Source: Prochlorococcus sp. AG-363-A16
GTDB taxonomy: Bacteria; Cyanobacteriota; Cyanobacteriia; PCC-6307; Cyanobiaceae
Length of the DNA: 64,000 bases
Direction of reading: 5' to 3'
Assembly (NCBI GenBank): GCA_003280345.1
Contig: QCFB01000001.1
Span: 62,001-126,000 of the forward strand
The position numbers were made by a program, and so were the translations under genes. This document shows, piece by piece, positions 1 through 64,000 of the stretch. The notes beneath the pieces are model-generated. The model was not told the DNA's origin. It saw only the letters and a program-made list of their open reading frames with translations, and ran no database searches. Each line of letters begins with the position of its first letter. Position 1 is the first letter of the stretch.

Positions 1-2130
1 TCTAATTGTATATTGAAGGAACATGATATTAATACTCCTTTAGTTGCAATTAAAGGTATAGGTCCAAAGCTTTCCGATAGACTTGCGAGTCTTGGGATTT
101 TATTAATCCGTGATCTACTTCAATATTACCCTCGAGATTATGTTGATTATTCATCTCTTAAAAGAATTGCTCACCTCCAGCCTGGTGAAACAGTAACAGT
201 ATTAGCGACAATAAGACGTTGTAGTGCTTTTAAAAGTCCAAGAAATGTCAACCTATCAATATTAGAGCTACAACTTCAGGATTCAACTGGCCGCCTTAAG
301 GTGACTAAGTTTTTTGGAGGCAAGAGGTTCTCGAACTATTCATATTTACATAGTCAGGCAAGCTTATACCCTATTGGTTCAACAGTTGCTGTTAGTGGGC
401 TTGTAAAAAAAGGTCCTTATGGAAAAAGTATTCAAGACCCTTTAATTGAAGTTTTGGAAAATCCAAACTCTCAAATAAATTCAAAGTTTATTGGGAGGCT
501 ATTACCCGTTTATAACTTAACTGAGGGAATTACTGCTAATAAATTCAGAGATCTCATAGATATTGTTCTTCCTTTTACCTCCGAATGGTCAGACCCTTTA
601 TCGCCTGGTCAGTTGAAGGAACATTCTTTGATTACTAAAAGTGAAGCAATGAATAGCATTCATAAACCACTTGATCAAAAATCACTTCGGTCTGCCAGAA
701 GACGTTTAGTCTTTGATGAATTCTTGCTATTGCAATTAGGCTTGTTAAGAAGAAGATCTGAACTTCGTAAAAGTGCCGCTCCAGCTTTAAATATCTCAGT
801 GCAAAGTGAAGGTTTGGTTGACAACTTTTTTAGATTATTACCTTTTGAATTAACAAAGGCACAAACTCGAGTTCTTTTGGAAATTGAATCTGATTTAAAA
901 TGTACAAAACCAATGGCTCGCCTTGTTCAAGGTGATGTGGGAAGTGGAAAGACAGTTGTGGCAATTGCTGCACTTCTTAATGCTGTACAAGCAGGGTGGC
1001 AGGGTGCTTTTATGGCGCCTACAGAAGTTTTAGCTCAACAACATTACCGTACATTATGTAAATGGCTTCCTAACTTACATGTCACTGTTGAACTACTTTC
1101 TGGATCAACTCCACGTGTAAAAAGAAGCAAAGTACTAGATGATTTAGCTAATGGATCGTTGAAGATACTTGTAGGCACTCATGCCTTAATTGAGGAAAGA
1201 GTTTCTTTTTCTCGTTTGGGACTTGTTGTCGTAGATGAACAACATCGCTTTGGTGTACATCAGCGTAATCGATTGCTTAATAAAGGTCTTCAACCCCATC
1301 TCTTGACTATGACGGCGACTCCAATTCCGCGTACTTTGGCCCTTTCTATTCATGGTGATTTAGATGTTAGTCAGATTGATGAGCTTCCACCCGGTCGAAC
1401 ACCTATAAAGACAAAATTATTAACTAACTCAAATAGAGATAAGGCCTATGAGCTTATAAGAAGTGAAGTTAATCGAGGGCAACGCGCTTATGTAGTTTTA
1501 CCTTTAGTAGAAGAATCTGAAAAATTAGACCTTCGTTCGGCCGTAGAAGTTTATGAACATTTATCTACCAATATTTTTAAGGAATTATCTGTAGGCCTTT
1601 TACATGGACGAATGAACAGTTCTGAAAAAGCAGCCATTATTAGTGATTTCACATATGGAAACTGTCAGGTGCTTGTTTCTACGACTGTTGTTGAGGTTGG
1701 TGTTGATGTCCCTGAAGCTACCGTTATGGTAATTGAACATGCAGATCGTTTTGGTCTAGCTCAACTACATCAACTACGTGGCCGTGTAGGAAGGGGAGCG
1801 AAGACTTCTTATTGCGTTCTCTTGAATGATGGGAACAACCCTTTATCTAAACAACGTTTAGAAGTTTTGGTTAATACTAATGATGGATTTGAAATTTCTG
1901 AAATCGACTTAAGACTACGAGGACCAGGACAAGTATTAGGCACTCGTCAGTCTGGACTACCTGATTTTGCTTTAGCAAGTCTTGTCGATGACGTGCAGGT
2001 CCTTGAAGAGGCACGACAAGCAGCCGTCAAAATTATGAATATTGATCCAGAACTCCAAGGTAATTTGGTTCTTAGGAATTTGTTAGAGGAATATTGGAAT
2101 CGGCTTATTGTCAAAGCACAATTAAACTAG
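1..2130 (+). CDS. recG: ATP-dependent DNA helicase RecG (5' end outside window)
   Basis: RecG remodels stalled replication forks and Holliday junctions. The reading frame is open from base 1; the first possible start (TTG at 13) lies inside a run of open codons, and the visible 705 residues are shorter than cyanobacterial RecG, so the N-terminus is probably outside the window. Counting from that TTG, the wedge/OB domain comes first (GIGPKLSDRLASLGI near residue 15), Walker A GDVGSGKT is at about 307, the DEQH box at about 408, TATPIPRTL follows, and the C-terminal helicase motif QLRGRVGRG is present. All helicase motifs are intact. Family call is secure; only the true start is unknown. Confidence 0.97.
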   Translation, partial: SNCILKEHDINTPLVAIKGIGPKLSDRLASLGILLIRDLLQYYPRDYVDYSSLKRIAHLQPGETVTVLATIRRCSAFKSPRNVNLSILELQLQDSTGRLKVTKFFGGKRFSNYSYLHSQASLYPIGSTVAVSGLVKKGPYGKSIQDPLIEVLENPNSQINSKFIGRLLPVYNLTEGITANKFRDLIDIVLPFTSEWSDPLSPGQLKEHSLITKSEAMNSIHKPLDQKSLRSARRRLVFDEFLLLQLGLLRRRSELRKSAAPALNISVQSEGLVDNFFRLLPFELTKAQTRVLLEIESDLKCTKPMARLVQGDVGSGKTVVAIAALLNAVQAGWQGAFMAPTEVLAQQHYRTLCKWLPNLHVTVELLSGSTPRVKRSKVLDDLANGSLKILVGTHALIEERVSFSRLGLVVVDEQHRFGVHQRNRLLNKGLQPHLLTMTATPIPRTLALSIHGDLDVSQIDELPPGRTPIKTKLLTNSNRDKAYELIRSEVNRGQRAYVVLPLVEESEKLDLRSAVEVYEHLSTNIFKELSVGLLHGRMNSSEKAAIISDFTYGNCQVLVSTTVVEVGVDVPEATVMVIEHADRFGLAQLHQLRGRVGRGAKTSYCVLLNDGNNPLSKQRLEVLVNTNDGFEISEIDLRLRGPGQVLGTRQSGLPDFALASLVDDVQVLEEARQAAVKIMNIDPELQGNLVLRNLLEEYWNRLIVKAQLN

Positions 2131-2470
2131 GCTATGTTTTCCACAATACTGAGTCTAGAATTAGTCTCATGATTCTGGCCTGGTAAATCTAAACCTTAGA
2201 AAACCTTAGAAGAATAGCTTTTCATATTCGAATCTTGTCAGTTGCTTGCCCAGAGCCTTTTTGCACTATCGCTTAAAAGCACCTTTTTGCAATTGATTTG
2301 AAGAAATGCCTCTGAAAGAAACAAGTTGAAATTTTAAGTTGATCTTTTTTCAATTGTTGGTGCCTCATTATCCAAATAAATGTATCTATACTTTCAATTG
2401 AAGAACATAGCGAGATTCTTTCTGTGGAAAACAAGAGATCTGCTGTGGAAATATGTTGCTTTGACTACCG
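2131..2470. other. Intergenic stretch without a recognised gene
   Basis: These 340 bases between recG and the VanX-like gene hold no open frame longer than a few codons with a credible start, no tRNA-like fold that I can see and no strong hairpin followed by T residues. It presumably holds the recG 3' end and the promoter of the next gene. Confidence 0.5.
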
Positions 2471-3205
2471 GTGTTACGACCTTGGACTACATACCCAATT
2501 CGAGATTGTGGTGAAAACCTTAAGGATTTGCCCTCGGATCTTTTCCGTTTAGAACCACATCCATACCTTTCATTAGGTGCTCCTTATATAGATGGTTTTG
2601 ACCCATGGAGGTTGAGGGAAAGTGTCGTAGAGAAATTGCTTTTGGTGCAGCAAACTCTGCTGCTTCAGACTCCACCACTTCGATTGGCCATCTTTGATGC
2701 TTGGCGCCCAATACAAGTTCAATCTTTTATGTATGAACATTCGATTGTCCAAACGTGTCTTAATCGCGGATTGGATAGCCATGAGGATAGAAATTCGCCT
2801 GCTTTTCAATCTGTTTTAGATGAGGTAAGTATGTTTTGGGCTGAACCAAGCTTTAACCCGAAAACACCACCTCCACACAGCACAGGTGGTGCCGTAGATC
2901 TAACTCTTGCGAATGCAAATTTTATTCCAGTTGATATGGGAGGAGAGATTGATGAGATTTCATCGAAGTCTTTCCCAGATTATTTTGCTAAGGCTTATAA
3001 AGCTAATCCGCAGTCAAAGTTTCGAGTATTGAATGAAAGAAGATCATTACTTGCGAATGAAATGGAGACATTAGGCTTCGTACAGCATCCATATGAATGG
3101 TGGCATTTCAGTTATGGTGATCAGCTTTGGGCTTGGCAAAGTAATTCTCATGAAGCTATTTATGGCTCTTGTGCTCCTTCAGAGAGAAGTGCTAATACCT
3201 TTTGA
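2471..3205 (+). CDS. D-alanyl-D-alanine dipeptidase, VanX/DdpX-like (M15D)
   Basis: Predicted zinc dipeptidase that splits D-Ala-D-Ala, as in peptidoglycan turnover. The metal site of the M15 family is visible: H136 and D143 in HSTGGAVD, and catalytic E209 with ligand H212 in EWWH; the spacings match VanX (His-x6-Asp and Glu-x2-His). DAWRP near residue 76 carries the arginine that stabilises the substrate in VanX. GTG at 2471 is the first start after an in-frame TGA at 2462. No signal peptide, so it should be cytoplasmic. There is no vanH/vanA neighbour, so nutrient recovery or cell-wall recycling is more likely than glycopeptide resistance. Its last 46 bases overlap the end of sir on the other strand. 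Confidence 0.88.
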   Translation: MLRPWTTYPIRDCGENLKDLPSDLFRLEPHPYLSLGAPYIDGFDPWRLRESVVEKLLLVQQTLLLQTPPLRLAIFDAWRPIQVQSFMYEHSIVQTCLNRGLDSHEDRNSPAFQSVLDEVSMFWAEPSFNPKTPPPHSTGGAVDLTLANANFIPVDMGGEIDEISSKSFPDYFAKAYKANPQSKFRVLNERRSLLANEMETLGFVQHPYEWWHFSYGDQLWAWQSNSHEAIYGSCAPSERSANTF

Positions 3206-4956
3206 TCCCCAAGCTGTATTACGTATTCACCAAAACTTTTTTTGCCTCCAAAGTTTTTCCAACTAATGAATAGAGGTCTCAATGTTTTTTCAAGGTTTTG
3301 AATTGCCATTTTTTGTAGATAAGGCTTAGCCAGATTTTGCAAGTTAGGAGTACCGCCAAGCCATAGTTGGTATTGATTAGGCCCACTACCCACTAGCCCG
3401 AGTTCAGCCATATATGGTCGAGCACAACCATTTGGGCAACCTGTCATTCTCACAAGGATTGACCTTTTCAAGCCCAATGAATTGAGTAGGGATTCTATGC
3501 GCTCTAGTACTGAAGGTAGAACACGCTCAGCCTCAGTGATCGCTAGTCCACATAAAGGGAAAGCCGGGCATGCCATTGCATGCTTAGTTAGTGATGAGTG
3601 ATTAACTTTGCCATCAATACCTATGGAATTTAGTGCTTTTGAGATGCTTGCTTTTTGATATGTTCCGATATTGCAAAGTAGTAAGTCTTGGTTAGCTGTT
3701 AAGCGAACTTCTAATTGATAGGTTTTCACAATTTGTGAAAGGATCCTTTTCTTTTCTCCTTTCAGGCGTCCAGACATTAAAGGTATGCCAATAAACCACA
3801 TGCCTTTTGATTGTTGATGCCAACCAAGGTAGTCTTCAAATTTTTTCTTTACTTCAGAACGTAGTGGTTTGATTGGTTTCGAAAAATATTTGCTTTTAAG
3901 TTCTTTTTTAAACCATTCAATACCTTGGTCGTGGATGAGATACTTCATTCGAGCATTCCTTCGTTTTTGACGATCTCCATAGTCTCTTTGAAGAGCAAGT
4001 ATTGATTGAATTAAATCAAGAACATTTTCTGAATCTACGTAACCAAGTGGTTCTGCTAAACGGGCAAAAGTCTTTTCGTTGTTATGAGTTCGTCCCATGC
4101 CTCCGCCCACGTAGACATTGCAACCTTGTAGTGAACCATTCTCCTTAGTAAAGACAACTATGCCGATGTCATTTGTAAGAAGATCAACTGAGTTATCCCC
4201 TGGAACTGTTACGGCACATTTAAATTTACGTGGTAAATAAGTTGGGCCGTAGAGAGGCTCATGATCATTTCCACTAAAAACTCCGCCGACTTTTTGTCTT
4301 TTGCGCACACTTCTTACGATTCTTGATGGACGGATGCGGTAACTCAAATCTCCATCTACCCATAGATCTAGATAAGTGCTTTCTGCTGCAACAGGAGCTA
4401 AGAGATCAGCAATTTGGTTTGATAATTTCCTTGCCGCTGGATAGGCACCTTTTTCATAGGGGGCAGCCGGGGCAGTTACGTTTCTAGAGATATCTCCACA
4501 TGCCGCAAGAGTGGAACCCATTGACCGAATAATGGTTCCAATTACTTCGCGAAGATTTTCTTTTCTAATCCCATGCATCTGAAATGCTTGTCGGGTAGTT
4601 GCACGGAGTGTTCCGTTGCCAAGTTGGTTTGATAATTCGTTTAAAGAAAGAAATAATGAAGCAGGTATTCGTCCACCAGGGCTTCGAAGCCTCAACATCA
4701 TTTGCCAATCTCTTCCTTCACCTTTGTGTCTAGCCTCTCGATCATCTTGTTGGTAGCTTCCGTGGAACTTGAGAAGTTGGACAGCGTCATTAGTAAAATG
4801 ATCACTTTGATTGTCAAGTTCAGTTTTTAGTGGATCTTTTAAAAACTTGCTTTCTTCTTTGAATTTCTCGAATTTCGTCTGTTCTGTTCCAATAGCAATG
4901 CATGGAGAGAAGCTTTTGGGATCTTTCAAGTCAGATTTTTTCCCTCCTTGTGTCAC
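3160..4956 (-). CDS. sir: Ferredoxin-dependent sulfite reductase
   Basis: Reduces sulfite to sulfide with six electrons from ferredoxin in assimilatory sulfur metabolism. The siroheme/[4Fe-4S] ligands are C463 and C469 (C-x5-C in ACPAFPLC) and C507 and C511 (C-x3-C in GCPNGC). The two-fold ferrite-like repeats are present, with TRQAFQMHGI and CGDISRNVTAPAAP in the N-terminal half. At 598 aa it is longer than ferredoxin-nitrite reductases (about 510 aa) and fits cyanobacterial Sir. It is divergent from glyS with about 95 bases between starts, a shared promoter region. Its 3' end runs 46 bases into the convergent VanX-like gene. Confidence 0.93.
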   Translation of the reverse strand: MTQGGKKSDLKDPKSFSPCIAIGTEQTKFEKFKEESKFLKDPLKTELDNQSDHFTNDAVQLLKFHGSYQQDDREARHKGEGRDWQMMLRLRSPGGRIPASLFLSLNELSNQLGNGTLRATTRQAFQMHGIRKENLREVIGTIIRSMGSTLAACGDISRNVTAPAAPYEKGAYPAARKLSNQIADLLAPVAAESTYLDLWVDGDLSYRIRPSRIVRSVRKRQKVGGVFSGNDHEPLYGPTYLPRKFKCAVTVPGDNSVDLLTNDIGIVVFTKENGSLQGCNVYVGGGMGRTHNNEKTFARLAEPLGYVDSENVLDLIQSILALQRDYGDRQKRRNARMKYLIHDQGIEWFKKELKSKYFSKPIKPLRSEVKKKFEDYLGWHQQSKGMWFIGIPLMSGRLKGEKKRILSQIVKTYQLEVRLTANQDLLLCNIGTYQKASISKALNSIGIDGKVNHSSLTKHAMACPAFPLCGLAITEAERVLPSVLERIESLLNSLGLKRSILVRMTGCPNGCARPYMAELGLVGSGPNQYQLWLGGTPNLQNLAKPYLQKMAIQNLEKTLRPLFISWKNFGGKKSFGEYVIQLGDQKVLALLSEGAQEP

Positions 4957-5051
4957 GGCATCAATTTTCTCCTATTACACCGTAGCTAAAGGAAGACTAT
5001 TTTCTTGCCCTGTATTTCAATAAAGTGTGAGCCTTATTGTTTTTTATCTCT

Positions 5052-7220
5052 GTGTCAACTTTTCTACTTGAGATTGGGACTGAGGAGTTGCCTCCTGATT
5101 TTGCTTGCTTGGCACTGGCTCAACTCGAGCAGATTGTTCGTCAGACCTTTGCAGACAAAAAGCTTCTACATGGTTCTATTCATGTCACAAGTACTCCAAG
5201 AAGAATCGCCCTTCTTGTTAATGAACTCGCAGATTCGGCTTCTGATCAGGAGATTGAAAGAAAGGGACCTCCTGCCAGCCATGCTTTTGAAGGAGATACT
5301 CCTACAAAAGCTGCTTTAGGTTTTGCAAGTAGATTTGGTCTAAGTACAAAGGATTTAGAAATTCGTCAGACTTCGAAAGGACCTTTTGTTTTTGCAAAGG
5401 TTTTAGAAAGAGGCGCTGATTCTGTCGAGTTATTAAAAGAATTCATTCCTGTCTGGATTACCTCTGTTCAAGGAAAGCGCTTTATGCGATGGGGAGAAGG
5501 AGAACAAAGGTTTTCCCGGCCAATACGTTGGCTTGTCGCTCTTCTAGAGAATCAAGTAATACAAGTATGTCTTAACGATTGCGACCCTAAAGTTTTATCT
5601 GGTAATACCAGTAGGGGACATCGACTTTTTGAAAAGACTGTCGAAATTTCTTCAGCAAATTCATATGCGAATGATTTAAAAAAAGTTGGTGTGATAGTTG
5701 ATCGTAATGAAAGAGCTTCTTCGATTAGAAACCTTATCGAGAAGAAAGCAAAGGAAATTAATTCGGTCCCCGATATTTCGGATGATCTTTTTGAAGAACT
5801 GGTTGATTTGGTTGAGTCACCATCTCTCATCACAGGTCAATTTGATGATTCCTTTCTAGATCTTCCCGCGGAAGTACTTAGCAATGTTATGCGTTGTCAT
5901 CAGCGTTATGTACCACTTTATCTATCTAACGCAATAAAAGATCCTTTATCCCTTAATGCAAGGAATGTACTTGCTCCTAAGTTCTTGTGTATTTGTAATG
6001 GACTAAGTCATTCTTTAAATATAGTGAAGACTGGCAATGAGAGAGTCCTAAAAGCAAGACTGGCAGATGCAGAATTTTTCGTAAAAGCAGACCTATCTAT
6101 ATCAAAAAAAGAGCGAAGAGAGCAATTGAAAAATGTTTCTTTTGCTAAGGGTTTAGGATCATTATTTAATCGAGTAGAAAGGATTGAATGGGTAGCTGAA
6201 CTTCTTATTAAAAAACTATCTATTTCTGACTCTGAGATTGTTCATCTTAAGAGAGCGGCTCATTTTTGCAAAAATGACTTGGTTAGTCAAATGGTAGGAG
6301 AATTTCCTGAATTGCAAGGAGTAATTGGAGCTAAATATTTGCTTGCAGAAGGTGAATCAAGAGAGGTTTCTTTAGCTGTTTTGGAACATTATTTGCCGCG
6401 AGCATCTGGTGCAAGTCTTCCTCAATCAGTAGGCGGCTCTGTTCTGGCTTTAGCAGAAAGAGTAGAGCTTTTAGTAAGTATTTACTCTAAAGGAGAAAGG
6501 CCAAGTGGATCATCTGATCCATATGCTTTAAGAAGGGCAGGTAATGGAATATTGCAGATTCTTTGGAGTAGAAATTGGAAGTTGGATCTAAATAAATTAA
6601 TAATCCAATCACTTGATCAATGGTCAAAATTGTTTCCAAGCTTACAAATTGATAACACTACTCTTTCCAATGATTTAAGTGAATTTTTCCGACAACGGAT
6701 AATTAGTCTTTTGGAAGAGGGGGGAATTGATCTAGATCTCATTAATGCTATAGCAGGACAGACAGTATCGATTAAGCAGCTACTTTCTGATCCTGAAGAC
6801 GCTAGATTGCGCGCTAATTTGCTTGCAAATATGCGTTCTTCAGGAAAACTTTCTGCTGTTCATGCAGTGGTTACTCGGGCAGCTCGTTTGGCCGATAAAA
6901 CTTCATTATCGTCCTCAGTCATAAGTCCTTCTGAAGTTGTAAATCCAGATTTATTTGAAAAGTCATGTGAAGCTGACATGTTGGACATTCTTAACTCTCT
7001 TGAGCCAATTGTAAAAGGTCATTCTGAAGAACGTTATGCCCTTTTAGCAGATCAGCTTGCGAATGGATCTAATACTTTATCTGCGTTCTTTGATGGTGAT
7101 CAAAGTGTAATGGTAATGCACGAGAATAAAGACATTCGTATTAACAGACTTAATCTTCTTGCCGTGTTAAGAAATCAGGCAAGTGTATTGGCAGATTTTA
7201 ATCAAATATGCACTAAGTAG
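5052..7220 (+). CDS. glyS: Glycyl-tRNA synthetase beta subunit
   Basis: Beta chain of the bacterial alpha2-beta2 glycyl-tRNA synthetase, involved in tRNA binding. The N-terminal block LLEIGTEELPPDF and the internal MRWGEGEQRFSRPIRWLVALL, GNTSRGHR and EVLSNVMRCHQRYVPL segments are typical of the family, and the C-terminal DALR-like region ends near LLAVLRNQASVLADF. I prefer GTG at 5052 (722 aa), which gives the usual MSTFLLEIG start; an in-frame TTG at 5037 would add five residues. The alpha subunit is not nearby, as is usual in cyanobacteria where glyQ is unlinked. Converges with chlP across a 30-base gap. Confidence 0.95.
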   Translation: MSTFLLEIGTEELPPDFACLALAQLEQIVRQTFADKKLLHGSIHVTSTPRRIALLVNELADSASDQEIERKGPPASHAFEGDTPTKAALGFASRFGLSTKDLEIRQTSKGPFVFAKVLERGADSVELLKEFIPVWITSVQGKRFMRWGEGEQRFSRPIRWLVALLENQVIQVCLNDCDPKVLSGNTSRGHRLFEKTVEISSANSYANDLKKVGVIVDRNERASSIRNLIEKKAKEINSVPDISDDLFEELVDLVESPSLITGQFDDSFLDLPAEVLSNVMRCHQRYVPLYLSNAIKDPLSLNARNVLAPKFLCICNGLSHSLNIVKTGNERVLKARLADAEFFVKADLSISKKERREQLKNVSFAKGLGSLFNRVERIEWVAELLIKKLSISDSEIVHLKRAAHFCKNDLVSQMVGEFPELQGVIGAKYLLAEGESREVSLAVLEHYLPRASGASLPQSVGGSVLALAERVELLVSIYSKGERPSGSSDPYALRRAGNGILQILWSRNWKLDLNKLIIQSLDQWSKLFPSLQIDNTTLSNDLSEFFRQRIISLLEEGGIDLDLINAIAGQTVSIKQLLSDPEDARLRANLLANMRSSGKLSAVHAVVTRAARLADKTSLSSSVISPSEVVNPDLFEKSCEADMLDILNSLEPIVKGHSEERYALLADQLANGSNTLSAFFDGDQSVMVMHENKDIRINRLNLLAVLRNQASVLADFNQICTK

Positions 7221-7246
7221 GAAAGCTAGTTTTCTTTTTTTAATGA
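7221..7246 (+). terminator. Weak T-rich terminator after glyS
   Basis: Directly after the glyS stop a short GAAA...TTTC stem is followed by a run of seven T residues. The stem is only about four pairs, so efficiency is doubtful; it lies in the 30-base gap between two convergent genes. Confidence 0.3.
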
Positions 7247-7250
7247 GATT

Positions 7251-8588
7251 TTATTTATTACTAGATACTTTGATTCCACCTTTAATGCTACTTACAGAAA
7301 GCATCTTCTCCACTTCTTCTTCTTCTCGGACTGCACTTGGGACTGGCTTGTAGTCACTTGGAGCGAGTGCTCGACCTCTGAAAATTGAGCAAATTGTAAG
7401 GAACGTCAGCTTTATCTGTTGCCATGGCTTCATGGTAACAACAGTCTTGTAAAGGTAGCTATCAAAAGTAAGTCTTTGAACATCCATGTCATCACACATT
7501 TCAACGAATGCTTCTCTGGCTCCATCATTTGAGTAGAAAATATTTTGGAGTATTTCTAGAACTTTGTATGTCGTGCCATATTTCTTATCCCATTTTTTGA
7601 GATATTTTTTTAAGTCCTTTTCTGATGGAATTATCTTCCCACTTTGACTAGCTTCAACAATTTCTTCTGCGCACATTCGCCCACTCTTTGCAGCAAAGTA
7701 GATTCCTTCTCCTGAACTTTTGGTGACATACCCGGCAGCATCCCCAACTAAGGCCATTCGCCCTACAACTCGACGAGGGCGAGGGTGCTCAGGAATTGGA
7801 TGTGCTTCTACTTTAATAACTTCACCATTAACCAATCTTTTTTGCGCTCTATTTCGTACGCCTTCTTGCAAGCTCTTGATTAGCGTTTGATTTTTTTGCA
7901 TTGTGCCTGTTCCAACAGCGACGTGATCGTATTTTGGAAAAACCCATCCATAGAAATCAGGAGAAACGTCTGTTCCTACGTACATTTCAGCTAGATCTTC
8001 GTAGTAGGACATTTCTTTTTCCGGAAGTTTGATCCTTTCTTGGAAAGCAATTGCAACGTTGTAATCACCTGCATCCATCGCCTTGGCAACGCGACTATTT
8101 GCTCCATCTGCACCAACTATTAGATCTACCTCTAGATTTTTTGTGACTCCAGTAGATTCACCACTTGAATAATCTGAGTAGGTCAGATTGTATGGACCTT
8201 GACGACTTTTTCCAGTGTCGATTTTTGTTACTAGACCATTTATTAGTGTCGCGCCTAGTTCAGCTGCTCTGTCGCGCATGAATGCGTCCATAACCTCTCT
8301 TCGACACATTCCAATGAATTCCTTGTCGCTTTCTTCGTAAACCTTGTCAAGGCTTATATCTACTTCACGATTTGAAGGGGAGATCATTCGCATATTCCGC
8401 ACTTTTCTATCGATGATTGAATCAGGCAGATCAAATTCAGCCACCATGCAGAGGGGTATGGCTCCACCACAAGGTTTTGCATTGTCAAGCTTGCGTTCGA
8501 AGACCCAAGTCTGTATGCCAGCTTTTGCAAGAATTTCAGCGGCGCAGGAACCGCTTGGTCCACCACCAACAACTGCTACACGCAACAT
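7251..8588 (-). CDS. chlP: Geranylgeranyl reductase (chlorophyll/tocopherol phytyl side chain)
   Basis: Reduces geranylgeranyl groups to phytyl for chlorophyll and tocopherol. The N-terminal FAD-binding Rossmann motif VVGGGPSGSCAAE starts at residue 6, followed by the family block KPCGGAIPLCM; a second FAD motif GRMALVGDAAGYVTKSSGEGI is present near residue 285. The length of 445 aa matches cyanobacterial ChlP. It is a key sign that the organism makes chlorophyll. It is transcribed away from the VanY-like gene with about 125 bases between starts. Confidence 0.97.
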   Translation of the reverse strand: MLRVAVVGGGPSGSCAAEILAKAGIQTWVFERKLDNAKPCGGAIPLCMVAEFDLPDSIIDRKVRNMRMISPSNREVDISLDKVYEESDKEFIGMCRREVMDAFMRDRAAELGATLINGLVTKIDTGKSRQGPYNLTYSDYSSGESTGVTKNLEVDLIVGADGANSRVAKAMDAGDYNVAIAFQERIKLPEKEMSYYEDLAEMYVGTDVSPDFYGWVFPKYDHVAVGTGTMQKNQTLIKSLQEGVRNRAQKRLVNGEVIKVEAHPIPEHPRPRRVVGRMALVGDAAGYVTKSSGEGIYFAAKSGRMCAEEIVEASQSGKIIPSEKDLKKYLKKWDKKYGTTYKVLEILQNIFYSNDGAREAFVEMCDDMDVQRLTFDSYLYKTVVTMKPWQQIKLTFLTICSIFRGRALAPSDYKPVPSAVREEEEVEKMLSVSSIKGGIKVSSNK

Positions 8589-8714
8589 TTCTTTGGCCTA
8601 ATTTTTGAATTGTTTTTTGAAAACTAACACCGTACGAAGAATTATCGTAAGTAGTTTTAGGTTTGGCCGTTACGATCGAAACAACAATCCTCCTAAGATT
8701 TTTGGCTTTGTAAG

Positions 8715-9437
8715 GTGCAACGTCGTCGAAATAACAGTGATGACATCCCTCTCGCGCTTCGTGCTAGTCCCAAAAGACTAGTTCCTTTGAAGGGAGTCAG
8801 ATATGCATTTGCAATTTTCATAGTGACATGTTTAGCCGTAGTTTTTATTGGAACTTATTTCTTATCAAACTTTAATTCTCAAGTTTTTTTTCAAGGGAAC
8901 AAACAGGTTCCGAGTGCCGATGGACGCTTATTAGGACATTTCCCATATCCTGAAGCATCAAGTGAAGATCTAATTGCGGTTTATCCAGATCTTGAGATCC
9001 ATAAGGATACATACGCAGCTCTTAAATTGATGAGAAAGGCTGCTTTGAATGATGGAATAAACTTGATTCTTCTAAGTGGTTATCGCTCTCATAAACTTCA
9101 AAAGCAAATATTTTTTCAAGTTAAATCACATAGAAATCAGACTGCTATTGAGAGGGCTAGGGTCTCGGCTCCTCCAGGATATTCAGAACACAGTACCGGT
9201 TATGCAATTGATTTAGGGGACTCGATAAGGCGAGACACAGATTTAAGCGTTGAATTTGAACAAACAAATGCCTTTCGTTGGTTAAAGAGTAATGCTGCTA
9301 AATATCATTTTGTTCTTTCATTTCCTGAAGGCAATGAACAAGGGGTAAGTTATGAACCTTGGCATTGGAGATTTGAGGGAACAGCGGATGCTTTAAGACA
9401 GTTTGAAGCAGCACGTAGACGTTTTGATGGCTCTTAA
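8715..9437 (+). CDS. D-alanyl-D-alanine carboxypeptidase, VanY-like (M15B)
   Basis: Predicted membrane-anchored D,D-carboxypeptidase that trims pentapeptide stems. A basic N-terminus is followed by one hydrophobic segment (about residues 30-52, FAIFIVTCLAVVFIGTYF), then the catalytic domain facing the periplasm. Zinc-site motifs are GYRS near residue 122, SEHSTGYAIDLGD (His and Asp ligands) and EPWHWRFEG (catalytic Glu and third His). GTG at 8715 is the chosen start. This is the second M15 D,D-peptidase within 6 kb; the other is the VanX-like gene at 2471. No resistance operon is present. Confidence 0.88.
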   Translation: MQRRRNNSDDIPLALRASPKRLVPLKGVRYAFAIFIVTCLAVVFIGTYFLSNFNSQVFFQGNKQVPSADGRLLGHFPYPEASSEDLIAVYPDLEIHKDTYAALKLMRKAALNDGINLILLSGYRSHKLQKQIFFQVKSHRNQTAIERARVSAPPGYSEHSTGYAIDLGDSIRRDTDLSVEFEQTNAFRWLKSNAAKYHFVLSFPEGNEQGVSYEPWHWRFEGTADALRQFEAARRRFDGS

Positions 9438-9452
9438 CCCTTTAAAACGATA

Positions 9453-9475
9453 GGAAAGCTTTTCCCTCTTTTATA
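9453..9475 (+). terminator. Putative terminator downstream of the VanY-like gene
   Basis: GGAAA-GCT-TTTCC forms a five-pair stem 16 bases after the stop codon, followed by a T-rich stretch. The stem is short and the T run is interrupted by C, so the call is weak. Confidence 0.35.
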
Positions 9476-9594
9476 AAATTTGTTTTTAGAAGTTTTTATT
9501 TAACTACTTAGTTTGTCTTCTGTTCTCTTACTGAGATAGCCTGCTAGCACTCCGCCTTAGAGCGTTGTCCTTCAATATGAGAATTTAGTTTGCT

Positions 9595-11397
9595 ATGAGT
9601 CCCCAAAAAAAAGCGATTCGTAATATTGCAATCATCGCTCACGTGGACCATGGAAAGACAACCTTGGTTGATGCTCTTTTAAATCAGTCTGGAATTTTTC
9701 GTGATAACGAGGAAGTCCCTACTTGTGTTTTGGATTCCAATGATTTGGAAAGAGAAAGAGGGATCACAATTCTTTCCAAGAACACAGCTGTTACTTATAA
9801 CGATACACGCATCAATATTGTTGATACTCCAGGCCATGCTGACTTTGGAGGTGAAGTCGAGAGAGTCCTTGGGATGGTTGATGGTTGTCTATTGATAGTC
9901 GATGCTAATGAAGGTCCAATGCCTCAGACTCGATTTGTCTTAAAAAAGGCACTTGAACAAGGTTTGAGACCAATTGTTTTTGTCAATAAGATTGATAGAC
10001 CGAGAGTTGACCCCGAACAAGCAGTAGATAAGGTCCTTGATCTTTTTCTTGAGCTCGGAGCGGATGATGATCAATGTGACTTCCCATATCTTTTTGGAAG
10101 CGGATTAGGGGGCTTCGCAAAGCCAGATATGGCTACTCATAGCGAAAACATGATGCCACTATTTGATTCAATTCTCCGTCATGTTCCACCACCAGTTGGA
10201 GATGAGACCAAGCCTTTGCAACTTCAAGTGACGACGTTAGATTATTCTGAATTTATTGGTCGAATCGTAATTGGTAGAGTTCATAATGGAGTTATTACTA
10301 ATGGTCAAAATGCCTCATTAATTAAAGAGGATGGTCGTGTTAAGCGAGGAAGAATTTCTAAACTTCTTGGATTCCAAGGGTTGCAAAGAATAGAAATAGA
10401 AAAAGCTTATGCAGGCGATCTAGTAGCATTAGCTGGTTTTGAAGAAGTAAATATTGGGGAGACGATTGCATGTCCAGATGAGCCAAAGGCTTTACCTCTT
10501 ATAAAAGTGGATGAACCAACACTACAAATGACATTTGTAGTTAATGATTCCCCCTTTTGCGGCAAAGAAGGAAAGTTTGTTACTAGCCGCCAATTGCGTG
10601 ATCGTTTAATTAAGGAATTACTTACTAATGTGGCCTTACGTGTGGAAGAAACTGACTCCCCTGACAGATTTTCTGTTAGTGGAAGGGGGGAGCTGCATTT
10701 AGGCATATTGATTGAAACAATGAGACGCGAAGGTTATGAGTTTCAAGTCACTCAACCACAGGTTATCTTTCGAACAATTGATGGAACACCTTGCGAGCCT
10801 GTTGAATCTTTGGTGATGGATGTTCCAGAGCATGCAGTAGGTGCATGTATTGAACAATTAGGTCTACGCAGGGGTGAGATGCAGAATATGGAAACTAGTA
10901 GAGATGGGCGCACTCAACTTGAATTTATCGTTCCATCTAGAGGCTTAATTGGTTTAAGAGGTCAATTTATACGTGCTACAAGAGGAGAGGGCATTATGAG
11001 TCATTCCTTCTTCGAATATCGACCAATGATGGGTGATTTTGAATCTAGAAGAAATGGAGTACTTGTTTCATTTGAAGAAGGAACTGCTACATTTTACGCA
11101 TTAAAAAATGCGGAAGATCGTGGCCAATTTTTTATATCTCCTGGCACTAAAGTTTATAAAGGAATGATTATAGGAGAAAATAATAGGACACAGGATTTAG
11201 AAATTAATATCTGTAAGACAAAACAATTGACTAATATGAGGTCAGCTGGTGCAGATGAGCTAGATACTTTGCAATCACCTTTAGAGATAACACTAGAACG
11301 TGCATTGGAATATATAGGACCTGATGAGATGCTAGAGGTTACTCCAGAATCGATTCGATTGAGAAAACTTCCTTCTAAAAAACCTCTTAAACGATAA
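9595..11397 (+). CDS. typA: Translational GTPase TypA/BipA
   Basis: Ribosome-associated GTPase of the EF-G family involved in stress and low-temperature ribosome assembly. G motifs are intact: AHVDHGKTT (G1, about residue 15), RGITI (G2), DTPGHADF (G3), NKIDRP (G4). The EF-G-like domains III and V and the TypA-specific C-terminal domain ([11 protein letters not shown], then MRSAGADE) follow. Length 600 aa matches the family. ATG at 9595 gives the usual start just ahead of the G domain. Confidence 0.97.
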
Positions 11398-11426
11398 TGA
11401 AAAAATGACCCTTATTTATTCTTATT

Positions 11427-11789
11427 TTGAATAAAAAGAAATTCTATAAAGCGGTTCAACTTTTTAATGAATTAAAGTGGTATGAATCTCATGATGCTTT
11501 TGAATCTCTTTGGCATGAAGCCGAGCCTAGTGAGAGGCTTCTTTTGCAGGGCATCTTGCAAATTGCTGTTGCACAAGTTCATCTTGAAAGAGGAAATACA
11601 AATGGGGCAACCATTCTCTATGGGGAAGGTTTAGGGCGCCTTCGTAAGGCAGATGAGTCTTGTTTTGGCTTGGATATTAAGAGGTTCAGTGAATGTGTAG
11701 AGCTACGACTTAAACTTCTCCAAGAGGGAAGGGATCCGGATGCTTTTACTGTCCCTATCCTTTTTGAAATAAGCAAAGATACTAGCTAA
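11427..11789 (+). CDS. DUF309 family protein
   Basis: Small helical protein of the DUF309 family, recognisable from YESHDAFESLWHEA and LLQGILQIAVAQVHLERGN; the conserved His and Glu residues suggest a metal or substrate site but no function is established. The TTG at 11427 is the only suitable start, because an upstream ATG at 11405 is in another frame and stops. It is 30 bases downstream of typA and 31 upstream of the LptA-like gene, so it may be part of the same transcript. Confidence 0.8.
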   Translation: MNKKKFYKAVQLFNELKWYESHDAFESLWHEAEPSERLLLQGILQIAVAQVHLERGNTNGATILYGEGLGRLRKADESCFGLDIKRFSECVELRLKLLQEGRDPDAFTVPILFEISKDTS

Positions 11790-11819
11790 ATTGTTTTAAC
11801 TCAAATATTTATTAAACAA

Positions 11820-12281
11820 TTGTCCTTCCATATACAATTCGGAAAAAGGGGGCGCAATACGCTTTGTTTTCTGATTGGCCTTTTGCTGTGGGGGCATCTT
11901 CCAATTTCTCTAGCTCAAGAAACTCCTAACGAAAAAATATTCCCTGAACCAGCAGGCGATATAAGTATTGAGTCAGAGAAACAAACAAATGACCCTGTCA
12001 AGGGAGTTTTTACAGCCATTGGTAATGTCCGCATTGTTTATCCAACAAAGGGAATAGTGGCAACTTCTAGAAAAGCAGAGTATTTCAAAAATGAAGGCAT
12101 GGTCGTTCTGACAGGGAATGTTGATTTGGTTCTAGAGGGAGGAGACTCTCTTAAGGGAGAACGAATTATTTATATGCTTGAAGAAGATCATTTCATGGCA
12201 GATTCAAAGCCAGGTTCTCAAGTCTTCACAAAAGTTTTGCTCGAAAGACCTGAACCTGATACGAGGCTTCTTTCAAAATGA
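11820..12281 (+). CDS. LptA/OstA-like LPS transport protein
   Basis: Probable periplasmic LptA (OstA) protein that bridges inner and outer membrane during LPS export. A hydrophobic signal segment (LCFLIGLLLWGHLPISLA) precedes a beta-rich domain with alternating strands (GVFTAIGNVRIVYP, MVVLTGNVDLVL, LKGERIIYML), the usual OstA pattern. Its last four bases overlap the start of lptB (ATGA), and the next gene encodes an LptF/G-like permease, which supports the role. TTG start at 11820. Confidence 0.78.
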   Translation: MSFHIQFGKRGRNTLCFLIGLLLWGHLPISLAQETPNEKIFPEPAGDISIESEKQTNDPVKGVFTAIGNVRIVYPTKGIVATSRKAEYFKNEGMVVLTGNVDLVLEGGDSLKGERIIYMLEEDHFMADSKPGSQVFTKVLLERPEPDTRLLSK

Positions 12282-13006
12282 GCTTAGTCCTTAAAAATGT
12301 CACTTTAAATATCTCTGGAAGGCCTTTGGTTGATGATGTTTCTTTAGTGGTGGAACTTGGAGAAGTTGTTGGTCTGCTTGGTCCAAATGGAGCGGGTAAA
12401 ACTACTACATTCAATCTTTTAATAGGTCTATTAAGGCCTGATTTTGGTCAGGTCTTACTTAATCGAAAACCCGTAGCCAACCTACCAATGCCTTATCGGG
12501 CTCGCTTAGGGATTGGTTACTTGCCTCAAGAACAAAGTATTTTTCGTCAACTAACTGTTAGGCAAAATTTGGACTTAGCTCTTTCGCAAAGTTCCTTGTC
12601 CCCATTAATGGCTTCTCAGCGTAGAGAACAATTGATAGAAGATTTTAATTTGAGTTCATTTATGCATCGACGTGGGTATCAACTTTCGGGTGGTGAAAGA
12701 CGCCGATGTGAAGTCGCGCGAGCTCTCGCTGTAGGGGAAAATGGACCTAGATACTTATTACTTGATGAACCTTTTGCAGGAGTTGATCCAATGGCAGTTT
12801 CTGATCTTCAGGGTTTAATTCAAAAACTTCGTAATCGTGGAATGGGAATTCTTATCACTGATCACAATGTTAGAGAAACACTTGCCATTACAGATCGTTC
12901 TTATATCCTCAATGATGGGCAAATTCTTGCATCTGGGGGGTCGAAAGAAGTCTCAAATGACCCTCTTGTGAAACAGCACTATTTGGGTGAGGGGTTTAAA
13001 CTTTGA
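12278..13006 (+). CDS. lptB: LPS export ABC transporter ATPase LptB
   Basis: ATPase that powers LPS extraction from the inner membrane. Walker A GPNGAGKTT is at about residue 34, the Q-loop is in LPQEQSIFRQLTVRQN, the signature is LSGGERRRCEVARAL, Walker B is LLLDEPFAGVDP and the switch histidine is in ITDHNVRE. The LSGGERRR form and TDHNV are typical of LptB. It overlaps its upstream LptA-like neighbour by four bases and the downstream permease by four bases, a tight translational unit. Confidence 0.93.
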   Translation: MSLVLKNVTLNISGRPLVDDVSLVVELGEVVGLLGPNGAGKTTTFNLLIGLLRPDFGQVLLNRKPVANLPMPYRARLGIGYLPQEQSIFRQLTVRQNLDLALSQSSLSPLMASQRREQLIEDFNLSSFMHRRGYQLSGGERRRCEVARALAVGENGPRYLLLDEPFAGVDPMAVSDLQGLIQKLRNRGMGILITDHNVRETLAITDRSYILNDGQILASGGSKEVSNDPLVKQHYLGEGFKL

Positions 13007-14220
13007 TTAAATCAATTTTATCTAAGGCTAAAAACTTAATTTCTTGGTTGTTAGATTTAGAGCTGCCAAGCATTAGTTTTCCACGATGGAGAAAAATACC
13101 TTTAATTGATAGATGGCTCTTAGGCGAGTTAATACCTCCACTTCTTTTCGCGATAGCAGCTTTTACGGTTGTTTCTTTGTCTGTAGGTGTAATGTTTGAT
13201 CTGGTAAGAAAGATTGTTGAGGCAGGTCTTTCTCCCAAAATTGCATTGCAAGTATTAATACTTCGTCTTCCTAGTTTCCTTGTACTTTCTTTCCCTATGG
13301 CTGTTTTGATGGCCACTTTACTTGCTTATAGCAGGCTTTCTGCAAATAGTGAATTAAAAGCACTTCGTAGTGTAGGTGTTAGTACAACACGAATGATTGC
13401 ACCAGCTTTGATATTAGCTCTATTTATGACTGGACTAACTTTTGTTTTTAATGACAGCATCGTACCAATGGCAAATAGAAATGCTGAAGTTACTTTGAAG
13501 AGTGCTTTAGGTAAAGCAATAGCGACTGAAAAGGGTAATGACATTATTTATTCACGGTTTGGCATTGTTACTGACCCAATCACATCTATGAGAAGAGATG
13601 GCCTGACTCATTTGTTTTATTCCAGGAGATTTCGTAACAGCGAAATGCAAGAAGTTACACTGCTTGATTTCTCTAGATATGGCCATACTCAAATGCTTGT
13701 AGCGAAAAAAGCTTTCTGGAATGAAATAGAATCTAAGTGGGAGTTTATTGACGGAACAATACTTACACATTTGCCAAATGGCAGTACTAGTACAACTCAG
13801 TTTGAGCGTTATTTATATCCACTTGGGACTGGACCTACAAAGATTGCTGAACTTCCTGATGATGCAAATGATATGACAGTAAATGAGGCACTTAGAGCTG
13901 AAAGATTATATGCAGAAACAGGAAATGTTAAAGAATCAAGAAGAATGAAAGTTCGTATTCAGGAGAAATTCACATTACCTATGGCTTGTTTCGTTTTTGG
14001 CTTGGTTGGTAGCAGCCTCGGAGCCAAGCCAAATACTAGAACAAGTAGAAGTCAGGGATTTGGTCTTAGTGTTGTCTTAATTCTTTTTTATTATGTGCTT
14101 AGTTTTAGCTTTAGCTCTCTAGGCGTTAAAGGAACATTGCTTCCATTTGTAGCGGCATGGTCACCTGTTCTTATCTCTATGTTTGGAGGTGTGATGTTGC
14201 TAAGGCAGGCTAGTCGTTAA
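13003..14220 (+). CDS. LptF/LptG-family permease (YjgP/YjgQ)
   Basis: Membrane subunit of the LPS exporter. Three hydrophobic segments in the first 130 residues (LLFAIAAFTVVSLSVGVMF; FLVLSFPMAVLMATLLAY; ALILALFMTGLTFVF), a beta-rich periplasmic domain (about 145-290) and three more segments at the C-terminus give the YjgP/YjgQ layout. Only one such permease is present here, as in other cyanobacteria, where the second subunit may be missing or encoded elsewhere, so I do not choose between F and G. TTG at 13003 lies in TTGA with the lptB stop. Confidence 0.88.
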   Translation: MIKSILSKAKNLISWLLDLELPSISFPRWRKIPLIDRWLLGELIPPLLFAIAAFTVVSLSVGVMFDLVRKIVEAGLSPKIALQVLILRLPSFLVLSFPMAVLMATLLAYSRLSANSELKALRSVGVSTTRMIAPALILALFMTGLTFVFNDSIVPMANRNAEVTLKSALGKAIATEKGNDIIYSRFGIVTDPITSMRRDGLTHLFYSRRFRNSEMQEVTLLDFSRYGHTQMLVAKKAFWNEIESKWEFIDGTILTHLPNGSTSTTQFERYLYPLGTGPTKIAELPDDANDMTVNEALRAERLYAETGNVKESRRMKVRIQEKFTLPMACFVFGLVGSSLGAKPNTRTSRSQGFGLSVVLILFYYVLSFSFSSLGVKGTLLPFVAAWSPVLISMFGGVMLLRQASR

Positions 14221-14283
14221 CTCTAACTATCAGAATTTGACTGTTGCACGCAATTCTTTAGTGTTTTTATTACGCTTGCTTTT

Positions 14284-15216
14284 ATGTCATTCGAAATAGG
14301 CGACCCAGTTTTAGCTCTTGGACTGGCTAGCTTTCTCCTCCTTTTAATCTCTCTCCCATTTGCTTTTTGGGCATTAGGTGGAGGCACTAGTTCTTCAGTT
14401 GTTCGCTTTTTAGTATCAATTGCTAACTTTTCACTTACTGCTCAATTGATATTTAGATGGTGGGACTCCGGACATTTCCCAATTAGTAACCTTTATGAAT
14501 CTCTTTGTTTCTTGGCTTGGGCTTGTTCGCTTATACAGTTGATTATCGAAAGATCCTGGCCTTCGCCATTGGTACAGGCTGTTGTTACCCCAATGGCATT
14601 ACTTTCTATTTCCTTTGCAAGCTTTGCTCTTCCAGAGAGGCTTCAAGAAGCCTCTGTACTAGTTCCTGCTCTCCGCTCTAGCTGGCTGATTATGCATGTC
14701 AGCGTAATTATGTGTAGTTACGCAGCATTGTTAATTGGATCTCTTCTTTCCGGGGCCGTTCTTTTTACAGATAAAAATCAACCTATTGAAATACGAAGTA
14801 GCTCTATTGGAGTAGGTGGCTTTAGAAGAAGTATTAATAACAGTAGTTTATTTGAAAATTCTCAATCACTAAATTTAACGCCTATAAATATAACTAATAT
14901 TGAAAGATTAGATACTCTTAGCTACAGAATTATCACGGTTGGCTTCTTGTTGTTATCTATAGGACTTGTTAGTGGAGCTGTTTGGGCTAATGAAGCATGG
15001 GGGAGTTGGTGGAGTTGGGATCCAAAAGAAACATGGGCTTTGATTTGTTGGTTGGTTTATGCTGCTTACCTTCATATGAGGTTAAGTCGTGGTTGGCAGG
15101 GCCGGAGATCTGCTTTGGTTGCTATGGCTGGCTTGTTCGTGATTTGTATTTGTTATATAGGTGTTAACCTGCTTGGTGTTGGATTACATAGTTATGGTTG
15201 GTTCTTTGACGCTTAA
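14284..15216 (+). CDS. ccsA: Cytochrome c biogenesis protein CcsA (system II)
   Basis: Haem-handling membrane protein that works with Ccs1/CcsB to attach haem to thylakoid c-type cytochromes. The tryptophan-rich WWD motif is clear: [18 protein letters not shown] near residue 240. About eight hydrophobic segments surround it, and conserved His residues (WLIMHVSV about 140; AYLHMRLS and [10 protein letters not shown] near the end) fit haem ligands. Length 310 aa is typical. ATG at 14284 is the first start. Confidence 0.93.
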
Positions 15217-15247
15217 ATATAGTTTTCATTTATTTAGTGAGGTTATC

Positions 15248-15269
15248 AAATGACTGTTTGCTGTCATTT
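15248..15269. terminator. Shared hairpin between convergent ccsA and rpe
   Basis: AAATGAC and GTCATTT form a perfect seven-pair stem with an eight-base loop in the 68-base gap between two convergent genes. Flanks are AT-rich without a strict T run. Position favours a bidirectional terminator. Confidence 0.45.
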
Positions 15270-15284
15270 ATAAGTATAAGTAAA

Positions 15285-15950
15285 TTACCTTTTACTGCTG
15301 CGTATGCCTTCTATTGCCGCTGCATAGTCTGGTTGATTAAATACACCTGAACCACTAACAATTGCATTCGCTCCTGCTTCAATTACTTTCCATGCATTAT
15401 CTGCTTTAATTCCTCCATCAACTTCTATCCATGGGTCAAGGCCTCTTTTGTCACAAAGTTGACGCAGTTCAATGATCTTTTGAACCTGACTATCAATAAA
15501 GCTTTGTCCGCCAAAACCTGGGTTAACACTCATTATTAGAACAAGATCGCAGAGCTCCAAGCAATATTCGAGTGTGTCAAGGGGAGTACTTGGATTCAGG
15601 ACTGCCCCTGCTTTTACCCCGAGGTCTTTAATTTGAGCCAAATTTCGATGTAGATGAGGACAAGCCTCTACCTGAACGTAAATATGATCAGCACCTGCTT
15701 TTGCAAAGTCTCCAACATATTTCTCAGGTTCAACAATCATGAGATGAACGTCTAATGGTTTTTTTGTTACAGGTCTTAGAGCCTCAACAATTAATGGACC
15801 AATTGTGATGTTGGGAACAAAACGACCATCCATCACATCTACGTGGATCCAATCTGCCCCAGCTTGGTCTACAGCTCTTACCTCTTCTCCTAGGCGAGAG
15901 AAGTCCGCAGAAAGGATTGAAGGGGCTATTACTAGCGATTTTGTGCTCAT
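15285..15950 (-). CDS. rpe: Ribulose-phosphate 3-epimerase
   Basis: Interconverts ribulose-5-phosphate and xylulose-5-phosphate in the Calvin and pentose phosphate pathways. TIM-barrel motifs are all visible: [13 protein letters not shown] at residue 7, [14 protein letters not shown] (metal His and catalytic Asp), [16 protein letters not shown] and the second catalytic Asp in IEVDGGIK, then [11 protein letters not shown] at the phosphate site. Length 221 aa is normal. It is divergent from glpX, another Calvin cycle gene, with about 200 bases between starts. Confidence 0.96.
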
Positions 15951-16032
15951 TGCTGTTGGATATTTGTCTGAAGATTCTATAAATCAGTCGCCACACTTTT
16001 GTCCGCGTTACTTGCACTGATACAGTATTCGG

Positions 16033-16045
16033 CGGCTAAGAGCCG
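16033..16045 (+). other. Small GC-rich hairpin in the glpX upstream region
   Basis: CGGCT-AAG-AGCCG is a perfect five-pair stem within a GC-richer stretch about 110 bases before the glpX start. No T run follows, so it is not a standard terminator; a leader-RNA structure is possible but unproven. Confidence 0.3.
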
Positions 16046-16156
16046 AGAACCATTGCGGCACCGGGTCCTTTACTCCATCAACGAAATCCTTTTCGTACGT
16101 ATGGATCATGCCCTTTCTCGTTCCCTTAGCGCAAAACTATTCTCCGCCGCTTACCT

Positions 16157-17161
16157 GTGGATCGCACTCTTATCCAGGAAATTCTTGAAGTTGTTGAGCA
16201 GGCTGCAATCGCTTCTGCTGAGCTGACAGGTTTAGGCAAGAAAGATGAAGCGGATGCCGCAGCTGTAGAAGCGATGCGAAAGCGCATGGGAAAAATCCAA
16301 ATGCAAGGAAGGATTGTTATCGGTGAAGGTGAGCGTGATGAAGCACCGATGCTCTACATCGGTGAGCAAGTTGGAAGTGGAACTGGCCCAGGAGTTGACT
16401 TTGCTGTCGACCCTTGTGAGGGCACAAACCTTTGCGCTAATAATCAAAGAGGTTCGATGGCAGTTCTTGCCGCATCAGATCGTGGTGGACTTTTTAATGC
16501 TCCAGATTTTTATATGAAGAAACTTGCTGCTCCTCCAGCAGCAAAAGGCAAAGTTGACATTCGTAAATCTGCTACAGAGAACATAAAAATCCTTTGTCGC
16601 TGTCTAGAGCTTTCAGCCAATGAGCTAACAATTGTTGTAATGGACAGGACTAGGCACAAGGATTTGATTGCTGAAATTCGATCTACTGGAGCAAAAGTTC
16701 AGCCAATTTCTGATGGTGATGTACAAGCTGCAATTGCTTGTGGTTTTGCAGGTACAGGTACCCATTGTCTAATGGGTATAGGGGCAGCACCAGAAGGAGT
16801 GATATCTGCTGCTGCCATGAGAGCCTTAGGTGGTCATTTTCAAGGGCAATTGGTTTACGATCCAGCAATTGCTCAAACGACAGAATGGGCTGATTACACG
16901 AAGGAGGGCAATATTGCGCGCTTAAAAGAAATGGGTATTACTGATGTTGATAGGATTTATGAGGCAGAGGAATTAGCTTCAGGTGAAAATGTTGTATTTG
17001 CTGGAAGCGGAATAACAGATGGCCTACTTTTTCATGGTGTTAAGTTCGAAAAAGATTGCACTAGAACAAGCAGTCTTGTAATTAGCACTCTCGACAATTC
17101 AGCTAGATTTACAAATACTGTGCATATAAAAGATGGTGCCAAAAGCATCACTTTGAGCTGA
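16157..17161 (+). CDS. glpX: Fructose-1,6-/sedoheptulose-1,7-bisphosphatase, class II (GlpX)
   Basis: Dual-function bisphosphatase of the cyanobacterial Calvin cycle. Metal-binding motifs are present: [11 protein letters not shown] near residue 55, DPCEGT near 95 and [12 protein letters not shown] near 230. Length 334 aa matches cyanobacterial F/SBPase. GTG at 16157 gives the expected [17 protein letters not shown] start. It is followed after 33 bases by hemA and sits across from rpe. Confidence 0.95.
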
Positions 17162-17194
17162 TAGACCTCAGAAATTACTTAAGGAATTTTATTT

Positions 17195-18505
17195 ATGCAC
17201 ATTGCCGTTGTCGGTCTTAGTCATCGCACGGCGCCTGTGGAAGTCCGTGAGAAGCTCAGCATTGCTGAGCAAAGCATGGGTCAGTCACTTCAAAAAATAA
17301 AAGAAAGTTCTCAAGTTCTTGAGGTCTCAATTCTCAGCACATGTAATCGATTAGAGATATATACCTTGGTTAGAAACCCTGATCAAGGTGTAACTGCCAT
17401 AAAGGAATTTTTAAGCTCACACTCTGGGCTTCCTGATGAACAACTTTCACCCCATCTTTTTGTTTATAACCAAGAAGAAGCAGTTGCTCATTTGATGAGA
17501 GTTGCAGCTGGGCTTGATAGTTTGGTTTTGGGCGAAGGACAAATACTTTCTCAAGTTAAGAAGATGCTTCGTCTTGGACAAGAACATAAATCTATGGGCC
17601 CAATTCTTAACCGCTTACTTACGCAAGCTGTAAGTACAGGTAAGAGAGTTCGAAGTGAAACTAATCTTGGAACTGGGGCTGTTTCTATAAGTTCTGCGGC
17701 AGTAGAACTTGCGCAACTAAAGCTTGCTCAATCATTGGGCAGAGATCAAATGATGACATTGGAGTCAGAGAAAGTTGCTGTCGTTGGTGCTGGTCGAATG
17801 AGCAGGCTTCTTATTCAGCATCTTCAATCTAAGGGTTGTAATGGAGTAATACTTTTAAATCGCACGCTTAGTCGTGCTGAGACTCTTGCTGCAGACTTTC
17901 CAGACTTCAGAATTCAATGCAGGTTATTAGAAGAACTTGATGATTGTTTGATTAACTGTTCATTGGTTTTTACAAGTACTGCAGCCGATCAGCCGATTAT
18001 TGATGCATCTCGTTTAAGTCAATTAAAAAGGAGTAATTCTTTGCGCCTCATTGATATAGGTGTTCCACGGAACATATCAGCAGATGTTTCTGATTTGTCT
18101 GACGTTGAGTCCCATGATGTTGATGATCTCCAAGAGGTTGTTTCTAGGAACCAGGAGGCTCGTAAACAACTTGCAATGGAAGCTGAGGTTTTGCTAGAGG
18201 AAGAAGGAAGATTGTTTCTAGAATGGTGGGATAGTCTTGAGGCTGTCCCGACTATTAATCTTTTAAGAGCGTCTTTGGAATCAATCCGAAGTGAGGAGCT
18301 TCAGAAAGCCTTAAGTCGCATGGGTCCAGATTTTTCTGCAAGAGAGCGCAAAGTTGTTGAGGCATTAAGCAAAGGAATAATCAATAAAATTCTTCATACC
18401 CCAGTTACAAAACTAAGAGCTCCTCAAACTCGAGTAGACCGTCAAGAAGCTTTGAGGCAAGTGGAATCTCTCTTTGATTTGGAATCTCAGACTGATGGAA
18501 AATAA
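17195..18505 (+). CDS. hemA: Glutamyl-tRNA reductase
   Basis: First committed enzyme of C5-pathway tetrapyrrole synthesis; makes glutamate-1-semialdehyde from Glu-tRNA. The catalytic cysteine is C50 in LSTCNRLE; the Rossmann NADPH site is VAVVGAGRMSRL near residue 196, and the C-terminal helical dimerisation domain ends at about 425. Length 436 aa is typical. It lies 33 bases after glpX and before glgC. It feeds chlorophyll synthesis, which ends with chlP at 7.2-8.6 kb. Confidence 0.96.
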   Translation: MHIAVVGLSHRTAPVEVREKLSIAEQSMGQSLQKIKESSQVLEVSILSTCNRLEIYTLVRNPDQGVTAIKEFLSSHSGLPDEQLSPHLFVYNQEEAVAHLMRVAAGLDSLVLGEGQILSQVKKMLRLGQEHKSMGPILNRLLTQAVSTGKRVRSETNLGTGAVSISSAAVELAQLKLAQSLGRDQMMTLESEKVAVVGAGRMSRLLIQHLQSKGCNGVILLNRTLSRAETLAADFPDFRIQCRLLEELDDCLINCSLVFTSTAADQPIIDASRLSQLKRSNSLRLIDIGVPRNISADVSDLSDVESHDVDDLQEVVSRNQEARKQLAMEAEVLLEEEGRLFLEWWDSLEAVPTINLLRASLESIRSEELQKALSRMGPDFSARERKVVEALSKGIINKILHTPVTKLRAPQTRVDRQEALRQVESLFDLESQTDGK

Positions 18506-18628
18506 CCCTATGTTGTGTTTCCGTGTCGTTTTGATTCTTAGCGGACTTGCTAGATCTGCATCACTTTTCTACTTTTTTGTCCCTTTCTCAATTAGGTTTG
18601 CACCGCAATGCAAGACAAAGGAGTTTGA

Positions 18629-19924
18629 ATGAAGCGTGTACTGGCAATCATTCTTGGAGGAGGCGCTGGAACTCGCCTTTACCCCCTTACCAAGATGAGG
18701 GCTAAACCTGCAGTTCCGCTTGCAGGCAAGTATCGCTTGATTGATATACCAATAAGCAACTGCATCAATTCCAACATCAACAAGATGTATGTTTTGACTC
18801 AGTTCAATAGTGCTTCTCTGAATAGGCATTTAACCCAGACCTACAATTTAAGTGCTCCTTTTGGCCAGGGATTTGTTGAAGTATTGGCTGCGCAACAAAC
18901 GCCAGAAAGCCCATCTTGGTTTGAAGGAACAGCTGATGCAGTAAGAAAATATCAGTGGTTATTTCAGGAATGGGATGTTGATGAATATTTAATTCTTTCT
19001 GGTGATCAGTTATATCGAATGGATTACAGCCTTTTCGTAAAGCATCACCGCACTTCTGGAGCTGATCTAACAGTCGCTGCACTTCCAGTTGATGCACAGC
19101 AAGCTGAAGGGTTTGGTTTAATGCGAACAGACGACGAGGGCAATATCAAAGAGTTCAGTGAAAAACCAAAGGGAGATTCACTTAAGGCGATGGCGGTTGA
19201 TACATCTCGTTTTGGATTGACTCCTCAGTCAGCCTCAGAACGTCCGTACTTAGCCTCTATGGGCATATATGTTTTTAGCCGTTCTACATTATTTGACTTA
19301 CTTAATAAAAACCCTGAACATAAAGATTTTGGGAAGGAAGTTATCCCTGAATCTCTAGGAAGAGGGGATCGATTAAAAAGTTATGTTTTTGATGACTATT
19401 GGGAAGATATTGGAACAATTGGAGCTTTTTATGAATCAAATCTTGCTTTAACACAGCAACCCAACCCTCCGTTTAGCTTTTATGACGAGAAATTCCCTAT
19501 TTATACGCGCCCTCGTTATTTGCCGCCCACAAAGTTGGTTGATGCCCAGATCACTGAATCAATCATTGGAGAGGGGTCTATCCTTAAATCCTGCAGCGTG
19601 CATCACTGTGTGTTGGGAGTTAGAAGCAGAGTAGAGAGTGAAGTGGTTCTTCAAGATTCATTAGTGATGGGTTCTGACTTTTTTGAATCTTCTGATGAAC
19701 GAATTGCTTTAAGAAAAGGAGGTGGAATTCCTTTAGGTGTAGGTGAAGGAACCACAGTTAAGAGAGCAATTCTTGATAAAAACACACGAATTGGCAACAA
19801 TGTCACAATCGTGAACAAGGATCGAGTTGAAGAAGCCGATCGTCCTGAAGAAGGTTTTTATATAAGAAACGGAATCGTCGTTGTAGTTAAGAATGCCACT
19901 ATTTCTGATGGAACAATTATTTGA
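18629..19924 (+). CDS. glgC: Glucose-1-phosphate adenylyltransferase
   Basis: Makes ADP-glucose for glycogen synthesis. The nucleotide-binding motif [13 protein letters not shown] is at residue 9, the substrate site in [13 protein letters not shown], the metal-site DQLYRMD near 131, the glucose-1-P site [10 protein letters not shown], and the left-handed beta-helix regulatory domain fills the C-terminal third. A clear AAGGAG ribosome-binding site at 18618-18623 lies five bases before the ATG. Length 431 aa matches cyanobacterial GlgC. Confidence 0.97.
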
Positions 19925-19937
19925 ATTTATTTTTCTA

Positions 19938-19955
19938 GCCTGAAACTCTTCAGGC
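19938..19955 (+). terminator. Hairpin downstream of glgC
   Basis: GCCTGAA and TTCAGGC form a perfect seven-pair stem with a four-base loop, starting 14 bases after the glgC stop. The T run lies on the 5' side rather than the 3' side, so it may act as a processing or stabilising stem rather than a classical terminator. Confidence 0.5.
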
Positions 19956-20082
19956 CAATTAAATAGATATTTCTTCTGAACAATATCAAGATAATCGTCC
20001 TTCATCCCTGACATTCCTTTGTTAAACGCAGCCGAAACGATGCGACAACGTCACACTGGCCAAGTAGAAAACTTCTTCATTC

Positions 20083-21501
20083 ATGTCCAAGGCTCATTTT
20101 GGTTTAATCGGTCTTGGGGTTATGGGCGAAAATCTCGTCCTAAACGCTGAGCGAAATGGATTCTCAAGTGTTGTTTATAACCGCACTTATTCCAAAACAG
20201 AATCTTTTCTTCGAGGTCGTGGATCAGGTAAATCTATAAGTGGAGCAAAGAGCCTCCAAGACTTTGTTGACAAGCTTGAGCGCCCTCGCAGGATTTTGAT
20301 GATGGTTAAAGCTGGCGCTGCTACCGATGCAGTAATTAAAGGTATATCTCCTTTCTTAGAGGATGGAGATTTGCTTATAGATGGAGGCAACGCGGAATTT
20401 AGAGATACTGAGAGACGTGTTCAAGAACTTGAGAGTAAAAGATTTGGATATATAGGAATGGGAGTTTCAGGAGGTGCAAAGGGAGCTTTGGAAGGTCCAA
20501 GCATGATGCCTGGAGGCACAAAAAATTCTTATGTCTCAATAGAGCCTTTGCTCAGCAAGATGGCGGCTCAAGTTGATGATGGGCCATGTGTGACCTATAT
20601 CGGACCAGGAGGTTCAGGACATTTTGTCAAAACTGTCCACAATGGAATTGAATATGGGATTGAGCAAATTCTTGCTGAGGCCTATGACCTAATGAAAAGG
20701 GTTGGTGGAATGAGTGGAAATCAAATCGCCGACATAATGAGTTTTTGGAATAAAACAGATGAACTTAATTCTTATCTTGTAGAGATTACAGAGACTTGTT
20801 TGCGTACTAAAGACCCAATAAATGGAGAAGATGTAGTTGAACAAATTTTAGATAAAGCTGGTCAAAAAGGAACAGGACTTTGGACTGTCCTTAGTGCTTT
20901 AGAGCTTGGGGCCTCCGTTCCAACTATCTATGCCTCTTTAAACGCCAGAGTAATGAGCTCGATCAAATCTCAAAGGCTTTTTGCAGAGACTATATTGGAA
21001 GGTCCCAATATTAAACATTTTGATATAGGTAAATCAGATGATGGTATGTCTCCAATTATGGATGCGGTTGTATTGTCAAGTATTGCAAGTTATGCCCAAG
21101 GGATGGAACTCTTGCGCATTGCTTCTAATGAATACAATTATAAATTAAATATGCCCTCTATAGCCAGGATTTGGAAAGGAGGTTGCATTATTCGTTCCCG
21201 TCTTTTGAACCGAATACAGGAGGCGTTTCAAGCTGAACCTCAACTTACAAATTTACTTATTAGTCCTTGGTTTTCAGAAGAAGTTAATAAGCGTTTGCCC
21301 GGTCTTACAAGGATAGTTGCAGGAGCTGCAGAATCTGGAATACCAGTTCCTTGTTTTAGCAGTACACTTGATTACATAAATAGTTATCGCACTGGTCGCC
21401 TTCCTCAAAACTTAGTGCAAGCAATGAGAGATTGCTTCGGATCACATACATATGAGCGTATTGATAAAGAAGGATCATTCCATACAGAATGGCTAAAATA
21501 A
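20083..21501 (+). CDS. gnd: 6-phosphogluconate dehydrogenase (decarboxylating)
   Basis: Oxidative pentose phosphate enzyme making ribulose-5-P, CO2 and NADPH. NADP-binding GLGVMGENL is at residue 10, followed by MMVKAG, DGGNAEFRDT, the substrate/catalytic motif GVSGGAKGALEGPSMMPGG, and HNGIEYGIEQ with the catalytic lysine just before it (HFVKTVHNG). Length 472 aa is normal. It is 14 bases upstream of pgl, so two successive OPP steps are probably co-transcribed. Confidence 0.97.
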   Translation: MSKAHFGLIGLGVMGENLVLNAERNGFSSVVYNRTYSKTESFLRGRGSGKSISGAKSLQDFVDKLERPRRILMMVKAGAATDAVIKGISPFLEDGDLLIDGGNAEFRDTERRVQELESKRFGYIGMGVSGGAKGALEGPSMMPGGTKNSYVSIEPLLSKMAAQVDDGPCVTYIGPGGSGHFVKTVHNGIEYGIEQILAEAYDLMKRVGGMSGNQIADIMSFWNKTDELNSYLVEITETCLRTKDPINGEDVVEQILDKAGQKGTGLWTVLSALELGASVPTIYASLNARVMSSIKSQRLFAETILEGPNIKHFDIGKSDDGMSPIMDAVVLSSIASYAQGMELLRIASNEYNYKLNMPSIARIWKGGCIIRSRLLNRIQEAFQAEPQLTNLLISPWFSEEVNKRLPGLTRIVAGAAESGIPVPCFSSTLDYINSYRTGRLPQNLVQAMRDCFGSHTYERIDKEGSFHTEWLK

Positions 21502-21514
21502 CTTTTACTTAGTA

Positions 21515-22228
21515 ATGACTACCTACAACGTTTTTAGAACTTCTGAGGAAAAAGATTTAGCAACTCTTGCTAAGGAGACAATTGCATCACAGATAAAACT
21601 TATCCTTGAACAAAAGGAGCGTGCACAAATTGCACTTTCTGGAGGAAAGACTCCTTCAGAAGCATATCAATTGTTAAGTAGAGAACCTTTATCTTGGGAT
21701 AGGGTTGATATTTTTTTAGGAGATGAAAGATGGGTAGAACCTAATAATGAATTAAGTAATGTAAGGATGATTAGAAGTACATTGCTGGGCTCAGAACCTG
21801 GAGATAAAGGAAGGTTTTACCCAATTCCTATAAGTCAATCCTCTACCCCTGATGAAAGTGCATTTGCTTATGAAAATTTAATCAAGGAAATCTGTCATGG
21901 TAACCCCCCTGTATTTGATTTGGTCTTATTAGGATTGGGGTCTGATGGACACACAGCATCTTTATTCCCAGGTACTGATTCAGTTCAGCAAACTAATCGT
22001 CTAGTTACTGTTGGTATTGGCAATGGGCTGGAGCGCATATCCCTTACCGCTCCAGTCTTAAGTGCTTCTAGAAAAGTAATCTTTTTGGTTGGTGGAGAGT
22101 CAAAGCAGGTTGCGTTGAAAAGACTTTTGGACCCCTCAGAATCTTCGGAACGTACGCCAGCTCGTTTGGTACAGCCTCTTTCAGAAGTAATTGTTTTGGC
22201 TGATGATGCAGCCTTAGAATTGTATTAG
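21515..22228 (+). CDS. pgl: 6-phosphogluconolactonase (DevB family)
   Basis: Hydrolyses 6-phosphogluconolactone. Recognised by ALSGGKTP near residue 41, VDIFLGDERWV about 70, and DLVLLGLGSDGHTASLFPGT with the catalytic histidine near 150. Length 237 aa is typical. It follows gnd after 14 bases, which supports an OPP transcription unit active in the dark or under carbon stress. Confidence 0.95.
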   Translation: MTTYNVFRTSEEKDLATLAKETIASQIKLILEQKERAQIALSGGKTPSEAYQLLSREPLSWDRVDIFLGDERWVEPNNELSNVRMIRSTLLGSEPGDKGRFYPIPISQSSTPDESAFAYENLIKEICHGNPPVFDLVLLGLGSDGHTASLFPGTDSVQQTNRLVTVGIGNGLERISLTAPVLSASRKVIFLVGGESKQVALKRLLDPSESSERTPARLVQPLSEVIVLADDAALELY

Positions 22229-22277
22229 TGATTACCTTATATTTTTTAATGCTTACTCTTTCTTCCTTAGGCATGCT

Positions 22278-22859
22278 TTGCGTTTGACAAACATCAATCG
22301 ATCTGAACCTCCTTCTCAATTTGTAATTTCTAGTCAGGAGCAGTTTGAACTCTGGGAACCACTCAATGACACAATTATGGGAGGTTCAAGTCAGTCTTTC
22401 TGCAGATCTACACATGATGGCTTACTGATTGAAGGTGAGGTTATAGAAGAAGGAGGAGGTTTTATAAGTTGCCGGTCCCCCGTATTGAAGGAACCTTTGA
22501 ACCTTTCAAAATATCGTGGAATAAGAGTTGAAGTTGATGGGGACGGCCGGACTCTCAAGCTTGCAATGACTTGTCGGGACCGTCTTTTAGGCCTTACAGG
22601 TTTTATTTCTGGTGGCATCTACTGGGTGGCTTCAATTCCAACTAAGCCAAAAGGAACAACTTGTGTTGATATTCCATTTTTAGACCTTTTACCAACTGCT
22701 TTAGCCAAGCCTGTTTCTTTGCCAATTAAATTTAATTCTTCTAATGTCACGCAATTTCAATTACTACACTCAAAGTTTGGCCAACCTGGAGAATTAAATC
22801 CTGGATTTAAAACAGGCCCCATAAAAATTCTATTACGCTCTATAAGTGGATTCAGCTGA
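22278..22859 (+). CDS. CIA30 family protein
   Basis: Beta-sandwich protein of the complex I intermediate-associated protein 30 family. Typical features are the opening WEPLNDTIMGGSSQS, the GGFISCRS strand and GVRVEVDGDGRTLKLAMTCRD-like core (here starting at about residue 72). In other organisms the family is linked to NDH/complex I assembly, and some members bind other assembly targets; its role here is not known. The start is uncertain (TTG at 22278 or 22284). Its 3' end overlaps the next gene by 14 bases. Confidence 0.75.
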   Translation: MRLTNINRSEPPSQFVISSQEQFELWEPLNDTIMGGSSQSFCRSTHDGLLIEGEVIEEGGGFISCRSPVLKEPLNLSKYRGIRVEVDGDGRTLKLAMTCRDRLLGLTGFISGGIYWVASIPTKPKGTTCVDIPFLDLLPTALAKPVSLPIKFNSSNVTQFQLLHSKFGQPGELNPGFKTGPIKILLRSISGFS

Positions 22860-23256
22860 CTTAAATATAGATTTCCATACCGCAATTGCTGCAGCTGCAG
22901 ATATATGTTTTAAACCATGGTTGCATGCAGTATTAGATCATGATAAGAAATCTTCAAATCCAATTAATGCTAATAAAAGTTTAGATCTCCTTTTGACTAT
23001 TGAGTGTCGTAATAAAGAAGGTGTACGTCAACCATCTAAAGATATTGAACTTGAAATATATAGAAGTGGAAATGATTTGAACCTTATTTTATCTTGGCTT
23101 CACATAGATGATGCTCCCATCCTTTGGCAGGGTAAGCATTCTATCTGGATGGATTCTGTTACTGGAAAGCGTTGTGCCCCTCCTACAGATGGACATTGTT
23201 TGGAATCTTTTGCTAGAAGATTGAGATCATTATTTGTTTCTCAAAGCAAATATTGA
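22846..23256 (+). CDS. Conserved cyanobacterial hypothetical protein
   Basis: I do not recognise a named family. The 136-residue protein has no signal peptide or membrane segment; it alternates helical and beta segments (LDLLLTIECRN, DIELEIYRSG, DLNLILSWLHIDD) and has three cysteines. It overlaps the CIA30 gene by 14 bases with a GTG start at 22846, indicating translational coupling and possibly a shared role. It ends 17 bases before the convergent ilvD. Confidence 0.65.
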   Translation: MDSADLNIDFHTAIAAAADICFKPWLHAVLDHDKKSSNPINANKSLDLLLTIECRNKEGVRQPSKDIELEIYRSGNDLNLILSWLHIDDAPILWQGKHSIWMDSVTGKRCAPPTDGHCLESFARRLRSLFVSQSKY

Positions 23257-23272
23257 CTATTTAAAATATTCA

Positions 23273-24940
23273 TTATTGATCAGTCACTGCTCCTTTGCTT
23301 GAACTACTTACTAGTCGCGCATATTTACCAAGAATGCCCGATGTGTAGCGTGGTTTTGGTTTTTCCCAATCTTGGCGTCGCATAGCTAATTCATCTGAAT
23401 CTACATTTAACTGAATTAATCGTTTATCAGCATCAACGGTGATGCTATCTCCTTCCTTTACTAATGCAATATTTCCACCAACTGCAGCTTCAGGAGCAAC
23501 ATGTCCTACAACTAGTCCATAAGTGCCTCCGCTAAAACGACCATCTGTAATAAGTGCAACTTTGTCACCTAAACCTTGCCCAACAATTGCAGAAGTTGGA
23601 GCAAGCATTTCTCTCATTCCAGGACCACCTACAGGGCCTTCATATCTCACAACAATTACATCACCTTCATTTATCTTGTTAGCAAGAATTGCGGCTAAAC
23701 ATATTTCTTCACTTTCAAAAACCCTTGCCGGTCCTGTGAGTGAAGTGTTCTTTATTCCACTAATCTTTGCTACACAACCTTCATTTGCGAGGTTGCCTTT
23801 AAGTATTGCCAAGTGACCTTTTTTATAAATTGGGTGGGATAATGGACGTATAATATCTTGTTCTTTAGGAGGGATTGAAGGGACATTCTTTAGTACCTCT
23901 TTAATGGTTTTTCCTTCTATTGTTTTACAGTTTCCGTGTATAAGCCCTGCATCTAAGAGCAGTTTCATAACTTGAGGTATCCCTCCTGCCTTATGTAGAT
24001 CAACAGTCACATACTTTCCACTTGGTTTTAGATCACAAATAACAGGTACTTTTTGTCTAATCCGCTCAAAATCATCTATAGAAAGTTCTACTCCAGCAGT
24101 TCTCGCAATTGCAAGTAAATGAAGAACAGCATTTGTGGAACCTCCTACAGCCATTATTACACTAATGGCATTTTCAAATGCATCTTTGGTGAGTAAGTCT
24201 AGAGGTCTTATTTCACTTTTAATTGCTTTAACAAGAACTTCTGCACTTCTTGCGGCGCTCTCTGCTTTCTCCTCATCTTCAGCAGCCATTGTTGAGCTAT
24301 AGGGAAGACTTAGTCCCATAGTCTCTATTGCTGCGGACATTGTATTTGCCGTAAACATACCTCCGCAACTTCCAGCTCCAGGTATTGCATTCTTCTCAAC
24401 AGCTAAAAGTCTATCTTCATTTATTTTCCCACTTGCATGCTGACCAACTGCTTCAAATGCACTTACAACTGTTAAATCACAACCTCCTAGTTTACCTGGC
24501 TTTATTGTGCCACCATAGACAAATATCGCTGGTATATTCATACGTGCCATTGCAAGCATTGCACCAGGCATATTTTTATCGCAGCCACCTATAGCCAGAA
24601 CACCATCCATGCTTTGTGCATTACATGCAGTTTCAATTGAATCTGCAATTACTTCTCTAGAAACCAGTGAATATTTCATACCTTCTGTACCCATAGATAT
24701 ACCATCACTAACCGTAATTGTGCCAAACATTTGAGGCATAGCACCTGCAAGCTTTGCTGCTTTCTCTGACCGAATAGCTAAGTGATTTAACCCGACATTG
24801 CATGGAGTGATTGTACTAAATCCGTTTGCTATTCCTATAATTGGTTTGTTGAAATCTCCATCTTCAAAGCCTACTGCGCGTAACATCGCACGATTTGGAG
24901 AACGCTGTATACCTTTTGTTATTGCACTAGATCTGAGCAT
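23273..24940 (-). CDS. ilvD: Dihydroxy-acid dehydratase
   Basis: Fe-S dehydratase in isoleucine and valine synthesis. The family motifs CDKNMPG (near residue 118) and [15 protein letters not shown] (near 185) carry cluster and metal ligands; [21 protein letters not shown] is near 460. Length 555 aa fits bacterial IlvD. It is followed on the same strand by a small membrane protein and a UPRT-like gene further upstream. Family call is secure. Confidence 0.97.
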
Positions 24941-24990
24941 GATTCGTTTTGATGAGTTTTAATTATCTTTAACTAATTTAAATTACCTTA

Positions 24991-25290
24991 CTAATTTTTC
25001 GAGCCAAGTTCTTCGAGTTGTTTTCTAACATCTGCAATAGCAGCATTTAATTGTTCAACTCTCTCTTCTAGGTGCTCACTGCTTTCTTTTTTCAATGGTG
25101 AGTTTGTAGTTTCAAATGCTTCTGATCCGTCCTGCATACGAGGTGCGTACAACATCGCGCGCTGCTTCCTTGTCTGTTGTCGTTTCTCTGCTTCAGAAAA
25201 TAACCACCAAGCTAGGCCTGCGGCTCCTAATACCGCTCCGCTTATCAATGAAGAAAGACTCCCACTTGATGTTTCACGATATTGAGCCAT
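24991..25290 (-). CDS. Small membrane-anchored hypothetical protein with coiled coil
   Basis: 99 residues: a short polar N-terminus, one hydrophobic segment (about residues 11-28, LISGAVLGAAGLAWWLF), then a basic stretch and a C-terminal heptad-like region (SSEHLEERVEQLNAAIADV) likely to form a coiled coil. I recognise no named family. It lies between ilvD and a UPRT-like gene, all on the minus strand, and is 25 bases from the UPRT-like stop. Confidence 0.65.
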   Translation of the reverse strand: MAQYRETSSGSLSSLISGAVLGAAGLAWWLFSEAEKRQQTRKQRAMLYAPRMQDGSEAFETTNSPLKKESSEHLEERVEQLNAAIADVRKQLEELGSKN

Positions 25291-25314
25291 GGCAACAATT
25301 TGTTTGATTTAATC

Positions 25315-25932
25315 TTAGTTCGAGCCTGCAATTCTTGTGTTTAATCGCAATGCTGGATTTCCGATCCCGGGAACTATCTCTCCATTTTGGTTTAGTTCTG
25401 CATCAATGCAAGCCGAATATATCGTGAGTTCTGGGAACGATTCTCCGATGGTTGTGAGTCCTTTATTTGAGGATAATGAAGTAATCACTCTTACCCTTTT
25501 TGTTTCTACTTTCTTCTCATGAAGCTTTAACAATGTTTGGAGTAGAGACCTGCCAGTTGCAATTTGGTCAACATAAATAATTACTCCGGCATTGGTTTCT
25601 ATAGAATTTGGAACGCCACCAATGCATAAATGTGCATTAGGAAGAACATTTCTCCCTCCTTGCCACAACTCAAGTCCACCTGGCATGTTTGGGATTGCTA
25701 ATAAAGGAATATTTGCCTCGATTACGATCCCTTCACCTTTGCCATGGGACGTCTCGAAAGCTTCTTGTCTGGTCGGCAACCATTCTCTCAAGGCTTCATA
25801 AGTTAGCCATCGACCAAGTTCTTCCAGTCCGGTTGAATAGAGAGCTCCTGGGGTTGAGACATTACGAAGCATTGTGAGCCAATGCGCGATTAGAGGATGA
25901 GGGGGTACTACTACCTTTAATGTCATTGCCAT
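25315..25932 (-). CDS. Uracil phosphoribosyltransferase-like protein with altered active site
   Basis: The fold resembles Upp: N-terminal HPLIAHWLTMLRN, a PRPP-type loop VDQIATGRSL near residue 127, and the C-terminal block DAELNQNGEIVPGIG. Two positions differ from active Upp as I know the family: the PRPP loop is usually D-P-M-L-A-T-G-G-S, one residue longer, and the uracil-binding GDAGDR is replaced by GNPALR. This suggests loss or change of substrate. Length 205 aa is normal. Either a regulatory relative or an enzyme with another substrate is possible. Confidence 0.7.
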   Translation of the reverse strand: MAMTLKVVVPPHPLIAHWLTMLRNVSTPGALYSTGLEELGRWLTYEALREWLPTRQEAFETSHGKGEGIVIEANIPLLAIPNMPGGLELWQGGRNVLPNAHLCIGGVPNSIETNAGVIIYVDQIATGRSLLQTLLKLHEKKVETKRVRVITSLSSNKGLTTIGESFPELTIYSACIDAELNQNGEIVPGIGNPALRLNTRIAGSN

Positions 25933-25963
25933 CTGTCTTCAAAGGGCATTTATTTGCCATAAC

Positions 25964-26518
25964 GTGATTAAACAAACTACTGGCTCGCGGCCAAGCTTTT
26001 CTCTCATGCCTTTCCCTTTTCAAGTATGGAATCGTTTTAGATCCATTTTGCTTTTATCAGTTTTCCTTTTTGTTTTGATTTTGCCTGCTCCCGAGGCTTT
26101 GGCTAAAAGACCCCCTGAAACACGAAGCCTTGAGGAAATTGATATTTCTCAAGACATGCATGGGAAGGACCTGAATGGATATGAATTTGTAAAAGAAGAT
26201 CTTCGAGGAATTGATTTCAGTTCGGCAGACCTTCGAGGAGCAATATTTAATAACAGTGAATTAGGTGGAGCTAACCTTATGGGGGCTGATTTAGAAGATG
26301 CAGTTGCCTTTGCTAGTGGTTTTGAAGGTTCAGATTTAAGAGATGCAAATTTCACTAATGCCTTACTTATGGAAAGCCGTTTTTCTGATGCTCAAATTGA
26401 AGGTGCTGACTTTACAAATGCTGTTTTAAGTCGTATTCAACAGAAGCAACTATGTTCTAAAGCGGCAGGTGTTAATTCAGAAACTGGGGAAAGCACAAGT
26501 TACAGTCTTGGTTGTTAA
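25964..26518 (+). CDS. Pentapeptide-repeat protein, probably thylakoid lumenal/periplasmic
   Basis: A hydrophobic signal segment (LLLSVFLFVLILPAPEALA) ends near residue 47 at an A-x-A site, followed by tandem A(D/N)LXX repeats from about 75 to 155 (SADLRGAIF, GANLMGADL, GSDLRDANF, GADFTNAVL), which fold into a right-handed quadrilateral beta helix. Two cysteines near the C-terminus could form a disulfide. The start may be GTG 25964 or ATG 26006; the shorter version gives a more usual signal peptide. Function unknown; many cyanobacterial members are lumenal. Confidence 0.8.
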   Translation: MIKQTTGSRPSFSLMPFPFQVWNRFRSILLLSVFLFVLILPAPEALAKRPPETRSLEEIDISQDMHGKDLNGYEFVKEDLRGIDFSSADLRGAIFNNSELGGANLMGADLEDAVAFASGFEGSDLRDANFTNALLMESRFSDAQIEGADFTNAVLSRIQQKQLCSKAAGVNSETGESTSYSLGC

Positions 26519-26544
26519 TCCATACAAGTTTTTAATTCTTTTAT

Positions 26545-27624
26545 ATGCCTAAACGTCTCCCTGTAACCATTATCACTGGGTTTCTTGGCGCCGGGAAAAC
26601 AACACTCCTACGCCATTTATTGACAAACAGTGGCAAACGTTTGGCTGTAATGGTTAATGAATTTGGTACTGTTGGTATTGATGGAGATCTAATTAAAAGT
26701 TGTGGCTTTTGCCCTGATGAGGAAATTGAAGGGAGATTAATTGAATTAAATAATGGCTGTTTATGCTGCACCGTTCAGGATGATTTTCTGCCCACTATGG
26801 AGAAGCTATTGACGCATGCTAATCAATTGGACGGCATTGTTATAGAGACCAGTGGATTAGCTTTACCGCTTCCTCTCATTCATGCACTTGATTGGCCAGC
26901 AATTCGTCCAAGTGTTCATATTAATGGGGTCATTACTCTTGTTGATGGGGAAGCATTGTCATGTGGCAGTCCTGTTGGTGATAGCTCGGCAATTGAACAA
27001 CAAAGAAAAGATGATCCGAGCCTTGATCATTTAACCCCAATTGATGAATTATTTACTGACCAACTCTCTTCTGCTGATTTGGTTTTAATTAGTAGGGCTG
27101 ACTGCGTTTCTTCTGCTGCGCTAAAAAGTGTTGAAAATGATTTGAAGGACCGTATTCATGATAAAACCCCAATATTACCTATTAGCAACGGAAAAATTGA
27201 TACCAAATTAATACTTGGCATTCAACATTTCGAAGAACATTCAAGGCATAATGAAGTATTAATAGATAATGCTCACCATGATGATGATCATGATCATCAT
27301 CATCATCATGCAAATGTATCTAGTGCTTTCTTACGTCTAGATTTAGTAGTTGATCGAGAGTCTTTCGAGGCTCTTTTGCCTGAACTTGCTAAAAGCTGTC
27401 AAATTTTACGTTTAAAGGGCCGATGTTGGCTTCCTGGCAAGCTATTGCCCCTGCAAGTTCAAATGGTTGGCAATCGTGTAAGTACCTGGTTTGAACAAGC
27501 ACCAGAAACCGCTTGGCGCCCTAAAAACTCTGGATTTGAAATTGTTGTCCTAAGCTTTAATGAAGATGCAGCAGAAATTATTCAGTCGACTTGCGAGAGA
27601 AATTTTGAGCCCTGTAAAAAGTAA
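26545..27624 (+). CDS. CobW/COG0523-family GTPase (metal chaperone)
   Basis: G3E GTPase with Walker A GFLGAGKTTLL at residue 9, the metal-binding CxCC motif in NGCLCCTVQDD near 73, and a NKxD-like site changed to SRADC near 190. A histidine/aspartate-rich loop near residues 240-255 (six consecutive His preceded by HDDDHDH) is typical of zinc-handling COG0523 proteins. The C-terminal CobW domain follows. No cobalamin genes are adjacent, so a zinc or other metal role is more likely than cobalt (inference). Confidence 0.88.
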   Translation: MPKRLPVTIITGFLGAGKTTLLRHLLTNSGKRLAVMVNEFGTVGIDGDLIKSCGFCPDEEIEGRLIELNNGCLCCTVQDDFLPTMEKLLTHANQLDGIVIETSGLALPLPLIHALDWPAIRPSVHINGVITLVDGEALSCGSPVGDSSAIEQQRKDDPSLDHLTPIDELFTDQLSSADLVLISRADCVSSAALKSVENDLKDRIHDKTPILPISNGKIDTKLILGIQHFEEHSRHNEVLIDNAHHDDDHDHHHHHANVSSAFLRLDLVVDRESFEALLPELAKSCQILRLKGRCWLPGKLLPLQVQMVGNRVSTWFEQAPETAWRPKNSGFEIVVLSFNEDAAEIIQSTCERNFEPCKK

Positions 27625-27789
27625 ATAATATTTATATGACTATTGGGTTGTTTATAGCTTAAAAGTTGGCAATCTTGAACTTATTAATGCAGAATGTCGA
27701 ACAAGACGTCTCTACCTCACATTTCTTTGGATTGACAATCAGTGATTTCTTCAGAAAAAAAAATTAAGGCCAAATATCACTCTTCAGAC

Positions 27790-27915
27790 ATGTCCTCTAA
27801 GAGAGACTCTCCGCTTTGTACACAATGCGGGGGGAATGGATACATGAAGACAAATCCAAATTGTTATCACACCTGTCTTGATTGCTTAGGAAGAGGCTTA
27901 GTTCATAGTGCCTAA
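27790..27915 (+). CDS. Tiny DnaJ-type zinc-finger protein (41 aa)
   Basis: ATG at 27790 opens a 41-residue frame with two CxxCxGxG-like units: CTQCGGNGY at residues 10-18 and CLDCLGRGL at 29-37, a four-cysteine zinc site as in DnaJ and BSD2-type chaperone partners. An in-frame GTG at 27742 could extend it by 16 residues. It lies between the CobW GTPase and purS, with no other gene in the 400-base gap. The motif is too exact to be chance. Confidence 0.75.
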   Translation: MSSKRDSPLCTQCGGNGYMKTNPNCYHTCLDCLGRGLVHSA

Positions 27916-28025
27916 ATCACTGGAGCTCTAATTTTTCGTCAATCACCCTTTGATTTTATTAAATTCATTCTTGATATATTTTTTATATGACTCAATTAAT
28001 CAAATTTTTTAATCGGGACTAGCCA

Positions 28026-28298
28026 GTGTCATTTTTTCAAGCAAGCATTGAAGTCAGTCTTCGCTCATCTGTACTTGATCCAGCAGGTGAGGCGGCAAGA
28101 TCTGCTGCACAAAGTTTGGGGGTTGAGGGCATCACCAAGTTACGAATTGGCAAGTCCATACAATTGGAAATTGAAGCTCCTACAGAAGCTGAGGCTAGAA
28201 GAAGGGTTGAATTCTTAAGTGATCGGTTACTGTCAAATCCAGTTATTGAAGATTGGAGTTTGGAACTCAAGAATTCTTCTTTACCCAAGGCTCCGTAA
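28026..28298 (+). CDS. purS: Phosphoribosylformylglycinamidine synthase subunit PurS
   Basis: Small dimerising subunit of the three-part FGAM synthase (PurSLQ) in purine synthesis. The 90-residue protein shows DPAGEAARSAAQSLG and LRIGKSIQLEIEA, the usual PurS core. GTG at 28026 is followed after seven bases by purQ, confirming the assignment. PurL is not in the window. Confidence 0.93.
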   Translation: MSFFQASIEVSLRSSVLDPAGEAARSAAQSLGVEGITKLRIGKSIQLEIEAPTEAEARRRVEFLSDRLLSNPVIEDWSLELKNSSLPKAP

Positions 28299-28304
28299 AC
28301 TTCA

Positions 28305-28958
28305 ATGGAAATAGGTGTTGTAGTTTTCCCTGGTTCAAACTGCGATCGAGATGTTCGTTGGGCTGCCGAGGGTTGTTTAGGCATTAAAACAAAATTCTTA
28401 TGGCATGAGACACGAGATCTAAGTGGTTTGAAAGCGATTGTTCTCCCAGGAGGATTTAGTTATGGCGATTATCTTCGTTGTGGAGCCATCGCAAGATTTT
28501 CTCCTGTACTTGAGTCTGTTGTTGAATTTGTTGATCGGGGAGGAAAAGTCCTAGGAATATGTAATGGCTTTCAAATTCTTACTGAATTGGGTTTACTGCC
28601 AGGTGCTCTTACAAGAAATAAAGACCTTCACTTTATTTGTCAGGATGTTGCTTTAAATGTAACTAGTAGTCGTACCGATTGGTTGTCAGGCTATGAATCA
28701 GACTTATCAATAAATTTGCCAATCGCTCATGGCGAAGGTCGATTTCAATGTAATCCAGAAACATTGAGGCAATTAGAAGATGAAGATTGCATTGCACTTC
28801 GATATTTAACTAACCCGAATGGTTCGATTAATGATATTGCTGGAATAACTAATAAGAAGGGCAATGTTTTTGGCTTAATGCCTCACCCTGAAAGAGCTTG
28901 CGATCCTTTACTAGGTGGAATTGATGGTAGATCAATAATACAATCACTAATTTATTAA
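28305..28958 (+). CDS. purQ: Phosphoribosylformylglycinamidine synthase subunit PurQ (glutaminase)
   Basis: Class I glutamine amidotransferase supplying ammonia for FGAM synthase. The family opening [12 protein letters not shown] is at residue 5, the nucleophile cysteine in GICNGFQIL near residue 86 and the His/Glu pair in MPHPERA near 197. Length 217 aa is typical. It is translated from a start seven bases after purS. Confidence 0.96.
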
Positions 28959-29016
28959 GCATAAATATCTTTACTTTTAATTATTAGGCTTTATCTCCTT
29001 TAAAAATAGATATTCC

Positions 29017-29051
29017 AATGTTGGAGAAAATCTATTCCTTCCTCCAACATT
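29017..29051. terminator. Bidirectional terminator hairpin between purQ and fba
   Basis: AATGTTGGAG and CTCCAACATT form a perfect ten-pair stem with a 15-base loop. It sits in the 107-base gap between the convergent purQ and fba. The plus-strand copy is followed by TT, and the minus-strand copy by a T-rich tract, so it can serve both genes. Confidence 0.6.
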
Positions 29052-29065
29052 TTCCACTAGCGAAC

Positions 29066-30139
29066 TTACGCAGCAACTGCAGTCTTAGGGTCTAGTTCTC
29101 CTTTTGAGTATAGATCGGCAAAGTAGTTGATACTTTGTTGCTTTATTTTGCTTGCTTGTCCTGCACACCAGAACTGCTGATAGCGATCCAAACAAACTTG
29201 CTTCATATATTTGCGAGCAGGTTTGTTGAAGTGACGAGGGTCGAAGTTGGTTGGGTCTGCAAATGCGGCTTCTCGAACAGCAGCTGTGAATGCAAGGCGA
29301 TTATCTGTGTCAATATTTACTTTCCTTACTCCATTACGGATTCCCTCTTGTATTTCTTCAACTGGAACTCCATAAGTTTCTGGAATAGCACCTCCAAATT
29401 TATTGATCATGTCCAGCCATTCTTGTGGAACTGAACTTGATCCATGCATTACTAGATGAGTATTTGGAAGTGCTTTATGGATCTCAGCAATCCTACTTAT
29501 TGCAAGGACTTCACCAGTTGGTTTTCTAGTGAATTTATAGGCACCATGACTAGTTCCTATTGCAATTGCTAATGCATCAACTTTTGTTCTAGAAACAAAA
29601 TCAGCAGCCTCAGCTGGATCTGTGAGAAGCATGTCTTTTGATAGCTCTCCTTCGAAACCGTGTCCGTCTTCTGCTTCTCCCTTCCCTGTTTCAAGAGAAC
29701 CAAGGCAGCCTAATTCTCCTTCCACACTCACCCCTACGGAATGAGCAAAGTCAACAACAGTTTTAGTTACGTTTACGTTGTATTCATAACTTGCAGGTGT
29801 TTTTGCGTCAGCTTCTAATGATCCATCCATCATTACGGAAGTAAAACCGTTAATTGCTGCCGAATAGCATGTGGATGGTTCGTTCCCATGATCTTGGTGC
29901 ATTACAACAGGAATGTTCGGATAAGTTTCTGTGGCAGCAATAATTAAGTGCCTTAAGAAAATCTCTCCTGCATAGCTCCGGGCTCCACGAGAGGCTTGAA
30001 GAATTACTGGGCTATCTGTTTCTGCCGCAGCCTCCATAATTGCCTGAACCTGTTCAAGGTTGTTTACGTTGAAGGCGGGAATCCCATAGCCATTTTCGGC
30101 AGCGTGATCGAGAAGAAGTCTTAGAGGAACGAGGGCCAT
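29066..30139 (-). CDS. fba: Class II fructose-bisphosphate aldolase
   Basis: Zinc aldolase of the Calvin cycle and glycolysis. Motifs: GIPAFNVNN near residue 18, zinc-site VVMHQDHGN near 80, [13 protein letters not shown] about 140, and [10 protein letters not shown] near 230. I prefer ATG at 30139, giving the usual [10 protein letters not shown] start (357 aa); a TTG at 30151 would add four residues. A 270-base region upstream separates it from the Gfo/Idh gene and should hold its promoter. Confidence 0.96.
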
Positions 30140-30420
30140 TGCTGTATCCAAAGTTTCAGGAGGACCCAGTACTTGTTAAAAGCTTGGGGCCAGGGCCCAG
30201 AACTTTATAAGATTGAGGTGTGAAATGTCACGTGCTCCTTAGCCTTTTTGCAAGATGTGTTCATAGCTGGTAAAAGTAGGGGCATTGATTGCGATTTAGT
30301 GGAGACTATAAAAAAGTTTTAAATATACTTATGTATATATAATTTATGATTCTCAATTCTGATAATAATTTACTGCTCTAAATATAATAAACTACCTGTA
30401 ACTTGTTCTTAAATAATCAC

Positions 30421-31536
30421 TTAATCAAGTAAAAACTTTTGACCTGAAGTTGATGAGTGTATTGCTAAATCACATAACCTTTGACTGGCTACTCCTTCTG
30501 ATAGTCCGGGGATCATTGGCTCATTGTTCAAGATGCTTTCAGCCCACCAATGTTGCAATCTTCTTACAGGAGCTATTCTGCCATCTGACCATGTTTTGTT
30601 GAAATTAAGATCTTGGTCAGGGCTTATTTTATGAGGCTTTTCTCCTTCCTTAGCAAGCCATAAACCGAATCCGTGTACATAATCTTTTTGATTATCGCTT
30701 CCGATTATCATTGTGCTTTGGCTACCGTAAATTTCCAGCCAAAAACCACGTCCATGCCTTGAGACAGCGGAAAGCGCTACTTGAACAGGTATAGCCTTAT
30801 TGCTGTTGAAATCATTTGCCTCCAGTTGGATCAGAGCTATATCTTCACTCGTTACCTTAAGTACCTCCCCTGATTGAGTATTTGGACGTTCACTTATAGC
30901 CGTAGATAGTTGCGCATTGATTGATTGAGTTGGTCCTATTAGCCAATGGATAATGTCAAATGCGTGAGTGCCTAGAGCGCCAAGCACGCCTCCTCCTTTC
31001 TCTTTTTGTGAATACCAATTCCAAGGTCTTGAAGTATTTGCTCTACTACTCATCAACCAGTCGAGCTTAACCATCCATGGCTCACCAATTACACCTTGTG
31101 AGATTAATTTTTTTGCTTGCATAAATAATGGGACAGCTCGATATTCAAAGTCAACGGCAACGCTTAAATTATTTTGAATAGCTAGTCTGCGAAGTTCAGC
31201 TACCTCTTCAGCATTTAAAGCAACTGGTTTCTCCAGAAGTAAATGTTTACCCGCTTTTAGGGCTTTGCTTGCCAGTTCGAACCGTGGTTCAGGCGGAGTT
31301 GCGATAATTATTGCGTCAATGTTTGAGTTATTAATAAGAGACGACCAGTCGTTGAATCCAAGAAGATTGTGAGCATTACATGGTCTTTCTAGACGCTCAC
31401 TTTGTGGATGCCATAAAGCAACTGGTTTAAAAATTCCGTTTGCTTGTATAGCTGGAAGGTGTACTGCCTGTCCAAATCCCAGGCCTGCAATTGCTACATG
31501 AATAGAAGAGCTATCTTTGGATATATTATTTATCAT
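30421..31536 (-). CDS. Gfo/Idh/MocA family NAD(P)-dependent oxidoreductase
   Basis: Sugar or bile-pigment type oxidoreductase of the Gfo/Idh/MocA family. The Rossmann motif GLGFGQAVHLPAIQ is at residue 18, the signature EKPVALN near 101, and the catalytic-domain GTHAFDIIHWLIG near 195. Length 371 aa is normal. Substrate cannot be read from sequence. Its ATG overlaps the stop of the upstream small secreted protein by one base (TAATG), so the two are probably translationally coupled. Confidence 0.88.
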   Translation of the reverse strand: MINNISKDSSSIHVAIAGLGFGQAVHLPAIQANGIFKPVALWHPQSERLERPCNAHNLLGFNDWSSLINNSNIDAIIIATPPEPRFELASKALKAGKHLLLEKPVALNAEEVAELRRLAIQNNLSVAVDFEYRAVPLFMQAKKLISQGVIGEPWMVKLDWLMSSRANTSRPWNWYSQKEKGGGVLGALGTHAFDIIHWLIGPTQSINAQLSTAISERPNTQSGEVLKVTSEDIALIQLEANDFNSNKAIPVQVALSAVSRHGRGFWLEIYGSQSTMIIGSDNQKDYVHGFGLWLAKEGEKPHKISPDQDLNFNKTWSDGRIAPVRRLQHWWAESILNNEPMIPGLSEGVASQRLCDLAIHSSTSGQKFLLD

Positions 31537-31937
31537 TAAATTACCTCATTTGAGCATGCTTCTTTGATGGCACCATCCATGAGAAGGGCAACATTTTCTT
31601 TCCCTGATTTAGAATTCATATTTAGGACCCCATTTATTTGTGAGTCTTTATAAAGTCTTTCCTCACAGCTTATATCCTTTAGGTAGATTTGTTTTCTTGA
31701 AGAATCTTCAATGATTCTTTTTGTAGGCATTAATCGACTAGCAATTCTTTTATTACTGCTTCTTCTTTTTTGTGTATTTGCTTTTGCAAACAATTGAAGT
31801 CCAGAATTTGTTGATTGTATTTCTTCCAAATTTTCAGATTGAGCAAAGGCAGCCTTATTTGTAAAAATAAATGGTTGTGTTCCAAAAACTAAAAGTATAA
31901 GGAAAATTAAATTAATAAATAAATTGATTGTTTTCAT
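31536..31937 (-). CDS. Small exported hypothetical protein
   Basis: 133 residues starting with a clear signal peptide (LINLIFLILLVFGTQPFIF, probable cleavage after AFA near residue 32). The mature part is basic and polar with two cysteines that could pair (DISCEERL and KEACSNEV). No family recognised. It lies 14 bases after accD on the same strand and overlaps the oxidoreductase start by one base. Confidence 0.65.
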   Translation of the reverse strand: MKTINLFINLIFLILLVFGTQPFIFTNKAAFAQSENLEEIQSTNSGLQLFAKANTQKRRSSNKRIASRLMPTKRIIEDSSRKQIYLKDISCEERLYKDSQINGVLNMNSKSGKENVALLMDGAIKEACSNEVI

Positions 31938-31951
31938 TTTTGTATAGTGCT

Positions 31952-32830
31952 TTATCTTTTAGCTCCAGTTGGATGGTGCCCATGAAATTTTAATAAAGTG
32001 CTAAGTGTTTGTTTTAATTTTGTTCGTGGAACAATAGTGTCAACAAAGCCGTGATCTTGTAAATATTCAGCTGTTTGGAAATTTTCTGGAAGTTTTTCAC
32101 GAAGAGTTTGTTCAATAACTCTTCTTCCTGCGAAGCCTATTAGGGCTTTTGGCTCTGCAAGGATTAGGTCTCCCAGCATTGCAAAGCTTGCCGTTACTCC
32201 ACCTGTAGTTGGGTGGGTTAATAGCGGCATATAAAGTAGTTCGGATTCACGATGCCTTTCAAGGGCTCCTGATATTTTTGCCATTTGCATAAGACTGAGC
32301 ATTCCCTCTTGCATTCGTGCTCCTCCAGATGCGCACACGATAAGCAGAGGTAATTTCTGTGATGTAGCTCTTTCTATAAGACGGGTGATCTTTTCACCTA
32401 CAACCGATCCCATCGATCCGCCCATAAACCTAAAATCCATAACAGCTAAGGCAAGAGGTATGTTCTCTACTTTGCATATCCCAGTTATTACTCCATCCTT
32501 CATCCCCGTATTTGCTTGGCTTTCTCTTAGGCGATCGGCGTAGGCCCGACGGTCTTTGAACCCAAGTGGATCTGTAGGACTAAGATTTTCGTCAAAAGTT
32601 TGGAAACTACCAGGGTCGGCTATTAAACGAATTCTTTCTTCACTATGGATTCTGTTGTGGTGCCCACAATTGCTGCAAACATTTGCATTCGCTATTAGAT
32701 CTTTTCTATATACGACCTGACTACATTCTGGACATTTGCCCCATAGCCCATCACTATCATCAGCTTCTTGGCTGACTTTGCCAACAAACTGACCTTTGCG
32801 GCGGTCAGCAAACCAATCAAAGAGGGACAC
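31952..32830 (-). CDS. accD: Acetyl-CoA carboxylase carboxyltransferase beta subunit
   Basis: Beta chain of the carboxyltransferase that makes malonyl-CoA. An N-terminal zinc finger C-x2-C-x15-C-x2-C (CPEC ... CSNC) lies near residues 34-56; the crotonase-like domain has [22 protein letters not shown] and [19 protein letters not shown] at 32830 is the start. Length 292 aa is normal. A compact hairpin and a tandem 9-mer lie in its 5' leader. Confidence 0.97.
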
Positions 32831-32861
32831 GAAAACAAAAAACCGTATAAGACTATTAAAA

Positions 32862-32874
32862 GCCCCAAAGGGGC
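32862..32874 (-). terminator. GC-rich hairpin in accD leader (attenuator or terminator)
   Basis: On the minus strand GCCCC-TTT-GGGGC forms a perfect five-pair stem followed by TTTT, 32 bases before the accD start. Being in the leader and far (about 460 bases) from the prk stop, it could be an attenuator or the end of a short leader RNA. Confidence 0.4.
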
Positions 32875-32906
32875 ATCTAATTCTCCCAGCAACTGATTAA
32901 ATATAT

Positions 32907-32934
32907 AACCAAAACAACCAAAACAACCAAAAAC
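32907..32934. repeat. Tandem 9-mer repeat upstream of accD
   Basis: AACCAAAAC occurs three times head to tail (the third copy has one extra A). It is 77-104 bases upstream of the accD start. Length is too short for a satellite; protein-binding or simple slippage are both possible. Confidence 0.65.
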
Positions 32935-33337
32935 TAATTGAGATAAATGGTCAGAACTTAAATACTTGCAAAGTTATGACTATCCTATTTAATGGGATCA
33001 ACGTTCTAAAACAACTTATTCAATGCATTATTAAATGCCATTGTTAAATTTAATCTAATCCCTTTGAACCATTCCTCGCCGACCTTTTAAAGCTTTTCAG
33101 TCCCTAGTCCTAAAAATTGCTTTACTTAAGCTTTGAATTATCTATAGATATCATTGTACTCAATTTTGTTGAATATTAACAAGGTTAATATATTTAATAC
33201 TGATGAATTCCAATAAATACTAGATGAATATAATTTATATATTTAAACTAAGTTTCAAGTATTATTCAGATTTAGTTTATTTTGGCATTTAAGTTATTGT
33301 TAAGCTGTAAAAATATATCATATTTTGTTTATTTACT

Positions 33338-34240
33338 TTAAAGGGCATTTTTCTTGTCTTCAATCATTCTGTGGATTATAGGAGTAAGAATTAACTCCAT
33401 TGCAAAGCCCATTTTGCCGCCATTTACAACAATACTGGTTGGGCTAGACATGAATGAATCGTGAATCATTCCAAGTAGGTATTGGAAGTCTATTCCCCAT
33501 TTTTCACGTGCTCCTTTTCTAAAGTGGATGATGACAAAGCTTTCATCTGGCGTTGGAATGTTTCTACAAATAAAAGGGTTGGATGTATCTACAGTAGGTA
33601 CTCTTTGGAAATTGATATCTGTACGACTAAACTGTGGACAAATATGATTTATATAATCAGGCATTCTTCTTAGCATTGTGTCAACAATTGTCTCTGCTGA
33701 ATATCCCCTTTCTGCATTATCCCGATGAATTTTTTGAATCCATTCAAGATTTGTTATTGGTACAACCCCCACTAGCAAATCTGCTGCCGCAGCAACGTCA
33801 TAATTTTTTCCGACAACTCCTCCATGAAGACCCTCATAAAAGAGTAGGTCGGTTTCACTTGGAATCTCCTCCCAAGGGGTGAATTGCCCAGGCTCTAGGT
33901 TTGTTCCAAGTCTTGCATTATGTTCTTGGGCTTCTTCAGGGCTATGAAGGTAATAACGCTTTTCTCCACTCCCTGAATCACCGTAAGAACGGAAAAGCTC
34001 TTCAAGTTTGTCAAATAGATTTGCTTCTGGTCCAAAATGAGAGAAATTTTCGCCTTTTGCTAGAGCTTCGGCCATTGCTTCTTTCATTGGCATTCTTTCG
34101 AAGCGGTGATAACTGTCGCCCTCAACGACTGCTGGAATGATGTTTTCTCGAGCAAAAATGTGCTCAAAGGCTCTTTTTACAGTGCTGGTTCCGGCTCCGG
34201 AAGAACCTGTCACTGCTACTACAGGGTGACGTTTAGACAT
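33338..34240 (-). CDS. prk: Phosphoribulokinase, short bacterial (class I) type
   Basis: Makes ribulose-1,5-bisphosphate for Rubisco. Walker A GSSGAGTST is at residue 12; the catalytic and substrate residues lie in VEGDSYHRFERMPM, FSHFGPEANLF and FYEGLHGGVV; IGVVPITNLEWIQKIHRD-type sequence (starting near residue 170) is the bacterial signature. At 300 aa it resembles proteobacterial PRK (about 290 aa) rather than the 330-plus-aa plant/beta-cyanobacterial form, and lacks the paired N-terminal cysteines used for thioredoxin control in the latter. Confidence 0.95.
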   Translation of the reverse strand: MSKRHPVVAVTGSSGAGTSTVKRAFEHIFARENIIPAVVEGDSYHRFERMPMKEAMAEALAKGENFSHFGPEANLFDKLEELFRSYGDSGSGEKRYYLHSPEEAQEHNARLGTNLEPGQFTPWEEIPSETDLLFYEGLHGGVVGKNYDVAAAADLLVGVVPITNLEWIQKIHRDNAERGYSAETIVDTMLRRMPDYINHICPQFSRTDINFQRVPTVDTSNPFICRNIPTPDESFVIIHFRKGAREKWGIDFQYLLGMIHDSFMSSPTSIVVNGGKMGFAMELILTPIIHRMIEDKKNAL

Positions 34241-34276
34241 CGACGCTTTTATGACACTCTCAGAGATTTTGGCAGG

Positions 34277-34295
34277 TCATCAGACACTCTGATGA
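34277..34295 (-). promoter_or_regulatory. Perfect inverted repeat upstream of prk
   Basis: TCATCAGA-CAC-TCTGATGA, an eight-base perfect inverted repeat with a three-base spacer, lies 37-55 bases before the prk ATG in the 100-base gap after leuB. The word GACACTCT recurs at 34253-34260 and 34283-34290. No T run follows on the minus strand, so an operator or 5' UTR hairpin is more likely than a leuB terminator. Confidence 0.45.
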
Positions 34296-34340
34296 ATTGT
34301 CATAGCTTCGTGTTTACCCTTGTTGGGTTTTTTAAATGAA

Positions 34341-35414
34341 TTAAAGAGCTTTTAAAAGCTGTTCTCCCATTTCGGCACAACCAAGTTCAGTACTACCTTT
34401 TCCCATCAGGTCAGGAGTCCTAAAACCTGCTTCTAAGACTTTGTCCACTGCTTGTTCGAGCATGTCAGCGGCAGTTTTTTCTTTAAGTCCAATTCTTAAC
34501 ATCATTGCTGCAGAAAGTACCATTGCTATTGGATTTGCCTGATTGTGACCTGCGATATCAGGGGCGGAGCCGTGCACTGGTTCAAATAATCCAGGTCCAT
34601 TAGTTCCTAATGATGCTGAAGGAAGCATCCCGATTGACCCAGTAAGCATTGCTGCTTCGTCGCTTAATATGTCACCAAAAAGATTTCCTGTGAGTATTAC
34701 ATCAAACTGAGTTGGATCTTTAACAAGTTGCATTGCTGCGTTATCGACATAAAGGTGACTAACTTCAATATCTTTATTTTTATCAGCGAATAAATTTATT
34801 ACTTCTCTCCAAAGTTGACTGACCTCGAGAACATTTGCCTTGTCAACTGAACATATTTTCATTTTCCTTTCTCTGGCTAGTTCAAATGCTACGTGTGCTA
34901 TTCGTTCAATTTCTGATTTTGCATAGCACATGGTATTAAATGCTCTTACATCTTTTTCTGTATTAATACGACCCTTTGGTTGACCGAAGTAAATTCCTCC
35001 AGTTAATTCTCTTACTACTAAAAGATCGACCCCTGATATAAATTCTTTTTTTAAGGTACTTGAATCAATTAAGGCTTCTCTGATTTTTACTGGCCTTAAA
35101 TTTGCAAATAAGTTAAGTCCTGCTCGAAGTCCTAATAAGCCTGTCTCTGGTCTTTTGTCACGAGGGAGAGAATCATATTTTGGACTCCCTATAGCTGCCA
35201 TTAGAACAGCATCACAGTCTTTACATGATTCAAGGGTGATTGCTGGTAATGGGGAACCTGTTAATTCAATTGCTGCACCTCCAATATGTCTTTCCTCGAA
35301 TTTGAGCTCAAAACCTTCTTTATCACTAACTGCATTCAGCAGTTTTTTTGTGACTGCAGTGATTTCTGGTCCGATCCCATCACCAGGTAGTAAAACTATT
35401 CGGTGCTGTCGCAT
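34341..35414 (-). CDS. leuB: 3-isopropylmalate dehydrogenase
   Basis: Third step of leucine synthesis. Motifs: LLPGDGIGPEI at residue 7, LLGLRAGLNLFANLRP near 95, VVRELTGGIYFG near 135, catalytic Lys/Tyr region, and DILSDEAAMLTGSIGMLPSASLG near 242 with the metal-binding Asp residues. Length 357 aa is normal. It is 34 bases downstream of lpxD and about 100 bases upstream of prk. Confidence 0.96.
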   Translation of the reverse strand: MRQHRIVLLPGDGIGPEITAVTKKLLNAVSDKEGFELKFEERHIGGAAIELTGSPLPAITLESCKDCDAVLMAAIGSPKYDSLPRDKRPETGLLGLRAGLNLFANLRPVKIREALIDSSTLKKEFISGVDLLVVRELTGGIYFGQPKGRINTEKDVRAFNTMCYAKSEIERIAHVAFELARERKMKICSVDKANVLEVSQLWREVINLFADKNKDIEVSHLYVDNAAMQLVKDPTQFDVILTGNLFGDILSDEAAMLTGSIGMLPSASLGTNGPGLFEPVHGSAPDIAGHNQANPIAMVLSAAMMLRIGLKEKTAADMLEQAVDKVLEAGFRTPDLMGKGSTELGCAEMGEQLLKAL

Positions 35415-35448
35415 AGTTTGAACTCTATAACTTGATTGATTGATGGGA

Positions 35449-36492
35449 TTAACGAAAGGTCTCCCGATTTAAGTCTTTAATGGACTTTGAAATCTCAGGT
35501 AATTTTTTAAAGTTTGCTGAACAGCGTAACCATTGACGGTTGGGCATCGCTGGGAATCCACTGATAATTTCTCCTGATTTGATATCAGCATGGATACCAC
35601 ATTTTGAGCTTGCTATTACATTATCCCCAACGTTTACACGATTACCTACACCTACTTGTCCTGCAAGAATCACACCATTTCCAAGACGGGCACCTCCTGC
35701 TATTCCTACTTGTGCTGCCATGGCACAACCTTTCCCTGTTTTTACACCGTGTCCAATTTGAACAAGGTTGTCTATTTTTGTACCTTCCCCAATTCTTGTT
35801 TCTCCAACGGCTGGTCTGTCAATTGTTGAGCTACATCCGACTTCTACATTATCTTCAAGAATTACTAATCCTGTTTGGGGCATTTTGTACCATCCATCTT
35901 TTGTTGGGACAAACCCAAACCCTTCAGAACCAATAACAGCATTTGAATGAACAACACATTTTTTACCTATTTTTGAATTTGGGTGAATTACGCAATTTGC
36001 ATGTAGCTCGCTTTGATATCCAATTACAACATTTGGATAAATCACAACACCTGGGTGAATGATTGCCCCTTCTTTTATATGACAGCCACTGCCAATACTT
36101 ACATGAGGGCCTATAAAAACGCCCGTTTCTATTTTTACACCCTCTTCTATTACTGCTGTTGGATGTATACCTTTTTGGGGCTTGAAAATGGGATTAAGTA
36201 AGCCAAGGGTTTGAGCAAATGCCAATCTCGGATCTTTAAGGGTTGCCCAAGCTATTCCTTTTTGGATGGCTTGATTACGCAAATCTTCATTGATTGGTAG
36301 CAAGACTGCACCTGCTTTACTTTTTTCAAGCTCTTTTGCGAAGTTGCTTCCATGTTCAACAAAGCTGATTTGGTTCCAATCAGCAATTTCTAACGAAGCG
36401 CCTTCTTGGATGTTTGGGTCGTTTGCAACCTGGTGGTCTTGTAGGCCAGCATTCCCTTCTCTAAGGGCAGCTATTAATTCACTAAAAAGCAT
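35449..36492 (-). CDS. lpxD: UDP-3-O-acyl-glucosamine N-acyltransferase
   Basis: Lipid A pathway acyltransferase. An N-terminal uridine-binding domain (first 100 residues) is followed by a long left-handed beta helix of hexapeptide repeats ([25 protein letters not shown]-type repeats starting near 127) and the catalytic His in [10 protein letters not shown] near 245. Length 347 aa is typical. It shows that the organism makes lipid A, in agreement with the LPS export block at 11.8-14.2 kb. Confidence 0.95.
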
Positions 36493-36531
36493 TGCTAAAG
36501 AGTTTCATGCAGGATGGTAGTTGTGTTTGGT

Positions 36532-37629
36532 TTATTTGCCTTGCCCTTCCCCTGTTAGCACAAGAACATCTCGATGAATTACAACAGGGGATCTCTCAAA
36601 GGTTAGTGGAACTCTTAGTGCTCTAAGCAAGAAATCACTGCTTTTCGAACTTATACCTCTAGCAACTTCACGACCATTTGCGTTGATAACCTTTACTGGT
36701 TCATTAGCGGCAAAGTTACCTTCAATCTTTTTGACTCCAACCAATAATAAAGAGGCACCTCTATTTTGAATTGCTTCGCATGCTCCTTGGTCTAAATGAA
36801 GAGCACCAAGTGGCTTCAATGCATAAGCAAGCCAGCTCTTTCTATTTCCTATTGGTGAAGGGTTCGGATGAAATACAGTTCCTCCCCGAGAACCCTGTAA
36901 TAACTGTTCAAGCATGTCTGGTTTACGACCATCTGCTAGATGCACAGTTATTCCACTTGCTGTTGCTATGCGAGCTGCTGATAACTTTGTTTTTACTCCT
37001 CCCGTACCCCAACTTCCACTTTCATTACTTTCTTCTTCTAGTTCTTTTAGTTCATTAAGCGAGTGAACATCTGTAATCGGCTCAGCAGATGAATTGGTTC
37101 TGGGATCAGAAGAGTAAAGCCTATCTATATCTGTAAGAAGTATTAGTTGATCTGCCGAGACAGCAGCAGCAACAAGTGCAGAAAGAGTGTCATTGTCGCC
37201 GTATCGCAGCTCTTCTGAGGAAAGAGCGTCATTTTCGTTGACGATTGGCAAAATTTCCCATTCCAATAGCTTCTTTAATGTCAATGAAGCGTTTTGGTAT
37301 GAGGCTCTTGATCTAAGGTCATTTCTTGTAAGAAGTATTTGGGCAACCTTATATCCATGTTTGTTCATTGCTGAGTCATAAAGAGACATCAGTTGTCCTT
37401 GCCCAACAGATGCAGAGGCTTGTAGTGAAACAATGTCTTCAGGGCGCTTCTTTAGTCCAAGTAGGTAACAACCAAGACCGACTGCACCACTTGTAACTAG
37501 TATTACTTGGTCTCCTCTATCTTTGGATGATGCTATAGATGAGCTAATCTTGTTTATAACTTCAGAAGTCGATATTTCATTAGTACCCCTAAGAATACTA
37601 GTGCCAATCTTTATAACCCAGAGGCTCAT
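36532..37629 (-). CDS. proB: Glutamate 5-kinase
   Basis: First enzyme of proline synthesis. Kinase-domain motifs are VIKIGTSIL at residue 5, VTSGAVGLG near 44, VNENDALSS near 140 and the PUA domain with [11 protein letters not shown] near 335. Length 365 aa includes the PUA domain. It overlaps the upstream YqeG gene by four bases. Confidence 0.95.
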
Positions 37630-38135
37630 ACTCTGATAGCTCCAATTAGATTAGCGACTACTTTTTCTAAACGCTGAACCATATCATTTTGATTTGGATT
37701 TCCATCTTTGCCCAAGGGCTTAACTAAAACTGTATATAGTCCTAATCGATTTCCTACCAGTACATCAGTAAATACCCGATCGCCAATTATTGCGATTTTG
37801 TTAGGGCTAACTTTAAATTCATTTAAAATAGGAATCAATGAATTTTTGCTTGGTTTTGCTGCCCCAAATGTGAAAGCAAGGTTTAACTGACTTGCAACGG
37901 CACCGACCCTCTTTTTAGAAGGGTTATTACTCAACAAGTGAAGAGAGAGTTGATGATTTGCTTTGGTTACCCAACTTTTAACTGAGTCATGGAGATCTAT
38001 TTTTTTTCCATGAAGAAGAGTTCCATCAACATCAAGAATAATTGCTTTGATGCCTTTTTCCTGAAAATGAGTTAGTGGAATACTTGGCAAGCATAGGCCT
38101 GGCTCCCAGTTAGGTTTAAGCCAACTTTGGCTCAT
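37626..38135 (-). CDS. YqeG family HAD-type phosphatase
   Basis: HAD superfamily phosphatase of the YqeG/PGPase-like family. Motif I is [11 protein letters not shown] near residue 35, motif [12 protein letters not shown] near 69, and motif III/IV is in KPSKNSL and [15 protein letters not shown] near 117. Relatives in mitochondria and plants act on phosphatidylglycerophosphate; a pgsA is present at 45.7 kb. It overlaps DUF3727 and proB by four bases each, so the three form one unit. Confidence 0.9.
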
Positions 38136-38677
38136 GAATCTGCTAGCTCCCTCTCTTCCAGTTCTGATTCAATAATTGGTTGAATTTTGTCAAATTCATC
38201 TCCTTCTACCAGGCTGGCGTGCCCATCATTTAGTTTGCCTACTATGAAAAAAGGATCAAGTGGTATATAAAGACCATACTCTTGATCTTCGACTCTGAAA
38301 CTGACTAGGAGCTCATAGCTCTCTGAATCGCCATCAAATTCCTCTTCCTCTAATTCTTCAGGTTCTGGCTCATCTAACTCACCTGTAACTGTGAGTGTTA
38401 CTGCAGATCTAACTAGAGTTAAATCGTGTTCTTGTAAAACGACATCTGCTACAGCAAGAATTGGTTCATTGCTCGTTATGGTTTCAATTAGCTCTGGATC
38501 TCCATTCTCAGACAATCGGAACAAGGAAACTGGAGTATCAACTGGTGTTAGAAGAGCATAGTCAGTGCCATCTAGAGGGATCAGTTGTTCTAGAAAACAA
38601 AGTAGTGCGCTTCCGCTTTTATCCCTTATTTGGATTGTCGGGATATTTGCATCGTTACTGGGACCTTTAGAAGACAT
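38132..38677 (-). CDS. DUF3727 family acidic protein
   Basis: Strongly acidic 181-aa protein of the cyanobacterial/plastid DUF3727 family, recognised from SLFRLSENGDPELIE, VTLTVTGELDEP and YGLYIPLDPFFIVG, with a glutamate-rich linker near residues 108-120. No enzymatic motif. It overlaps the YqeG gene by four bases and is 20 bases after ruvX, which is the arrangement usually seen in cyanobacteria (from memory). Confidence 0.82.
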   Translation of the reverse strand: MSSKGPSNDANIPTIQIRDKSGSALLCFLEQLIPLDGTDYALLTPVDTPVSLFRLSENGDPELIETITSNEPILAVADVVLQEHDLTLVRSAVTLTVTGELDEPEPEELEEEEFDGDSESYELLVSFRVEDQEYGLYIPLDPFFIVGKLNDGHASLVEGDEFDKIQPIIESELEERELADS

Positions 38678-38697
38678 TGGATGGCTTTTTCCTTTTA

Positions 38698-39195
38698 TTA
38701 GAACCCAGCATCGCAGTCAGATTGTCTTGTTGGATAGCTTCTGTCGCTTACTTGTTTTAATTCGGGACCTTCTCTCAACCATTGTTCTAGGAGTATTGCT
38801 GCTGCAGCACTGTCGAGTATGCCAGTTTTATCTTTGTGAAGGTTGTGTTTTTCAGCTGCCATCCAGGTGCTGCTGTGCTCATTTACAAAAGCCATTGGCA
38901 ATCCAAGGGCTTTTGCAATTCGCTTGCCATATCTTTCGCAGTGATCAGATTGTGCGTTTGGCATACCATTTTCATCAAGTGGAATACCAATTACCAAACC
39001 TTTGACTAATCTTTTTTGACAGTAATCTTTTAAGGTCTCTATATCTTCGGAGAAATTCCTTCTATTTATTGCGGGGAGACTTGTAATAGTTATTCCTAGA
39101 GGGTCACAGCCAGCCAGTCCAATTCTTCGATGCCCAACATCTATTGAGAGTATTGATTTTGGCTGTGGCTTTTTTATCAAACTATCGCCTTCCAA
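38698..39195 (-). CDS. ruvX: Putative pre-16S rRNA nuclease / Holliday junction resolvase YqgF
   Basis: RNase H-fold nuclease of the YqgF/RuvX family. The acidic catalytic residues lie in ILSIDVGHRRIGLAG (near residue 16), VIGIPLDENG (near 75), and the last Asp in DSAAAAILLEQWL (near 128). Length 165 aa is a little longer than average because of the C-terminal extension. It overlaps the upstream GNAT-like gene by 14 bases. Confidence 0.92.
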   Translation of the reverse strand: MEGDSLIKKPQPKSILSIDVGHRRIGLAGCDPLGITITSLPAINRRNFSEDIETLKDYCQKRLVKGLVIGIPLDENGMPNAQSDHCERYGKRIAKALGLPMAFVNEHSSTWMAAEKHNLHKDKTGILDSAAAAILLEQWLREGPELKQVSDRSYPTRQSDCDAGF

Positions 39196-40222
39196 GACTT
39201 GGTGTTGGAAGTGGAGGTGTTTGTGGTTGCAAACGACCTAGGATTGCTTCTAGTGACCTGGCTTTATTACTCATAACAGTATTATTTTGACGTCTCCATA
39301 GTGACCTTCCTACAAGTAATTCTTGTGTCCTATTTGTCCACCCGTTCTTCTCTAATAAATTACTAATTTTATCATCTTCATATGAGGTTTCTAATGCTAA
39401 ATTCTTTGATTCAGTAGTAAGAATATCTAAAATAATGGGCAATATATCTACAAGTCTTTGATCCCACATAGTATCTCTATAGATTTCAAATGACAATTTT
39501 TCTTCAAAGTTTGAGCGACATATTAAACCTGCTATTGCGCTTTTAGAATTAGAGGCATATGAAAAAAGAATACCTTCTGATGGATGATTTTGATTTAGTA
39601 AATCAGAGGTTTGTCGATCAAGTATTTGACGGAGATGCGATGATTCACCTGAATTTTCTAAGGGCCATAAATGCTGTACATTCCCACGTTTGAGCTGTTG
39701 CCATTCAAAACCATCAGGAAATTTCCTATTGCTTTGACTTTTAATTGTGTTATTGGGAGGTTCCCATATGTTTAATAGTTTTAGTGGTTGGAAGCCAAAT
39801 TCTCTTGTTAAGGCAACTTGGTCTAAATCATCTGCAGGGCATCGCATTAACCAACTGTTAGCGCGGCTGTTTTCTTGTTGAATGGCTTTTTCAATAAGAC
39901 ATCGTTTGATATCAGTTAAGCTGCATTCTTTTGGAGTCGTTAGGATTTCAGGGAATGAGAGTGCCCAACAAGTCCTGCGTTGATTTATGGGTTTAACAAT
40001 CGCAATCGAAACTAATTTATTTTTTTCAAGAGCTGTTAGGCAATATGGCTGCCTAGATTGAAGAAAACTAGGGAGATGGTTTTCTGCTTTTGCTAGCCAA
40101 CCACGTAAGAGCATTATTTGTAGCCATGCAAGACGATTTGATTGCTTGATAGAAGCAATCATTGTCATGTGGTTAGCGTTGAGCTGTTCCACCCTGATGG
40201 AGCTGCTGGATGCCTTGATCAA
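39182..40222 (-). CDS. GNAT-fold-like hypothetical protein
   Basis: 346 residues without a known family name. The layout hints at an acetyltransferase-like fold: KLVSIAIVKPI, ENSRANSWLMRCPADD and ALTREFGFQPLKLLNIWEPP, the last resembling the end of a GNAT domain, and a second similar half follows to about residue 300. No clear acetyl-CoA loop (Q/RxxGxG/A) is visible, so activity is uncertain. Start may be TTG 40222 or an ATG about 18 codons later. It overlaps ruvX by 14 bases. Confidence 0.6.
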   Translation of the reverse strand: MIKASSSSIRVEQLNANHMTMIASIKQSNRLAWLQIMLLRGWLAKAENHLPSFLQSRQPYCLTALEKNKLVSIAIVKPINQRRTCWALSFPEILTTPKECSLTDIKRCLIEKAIQQENSRANSWLMRCPADDLDQVALTREFGFQPLKLLNIWEPPNNTIKSQSNRKFPDGFEWQQLKRGNVQHLWPLENSGESSHLRQILDRQTSDLLNQNHPSEGILFSYASNSKSAIAGLICRSNFEEKLSFEIYRDTMWDQRLVDILPIILDILTTESKNLALETSYEDDKISNLLEKNGWTNRTQELLVGRSLWRRQNNTVMSNKARSLEAILGRLQPQTPPLPTPSLGRR

Positions 40223-40272
40223 GTTAATTGCAAGACCTTTTCTTAAATCTATCTATTTTTAGATGCATTTTG

Positions 40273-41451
40273 CTAGGTCTCTGTTTTTATTGGTCTTAAA
40301 AGGACAATAGGGGTTTGTTCATTTGCATTTCCTGCTGGGTTTTGCCTTAATGCACTTTTTAAAAACTTCTTGTTGCAATTTTTACTTGATGCCAGAATTT
40401 TCACACGTCCTAAATCATTGACATCTACAACTGCAACTTCGATTCCATATTGAATTGATAATTGTTCGCATATTGTCTTTGGCTTTTCTGGACCTAGAAC
40501 AATTGTTTGATCATATGGAGGTGTAGTACCAGTAATATCATCTATTAGCCTTGCTTGTGAACCTGCAAGTCGATAAAAGACACCCTTAATACCAATACAT
40601 TTCATCGCGATACCAACTATCCATGCAAATATAACTCTGCTTGGACCAACTATATTGATAAGAGTTTGAAGGCCACATGCTGTCGCTAAACTACTAGTAG
40701 GGTGAAATGCAGAGCATAAAATTCTTGTTAATATATTAGGTTTAATTGTGCTTGGATGAATATATCTTCCTTGTGTTATTGCTAATGGCGTTTCTCCGAT
40801 TGTAATAATATCGCCAGGACTAATGATTTCAGATATATAGTGATTAATTACATCATTTAAGTCATCAAGAGGTCCTAAAAGATGAGTCTTTACTGGTAGT
40901 ATCTGACATTTAGCTCCTTTTTTGAAATAAGCTTCTGCTTGTGTTATGGGTTTTGGTTGTTTTATAGGTACGAGAATTCCTTCTTTAAGTGATAATCTTC
41001 CAAATGGTCCATAATTTACCCAGTTGATTTCTAACCAAATATTTTCTGCAGCTTTTTTAAGCTCATCAGAGGCTTTATTCTCAAGGTGAACTTTTACTAA
41101 AGCTCTTGTTTTTGCCTTGCTTTTTACAATATATGCAGGCCAGTATCCGTCTTCTCTAGTTTGTTCATCTGAGTGATAAGGAGTGACACTAGTAGTTACT
41201 TTGATCTTCTTAACTGCTCTTTTCCCGAGAAGCACAGGCTTTACAGTAAGTTCAGGCACCATCACTTCTATTCTGTGATGTGGGTTGTAGATTTCTATCC
41301 AGCCAGAAAGTTCTTCCCCGAGCTCTGTTTCTTTTATTTCCCAGTCTAGGGTTTTAAGCAAAAGAGGTGATTTCGGCCTTAACTTGTGGTTTGTCTCAAG
41401 CCAAATAAGCCAAATAACAAGAACTAGAATTAAGAAATGAATTCCTTGCAT
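40273..41451 (-). CDS. Membrane-tethered CofE-like (F420-0:gamma-glutamyl ligase-type) protein
   Basis: One N-terminal membrane segment (FLILVLVIWLIWL) precedes a beta-rich region (to about 170) and a C-terminal region that resembles F420-0:gamma-glutamyl ligase, with SPGDIITIGETPLAITQGRY near residue 213 and later DDITGTTPPYD. Cyanobacteria of this type are not known to make F420, so the substrate is unknown. Length 392 aa. The family is conserved in cyanobacteria (from memory) but lacks an assigned reaction. Confidence 0.68.
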   Translation of the reverse strand: MQGIHFLILVLVIWLIWLETNHKLRPKSPLLLKTLDWEIKETELGEELSGWIEIYNPHHRIEVMVPELTVKPVLLGKRAVKKIKVTTSVTPYHSDEQTREDGYWPAYIVKSKAKTRALVKVHLENKASDELKKAAENIWLEINWVNYGPFGRLSLKEGILVPIKQPKPITQAEAYFKKGAKCQILPVKTHLLGPLDDLNDVINHYISEIISPGDIITIGETPLAITQGRYIHPSTIKPNILTRILCSAFHPTSSLATACGLQTLINIVGPSRVIFAWIVGIAMKCIGIKGVFYRLAGSQARLIDDITGTTPPYDQTIVLGPEKPKTICEQLSIQYGIEVAVVDVNDLGRVKILASSKNCNKKFLKSALRQNPAGNANEQTPIVLLRPIKTET

Positions 41452-41532
41452 AGTTGTAGTTGAATTCTGCAGTGTTCTTATGTTTAAAGCGTAAGTGGTT
41501 TGGAACTTTTGGCTTTAGATTTTTGGATATAC

Positions 41533-42147
41533 CTAAGGTAATGAAATCTTGTTGGGTTTTACCTGCCTAGGCTCTGCATATCCTTCTTTGGATGGCTCAC
41601 TGTTGTATTCGTTAAATGTTTTGATGCTGATGTTGAATGGAGGAGCTTCTACTCCTAATGCAGAGCTAATTGCTTTGTTGACTTTTTCAATACTCACTAA
41701 ACCATCTTCATCTAAAAGAACATTTCCTTTTCCATCAATTACGACTATTTGTGGAATATTGCCATGCCAATAAAAGGAGGGATCACTGGCATCTACAGTT
41801 GATTGACCTTGAAGCTCATCAGTTGTTAATGGTATTAGATCTATATTTGCCCCCCATACCAATTTGATGCCAGAGACAACAGGTGCAAAAGCTTTGCTGT
41901 ATGCACTGTCGTCTAAATAGAAAACAATCACACTCGTTCTTTGATTCCTCAGAGCTTCTGCAAGAGTTGTTGTTGGTGGGACTAGTGAACCATTTGCAGC
42001 ATATATTGGGAAAATATTACCGTCATAGCTATCTGTGTCCCTTGCTGCATTAACGGGGGATACAGCTAAGAGGAAGGCTATGACAATGGTAAAAATTGCA
42101 TGCCTCATATTAGCAATTGCTTGAGCCGTGAAAGTGACAATATTCAT
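41533..42147 (-). CDS. Thioredoxin-like thylakoid/lumenal protein
   Basis: A signal or membrane segment (HAIFTIVIAFLLAVSPVNA, residues 16-34) leads into a thioredoxin-like fold: SVIVFYLDDSAYSKAFAPVV takes the place of the WCxxC region but has no cysteines, then DLIPLTTDEL and IPQIVVIDGKGNVLLDEDG with the cis-Pro strand. A redox function is therefore unlikely. Cyanobacterial relatives have been linked to photosystem I accumulation, but I hold that link loosely. It follows DUF3685 on the minus strand after 31 bases. Confidence 0.7.
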   Translation of the reverse strand: MNIVTFTAQAIANMRHAIFTIVIAFLLAVSPVNAARDTDSYDGNIFPIYAANGSLVPPTTTLAEALRNQRTSVIVFYLDDSAYSKAFAPVVSGIKLVWGANIDLIPLTTDELQGQSTVDASDPSFYWHGNIPQIVVIDGKGNVLLDEDGLVSIEKVNKAISSALGVEAPPFNISIKTFNEYNSEPSKEGYAEPRQVKPNKISLP

Positions 42148-42178
42148 TTGGCAATGCTACAGGGAATAGTGATGAGAC

Positions 42179-43840
42179 TTAACTTCGACCTAGATTTCGC
42201 CCCATACCTTGTGCAATACCTCTTCCTATAAGCCCTATTGATCTTCCAATAACCTTTGTCAGTAAAACAACCATAAGACTTCCAATTCTACTTACGAGAG
42301 TTTGTAGTTGAGGGGCGATAGCATCTCTGGCTTCAACTAAAAGGGCAACTTGCTGTTGCCACCAACCTAATTGGCGCAGCTCATAATCTCTTGGCTCGGT
42401 AAGAAACTTAGGTTCGATATGGCCTTCTCTTAATACAAAAAGAAGCCTTTTGCTTTCATAAAGTTGTATTGGACGTTGAATTAGATTTTCCCACCTATTT
42501 TGGCTGTTTAATTGATTACGTAACCTTTCTAGCTCTCTTGTTGAGATCAACTTGGATTGAAGGAGGTAAGTTCTAAGTTCTGGCCACAAACCGCATGCTG
42601 CAATTACTTCAGAGCTGATTAGCTCTGCTGAACGTATTAACCAATTAACTAAAAGCATCTCAATATGAATTAGTGCTCTTGGATCATCTGGAGGCAAATT
42701 TTGACCATCCACTAAAGTGGGTTTAGATAGTAATAATGGCTCTAGTATTAGATTTGAATTTGGGAGTTCTTCATCGGTAGTAGATAAATCACACAGATCA
42801 ATTAGTTTTTCAACTACAGGAATAAGTTCGCCAGATATAGGAAGCCTTACATAGCTCCCCACCATTTCTCTTAGTGCTTCCTGACGAAGTTCTTGTTGTA
42901 GAGATAACCAAGTTTCATTTAATGAGCCATCAATTTCAGAAAAGTTACTTAATTTATGCAGGACATTATCTAATTGCTTTATTAGTGATTTAAGCAAATC
43001 AACTTGCCTAGCTTCATTAATCCCTTCTATTGCTAATAGTTTTCCCGTTGAATTGATTAAACCAGTTTCAACTGTTTCTTCTAAACGTTTGCGTATTGCC
43101 AACCATACTGCTTGGGAAGACTTTTCCTTAAGGTCAATACTCGTTCCGAAAATATATTTCTTAGATCTGCCTGAAGCTTCCGTCGCTAGTTCTTTGCCGA
43201 TGGATGAATAAGAATTCTGTTTTAGTGATTGTTTGGAAAATCTTATTGGCCCCCATAAAATTGAGATTAAAGCTTTTGCCGTTTTTAATTCTCTTTCCCT
43301 TCCATTTAATAGAAGTAAAGTTAAGATATTTGGAGATTGTTTTTCCCTTAACTCTTTTAACCTTTGGAGATCATTATCAATTTGTTGAGTACCACTAAGA
43401 AGAAGCCATTGACCTAGCCCCATTGGAGGTTGTGGATTAGATCTAACTCGTTGTGCTTGATTTTTTAGACGTACTACACGTCCTCCTTCAATCACAATTT
43501 TGATTGAATTATTTAAAGTTTTTAAATCAGGGTCTTGAAGAAGACCTGGACAATTAAATTGAAGTAATTCGTTAGTATTTAATGATAACTCACCAGGAAG
43601 TAGTAGTAAAACAGGAGATGGATACCAGTGATCTTGAAGCTTACGGAGTTCATTTTGTATTGCAATAGGCACTTCTACATTTTCTAAATACCAAATAACA
43701 AGAGATGGGTTTTGGGTTAAGCCCTTAATATGTAGTAAAACATCGACTTTCTGACCAGGAAGTTTAATTTGATTAGCTAGTGACTCTCCTAGAAGTTCAG
43801 GGGCCAGCAAGAGAATCTGTTTTGATGCCCCTTCAGCCAA
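42179..43840 (-). CDS. DUF3685 family protein
   Basis: 553-aa cyanobacterial protein of the DUF3685 family. The first 115 residues resemble a receiver-like alpha/beta domain (QILLLAPELLGESLANQI, LVIWYLENVEVP), without the phosphoacceptor pattern. The remainder is helical with no catalytic motif and ends in a hydrophobic helix (IGSLMVVLLTKVIGRSIGLI) that could contact a membrane. Function unknown. Confidence 0.72.
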   Translation of the reverse strand: MAEGASKQILLLAPELLGESLANQIKLPGQKVDVLLHIKGLTQNPSLVIWYLENVEVPIAIQNELRKLQDHWYPSPVLLLLPGELSLNTNELLQFNCPGLLQDPDLKTLNNSIKIVIEGGRVVRLKNQAQRVRSNPQPPMGLGQWLLLSGTQQIDNDLQRLKELREKQSPNILTLLLLNGRERELKTAKALISILWGPIRFSKQSLKQNSYSSIGKELATEASGRSKKYIFGTSIDLKEKSSQAVWLAIRKRLEETVETGLINSTGKLLAIEGINEARQVDLLKSLIKQLDNVLHKLSNFSEIDGSLNETWLSLQQELRQEALREMVGSYVRLPISGELIPVVEKLIDLCDLSTTDEELPNSNLILEPLLLSKPTLVDGQNLPPDDPRALIHIEMLLVNWLIRSAELISSEVIAACGLWPELRTYLLQSKLISTRELERLRNQLNSQNRWENLIQRPIQLYESKRLLFVLREGHIEPKFLTEPRDYELRQLGWWQQQVALLVEARDAIAPQLQTLVSRIGSLMVVLLTKVIGRSIGLIGRGIAQGMGRNLGRS

Positions 43841-43940
43841 AATCGTCTCCGAGAATTTCTTTTACCCAAGGTAACTAGTTATAAGCAAATACTCCAGTCC
43901 TTGACATCCTTAAATGTTCTGTTTTTTGATGATTGGCCTA

Positions 43941-44708
43941 TTAGGCAAAAAAGGTTTCAGTTGATGGTACATCTTGCATTTTCCCTTGGTTGATAGCTTT
44001 GGATGCTTCTTTCAGGTCAATAGCTCCTTCATAAAGAGCTCTACCAAGAATTACACCTTCAATTCCATAGTGCTCTAGCGACAAAAGCGAAAGCAGGTCA
44101 GCTATAGAGCCAACTCCTCCAGAAGCGATAACAGGGACGCTGCTCACCTCTGCTATTGCTCTCATAGCAAGTAAGTTTGGACCATTTAATGTTCCATCAG
44201 TGTCAATATCAGTTGTGATAATCGCTGCAATACCTGATTCTGAGAAACTCTTTGCCATATCAGTGGCATTTATTTCACTCTCTTTTACCCAGCCTCGAGT
44301 AGCGACTTTCCCTTTCTTTGAATCAATACCTAAAATTATTTTTCCTGGATTTGATTTGGCAATTTCTTTTACTAGTTCTGGTTCCTCAATCCCAATAGTT
44401 CCAAAAATCACGCGATTAACCCCATACTTTAGTAGTGACTCGGCTCGTTCTTTAGTACGAATTCCTCCTCCAACTTGTATTGGAATTTTTATCGCAGAAG
44501 TAATTTCTTGAATTATCGAATCATTTGTGGGTTCACCTGTTCGCGCTCCATCTAGATCAACAAGGTGTAGCCGACTAGCTCCTTCTTCTTGCCATTGAAG
44601 CGCTTGTTCTAAAGGATTACTGCTGAACTTAGTTACTTGGTCGTAATTGCCTTTATTCAGTCTTACGCAATTTCCACCAAGCAGATCGATGGCTGGTATT
44701 AACTCCAT
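43941..44708 (-). CDS. hisA: ProFAR isomerase (HisA)
   Basis: Histidine-synthesis isomerase with a (beta/alpha)8 barrel. Catalytic Asp residues are D8 in IPAIDLLGG and the Asp in TTDIDTDGTLNGPN near 132; phosphate-site motifs are QVGGGIRT near 80 and VIASGGVGS near 173. Length 255 aa is normal. Confidence 0.95.
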   Translation of the reverse strand: MELIPAIDLLGGNCVRLNKGNYDQVTKFSSNPLEQALQWQEEGASRLHLVDLDGARTGEPTNDSIIQEITSAIKIPIQVGGGIRTKERAESLLKYGVNRVIFGTIGIEEPELVKEIAKSNPGKIILGIDSKKGKVATRGWVKESEINATDMAKSFSESGIAAIITTDIDTDGTLNGPNLLAMRAIAEVSSVPVIASGGVGSIADLLSLLSLEHYGIEGVILGRALYEGAIDLKEASKAINQGKMQDVPSTETFFA

Positions 44709-44804
44709 GACTTAGGAAAGCTATTTTATTTAACCATCCTGCTTCGTATTAATTGAAATGTCTTTAGTATTTACGAGGATCAATAGTTTTGTGCGTTTTT
44801 AGCT

Positions 44805-45725
44805 TTGAAAATTCTTGTAATGGGAGGAACTCGTTTTGTTGGCAAGAGTCTTGTCAACAAATTGGCTTTAGGTGGTCATGAGCTCATTTTATTTACCCGT
44901 GGAAAACAAAGTGTTCCAGCTGGTGTAGAACATTTAAAAGGAGATCGTAAGGATGATGAAGCATTAAACCAACTTAATGGTCGTACCTTTGATGTAATTA
45001 TTGATAGTTCAGGTAGAAATCTAGATGATACTCAACGAGTAATAAATCATACAGGGATTCCATCTTATCGGCTTTTATATGTCAGTTCTGCTGGTGTCTA
45101 CAAAAGTTCAAATGAGTTACCTATAGACGAAAACTATGAGATAGATCCATTAAGTCGACATTTTGGCAAGGTCCAAACTGAATTATGGCTTGAGAAAGAG
45201 AAAATTCCTTTTACTAGCTTTCGCCCTACCTATATTTATGGACCAGGTAATTACAACCCTATTGAAAAATGGTTTTTCGACCGCATATCAAATAATCGCC
45301 CAATACCCCTTCCTGGACAAGGAAATACAATCACTCAACTTGGTCATGTAGATGACTTGGCTGAAGCGATGCTTTCTTCTTTAGAAGTTGATATAGCAAG
45401 AAATAGTATTTATAACTGCTCTAGTAATAAAGCAGTTACTTTTTTGGGAATTATAGAAGCAGCTGCTTTTGCATGCGGAAAAGATCCGGATTCAATAGAT
45501 CTACGTCCTTTTGACGCTTCTGGTTTAAATGAAAAGTCTCGTAAAGTATTTCCACTACGCCTTAGTAATTTTTTTACAGATATATCTCGCATTGAGCAGG
45601 AGCTTAGCTGGTCCCCTAAGTATGATTTAAAGTCTGGATTTATGGATAGTTATACAAATGATTATTTATTAAATGATAATGAATATGTTGATTACAGTAT
45701 TGATAAAATAGTACTTAATCTTTAA
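44805..45725 (+). CDS. NAD-dependent epimerase / CSP41-like SDR protein
   Basis: Extended SDR with the NAD motif MGGTRFVGKSL at residue 6. The catalytic Tyr-x3-Lys is not obvious: the region around 90-115 reads LLYVSSAGVYKS, then FGKVQTELWL, so the protein fits the CSP41-like atypical SDR group known in plastids and cyanobacteria for RNA-related roles. TTG start at 44805. The last 11 bases overlap the convergent pgsA. Confidence 0.82.
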   Translation: MKILVMGGTRFVGKSLVNKLALGGHELILFTRGKQSVPAGVEHLKGDRKDDEALNQLNGRTFDVIIDSSGRNLDDTQRVINHTGIPSYRLLYVSSAGVYKSSNELPIDENYEIDPLSRHFGKVQTELWLEKEKIPFTSFRPTYIYGPGNYNPIEKWFFDRISNNRPIPLPGQGNTITQLGHVDDLAEAMLSSLEVDIARNSIYNCSSNKAVTFLGIIEAAAFACGKDPDSIDLRPFDASGLNEKSRKVFPLRLSNFFTDISRIEQELSWSPKYDLKSGFMDSYTNDYLLNDNEYVDYSIDKIVLNL

Positions 45726-46236
45726 AATAACTAATTGCAGACTCTATAGCAACTATTAATGATATCCAATATATCCACCATCCAACTTCATGCATTTTAG
45801 TCGCATATATAACTCCTCCCCAATTAACAGGCCAAATCATTAGTAAAATGGACATAAATTGGAGAAGAGTTTTAAGTTTTCCACCTATAGATGCAGGGAC
45901 GCCATCTTTTTCTCTAGAACGTCTTAATGAGACAACTAACTCTCTTGTAACTATTAACCATATTGACCATATTGGTAAGACACCCTCGCTTCCTAACCAT
46001 ATCAATGGTGCAGAAATTAGGATTTTGTCTGATAGAGGGTCGAGTCTTGCTCCCCAACTGGTTCCACCCCCCGCTTTACGAGCAAGCTTGCCATCTGCAT
46101 AGTCAGTAAGCCCTGCAATAAGGAATAAGATCCATGCAAATTCAAAATTTCCAAAACACAAAGCAAGTATTAAGGGCAGGCCAGAAATTGCTCGTAAAAC
46201 TGTCAGTGCATTAGCCCAATACCTTAATGTGGACAT
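45715..46236 (-). CDS. pgsA: CDP-diacylglycerol-glycerol-3-phosphate 3-phosphatidyltransferase
   Basis: Membrane enzyme that makes phosphatidylglycerol phosphate, needed for thylakoid PG. The CDP-alcohol transferase motif D-G-x2-A-R-x8/9-G-x3-D-x3-D is visible as DGKLAR ... GARLDPLSD near residues 47-70. About four hydrophobic segments. Length 173 aa is normal. Its stop overlaps the end of the SDR gene by 11 bases. Confidence 0.92.
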   Translation of the reverse strand: MSTLRYWANALTVLRAISGLPLILALCFGNFEFAWILFLIAGLTDYADGKLARKAGGGTSWGARLDPLSDKILISAPLIWLGSEGVLPIWSIWLIVTRELVVSLRRSREKDGVPASIGGKLKTLLQFMSILLMIWPVNWGGVIYATKMHEVGWWIYWISLIVAIESAISYFKD

Positions 46237-46353
46237 GTTGGTTTTTCGTTGAGAGGGGCGAGTTCTGTTTTTGTATTCATATTCTTATAATTAAATCACC
46301 GATAATTTGCACTTACCATTCATTGATGCGATGGTATCAACCAACCAACTTTC

Positions 46354-46443
46354 ATGCCACCAATGACTCTTTTCTTACTTTTGGTTTTAGCTGGCTCTCT
46401 TATCGCTATGACCTATATCGTTCGCAGAATGGAGGGCAGTTGA
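46354..46443 (+). CDS. Possible single-pass membrane peptide (29 aa)
   Basis: A 29-residue frame with one hydrophobic helix (about residues 4-22) followed by a basic-acidic tail RRMEGS. The shape resembles small subunits of photosystems or cytochrome b6f, but I cannot match it to a known one. There is no in-frame start further upstream before a TGA at 46324. No clear ribosome-binding site. It lies in the 327-base gap between pgsA and the PCC-glutaredoxin gene, where nothing else is visible. Confidence 0.35.
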   Translation: MPPMTLFLLLVLAGSLIAMTYIVRRMEGS

Positions 46444-46563
46444 GCCTATAATCTTTTTCTTATCAATTGGTTTTTTAATTAGCCTTTCAGAGGATTTCAG
46501 AGAAAAAAATTTCTTTTCTATAAGGACTAGTTAATCAACCCCATTGCAAGAAGGCATTTTGAC

Positions 46564-47217
46564 TTGCCAACCCTTAATCTTTCCAATGATAACGAGTTAG
46601 TAATGCGCTCATTGCCCTTAAAGCTTGATCCAGGTAGCGACCTAAGAAAAACAATTGAGTTGGTCGGCCAAAATGAGAATTCATCTGGTTTTGTTCTTGG
46701 TGTTGTCGGTAACCTTGCCAGAGCAGCATTTCAATGCCCAGGCAAGTCAGAACCAACTGTTCTTGAAGGGAACTTAGAGATAATTACCCTCAATGGGATG
46801 TTTACACCAAATGGGGTTCATCTTCACCTAAGTCTTTCTGATAGTGACTGTCAAGTTTGGGGAGGTCATCTTGAGGAAGGCACTTTGGTTCTTAAAGGAG
46901 CAGATATTTTGGTTGGTTTATTGAATAGAGATGAAACTCATCCTTTAATTCCTGCTAAAAGTTCAAATAGTGAAAATCAGCGACTTGAAATTGCTGTTTT
47001 ACCAAATTGCCCATGGTCAGCAAGAGCCTTAAGAATGTTGAGATCATCAGATATCCCATATTTTGCCAAGACTGTAGACAATGATGATATTTATCAATCT
47101 TTTGTAAAAAGAAGTCAATCTTCTACTTTCCCACAGGTATTTATTGATGGCAACTTTGTAGGAGGATATGAGGACCTGGTTAGGCTTTTCTCATCTGGTG
47201 AAATTAGAAAGGTTTAA
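46564..47217 (+). CDS. PCC/DUF296 domain fused to a glutaredoxin-like domain
   Basis: Two domains: residues about 14-130 form a PPC/PCC (DUF296) domain with MRSLPLKLDPGSDL, GFVLGVVGNLARAAFQC, LEGNLEIITLNGMF and LHLSLSDSDCQVWGGHLEEG; residues about 150-217 form a glutaredoxin-like domain with CPWS in place of CPYC, then the cis-Pro strand TFPQVFIDGNFVGGYEDL. A single-cysteine CPxS site suggests a monothiol type that may bind Fe-S or glutathione. ATG at 46603 gives a PCC domain start; TTG 46564 would add 13 residues. Confidence 0.8.
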   Translation: MPTLNLSNDNELVMRSLPLKLDPGSDLRKTIELVGQNENSSGFVLGVVGNLARAAFQCPGKSEPTVLEGNLEIITLNGMFTPNGVHLHLSLSDSDCQVWGGHLEEGTLVLKGADILVGLLNRDETHPLIPAKSSNSENQRLEIAVLPNCPWSARALRMLRSSDIPYFAKTVDNDDIYQSFVKRSQSSTFPQVFIDGNFVGGYEDLVRLFSSGEIRKV

Positions 47218-47249
47218 GTTAGAATGAGATTGATACTTGATAGAATCTA

Positions 47250-47474
47250 GTGGCCCAGTATTGGGAATCTAAACCACCATGGTGTCAACCTTGGTCAATT
47301 GTATTAACTGGAGCAGTAATAATACTTGCCTGTTGGTTAATGATTAAAAATATAGTATTGACTTTATTTGTTTCTGCAGGTGTAATTATTTGGTGGTACT
47401 TGTTTTTGGTGATTGCACCTAACTTGTATGCAGAAACTTATCAGAGATATCCCTACAATGATACCAATGAATAA
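47250..47474 (+). CDS. Small two-helix membrane protein (DUF6737-like)
   Basis: 74 residues with two hydrophobic segments (IVLTGAVIILACWLMI and LFVSAGVIIWWYLFLVIAP) joined by a short turn, and charged ends. I associate this form with the cyanobacterial DUF6737 family; the name is from memory. GTG start at 47250, 32 bases after the PCC-glutaredoxin gene, so possibly co-transcribed. Confidence 0.65.
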   Translation: MAQYWESKPPWCQPWSIVLTGAVIILACWLMIKNIVLTLFVSAGVIIWWYLFLVIAPNLYAETYQRYPYNDTNE

Positions 47475-47676
47475 TTACAATTACTCTCTCTCGATAAGTC
47501 ACATTTATTTTTATCTTTTTGCAAATTATTTATATAATCAACAATCTTCACCATTATCATTACCTTTAAATGATATTAAGGCAATTGTCTTTTATCTTTT
47601 AGTTGCTTATTTCATTTTTACGTTTAACTATTTTGTTGACACCCTTTCATAGATTTGTTTCGATAACTGAATCAAA

Positions 47677-48567
47677 ATGACTTTTAATTTTCATATTCGT
47701 CCACTTAAAGATAGTGACATTCCATTGATAACTAAATGGTCAAGGAAAGAAGGTTTTGCTCCTGGAGCAGGTGACCTTGGTATTTATCGTCATACAGACC
47801 AGCAAGGTTTATGGGTAGGATCAATTAACAAAAAACCAATTGGTTGTATTGCTGGAGTTAAATATAATCAATCATATGGATTCATTGGTCTTTTTTTAGT
47901 TGTCAAAGAACATAGGGGTAATGGCTATGGTGTTGAACTTTGGAAACATGCAATTAATCATTTGATTGATTTGCCTTGCATTGGTCTTGAGGCAGCGCTT
48001 GATCGAGTAGAGGATTATTCTGGTTGGGGTTTTGTGCCTTCATCACAAACTACTCGTTGGCAATCTCTGAGTGATGACTGTAATCTAGATCAACAATTTG
48101 ACCTAGATAAAAGTTATGAAGGCCTACAAATACTTCAAGATGATCAAATCCCATCAAATGTAGTTCAAGCATATGATGAAACTAGAGAACCTAGTCCTAG
48201 ACCACATTTTTTATCTGATTGGTTACACCATCCAGCTGGCAAAGTCTTGGCCCTTGTTGATGGCAATGGTTCTTGCCATGGATTTGGCAGAATAAGACCC
48301 TGTCTGTTACGTAAAGGTGAAGGCTGGAGAGTTGGCCCCTTATTAGCAGATTCATCAGAACTTGCACTTTTACTACTTTCCAAACTAGTTAAAAAACATC
48401 CAGGTGTAGTTATTTTAGATTCTCCAGGATTAAATCCTCAAGCTTCACCTTTATTTGAAGCATGTGGTTTCAAAGCTACTTCTCAAACTCTAAGAATGTA
48501 TAGAGGGTATCAACCACCAATATCAATGAGTAATGTATACGGACTTGCATGCTTGGAACTTGGCTAA
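47677..48567 (+). CDS. GNAT family acetyltransferase with two domains
   Basis: N-terminal GNAT domain (to about 140): IRPLKDSDIPLITKW, GLFLVVKEHRGNGYGVELW with the acetyl-CoA loop RGNGYG near residue 80. The C-terminal half (from about 165) resembles a second, acetyltransferase-18-type domain, with KVLALVDGNGSCHGFGRIR and FEACGFKATSQTLRMYRG. Length 296 aa matches this two-domain type. Substrate unknown. Confidence 0.85.
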   Translation: MTFNFHIRPLKDSDIPLITKWSRKEGFAPGAGDLGIYRHTDQQGLWVGSINKKPIGCIAGVKYNQSYGFIGLFLVVKEHRGNGYGVELWKHAINHLIDLPCIGLEAALDRVEDYSGWGFVPSSQTTRWQSLSDDCNLDQQFDLDKSYEGLQILQDDQIPSNVVQAYDETREPSPRPHFLSDWLHHPAGKVLALVDGNGSCHGFGRIRPCLLRKGEGWRVGPLLADSSELALLLLSKLVKKHPGVVILDSPGLNPQASPLFEACGFKATSQTLRMYRGYQPPISMSNVYGLACLELG

Positions 48568-48626
48568 TATTTGATTGATTCCATTTGATTATTTACCATT
48601 TTGTAAATAATTGGGAGTTAAATTAC

Positions 48627-48827
48627 TTATTTGCCAATTACCTTCTCTCTAAGGAGTTTTTTCTCTATTGAAAGTTCTGTCTCTAACTGTTCAATCAATT
48701 TCGTAACAAGAGTTTGAAACTCTGGTTGGCATCCTCTGAATGCAGCCTTATGTCTAATGGGTTCATTACGAGTTCTTAAGTCAGTGAGCATTAATTGCAA
48801 TGCGTCAACTTTGGCATTTGTATTCAT
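48627..48827 (-). CDS. Small hypothetical helical protein (66 aa)
   Basis: 66 residues, highly helical (LMLTDLRTRN, LVTKLIEQLETELSIEKKLLREKV), no family recognised. A good ribosome-binding site AGGAG lies six bases before the ATG at 48827, which supports expression. It stands alone between the GNAT gene and the SDR gene. Confidence 0.7.
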   Translation of the reverse strand: MNTNAKVDALQLMLTDLRTRNEPIRHKAAFRGCQPEFQTLVTKLIEQLETELSIEKKLLREKVIGK

Positions 48828-48864
48828 AGGTTTCTCCTGTTTTCAAAACCAGGTTAAAACTTTT

Positions 48865-49536
48865 CTAGCTGAATCCTGCAATGGCATCTTTCATTGTTAC
48901 TGGATCCAGTTCTGAGTTACTTGTCACTTCAATTATTCGACCAATTGAATTCGGGGTTCTTAATGCTTCAATACAACAGCGAGCAACTAGTCTTCGAGGA
49001 ATAGTTGCATCTTCCTGCTTGTCCTGACCTGTAAAAAGGATACCTTCGTTACTTAAGTTATCTTCTTTTTCTGATAATCCACCTGGTCGAATCACCGTCC
49101 AGTCGAGTCCACTTTCTTCTAGCGACCTTTCTCCGACCCTTTTCCATATAAGGATCAAACCGAATAAATTAAGTGGGTGTTGCCATCGACCAGCACATAA
49201 CGAACTAACTAAAACGATTCTTTTTACACCAACTCTTTTGCAGCTTGCAATTTGACTCTTTACACCAAGGGCATCAATTCTTGCTGGTCCAGTTAAATCA
49301 ATAGATGGCCTTGCCCCTGTAGCTATTAATAATGCATCACAACTATCTAGAGCAGTGTCTAGTCCCTTTTCATTGTCAAGCTCTAGTGCAAACCTTTCTT
49401 GATCACGAATAGTAGTTGGAAGTTCAGAGCTTTTTCTTGTAATGAGCTTAATTTCATGCCCTTCAGCTAATGCTTCTTCTGCAATGCGATAACCAGTTTT
49501 ACCTGAGGCCCCGCTAATGGCAAGCTTCATAATCAA
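48865..49536 (-). CDS. Atypical SDR NAD(P)-binding protein (Ycf39-like group)
   Basis: NAD(P)-binding atypical SDR. GASGKTGYRIAEE near residue 9 is the nucleotide loop, LLIATGARPSID near 69, and RIVLVSSLCAG and DWTVIRPGGLSE are typical of NmrA/SDR5 proteins. Two possible starts differ by two residues (49536 or 49530). Relatives act on chlorophyll-protein assembly or sense NADPH; role here unknown. Confidence 0.82.
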   Translation of the reverse strand: MIMKLAISGASGKTGYRIAEEALAEGHEIKLITRKSSELPTTIRDQERFALELDNEKGLDTALDSCDALLIATGARPSIDLTGPARIDALGVKSQIASCKRVGVKRIVLVSSLCAGRWQHPLNLFGLILIWKRVGERSLEESGLDWTVIRPGGLSEKEDNLSNEGILFTGQDKQEDATIPRRLVARCCIEALRTPNSIGRIIEVTSNSELDPVTMKDAIAGFS

Positions 49537-49603
49537 GATCTTTCTTTTCAGGTTCTAGCGAATTATTTGGACATTTGTTGATCTAATGATCTTCTTGGAT
49601 CAA

Positions 49604-49837
49604 TTAATTATTTTTTAGAGTGTCAGTTCCCCACCAACTGGTAATTTCTAGAGAACATTGCTCCAGGTTATACATAATTGCTCTTCTAGAACCATTAAAA
49701 AAATATTTCCAGTGCTTTTCTGATTCTAAATAACCACAATCACGCCATGAATTAAGTGTGTTTTCACTTAAGCCTAGTTTCTGGCTAGCAATTGATGATT
49801 CTTCCCAAGTAGGGGATGCTGTTCTTCTAATTAACAT
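49604..49837 (-). CDS. Small predicted helix-turn-helix protein (77 aa)
   Basis: Short protein with an HTH-like segment: SIASQKLGLSENTLNSWRDCGYL (split here) resembles a MerR/excisionase-type winged helix, where the strand after it (HWKYFF) would be the wing. The remaining C-terminal half contains RAIMYNLEQC. It may be a regulator or a phage-derived excisionase relative; no integrase is nearby. Family name not recognised. Confidence 0.6.
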   Translation of the reverse strand: MLIRRTASPTWEESSIASQKLGLSENTLNSWRDCGYLESEKHWKYFFNGSRRAIMYNLEQCSLEITSWWGTDTLKNN

Positions 49838-49948
49838 GGAATGAATAAACCAGTCTTCTTATATCGCTTACCTTTTCTCGAAGGTAGTAGTAATAATACT
49901 TATATTTTTATTATTTTAGAATAAATTTTTATTTCCTATTATTATTGA

Positions 49949-50602
49949 CTAAGGTTTATATACCTTTATGGGCTTTATACGATTTGGATAGAGACTTTTA
50001 CAGAGACTACAGATAGTTCCATCGCAACCTCGAGCTGTACAGTGGCTCCGTCCGTAAAATATCATTTGCAAATGTAATTTGTTCCATGAATTTTTTGGAA
50101 AGATTCTTTTTAGATCTTTCTCTGTTTGTATGACGTTTCTACCATTGGTCAAACCCCATCTTTGAGCTAATCTGTGGATATGCGTATCAACAGGGAATGT
50201 TGGGAATCCAAATGCTTGGGCCATAACTACACTTGCAGTTTTATGTCCTACCCCAGGTAGAGACTCTAAGTCTTTAAAATTTTTTGGGACTTCACCTAAA
50301 TATTTATGCTCTATTATTTCAGATAATTCATAAAGATAATTAGATTTTTGTTTTGAGAGTCCCAACTCTCTTATGGTTAAATATATATTTTGTTTGCCTA
50401 ACGAAATCATCTCTTGGGGTGTTGATGCTAATTTAAATAGATTCTTGGTAATTTCATTTACTTTTTTATCAGTGGATTGAGCACTTAAAACTACAGCCAC
50501 TAGTAGTGTAAAGGAATCATTATGTATTAGTGGTATAGGTGTCTCAGGATATAACTCATTTAGTTTCTTTAAAATTAATTCTGCACGTTCTGATTTATTC
50601 AT
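49949..50602 (-). CDS. nth: Endonuclease III
   Basis: DNA glycosylase/AP lyase for oxidised pyrimidines. The helix-hairpin-helix LPGVGHKTA supplies the catalytic Lys near 120, and VDTHIHRL the catalytic Asp near 139. The C-terminal [4Fe-4S] cysteines are C188, C193, C198 and C201, a spacing that differs from the C-x6-C-x2-C-x5-C of E. coli Nth. Length 217 aa is normal. Confidence 0.93.
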   Translation of the reverse strand: MNKSERAELILKKLNELYPETPIPLIHNDSFTLLVAVVLSAQSTDKKVNEITKNLFKLASTPQEMISLGKQNIYLTIRELGLSKQKSNYLYELSEIIEHKYLGEVPKNFKDLESLPGVGHKTASVVMAQAFGFPTFPVDTHIHRLAQRWGLTNGRNVIQTEKDLKRIFPKNSWNKLHLQMIFYGRSHCTARGCDGTICSLCKSLYPNRIKPIKVYKP

Positions 50603-50621
50603 TTTACCAATAATTGTTTAA

Positions 50622-51272
50622 TTAGTTCTCTAATGAGGACTTTTTAAGTTTACCAGTTATCACTGCTATTAGAAATACACCAAAGACACCTAGCAATAAA
50701 AATCTTCTACCTCCTTCCAAAATACCTGCACCTAAAGCTACTATAGGAGGGTTTGATAATAATATACTAATAATTAAGGCAGGAAGAAATTTTTGAAATT
50801 TAGTTTTAGTTAAACCTACCGCATAACAGACAAAATCAAATAAACCAGTCATAAGCAAACCTGTCATGAGGAAAAAATTATTCTCGAGATGATTGTTGCT
50901 TATATTTTCTACTCTAGATATAAACTTCCCTCCAATTAATCTTTTTACAATTTCCTTGCCATATAATCTCGAAATATAAAAGCTTAAGATACATGATGAT
51001 AAATCTGCAATACATATAATTACTAGCCCTTTTTTAAAGCCTAATAAAGCTCCTGCAAGAATTGAATAAGCTGTGCTAGGTAGAGCAGGGATAACTATAC
51101 TTGAGAACCTTAGTGTATATATACCAAGAGGAGCCCATATGCCCATATTCTCAACATTACTTCTTATAACTTCTAGCCCGTATTTATTTGTTAAATAGAT
51201 AAATAAGACAATTAAAGGAACCCATAAAAAGGCATCTATTCTGCTTGTTGTTTTATTGATGGAAGGCTTCAC
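50622..51272 (-). CDS. VTT-domain membrane protein (TVP38/TMEM64, DedA-related)
   Basis: 216-aa protein with about six hydrophobic segments. The VTT motif core is visible: FSSIVIPALPSTAYSILAGALLGFKKG near residue 57 (the E/P re-entrant loop region) and the second half MTGLFDFVCYAVGLTKTKF. Members are thought to flip or move phospholipids. It is 19 bases after nth. Confidence 0.85.
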   Translation of the reverse strand: MKPSINKTTSRIDAFLWVPLIVLFIYLTNKYGLEVIRSNVENMGIWAPLGIYTLRFSSIVIPALPSTAYSILAGALLGFKKGLVIICIADLSSCILSFYISRLYGKEIVKRLIGGKFISRVENISNNHLENNFFLMTGLLMTGLFDFVCYAVGLTKTKFQKFLPALIISILLSNPPIVALGAGILEGGRRFLLLGVFGVFLIAVITGKLKKSSLEN

Positions 51273-51775
51273 TAATTTCTACTACCCAATTCATTTTATT
51301 ATATACTTCGTAAGTTATCTTTATCATTTAGTTCTTTAAAATAAAATTCTTTATGTTTTTTTGCGTTATTAGGTATTTATTTGCTTGAAACTGATTAACA
51401 TTTAATATGATTTGAAACAGAGGATACAACCATTCGTATCATTTTATACATCTCACCCTCTCTCCTGATTTTAATTTGTCTGTATTTCTTATCCAACTCC
51501 TATAGCAGCATCAATTTGAGCTATCTCTAGAATATATGTAAATCATTTATTAAATATATTAGTGATTTGTTACTCGAAATGTTTTATACTATCCTTAGTA
51601 ATAAATCATTTTAAATTATTTTAGTATCCTCTTCTTGATTCAACGATTGCCTTCGAGACTCTGGTTTTCATCGCTTTCATTTTATTAGAGGATCTACCAT
51701 GTTTTAATTCGAGCTTCCTGATTTATTCTTTAAGCCGTTTAATTAAAAAACAATCACAATTCCACATCTCCCCTA
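51273..51775. other. Intergenic stretch (503 bases) before the FutC-like gene
   Basis: No coding frame, tRNA-like fold or strong inverted repeat could be supported. The region is AT-rich, divergent between the VTT gene and the iron ABC ATPase, and should hold both promoters. Confidence 0.5.
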
Positions 51776-52846
51776 TTGAAATTGGTTGATACAAGAATAA
51801 AAATTGAGAATCTCTGGCACCATTATGGAGCTTCTTTTATTGATGACGGATGGTCACTTAAATCTATTGATTTTAATCTTGGTCAAGGAGAACTTGTTGG
51901 CTTATTAGGCCCATCTGGTTGTGGCAAAACAACTTTGCTTAGGTTAATAGCAGGATTTGAAATACCTAATAAGGGAATTATATCCATTAATGATCAAGTG
52001 GTTGCATCACCTTCTTATTCTTTACCTCCTGAGCGTCGAGGGGTTGGAATGGTTTTTCAGGATTATGCACTCTTTCCTCATTTAGATGCCTGGTCTAATG
52101 CATGTTTCGGATTACGTAGAGGTCAGGACCCATCAAGGGCAGAATGGTTATTTGATTTGCTTGGCCTTTCAGAATACAAATGTCGTTTTCCACATGAACT
52201 ATCTGGAGGTCAAAAACAACGTCTTGCTTTGGCAAGAGCTCTTGCACCTGGAACTTCTCTTGTTGTTTTAGATGAACCTTTTTCTAATTTAGATGTGGAA
52301 GTGCGTCATAGGCTTAGAAGTCAACTTTCTGGTGTTCTTAAGTCCTGCTCAGCTAGCGCAATCTTTGTTACTCATGATCCTCAGGAAGCCTTGGCTATAT
52401 GTGACAGAGTTGCAGTTATGCAAGATGGCGAATTACATCAGTGTTCTACGCCAACTGAATTAGTTAACCAACCTGCTACGCCTTTTGTTGGACGTTTTGT
52501 TTTACAAAGAAATGTTTTGCCTGTTCAATTTAAAGGGGACCACCTCTTAACACCTATAGGTACTATTGCTAAACCTGATCAATTAAGCAAAGGCTCTTCT
52601 ACTGAGTTAATGTTAGATGAACAAGGACTTCAAATTGAACCACACCCAAATGGATCAGGTTTAGTTCAAGGAAGAGAGTTTTTTGGTAGCCATTGGATAT
52701 TTAGAGTAGAAATATGCAATCAGATTCTTAGAGTATGGCATCCAATTTCAACAACGTTAACTAGTGGTGATAGATGTAAAGTAAATTTTAGATATGGGCA
52801 TTGTGGGTTGTTGTTTCCAAATGCAATACCTTGCCCATTAGTTTAA
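51776..52846 (+). CDS. futC: Ferric iron ABC transporter ATPase (FutC/FbpC-like)
   Basis: ATPase of the iron(III) family with Walker A GPSGCGKTT near residue 43, Q-loop VFQDYALFPH, signature LSGGQKQRLALARAL, Walker B VVLDEPFSNLD and switch VTHDPQEAL, followed by a C-terminal TOBE-like regulatory domain (about residues 240-356). The neighbours Crp-type regulator and ferritin support iron transport. The permease and binding-protein genes are not in the window. TTG start at 51776. Confidence 0.85.
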   Translation: MKLVDTRIKIENLWHHYGASFIDDGWSLKSIDFNLGQGELVGLLGPSGCGKTTLLRLIAGFEIPNKGIISINDQVVASPSYSLPPERRGVGMVFQDYALFPHLDAWSNACFGLRRGQDPSRAEWLFDLLGLSEYKCRFPHELSGGQKQRLALARALAPGTSLVVLDEPFSNLDVEVRHRLRSQLSGVLKSCSASAIFVTHDPQEALAICDRVAVMQDGELHQCSTPTELVNQPATPFVGRFVLQRNVLPVQFKGDHLLTPIGTIAKPDQLSKGSSTELMLDEQGLQIEPHPNGSGLVQGREFFGSHWIFRVEICNQILRVWHPISTTLTSGDRCKVNFRYGHCGLLFPNAIPCPLV

Positions 52847-52850
52847 CAAT

Positions 52851-52991
52851 TTAGAAATTCTTTCCGCATTTACATTTTCCACCTTTCCATTTAGTACATT
52901 TTGATTTTTTGCATTCTTTTTTCTTTGTTACTTTTCTTCCATTTCGATTGCTTTGGGATGAATCATCGAATTTTCCAATTTGGTTAGACAT
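52851..52991 (-). CDS. Tiny Lys/Cys-rich protein (46 aa) after the Crp-type gene
   Basis: ATG at 52991 begins six bases after the regulator stop. The 46 residues include 13 lysines and four cysteines at positions 27, 32, 40 and 42 (C-x4-C-x7-C-x-C) in a strongly basic C-terminal half, which could bind a metal or nucleic acid. It stops 5 bases before the convergent futC stop. I recognise no family. Its place in the iron cluster and tight spacing support a real gene. Confidence 0.6.
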   Translation of the reverse strand: MSNQIGKFDDSSQSNRNGRKVTKKKECKKSKCTKWKGGKCKCGKNF

Positions 52992-52997
52992 TTTTAA

Positions 52998-53618
52998 TCA
53001 TGCAGCAAGGATTGAAAATGGAGAAGTTTCTATAAGAGTTGGTGCAACACGTAAAATTGGCTCTCCATTGGGAACATTTAACAAATCGGCTGTTCTTAGT
53101 CTTGAAATTAATCTTGTAGAAGTTACACGAGTTGACCCAATTAATTCTCCAATTCGCTCATGTGTAAGTCTAAATGGTAGATGACACCAATTTCCACATC
53201 TTCTCCCCAATCTATTAACTAATAATGCAAATAAAGCTTGTAGTCTTTGTTCTGCATTGCCTAAGTGCCTTATTCGTAGTAACTGAAGTGTCCATTCGTT
53301 CACTGGATCAAACCCTAGGTCATTAGAATCACCATTCTTTGTTGTAAAACTAAGTGGGGTAAGCGCTTCAACACATACACCTTCACTGCACAATCTTTCA
53401 GTTTGTAATTTGTCTCCTGATTGAAGAAACGCAAGGGTCATTCCTTCAGTTTCTTCACATGGGCAATAGACACGAGCTATGCCTTCCATTACTTCAATAC
53501 ACCTACCACTTCCTTTCGGAGATGGATCAACTAGTACAGATTGACCAGTTGGAATCCTTACAGGAATCATCGGGTCATCTGTCATGAAACAGAAAGTCAT
53601 CTTTAACGAATCGGACAT
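52998..53618 (-). CDS. Crp/Fnr family transcription regulator
   Basis: Regulator with an N-terminal cyclic-nucleotide-type beta-roll (GQSVLVDPSPKGSGRCIEVMEG, split; to about 110) and a C-terminal winged helix with LTHERIGELIGSTRVTSTRLI. Several cysteines in the N-terminal part (CPCEE, RLCSEGVC) could bind metal or a cluster. I chose ATG at 53618; a TTG at 53666 would add 16 residues and ATG 53600 would remove six. It is flanked by ferritin and futC, so iron control is likely (inference). Its regulatory signal lies at 53720-53743. Confidence 0.85.
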   Translation of the reverse strand: MSDSLKMTFCFMTDDPMIPVRIPTGQSVLVDPSPKGSGRCIEVMEGIARVYCPCEETEGMTLAFLQSGDKLQTERLCSEGVCVEALTPLSFTTKNGDSNDLGFDPVNEWTLQLLRIRHLGNAEQRLQALFALLVNRLGRRCGNWCHLPFRLTHERIGELIGSTRVTSTRLISRLRTADLLNVPNGEPILRVAPTLIETSPFSILAA

Positions 53619-53719
53619 TTGTTGAGAAGTGATCTCAACATATACGAATGAGCACCACTTTTGCAACCGATTCTCAATAGCAGTTAATTGTTGCGATTTC
53701 TTTGACGATAAGACGCTTG

Positions 53720-53743
53720 CCTATGTATCATTTGATACATAGG
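53720..53743 (-). promoter_or_regulatory. Perfect palindrome of TGTA-N8-TACA form upstream of the Crp-type gene
   Basis: An 11-base inverted repeat with a two-base centre reads TGTA-N8-TACA at its core (53724-53739), the consensus bound by NtcA in cyanobacteria, and compatible with other Crp-family regulators. It lies about 100 bases before the ATG at 53618. I could not find a -10 box at the usual distance for NtcA activation, so repression or autoregulation is possible. Confidence 0.6.
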
Positions 53744-53852
53744 AGCTGTTGAGATGTGAATGCTCATAAAAGAAACTTGTATCGAGGTTTAAACAATTAA
53801 TAAAGCAATTAACCGGTCAAAACTAAATGTTAGCAATGGTTCATAGTAATTA

Positions 53853-53894
53853 TCATTAACTATATTAGTTTGTCAAAATTAATATAGTTAATGA
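53853..53894. promoter_or_regulatory. 15-bp inverted repeat between ferritin and the Crp-type gene
   Basis: Arms at 53853-53867 and 53880-53894 are perfect 15-base complements (CATTAACTATATTA and its complement at the core) around a 12-base loop. Neither strand has a T run after it. It is 62 bases after the ferritin stop and could be a T-less terminator, an mRNA stabilising stem or a double operator. Confidence 0.5.
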
Positions 53895-53955
53895 ATAAGT
53901 TTGTTATGTCTAAATATCGAGATATTACGTACAGGACTCCCCATAAGATAATTCC

Positions 53956-54474
53956 TTAGCCACCTGGGCCACCTTTTACCGTCGTTAATGCTGTTCCATC
54001 TAAGAACTGTTGGTCTAGAAGAAGTAAAGCCGCACTATTTTCACCAGCCAGCCGAAGTCTTTTTCGCACGAACCTTGCTTCTGCTTCCTCCTGAAGTTGT
54101 TCTGCTACAAACCAATCGAGCATTGCAGTTGCACTTCGTTCTCCTGCTTGCTCCGCTATTGCATAGATACGGTTTATAGAGGCTGTTACTGCTTGCTCCA
54201 TTTCATAAACTTGATCAAAGATTGCTTGAGTCGAAGTCCAACTTCTTTGAGGGGCCTCTACACTCGGTAGTTCAACCTGTTCATCACAATCAACTAGATA
54301 CCCTATTAACCGATCAGCATGTCCTCTTTCCTCTTGGCTTTTTGTTTGCATATATGACGAGAAACCAGCAAGATCTTTTTCTCTTAGCCAAATTGACATT
54401 GCAAGATATGTATGACTAGCCTGAAACTCACAGGAGAGATGATTGTTGATCGCCTTTGTTAGATCATGCATCAA
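53956..54474 (-). CDS. ftn: Ferritin
   Basis: Iron-storage protein. Ferroxidase-site residues are visible: E17 region in SCEFQASHTYL, EERGHADRL near residue 48 with Glu and His, and EQLQEEAEA near 127. Four-helix bundle followed by a short fifth helix; the C-terminus ends with glycines. Length 172 aa is normal. Paired TATACT boxes lie just upstream of the start. Confidence 0.95.
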   Translation of the reverse strand: MMHDLTKAINNHLSCEFQASHTYLAMSIWLREKDLAGFSSYMQTKSQEERGHADRLIGYLVDCDEQVELPSVEAPQRSWTSTQAIFDQVYEMEQAVTASINRIYAIAEQAGERSATAMLDWFVAEQLQEEAEARFVRKRLRLAGENSAALLLLDQQFLDGTALTTVKGGPGG

Positions 54475-54492
54475 TTGATAGGCTATTACTTT

Positions 54493-54511
54493 CTTAGTAT
54501 AACTTAGTATA
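54493..54511 (-). promoter_or_regulatory. Duplicated -10-like boxes upstream of ferritin
   Basis: CTTAGTATA occurs twice with start sites ten bases apart (54493-54501 and 54503-54511); on the ferritin strand each copy contains TATACT, close to the bacterial -10 consensus. They lie 20-37 bases before the ferritin start. One may be the active promoter; the ten-base period also fits a protein-binding pair. Confidence 0.5.
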
Positions 54512-54611
54512 TAGAAGATCCTTTATTTACAAGTTTCAAACCTCTTGTAGTATAGAAATTTAATCAAATAAAAAATATGAATTTAGCCAATTTACATAAA
54601 TAATAAACATT

Positions 54612-55376
54612 ATGAATAACTTAAATTCAAGTCTCAATGCTGATGTTCCAAAAATTATAGAAATATTTAGAGAATATTCATTAAACAATAATTATATTAA
54701 TAGTGAAAATTTGAAACTAATAATTATTATGGGCTCATTTGCCGACTTTGATAGCATTGAATACGCCCAGTTAATTTGTAAATATAAGCCTATATTGAAA
54801 AAGTCTAAAATCGAATTAAAAATATTAGGAATTGGAAATCAAGATTCTAAAAAGATATTTTGTAATTTTACCGGTTTAGACTTTTCAGATGTAGATGTAG
54901 TTCCAAATAACTATATTCATAATCAACTTAATTTAAATAGTGGCCTTGATCTATCAATTAACCCTTTATTTAATTTATTATTAATGTGTACAGGTATAGG
55001 ATCTCCTAAAACAATAAAAGAAGTTTTAAGAGGATATGTTGGAGATTTAAAAGCTAATCAGATCTTCAGCGATGATGATGAGATAGTAATAAATAATAAA
55101 TTAAAATTTAGTTGCAGAAATTTCAGCCGGATTTGTGGGAAAGGATATCAACGACCATTTGAGCTTGCTACGCGTAGACTTATAAATATGGTTGAAATAC
55201 TAGGCAACTGGAATACTTATACTCCAACTATCAAGTATTTAACACAAAGAGGGGCTACAATCATATTGTCTGGTCAAAATGAGATTTTATATTATTATAA
55301 ATCCAATTCATTACTTTCTTATTCATCCAATATGGCTAAACCACTCGAATTTTTAAAACCTTGGCTTTCACCTTGA
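54612..55376 (+). CDS. Peroxiredoxin-like (PRXL2/AhpC-TSA_2-type) protein
   Basis: 254-aa AT-rich gene product with a thioredoxin-like beginning (LKLIIIMGSFADFDSIEYAQ near residue 35, where the peroxiredoxin motif would be but without cysteine) and an end typical of PRXL2 proteins (TIILSGQNEILYYYKSN, then SSNMAKPLEFLKPWL). Conserved cysteines occur near 178-186 (SCRNFSRICG). The family call is from pattern memory and only moderate. It is divergent from ferritin with about 137 bases between starts. Confidence 0.55.
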   Translation: MNNLNSSLNADVPKIIEIFREYSLNNNYINSENLKLIIIMGSFADFDSIEYAQLICKYKPILKKSKIELKILGIGNQDSKKIFCNFTGLDFSDVDVVPNNYIHNQLNLNSGLDLSINPLFNLLLMCTGIGSPKTIKEVLRGYVGDLKANQIFSDDDEIVINNKLKFSCRNFSRICGKGYQRPFELATRRLINMVEILGNWNTYTPTIKYLTQRGATIILSGQNEILYYYKSNSLLSYSSNMAKPLEFLKPWLSP

Positions 55377-55453
55377 AAGATTTCTATCTAATGAAGTTTG
55401 TCATCTTCGCTAGCTCATTTTTAATTAAATATTCACCTCTATTATAACTTGCT

Positions 55454-55669
55454 ATGAAAACTAAAAAATGTAATTGGTGTGGTGGTCAAAGATTTGTCGC
55501 AGACAGGGCACTGGCTGGAAAACTTATATGCTCCAAATGTGGTAAAAACTATGGCTCGGGTATTCAAAGAATAGAAAATAAATTTTTATCGAAAGTAATA
55601 ATTAATAAACATAAAAAGCTATTATTATATTTCTTTGGAATTATTATTTTTATTATTATCTTTAGTTAG
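55454..55669 (+). CDS. Small zinc-ribbon membrane protein (71 aa)
   Basis: The N-terminus holds C-x2-C (CNWC, residues 6-9) and a second C-x2-C (CSKC, about 26-29), a zinc ribbon; the C-terminus is one long hydrophobic helix (LLLYFFGIIIFIIIF). Probably membrane-anchored with the zinc domain in the cytoplasm. No family recognised. Confidence 0.65.
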   Translation: MKTKKCNWCGGQRFVADRALAGKLICSKCGKNYGSGIQRIENKFLSKVIINKHKKLLLYFFGIIIFIIIFS

Positions 55670-55702
55670 ATCATTATAAATATGGATAGTTTTTAATTTT
55701 CT

Positions 55703-56482
55703 TTAATTCTTAATATAGCTTTTCAGTTGATTAGCTGATATTTCTATGTCATAAAGCTTACTTAACTTATCAGTAGTAAGTAGCTTAGCTGGTGATCCTT
55801 CATCAATTATTTTTCCCGCTTTCATAAATATAATGCGTGAGATCTCTTTTATTATATTTGACATGTCATGCGTTATCATTAAAAGTGTTGTTCCGTTATG
55901 ACTTAATTCACTAAGTATTGATAAAAGACATTGTTTTGATTTTATGTCTAACATGGATGTTGGCTCGTCAAATATAAGGACTTTAGGTTTATGAACTAAT
56001 GATCTGGCTATAATTGTTCTTTTTTTAAGACCATCTGAAAGCTCTGCATATCTTTTAGTTTTGACATCAGTAAGATCTAGGTTGTTTAATGTTTCATTGA
56101 TAATATAGTTCTGTTCTGAATTGGGAAGTAAATTTTGGGTTAAAGAATATACCCCATAAAATCCTGAAAATGTTACATCATAAACTGTATGCTTTGAATT
56201 AATTCTATTTTCAATTTCAGTAGATACAAGCCCAATTTTTGATCTTAAGTCCCAGATATTTTTAACTTTGCTTTCAAATAAATTAATGTATGAATTATTC
56301 TTTGCTATAGGGTAAATACTTCGATTAATAAGTTTAACTAGAGTACTTTTACCAGATCCATTTGGTCCAATTACAATTGTATTGTCATTTAAATATAAAT
56401 CAAGATTCAATGAATTAAATACAATATTATTGTCTATATATGCCTGCACATTTTTTATTTCTAGCCATTTTGATTTAGACAT
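55703..56482 (-). CDS. ABC transporter ATPase with altered signature motif
   Basis: ABC ATPase: Walker A GPNGSGKSTL near residue 38, Q-loop LVSTEIENR-like region, signature LSDGLKKRTIIARSL (usually LSGGQ) near 143, Walker B VLIFDEPTSMLD, switch MITHDMSNI. No permease neighbour is visible, so either it works with a permease elsewhere or has a non-transport role. AT-rich. Signature change Gly to Asp at position 3 is notable but D-loop and switch are intact. Confidence 0.82.
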   Translation of the reverse strand: MSKSKWLEIKNVQAYIDNNIVFNSLNLDLYLNDNTIVIGPNGSGKSTLVKLINRSIYPIAKNNSYINLFESKVKNIWDLRSKIGLVSTEIENRINSKHTVYDVTFSGFYGVYSLTQNLLPNSEQNYIINETLNNLDLTDVKTKRYAELSDGLKKRTIIARSLVHKPKVLIFDEPTSMLDIKSKQCLLSILSELSHNGTTLLMITHDMSNIIKEISRIIFMKAGKIIDEGSPAKLLTTDKLSKLYDIEISANQLKSYIKN

Positions 56483-56505
56483 TAAATACTAGTATCATGT
56501 TTGAG

Positions 56506-56613
56506 TTAGCCTAATCTATAGCTCCACATTACATATAATTGGATGCTACTCCATATAAAGATTCCGAGAAATGCCCAATTAATCCAAGCAGGACGTGATT
56601 TCTCTTGAGCCAT
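56506..56613 (-). CDS. Tiny single-pass membrane protein (35 aa)
   Basis: ATG at 56613 gives a 35-residue protein with a polar start (AQEKSRPA), one Trp-rich hydrophobic helix (WINWAFLGIFIWSSIQLYVM, residues about 10-29) and a basic end (WSYRLG). The architecture is like small subunits of photosynthetic complexes or light-harvesting proteins. It lies in the 224-base gap between the ABC ATPase and Rieske genes, on the same strand. Family unknown. Confidence 0.55.
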   Translation of the reverse strand: MAQEKSRPAWINWAFLGIFIWSSIQLYVMWSYRLG

Positions 56614-56706
56614 TTGATAAAATCATCTTTATCTTTAAACTATAGCAAATTTAATTTATATTAGATTATTAAAGCAATTATACATATGAATTTATCTATT
56701 TCCTGT

Positions 56707-58035
56707 CTATATCAATAACATAATAAGACCTATTGGTATTAGGGCTCTTATTATCAAATTAATCAATATATTATTGTCGTTCCGCTTGGAAAGTGTTTTA
56801 TTTTCTGGAGGATAAAGCATGGGCATATCATGATGAACTGCATTGGTATGAGTGTCTGTTGGGTGTAATTGCCATGGATTATCATTTATTAGTGCATTTT
56901 GTAACCAATCCCAATAGTATTGAACCATTTTGTCCTCTCCTAATAGCTTGACATTATCTTTTTCTACATATCCCATTTGTTGATTAAATGTCTGTGTCTT
57001 TAAGATCATGTAATCTTCTGAAAAAACTTTATAAAAGATTCTTTGCTGTAATTGCCTGAATAAAATTAATTTTGTAAGCAGCTTGTTCTTCATAAATTTT
57101 CTATAATGCCTTACAACTACTCTTGCTCTATTCTTTGCTAATGGAACATGGTCAAGTACTTGCACATATCTAGCTGTATCTGGTGAACCTTTATAAATAA
57201 CAATTCTCCCTGGGGGAATAAATTTAATAGTTATAAACTCTCCTTTTTCTTTATCTTTGTGATTATATTTACTTTCTATTTGGTTTGTATCTCTTATTAT
57301 TTTTTGATTAAAGCTAGTAATTATATTCCTATTTACATCTTTATCGGGTATTGTATTTCCATGCACCCAAAAAATATGAAGTATATCTAGATGATTTTCA
57401 ATGATTCTTGTCCAATCACATTTAAAGTCAACGGTTACCTCTTCATATTCATATTCTGATGTTTTGAATCCATATGATTCTATATATGAATCTTCGACTG
57501 AACTCTTTATATCAAAATCATTTAAATTAGTATTCGCTTTTCCATTATAATAGATGTATATATATCCATTTTTTTCAATAGCTGGATATTGGTATAAATG
57601 TATCTTCTTAGCATAGTTATCATAATTTGAATCAACAATATGTTGGCAAGTTATTCGATCCAGATTTGTACATTCACCAGTTGATGAATACCTGGCCCCG
57701 TGGTATGGACAAATCAACTCATCTCCTACAATTTGACCTCCAATAAAAGATGAGCCACGATGTGGACATAAATCTTTTATACATTTCGGTTGTGAGTCTT
57801 TATCTCTATATAATATTAGTGGCTCATTGTACATTGAAAATGAATAAAGCTTACCTTTTTCCAGGCTTTTACTAGAAATTACTGAGTACCAACCAAGTAA
57901 ACCACCTGATAGTTGATTATTCGGCAGTGGAGAATTCTGCGTTTGAACATTATTTTTATCCTGAACATCATCCTCTCTTCTAGCCTCATCGGCCAAATTC
58001 AAAGAACTAAATTGTTTTAACCGTTCTTTGCCCAT
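56707..58035 (-). CDS. Rieske-type oxygenase (PaO/Tic55-like)
   Basis: N-terminal Rieske [2Fe-2S] domain with CPHRGSSFIGGQIVG (C-x-H) and CPYHGARY (C-x2-H) near residues 92-115, then a catalytic domain with mononuclear iron ligands in NHLDILHIFWVHG near 215. The C-terminus has a hydrophobic helix (NLIIRALIPIGLIMLLI) for membrane attachment. This layout matches pheophorbide a oxygenase/TIC55-type proteins, which act on chlorophyll-derived or other aromatic substrates. No electron-transfer partner is adjacent. Substrate not known. Confidence 0.85.
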   Translation of the reverse strand: MGKERLKQFSSLNLADEARREDDVQDKNNVQTQNSPLPNNQLSGGLLGWYSVISSKSLEKGKLYSFSMYNEPLILYRDKDSQPKCIKDLCPHRGSSFIGGQIVGDELICPYHGARYSSTGECTNLDRITCQHIVDSNYDNYAKKIHLYQYPAIEKNGYIYIYYNGKANTNLNDFDIKSSVEDSYIESYGFKTSEYEYEEVTVDFKCDWTRIIENHLDILHIFWVHGNTIPDKDVNRNIITSFNQKIIRDTNQIESKYNHKDKEKGEFITIKFIPPGRIVIYKGSPDTARYVQVLDHVPLAKNRARVVVRHYRKFMKNKLLTKLILFRQLQQRIFYKVFSEDYMILKTQTFNQQMGYVEKDNVKLLGEDKMVQYYWDWLQNALINDNPWQLHPTDTHTNAVHHDMPMLYPPENKTLSKRNDNNILINLIIRALIPIGLIMLLI

Positions 58036-58353
58036 GAGCTATTGGAACAATTTTCTTTAATTAAGGCAATTGGTGCTGAGCACTTTTTAGAGCCAGTTTT
58101 GATTTTAATACTAATTACGGTAGGGATTCCACAAATACTTGTAGCACAGGTGTACTAGGACGTAAACCCCTTGGTATGACAGGATTTAAAAAGAATACTA
58201 CAATATGTTGTTTACAATACGAAACTTGGTTATATTTAGACTTATTAGTGTATATGCACCTATGCCTCGATTCGAAATAATTTTTTGGTTTAAATAGTTT
58301 TTCTCAATAAATTGGTTTATATATGTTCTTAGAGTATTGAACTAACCTTAATT
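58036..58353. other. Intergenic stretch (318 bases) between divergent Rieske and ABC genes
   Basis: Contains no supported gene, repeat or terminator. It lies between two divergently transcribed genes and must include both promoters. Confidence 0.5.
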
Positions 58354-59322
58354 ATGTCCAAAATTGAGGTTCGCGCTCTCTCTAAGAGTTACAGAGTTGC
58401 TGCTAAAAAGCCTGGTATTGCAGGTACAGTTAATCATTTTATCTATCGAAGAACAAAAGAAGTCTTGGCAGTTGACAATATTAATTTCAAAATAGCTAAA
58501 GGAGAAATGGTTGGTTTTATTGGTTCGAATGGAGCTGGCAAAACAACTACTTTAAAAATGCTATGTGGTCTTATTCATCCCAGTGGGGGATATTTGAGGG
58601 TAGCTGGATTTTCCCCTTTAACCAGGGATAAAAAATTTCTTAGACAAATTACATTTGTAATGGGGCAAAAGCAACAATTAATATGGGATTTGCCCCCTTT
58701 AGACTCAATAAAAGTGAATGCGGCAATTTATGGATTAAGTGAAAAGGAATGTTCAAATCGTACATACGAGCTAGCTTCTATGCTTGATCTTGGTGATGAG
58801 TTGTACAGGCCTGTAAGAAAGTTGTCTTTAGGTGAACGAATGAAAGCTGAGCTGTTAGCAGCTTTACTACACAGACCATCCATTTTATTTCTTGATGAGC
58901 CAACACTAGGTTTAGATATTAATGCGCAGGTAAGGGTCAGACAATTTTTGTCAAATTATAATCGGAAATATGGAGCAACAATAATTTTGACAAGTCATTA
59001 TATGGCAGACATTACATCACTTTGTAGAAGAGTTTTGTTGATTGATAAAGGCAGACTACTTTTTGATGGTCTCTTACAGGATTTAATACAAAAACTATCA
59101 CCTAGTAGGTCAGTAATTATCGAATTGAACAGTCCTCAACCAATAGAACAATTATCTGAATATGGAGAAGTCGTAGAATACGATAAAAATTTTGTAAGGC
59201 TTTTAATTCCTCGTAATGATCTTACAAGTAAGATCTCATCACTTTTAATTAAGTTTCCCATAAAAGATCTTGAAATTACTGACCCTCCAATTGAACAGTT
59301 GATTGGGCGTCTCTTATCCTAA
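58354..59322 (+). CDS. ABC-2 type exporter ATPase (COG4586-like)
   Basis: ATPase subunit of a three-gene exporter. The Walker A GSNGAGKTTTLKML is near residue 59, the signature LSLGERMKAELLAALLHRP (with S-L-G-E in place of S-G-G-Q) near 167, Walker B LFLDEPTLGLD, switch TSHYMADI. LSLGERMKAE is the usual form in COG4586. The two permease genes follow at 11- and 28-base gaps, so the three form an operon. Confidence 0.92.
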   Translation: MSKIEVRALSKSYRVAAKKPGIAGTVNHFIYRRTKEVLAVDNINFKIAKGEMVGFIGSNGAGKTTTLKMLCGLIHPSGGYLRVAGFSPLTRDKKFLRQITFVMGQKQQLIWDLPPLDSIKVNAAIYGLSEKECSNRTYELASMLDLGDELYRPVRKLSLGERMKAELLAALLHRPSILFLDEPTLGLDINAQVRVRQFLSNYNRKYGATIILTSHYMADITSLCRRVLLIDKGRLLFDGLLQDLIQKLSPSRSVIIELNSPQPIEQLSEYGEVVEYDKNFVRLLIPRNDLTSKISSLLIKFPIKDLEITDPPIEQLIGRLLS

Positions 59323-59333
59323 ATTAGATATTT

Positions 59334-60146
59334 ATGCTAACTATTTATTTGAAAAAGCTATTTCAATTTAGTAGAATAATATTCTCACTATTTTCAAGTC
59401 AATATGCATTAATGCTGGAGTATCGAGCCGAAATTACTTTATGGGCTGTTTCGGGATTGCTTCCTTTAATAATGTTAGCTCTATGGACAGGGATTGAGAA
59501 CCCTTTGGTTAATTATTTAGAATTAAACTACTTAAAAAGGTATTTTATTTCTGCTTTTATTGTCCGACAATTTACAGCTGTATGGGTAATGATTACATTT
59601 GAGGAAGATCATTTAGACGGAAAGTTATCTCCTTATCTCTTACAACCCATTACACCATTTTGGAGATATGTTACTTCTCATTTGGCGGAGCAATTTACAA
59701 GGATACCCATAGTAGTTATTATGCTTATTATTATATTTTCTATTATACCTTACTCATTCTGGTTACCTAGCCTTTCTAGCTTGATTTTTGGAATAATTGC
59801 CATAATGTTAGCCTTTTGGGTAAGATTTCTTCTACATTGGATATTCTGCATGTGTTGTTTTTATAATGATAGGGCTAGTGCAATTGAAAGATTGTTATTA
59901 ATACCTTATCTTTTCCTTTCTGGGCTTGTAGCTCCATTAGAGACATTTCCGGAAATAATAAAAAAAATTGCTTATATCACTCCCTACCCTTATATTATGT
60001 CATTTCCAGCAAGATTGCTATCTGGCCAAGATGTTTCTCTATTTTTAGGCTTTACTGGATTAATAGGGTGGTTTATTTTATTATTTTCAATAAGTATAAT
60101 TACATGGAAAATAGCAATCAGACATTACTCAGCAATGGGTGCTTGA
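59334..60146 (+). CDS. ABC-2 family permease subunit (COG4587-like)
   Basis: 270 residues with six hydrophobic segments, e.g. WAVSGLLPLIMLALW, FTRIPIVVIMLIIIFSIIPY and LIGWFILLFSISIITW, and the conserved FEEDHLDGKLSPYLLQPI-like loop after TM2. Works with the ATPase at 58354 and the permease at 60175. Substrate unknown; a hydrophobic compound or lipid is usual for this class. Confidence 0.88.
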   Translation: MLTIYLKKLFQFSRIIFSLFSSQYALMLEYRAEITLWAVSGLLPLIMLALWTGIENPLVNYLELNYLKRYFISAFIVRQFTAVWVMITFEEDHLDGKLSPYLLQPITPFWRYVTSHLAEQFTRIPIVVIMLIIIFSIIPYSFWLPSLSSLIFGIIAIMLAFWVRFLLHWIFCMCCFYNDRASAIERLLLIPYLFLSGLVAPLETFPEIIKKIAYITPYPYIMSFPARLLSGQDVSLFLGFTGLIGWFILLFSISIITWKIAIRHYSAMGA

Positions 60147-60174
60147 TCCAATAAATATACATTAATAAAATCTT

Positions 60175-60954
60175 ATGCTAAACATAATCTATACATTTTG
60201 GATAACTAGCATTGCTAGTGAACTAGAATATAGACTCAATGTAATTGTCGAGATAATATCTCTTATAGGGAATATTGCAGGTACAATATTTACATTGTTT
60301 TTATTCTATCAGCAAGGTAGCAATGTTGGAGGATGGGATTTTTATTCAAGTTTAATTATAGTTGGCATATATACATTGCTTGAAGCATTAACTATTTCAA
60401 TATTGCATCCTAACTTAAGTCAAATTGTTAAGCATATTCAAGATGGTACTTTAGACTATGTTTTACTTAAGCCAATTAATAGTCAGCTTTGGTTGTCTTT
60501 AAGAAAAATTTCTCCTTGGGGAATGCCTTCATTTATTGCTGGAGTAATTCTTATTTTTGTCGGTTTAAGTAAAAATAATATTATTATCGGTAATTTAGAA
60601 ATAATCTATGCTATTACAGCGATTTGTTCAAGTTTTATTTTATTGTATAGTATTTGGTTTATTCTTGCTACTACGAGTATTTGGTTTGTTAAAGTATGGA
60701 ATATTAATGAAGTCCTTAGATCGACTCTTGTAGCAGGACGATATCCTTTAACAGCTTATCCACCATCATTAAGAACAATTTTTACCTTTGTTTTTCCAAT
60801 AGCTTTTCTTACAACAGTACCAGCTCAAGCTTTAATTGGCACTTCAGGACATCAAAACATTTTATTATCATTAGTTTTTTCTATAAGTCTTTTTATTATT
60901 AGTATATTATTTTGGAAATATGCTCTGCGTTTTTATACTTCAGCATCTAGTTAA
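60175..60954 (+). CDS. ABC-2 family permease subunit (COG3694-like)
   Basis: 259 residues with about six hydrophobic segments (FFYQQGSNVGGWDFYSSLII-like loop in the N-terminal half, then LVFSISLFIISILFWKYAL at the end). HIQDGTLDYVLLKPINSQLW near residue 95 is the class signature shared with the previous gene (loop after the second helix). Second permease of the exporter; its stop is followed after 35 bases by the amidotransferase pseudogene. Confidence 0.87.
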   Translation: MLNIIYTFWITSIASELEYRLNVIVEIISLIGNIAGTIFTLFLFYQQGSNVGGWDFYSSLIIVGIYTLLEALTISILHPNLSQIVKHIQDGTLDYVLLKPINSQLWLSLRKISPWGMPSFIAGVILIFVGLSKNNIIIGNLEIIYAITAICSSFILLYSIWFILATTSIWFVKVWNINEVLRSTLVAGRYPLTAYPPSLRTIFTFVFPIAFLTTVPAQALIGTSGHQNILLSLVFSISLFIISILFWKYALRFYTSASS

Positions 60955-60968
60955 TTAGAAAATGGTAT

Positions 60969-61579
60969 ATGTTTTCTAAATTTTTTCTGATGAGGCGTTT
61001 AATCGTTTATCAAAATATTGAACGTGAGGGGCCAGGACTATTTCAATTAATAGCAAAACAGTATAATTATAAAATAGTTACATGCCGTACTTATTTAGAC
61101 GAATTTATAAACGACCTTGATTATAGCGACTGTGTTCTTATTCTTGGTGGTCCAATGGGAATAAAAGATATAGATAATCCAATATAACCTTGCCTTAAAC
61201 CAGAAATTTGATTAATCAAAAAGATCTTAATTGCTGAAATACCTTTTTTGGGTGTATGTTTAGGTGCAGAATTAATGGCATATGCTGCAGGTGGAGATGT
61301 AATGCACCTACTATCTAGTGAGTCAAATAATCCTGTTGCCTAATTAGGTTGGCATACAATTACTCCTACAAAAGATTTAAATGATAAAGGCATCGTAAAT
61401 ATTTAAATGCGGGACTTAGTGTTTTGCACTGGCATTCTTATAATATTTTATTACCTGATTCAGCAGTACTTTTAGCAAGTTCTCATAGATGTAATGAGCA
61501 GCTTTTTAAGATTGGACGTTGCGCTTATTGCCTGCAGCTTCATCATGAGGTTGATAAAATACTTTGGATAGATGGATAA
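60969..61579 (+). pseudogene. Decayed class I glutamine amidotransferase (GMP synthase-like)
   Basis: The ORF starting at ATG 60969 or, more likely, 60990 (RRLIVYQNIEREGPG) runs into TAA at 61185, TGA a few codons later and TAA after PVA, with family sequence continuing through all of them: LGGPMG, then LKPEI, FLGVCLGAELMAYAAGG (catalytic Cys region), LGWHTITP. Near 61398 the frame shifts and the C-terminal part follows as LSVLHWHSYNILLP, VLLASSHRCNE and LQLHHEV (His/Glu pair) until a TAA at 61577. Three nonsense codons plus a frameshift show the gene is dead. Confidence 0.85.
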
Positions 61580-61764
61580 TGGAATATAATGACATTATTA
61601 ATTAAGCTTTAGGGCCAACGGAAAATAAATTATTAGCAAGCAAAAGAAAGAATCATGTGTTAGATCAATCTCAATGAGATTAAAATTTATAAGTAGATTA
61701 TTTCATATACTAGAGTCTTAAAAGAAATTCTAATAGTACATTGATTTCATGAGAATTATGACTG

Positions 61765-61947
61765 CTATTTTGTTCTTTCAATACTACTGATATAGTCGCT
61801 AGCCTCGTTGAGGTCATTACAAAATTTACATGAGCCAAGGTAGCATCCTAGAAATCTCATGAATGACCTTTTTCCACCACTTAATTCATATTTGTGGATT
61901 GTACCTCCTTGTGGAGTTGAGTGTATAAGTTGTGGTAGTGGAGGCAT
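61765..61947 (-). CDS. Small hypothetical protein with three cysteines (60 aa)
   Basis: 60 residues; proline-rich start (PPLPQLIHSTPQGG) followed by a basic stretch and FLGCYLGSCKFC, giving three cysteines within eight residues that could bind a metal. No family recognised. Not a shadow of another gene, but expression is unproven; no clear ribosome-binding site. Confidence 0.4.
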   Translation of the reverse strand: MPPLPQLIHSTPQGGTIHKYELSGGKRSFMRFLGCYLGSCKFCNDLNEASDYISSIERTK

Positions 61948-62433
61948 CGATTAAAAATCAATTTTCCAAAAGATGCACCATTAACGCTCTTTATGCAATA
62001 GGTCTAATTACTGACGGCTTCAGCTTCTGCTAATTAATCTGTACTATTCATTATCTGTTAATTATATTTAATTCTATTTTTATAAATTAAATTTATTTTG
62101 ATTTATATTTATTTCATTTATTTCTATTCAATTACTTTACAACATTAATTTCCTTTATTTTGTTCTTCAACATTTTTGTTAAAAGATATGCTGGTAACTT
62201 GCTTATGGGTTATTGTCAAGGTTAATTGTTGCGTTCATTTCCCTTGAGGGGGCCTTGGACAAGCTTTAAATATAAAGCTCTGACTTATTATTTATATTCC
62301 CAATTTATTTTAAACAGGGATTTATTAACACATTTAAGTACATAGGAATGTTATTATTAGATCTATTGGCTTAACTCCTATTTGTTAACCCTGCATAATC
62401 GTCTTAGAGACATTTACGCAAGACAAAAGTTAT
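61948..62433. other. AT-rich intergenic stretch (486 bases)
   Basis: No supported gene. Contains a small inverted repeat AGCTTTA-N4-TAAAGCT (62262-62279) and a short CCCT/AGGG stem near 62240; neither is convincing as a terminator. Confidence 0.5.
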
Positions 62434-62616
62434 TTAATCTCGACCATGAACAGTTCTTAACTCAGATATAAAGTTGAACTGAACTCCATCATTAGATGAA
62501 CCCAAGTTCTGAATGAGCTTGCTAGTTGTGAAACGAGCTTGAGTAGATGCATTGATAGTTTTTTTAATTGAGTCTTTTGTTTTAGTTGCTGGTTTAGCTG
62601 CTGGTGCTGTTGACAT
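62434..62616 (-). CDS. Small hypothetical protein (60 aa), Ala/Lys-rich start
   Basis: 60 residues with an Ala/Pro/Lys-rich start (STAPAAKPATKTKDSIKKT) and a polar helical remainder, QARFTTSKLIQNLG, ending HGRD. Codon use is somewhat less AT-rich than the flanks, which supports a coding gene. No family recognised. Confidence 0.5.
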   Translation of the reverse strand: MSTAPAAKPATKTKDSIKKTINASTQARFTTSKLIQNLGSSNDGVQFNFISELRTVHGRD

Positions 62617-62859
62617 TTCGACTATACAGATTACTTATTCAGAATAAGAAGTTTTTCTCGGAGTAACTATTTTGTGAATTTTCAAGAAAAACCCTTAATA
62701 CATGACACGGTTGTTTACTTTTCTGCTATGGCTGATGAATTTTAATAGACTTACTATTTAATACTTTGCTTAAATACATAAAGGTACTAATCATGTATTC
62801 TATTTACTAATTTTATAGCGCTGATTTGATTACTACAACTTAATATTTCTTTAAGTTAC

Positions 62860-64000
62860 TTATCTATTTTTATACTTTGGACTCTTATTAAAAATATTTT
62901 TTATATATTTTGAAATGTCTATAATGAATTCTTTTAAGAAAGTCATTATAAAAAGTGGTTCCTGTATAATGAATGGCAGAGAAAGATTTACTCTTCTATA
63001 TAATTTATTTAACTTAGTAGAATTTCTTTTGATTTGTAGTTTTTTTATGAACTCAGCAGCTGTGTCCTCGCTGTGATTAAAATAAGTTCTAAATAATTTG
63101 ATTTTATCCTTTATTACTGTCTCTTCACAATTAATTAAATTATGATTTTCTAATGGATCATTTGCGATATTAAAAAATTCTTCAGGACCTTTATTGCGAA
63201 TATTATCTGCATAGAATATGTATTTATATGTATGATTTCTTATTGAAGTAGCTTTACCACTTTGGAATGCTAGTCGACTATCTGTTCGGAAGTATCTATC
63301 GTGAAACTTACTTTTTATGTTTGATTTAGCACTTATAAGATCTAATAAGGAAATACCTTCTATGTAAGCATTGATTTTAATCCCTAACAAGTCGAGTATT
63401 GTTGGAAATATATCAAGGCTAGAGACAGTAGTATCAACCTTCATTCCTTCTGGACAATTAGGAAATTGAATCAATAGAGGTATCATTATATTGTCATCAC
63501 TTAAGATTAAATCGTGTGTTAATTTATTTTTTATGTAATACTCTGGCCTGCCTGTTGGTTCTTCAAATTTAGGATATCCATGATCTGATGTTAATATTAT
63601 AATTGTATTGTCTTTTGAAAAACCCGCAGATCTAAACATCTGTATAGCTTCCTTTACATAAAAACTAGTTTTAGGATCATTACGGCAATTATAGTTGACA
63701 AAGAATAACTTTTGGGTGTCAGTAATTTTGTTCAATGTTGAGCGAATTAAATTATTAATTTGCTCGTTTGACCAATAGTCATTATGTGAATAACCTTTTG
63801 GCCAGAATGATTTTTTTACATTAGCGAAGATTTTTTGATGAAATTCTCTATTCCTTCTACTTTGTAGAAAACCGCAGATCTCTATATTCTTTTTCTTTAC
63901 ACTTTGGATTAGATTGCTGACTAGAAATTGTTGATTAAAATAGTCTTCAAATGTGGAAGCAATATAATAAGAAGGTAGACTAGATGCCATTGCACTGATT
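62860..64000 (-). CDS. Sulfatase-family protein, N-terminus outside window
   Basis: C-terminal part of an alkaline-phosphatase-superfamily sulfatase: LTSDHGYPKF near the metal site, then DTTVSSLDIFPTILDLLGI (typical sulfatase strand-helix), and the C-terminal HDRYFRTD and KYIFYADN segments. The frame remains open to the window edge; the catalytic Cys/Ser-x-Pro-x-Arg motif is absent and expected upstream of base 64000. Substrate cannot be set. The C-terminal tail has a basic hydrophobic helix. Confidence 0.8.
   Translation of the reverse strand, partial: ISAMASSLPSYYIASTFEDYFNQQFLVSNLIQSVKKKNIEICGFLQSRRNREFHQKIFANVKKSFWPKGYSHNDYWSNEQINNLIRSTLNKITDTQKLFFVNYNCRNDPKTSFYVKEAIQMFRSAGFSKDNTIIILTSDHGYPKFEEPTGRPEYYIKNKLTHDLILSDDNIMIPLLIQFPNCPEGMKVDTTVSSLDIFPTILDLLGIKINAYIEGISLLDLISAKSNIKSKFHDRYFRTDSRLAFQSGKATSIRNHTYKYIFYADNIRNKGPEEFFNIANDPLENHNLINCEETVIKDKIKLFRTYFNHSEDTAAEFIKKLQIKRNSTKLNKLYRRVNLSLPFIIQEPLFIMTFLKEFIIDISKYIKNIFNKSPKYKNR

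Follow-up and report, generated by a model that had tools for sequence, protein, structure and literature searches.

In Prochlorococcus, where very few regulators are kept and iron is often limiting, a gene for a Crp-family protein lies in a cluster with genes for ferritin and a FutC-like ATPase. Upstream of this gene in Prochlorococcus sp. AG-363-A16 is a palindrome of the form recognised by NtcA. This raises the question of whether the palindrome is a genuine operator and, if so, whether it is used by NtcA or by another protein of the Crp family. An operator of NtcA-identical form carries a risk of being misread as nitrogen control, or leaves room for real cross-talk. We analysed a stretch of 64,000 nucleotides around the palindrome (the window; positions are those of the window throughout) and compared the locus with those of relatives.

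Organisation of the locus

The features of the locus are listed in Table 1. Pfam matches bear out the neighbours named in the initial annotation, a ferritin and a FutC-like ATPase; the latter is encoded downstream of the regulator and in the opposite direction. The gene order in relatives is ferritin1, regulator, ferritin2 (on the opposite strand), futC and, sometimes, a second Crp-family gene; the window's genome lacks ferritin2. The second Crp-family gene (28-38% identical) stands beside futC, approximately +1500 to +3900 from the regulator (loci L032, L035-L042, L055, L056, L075, and L094), and a few of these loci have a TGTRA-type palindrome near its start.

The start codon of the regulator is most likely ATG 53600 rather than TTG 53666, because its orthologues start at a conserved M[ST]FRFLP and several of them have in-frame stops just upstream of it. 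The stretch between TTG 53666 and ATG 53600 is promoter DNA under this gene model, which puts about 120 bp between the palindrome and the start codon downstream of it.

A 46-aa ORF begins 6 nt downstream of the regulator, where relatives have a 90-aa ORF. Peptides of 43-47 aa with the motif CKKxKCSKWKGGKCxCG directly follow the regulator in the window, L035, L074, L079, L088, and L089, and most relatives have an unrelated ORF of ~90 aa and ferritin2 at this place. The peptide and the ~90-aa ORF/ferritin2 occur together in none of the loci examined. Aphanothece and BO 8801 have two regulator copies per genome, one with each type of downstream ORF.

Table 1. Features of the regulator locus, in window coordinates.
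Feature	Position	Strand	Basis
Second operator copy, CGTATCATTTTATACA (predicted)	51435..51450	.	Divergent gap upstream of futC
FutC-like ABC transporter ATPase	51776..52846	-> (+)	PF00005; iron specificity inferred
Cys/Lys-rich ORF, 46 aa	52851..52991	(-)	ORF; same motif in L035, L074, L079, L088, L089
Crp-family regulator with conserved cysteines	52998..53600	(-)	PF13545 and PF00325 HTH, orthologues, Crp/NtcA-like fold
Fur-like box 2, TTGAGATCACTTCTCAA, over predicted start site	53622..53638	(-)	Conserved inverted repeat
Predicted -10 TATATG, 16-bp spacer	53639..53644	(-)	Sequence and alignment with relatives
-35 TTGCAA	53661..53666	(-)	TTGCAA in 79/79 aligned promoters; used as anchor of the alignment, with only [TA]TGCAA allowed
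Fur-like box 1, GCTATTGAGAATCGGTTGC, overlapping -35	53663..53681	(-)	TATTGAGAATCGNTTGCAAAA block almost unchanged across 79 promoters
Crp-type operator (predicted)	53720..53743	.	Core TGTATCATTTGATACA at 53724-53739; sequence, conserved position, top PWM score
Ferritin (ferritin1)	53956..54474	(-)	PF00210; upstream of regulator, same strand

The palindrome and its position upstream of the regulator

The palindrome reads CCTATGTATCA-TT-TGATACATAGG and has arms of 11 bp. It had been described as a perfect 24-base palindrome; the inverted repeat is present, but it is not a perfect 24-mer because the central T/T does not pair. The TGTA-N8-TACA form reported within it was recovered by a pattern search of the window, and the GTAN8TAC core is present as well (GTATCATTTGATAC, 53725-53738). 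We rejected the TGTAN8TACA form as significant in itself, as its frequency is at the level of chance: it occurs twice in the window, where 0.94 would be expected, and 25 times per strand in the whole genome, where the reversed control gives 24. Arms of at least 11 bp separated by no more than 4 were found at one further place in the 64 kb, where ten simulated sequences gave an expectation of approximately 0.2. This other place is a perfect 26-bp palindrome (27278-27303) in a low-complexity ATGATG/CATCAT run.

For the window and 78 relatives, we sought the best TGTRA-N6-TYACA match in each region upstream of the regulator, leaving its place free. In 31 of the 79 promoters, including the window (-73), the best site falls 72-74 bp before the -35; among promoters of less than 50% identity, 24/52 have a site at this distance, with approximately 1.4 expected. 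The formal probability of this positional conservation, 3e-24, is inflated by relatedness, which does not affect the basic result. A group of related promoters has a Crp-type site at -60/-61 instead, and shifts of 11-12 bp are seen between related promoters (-61 vs -72). A PWM built from the ferritin2 and futC promoters only picked out the same place in 30/79 regulator promoters and -60/-61 in 9/79, and gave the window the highest score of all 79. Consensus and thresholds were chosen after the relatives had been inspected, and motif counts here and below are therefore descriptive; tests with the reversed motif and with the cross-promoter matrix served as safeguards.

The initial annotation had proposed conservation in relatives as a check on the palindrome, and its position is indeed kept. 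A conserved site before the regulator's own gene, common to the neighbouring genes, is a feature of many Prochlorococcus, not of freshwater relatives or the L086-L111 clade. Freshwater orthologues retain the regulator and the Fur-like element described below, and no TGTA site was found in them. In the L086-L111 clade of Prochlorococcus there is no convincing Crp-type site before the regulator; candidate sites at -42/-43 were rejected because they did not score above shuffled sequence.

Recurrence of the motif in the cluster

In pattern searches of the 1.74-Mb genome that allowed up to one mismatch, TGTATCATTTNATACA is found at only two places, the palindrome and the second copy upstream of futC, which are 2.3 kb apart and both in the iron-linked cluster. 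Relatives carry the motif (TGTATCATTTATYACA and similar) upstream of ferritin2 as well. With at most one mismatch, it is present upstream of futC in 16/56 cases and of ferritin2 in 5/62 (reversed control, 0); with up to three mismatches, these numbers rise to 26/56 and 25/62 (reversed motif, 1-2). Exact matches to TGTATCATTTNNNACA number 26 across the 141 genomes searched in the family, and 20 of them lie within ~3 kb of the regulator gene; the reversed pattern has three matches in total. None of 24 genomes without the regulator has an exact match. We rejected this joint loss as proof of binding: it is not independent, because most of the regulator-less genomes sampled also lack ferritin2 and futC, the whole cluster being missing.

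Away from the cluster, a match in G060:C30 is inside a long hairpin. A perfect operator core at L161:383-398, on a short contig and distant from any cluster gene, forms the tip of a longer hairpin (GGAAGCCGGAA...TTCCGGCTTCC); this hairpin may be a terminator or the end of a mobile element. Matches in G099, G029, and G117 were taken as background, because no matches are weaker than these and a similar number was obtained with the reversed control.

These results bear on two readings in which the palindrome would not be an operator. A chance palindrome would agree with the frequency of TGTAN8TACA alone, but is contradicted by the positional conservation and the clustering of the motif, and is hardly credible. 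The palindrome could also be part of the ferritin terminator or another RNA hairpin, being an inverted repeat in intergenic DNA downstream of ferritin, with a separate inverted repeat with 18-bp arms at 53853-53894. Against this, no T run follows the palindrome, conservation is concentrated at the motif ends and not in base pairing, and the imperfect repeats of relatives keep an equal distance from the -35 and also occur before other genes; we regard a hairpin function as very improbable. Instead, the palindrome is almost certainly a real, conserved Crp-type operator.

The separate repeat, located between ferritin and the operator, is AT-rich and has 18 paired bases with one mismatch (TCATTAACTATATTA...TAATATAGTTAATGA) and no GC stem. 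It is possibly the ferritin terminator.

A Fur-like double element in the regulator promoter

The predicted regulator promoter, TTGCAA-N16-TATATG, is located downstream of the palindrome. In the aligned relatives, a -10 follows approximately 16-17 bp past the -35, and then an inverted repeat that spans the expected start. Of the two Fur-like boxes, box 1 overlaps the -35 and box 2 is this inverted repeat; the TATTGAGAATCGNTTGCAAAA block of box 1 is present in nearly all 79 promoters. Matches to the 19-bp Fur consensus are weak in the window (box 1, 12/19; box 2, 10/19). They are 14/19 for box 1 and 15-16/19 for box 2 in a clade comprising L091, L102-L111 and similar loci, with 16/19 for box 2 in L102 and L107. 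Judged by their position, the boxes of the window are the same elements as those of the relatives. The genome encodes two FUR-family proteins. In L052, the block TTGCTATTGAGAATC is duplicated ~45 bp upstream, ahead of the regulator, which suggests a repeat expansion of the Fur-like element. Neither the double element nor the conserved cysteines of the regulator figured in the initial annotation.

The regulator protein

The helix-turn-helix of the regulator matches PF13545 (32 bits, cut-off 27) and PF00325 (23.4 bits, cut-off 21); a cyclic-nucleotide-binding domain was not matched in Pfam. The protein scores below every NCBIfam cut-off, including those for NtcA (TIGR03697; 27.8 bits, cut-off 244.95) and PtrA (NF053664; 40.4 bits, cut-off 300), and is not assigned to any named NCBIfam family. 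An AlphaFold2 model (pLDDT 86.6) has the architecture of β-roll, dimer helix, and helix-turn-helix. The nearest solved folds are the NtcA structures 9guj and 2xgx (E 2.8e-12, TM ~0.7). Judging from this model, the regulator is a member of the Crp/FNR superfamily with a fold nearest to NtcA.

Each of six cysteines (C46, C48, C71, C76, C135, C139) and two histidines (H112, H147) is shared by at least 80 of 81 close orthologues. The cysteines are kept in at least 38/40 sequences of a wider set, with few losses in distant orthologues. The conservation of the cysteines (and histidines) suggests that the regulator is possibly a metal, Fe-S, or redox sensor. In the open literature, which leaves most subscription papers outside its scope, we found no description of this regulator or of its MED4 neighbours, which we take to be PMM0804-0807.

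Which protein binds the operator?

Given that the recognition helices of the regulator (STRVTSTRL) and NtcA (STRVTITRL) are nearly equal, a similar half-site would be expected for the two proteins. The pattern TRVTxTR is common to NtcA, the PtrA-like protein, and the regulator, so the binder is not decidable from sequence alone. Among 36 distinct orthologous sites upstream of the regulator, six fit GTAN8TAC, 15 pair GTA with GTG, and five pair GTG with GTG. At the glnA promoters that served as the NtcA control, GTAN8TAC is kept in 11 of 17 relatives.

Binding of NtcA, which would put the iron regulator and futC under the control of nitrogen status, has in its favour the strict GTAN8TAC form of the palindrome, both half-sites of which are TGTATCA as in the L130 glnA site (TGTATCAGCTGATACA), and the presence of a true NtcA in the genome (contig C5, 367.6 bits). 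Set against this are the low retention of GTAN8TAC at the orthologous sites relative to glnA, the concentration of the motif at the iron cluster, and the geometry of the promoter. The centre of the palindrome is ~100 bp upstream of the predicted transcription start, far from the NtcA class II position. As the initial annotation had pointed out, the -10 box is missing at the NtcA distance: we found no TANNNT ~22 bp downstream, where the sequence is AGAAAT. Control by NtcA is, in our view, unlikely. Another Crp paralogue, either the PtrA-like protein (contig C20) or Crp2, might bind instead and link phosphate or another signal to the cluster. A PtrA-like protein with the helix ITRVTVTRM is encoded (193.6 bits, below the cut-off of 300), and Crp2 genes are found next to futC in the clusters of some relatives. 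However, Crp2 is missing from most loci bearing the motif and was not found in the window's genome, and there is no reason why a phosphate regulator should be confined to an iron cluster; we consider this alternative improbable. The cluster's own regulator is favoured because few orthologous sites are of the GTAN8TAC form and the motif is concentrated locally, and it is probably the protein that binds the operator. The initial annotation had offered both self-regulation by the Crp-type protein and nitrogen control by NtcA. The former is now the favoured option, given the motif at ferritin2 and futC, its concentration at the regulator, and the 6/36 count above; the latter is less favoured.

Proposed mechanism

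Auto-regulation by the Crp-family protein, acting together with Fur, is the best reading of the locus and one that we consider reasonably likely. Against it stand the distance of ~100 bp, which is no clean Crp class I position; the freshwater orthologues and the L086-L111 clade, which do not show the site before the regulator; the weak Fur boxes of the window; the recognition helices of NtcA and the PtrA-like protein, which resemble that of the regulator; and the TGTATCA half-site of a glnA NtcA site. The palindrome, its kept position, its copies and concentration in the cluster, and the conserved cysteines are observed; the binding protein, whether it activates or represses, and what it senses are inferences, as follows. 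The palindrome would be an operator for a dimer, most plausibly of the Crp-family protein encoded just downstream. This regulator would recognise TGTATCA/TGTRA half-sites upstream of two genes here, its own and futC, and upstream of ferritin2 too in relatives, giving a small iron regulon centred on the cluster. The Fur-type double element would cover the -35 and the start site, such that iron-loaded Fur represses the regulator promoter and iron depletion releases it. The Crp site ~100 bp upstream of the start could then tune this promoter, with the regulator sensing iron, an Fe-S cluster, or redox state through its conserved cysteines. More tentatively, the regulator could be an undescribed cysteine-based iron/Fe-S sensor that, with Fur, runs a cluster-centred regulon for iron storage and uptake throughout Prochlorococcus via TGTATCATTTNATACA, its own gene included.

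The combination of a conserved, apparently uncharacterised Crp-family regulator with conserved cysteines, a defined operator, and few targets makes iron control in Prochlorococcus directly testable. The list of targets is short: the regulator itself, ferritin, and the FutC-like transporter.

Comparison with known systems

The regulator and its operator resemble NtcA and its operators in the near-identical recognition helix, the TGTATCA half-site, and the nearest fold. They differ in the profile score (27.8 vs 244.95 bits), the conserved cysteines, the acceptance of GTG half-sites by the orthologous sites, and a site off the class II distance. Like PtrA, the regulator is a picocyanobacterial Crp paralogue with a Crp helix-turn-helix, but its score (40.4) is far from the cut-off of 300 and its gene lies among iron genes (ferritin, FutC-like). 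E. coli CRP, which binds TGTGA-N6-TCACA, shares the fold and the spacing of half-sites, and several relatives have TGTGA half-sites. In contrast to CRP, the regulator has no Pfam match for cyclic-nucleotide binding, and Val replaces Glu181 of the recognition helix, a substitution that lets A stand in for G at position four of TGTGA. FNR and CprK, both of the Crp/FNR superfamily, use cysteines to detect redox state or oxygen. The regulator gives weak matches to their profiles and is likewise rich in conserved cysteines that it may use, but these are arranged as CPC, CSEGVC, and CGxWC, and the site is not TTGAT-N4-ATCAA. Finally, the regulator promoter is similar to Fur-repressed promoters in having one Fur-like box at the -35 and another at the start, which match the consensus at 14/19 and 16/19 in some relatives; it differs from them in the weak match of the window and in the additional Crp-type site upstream.
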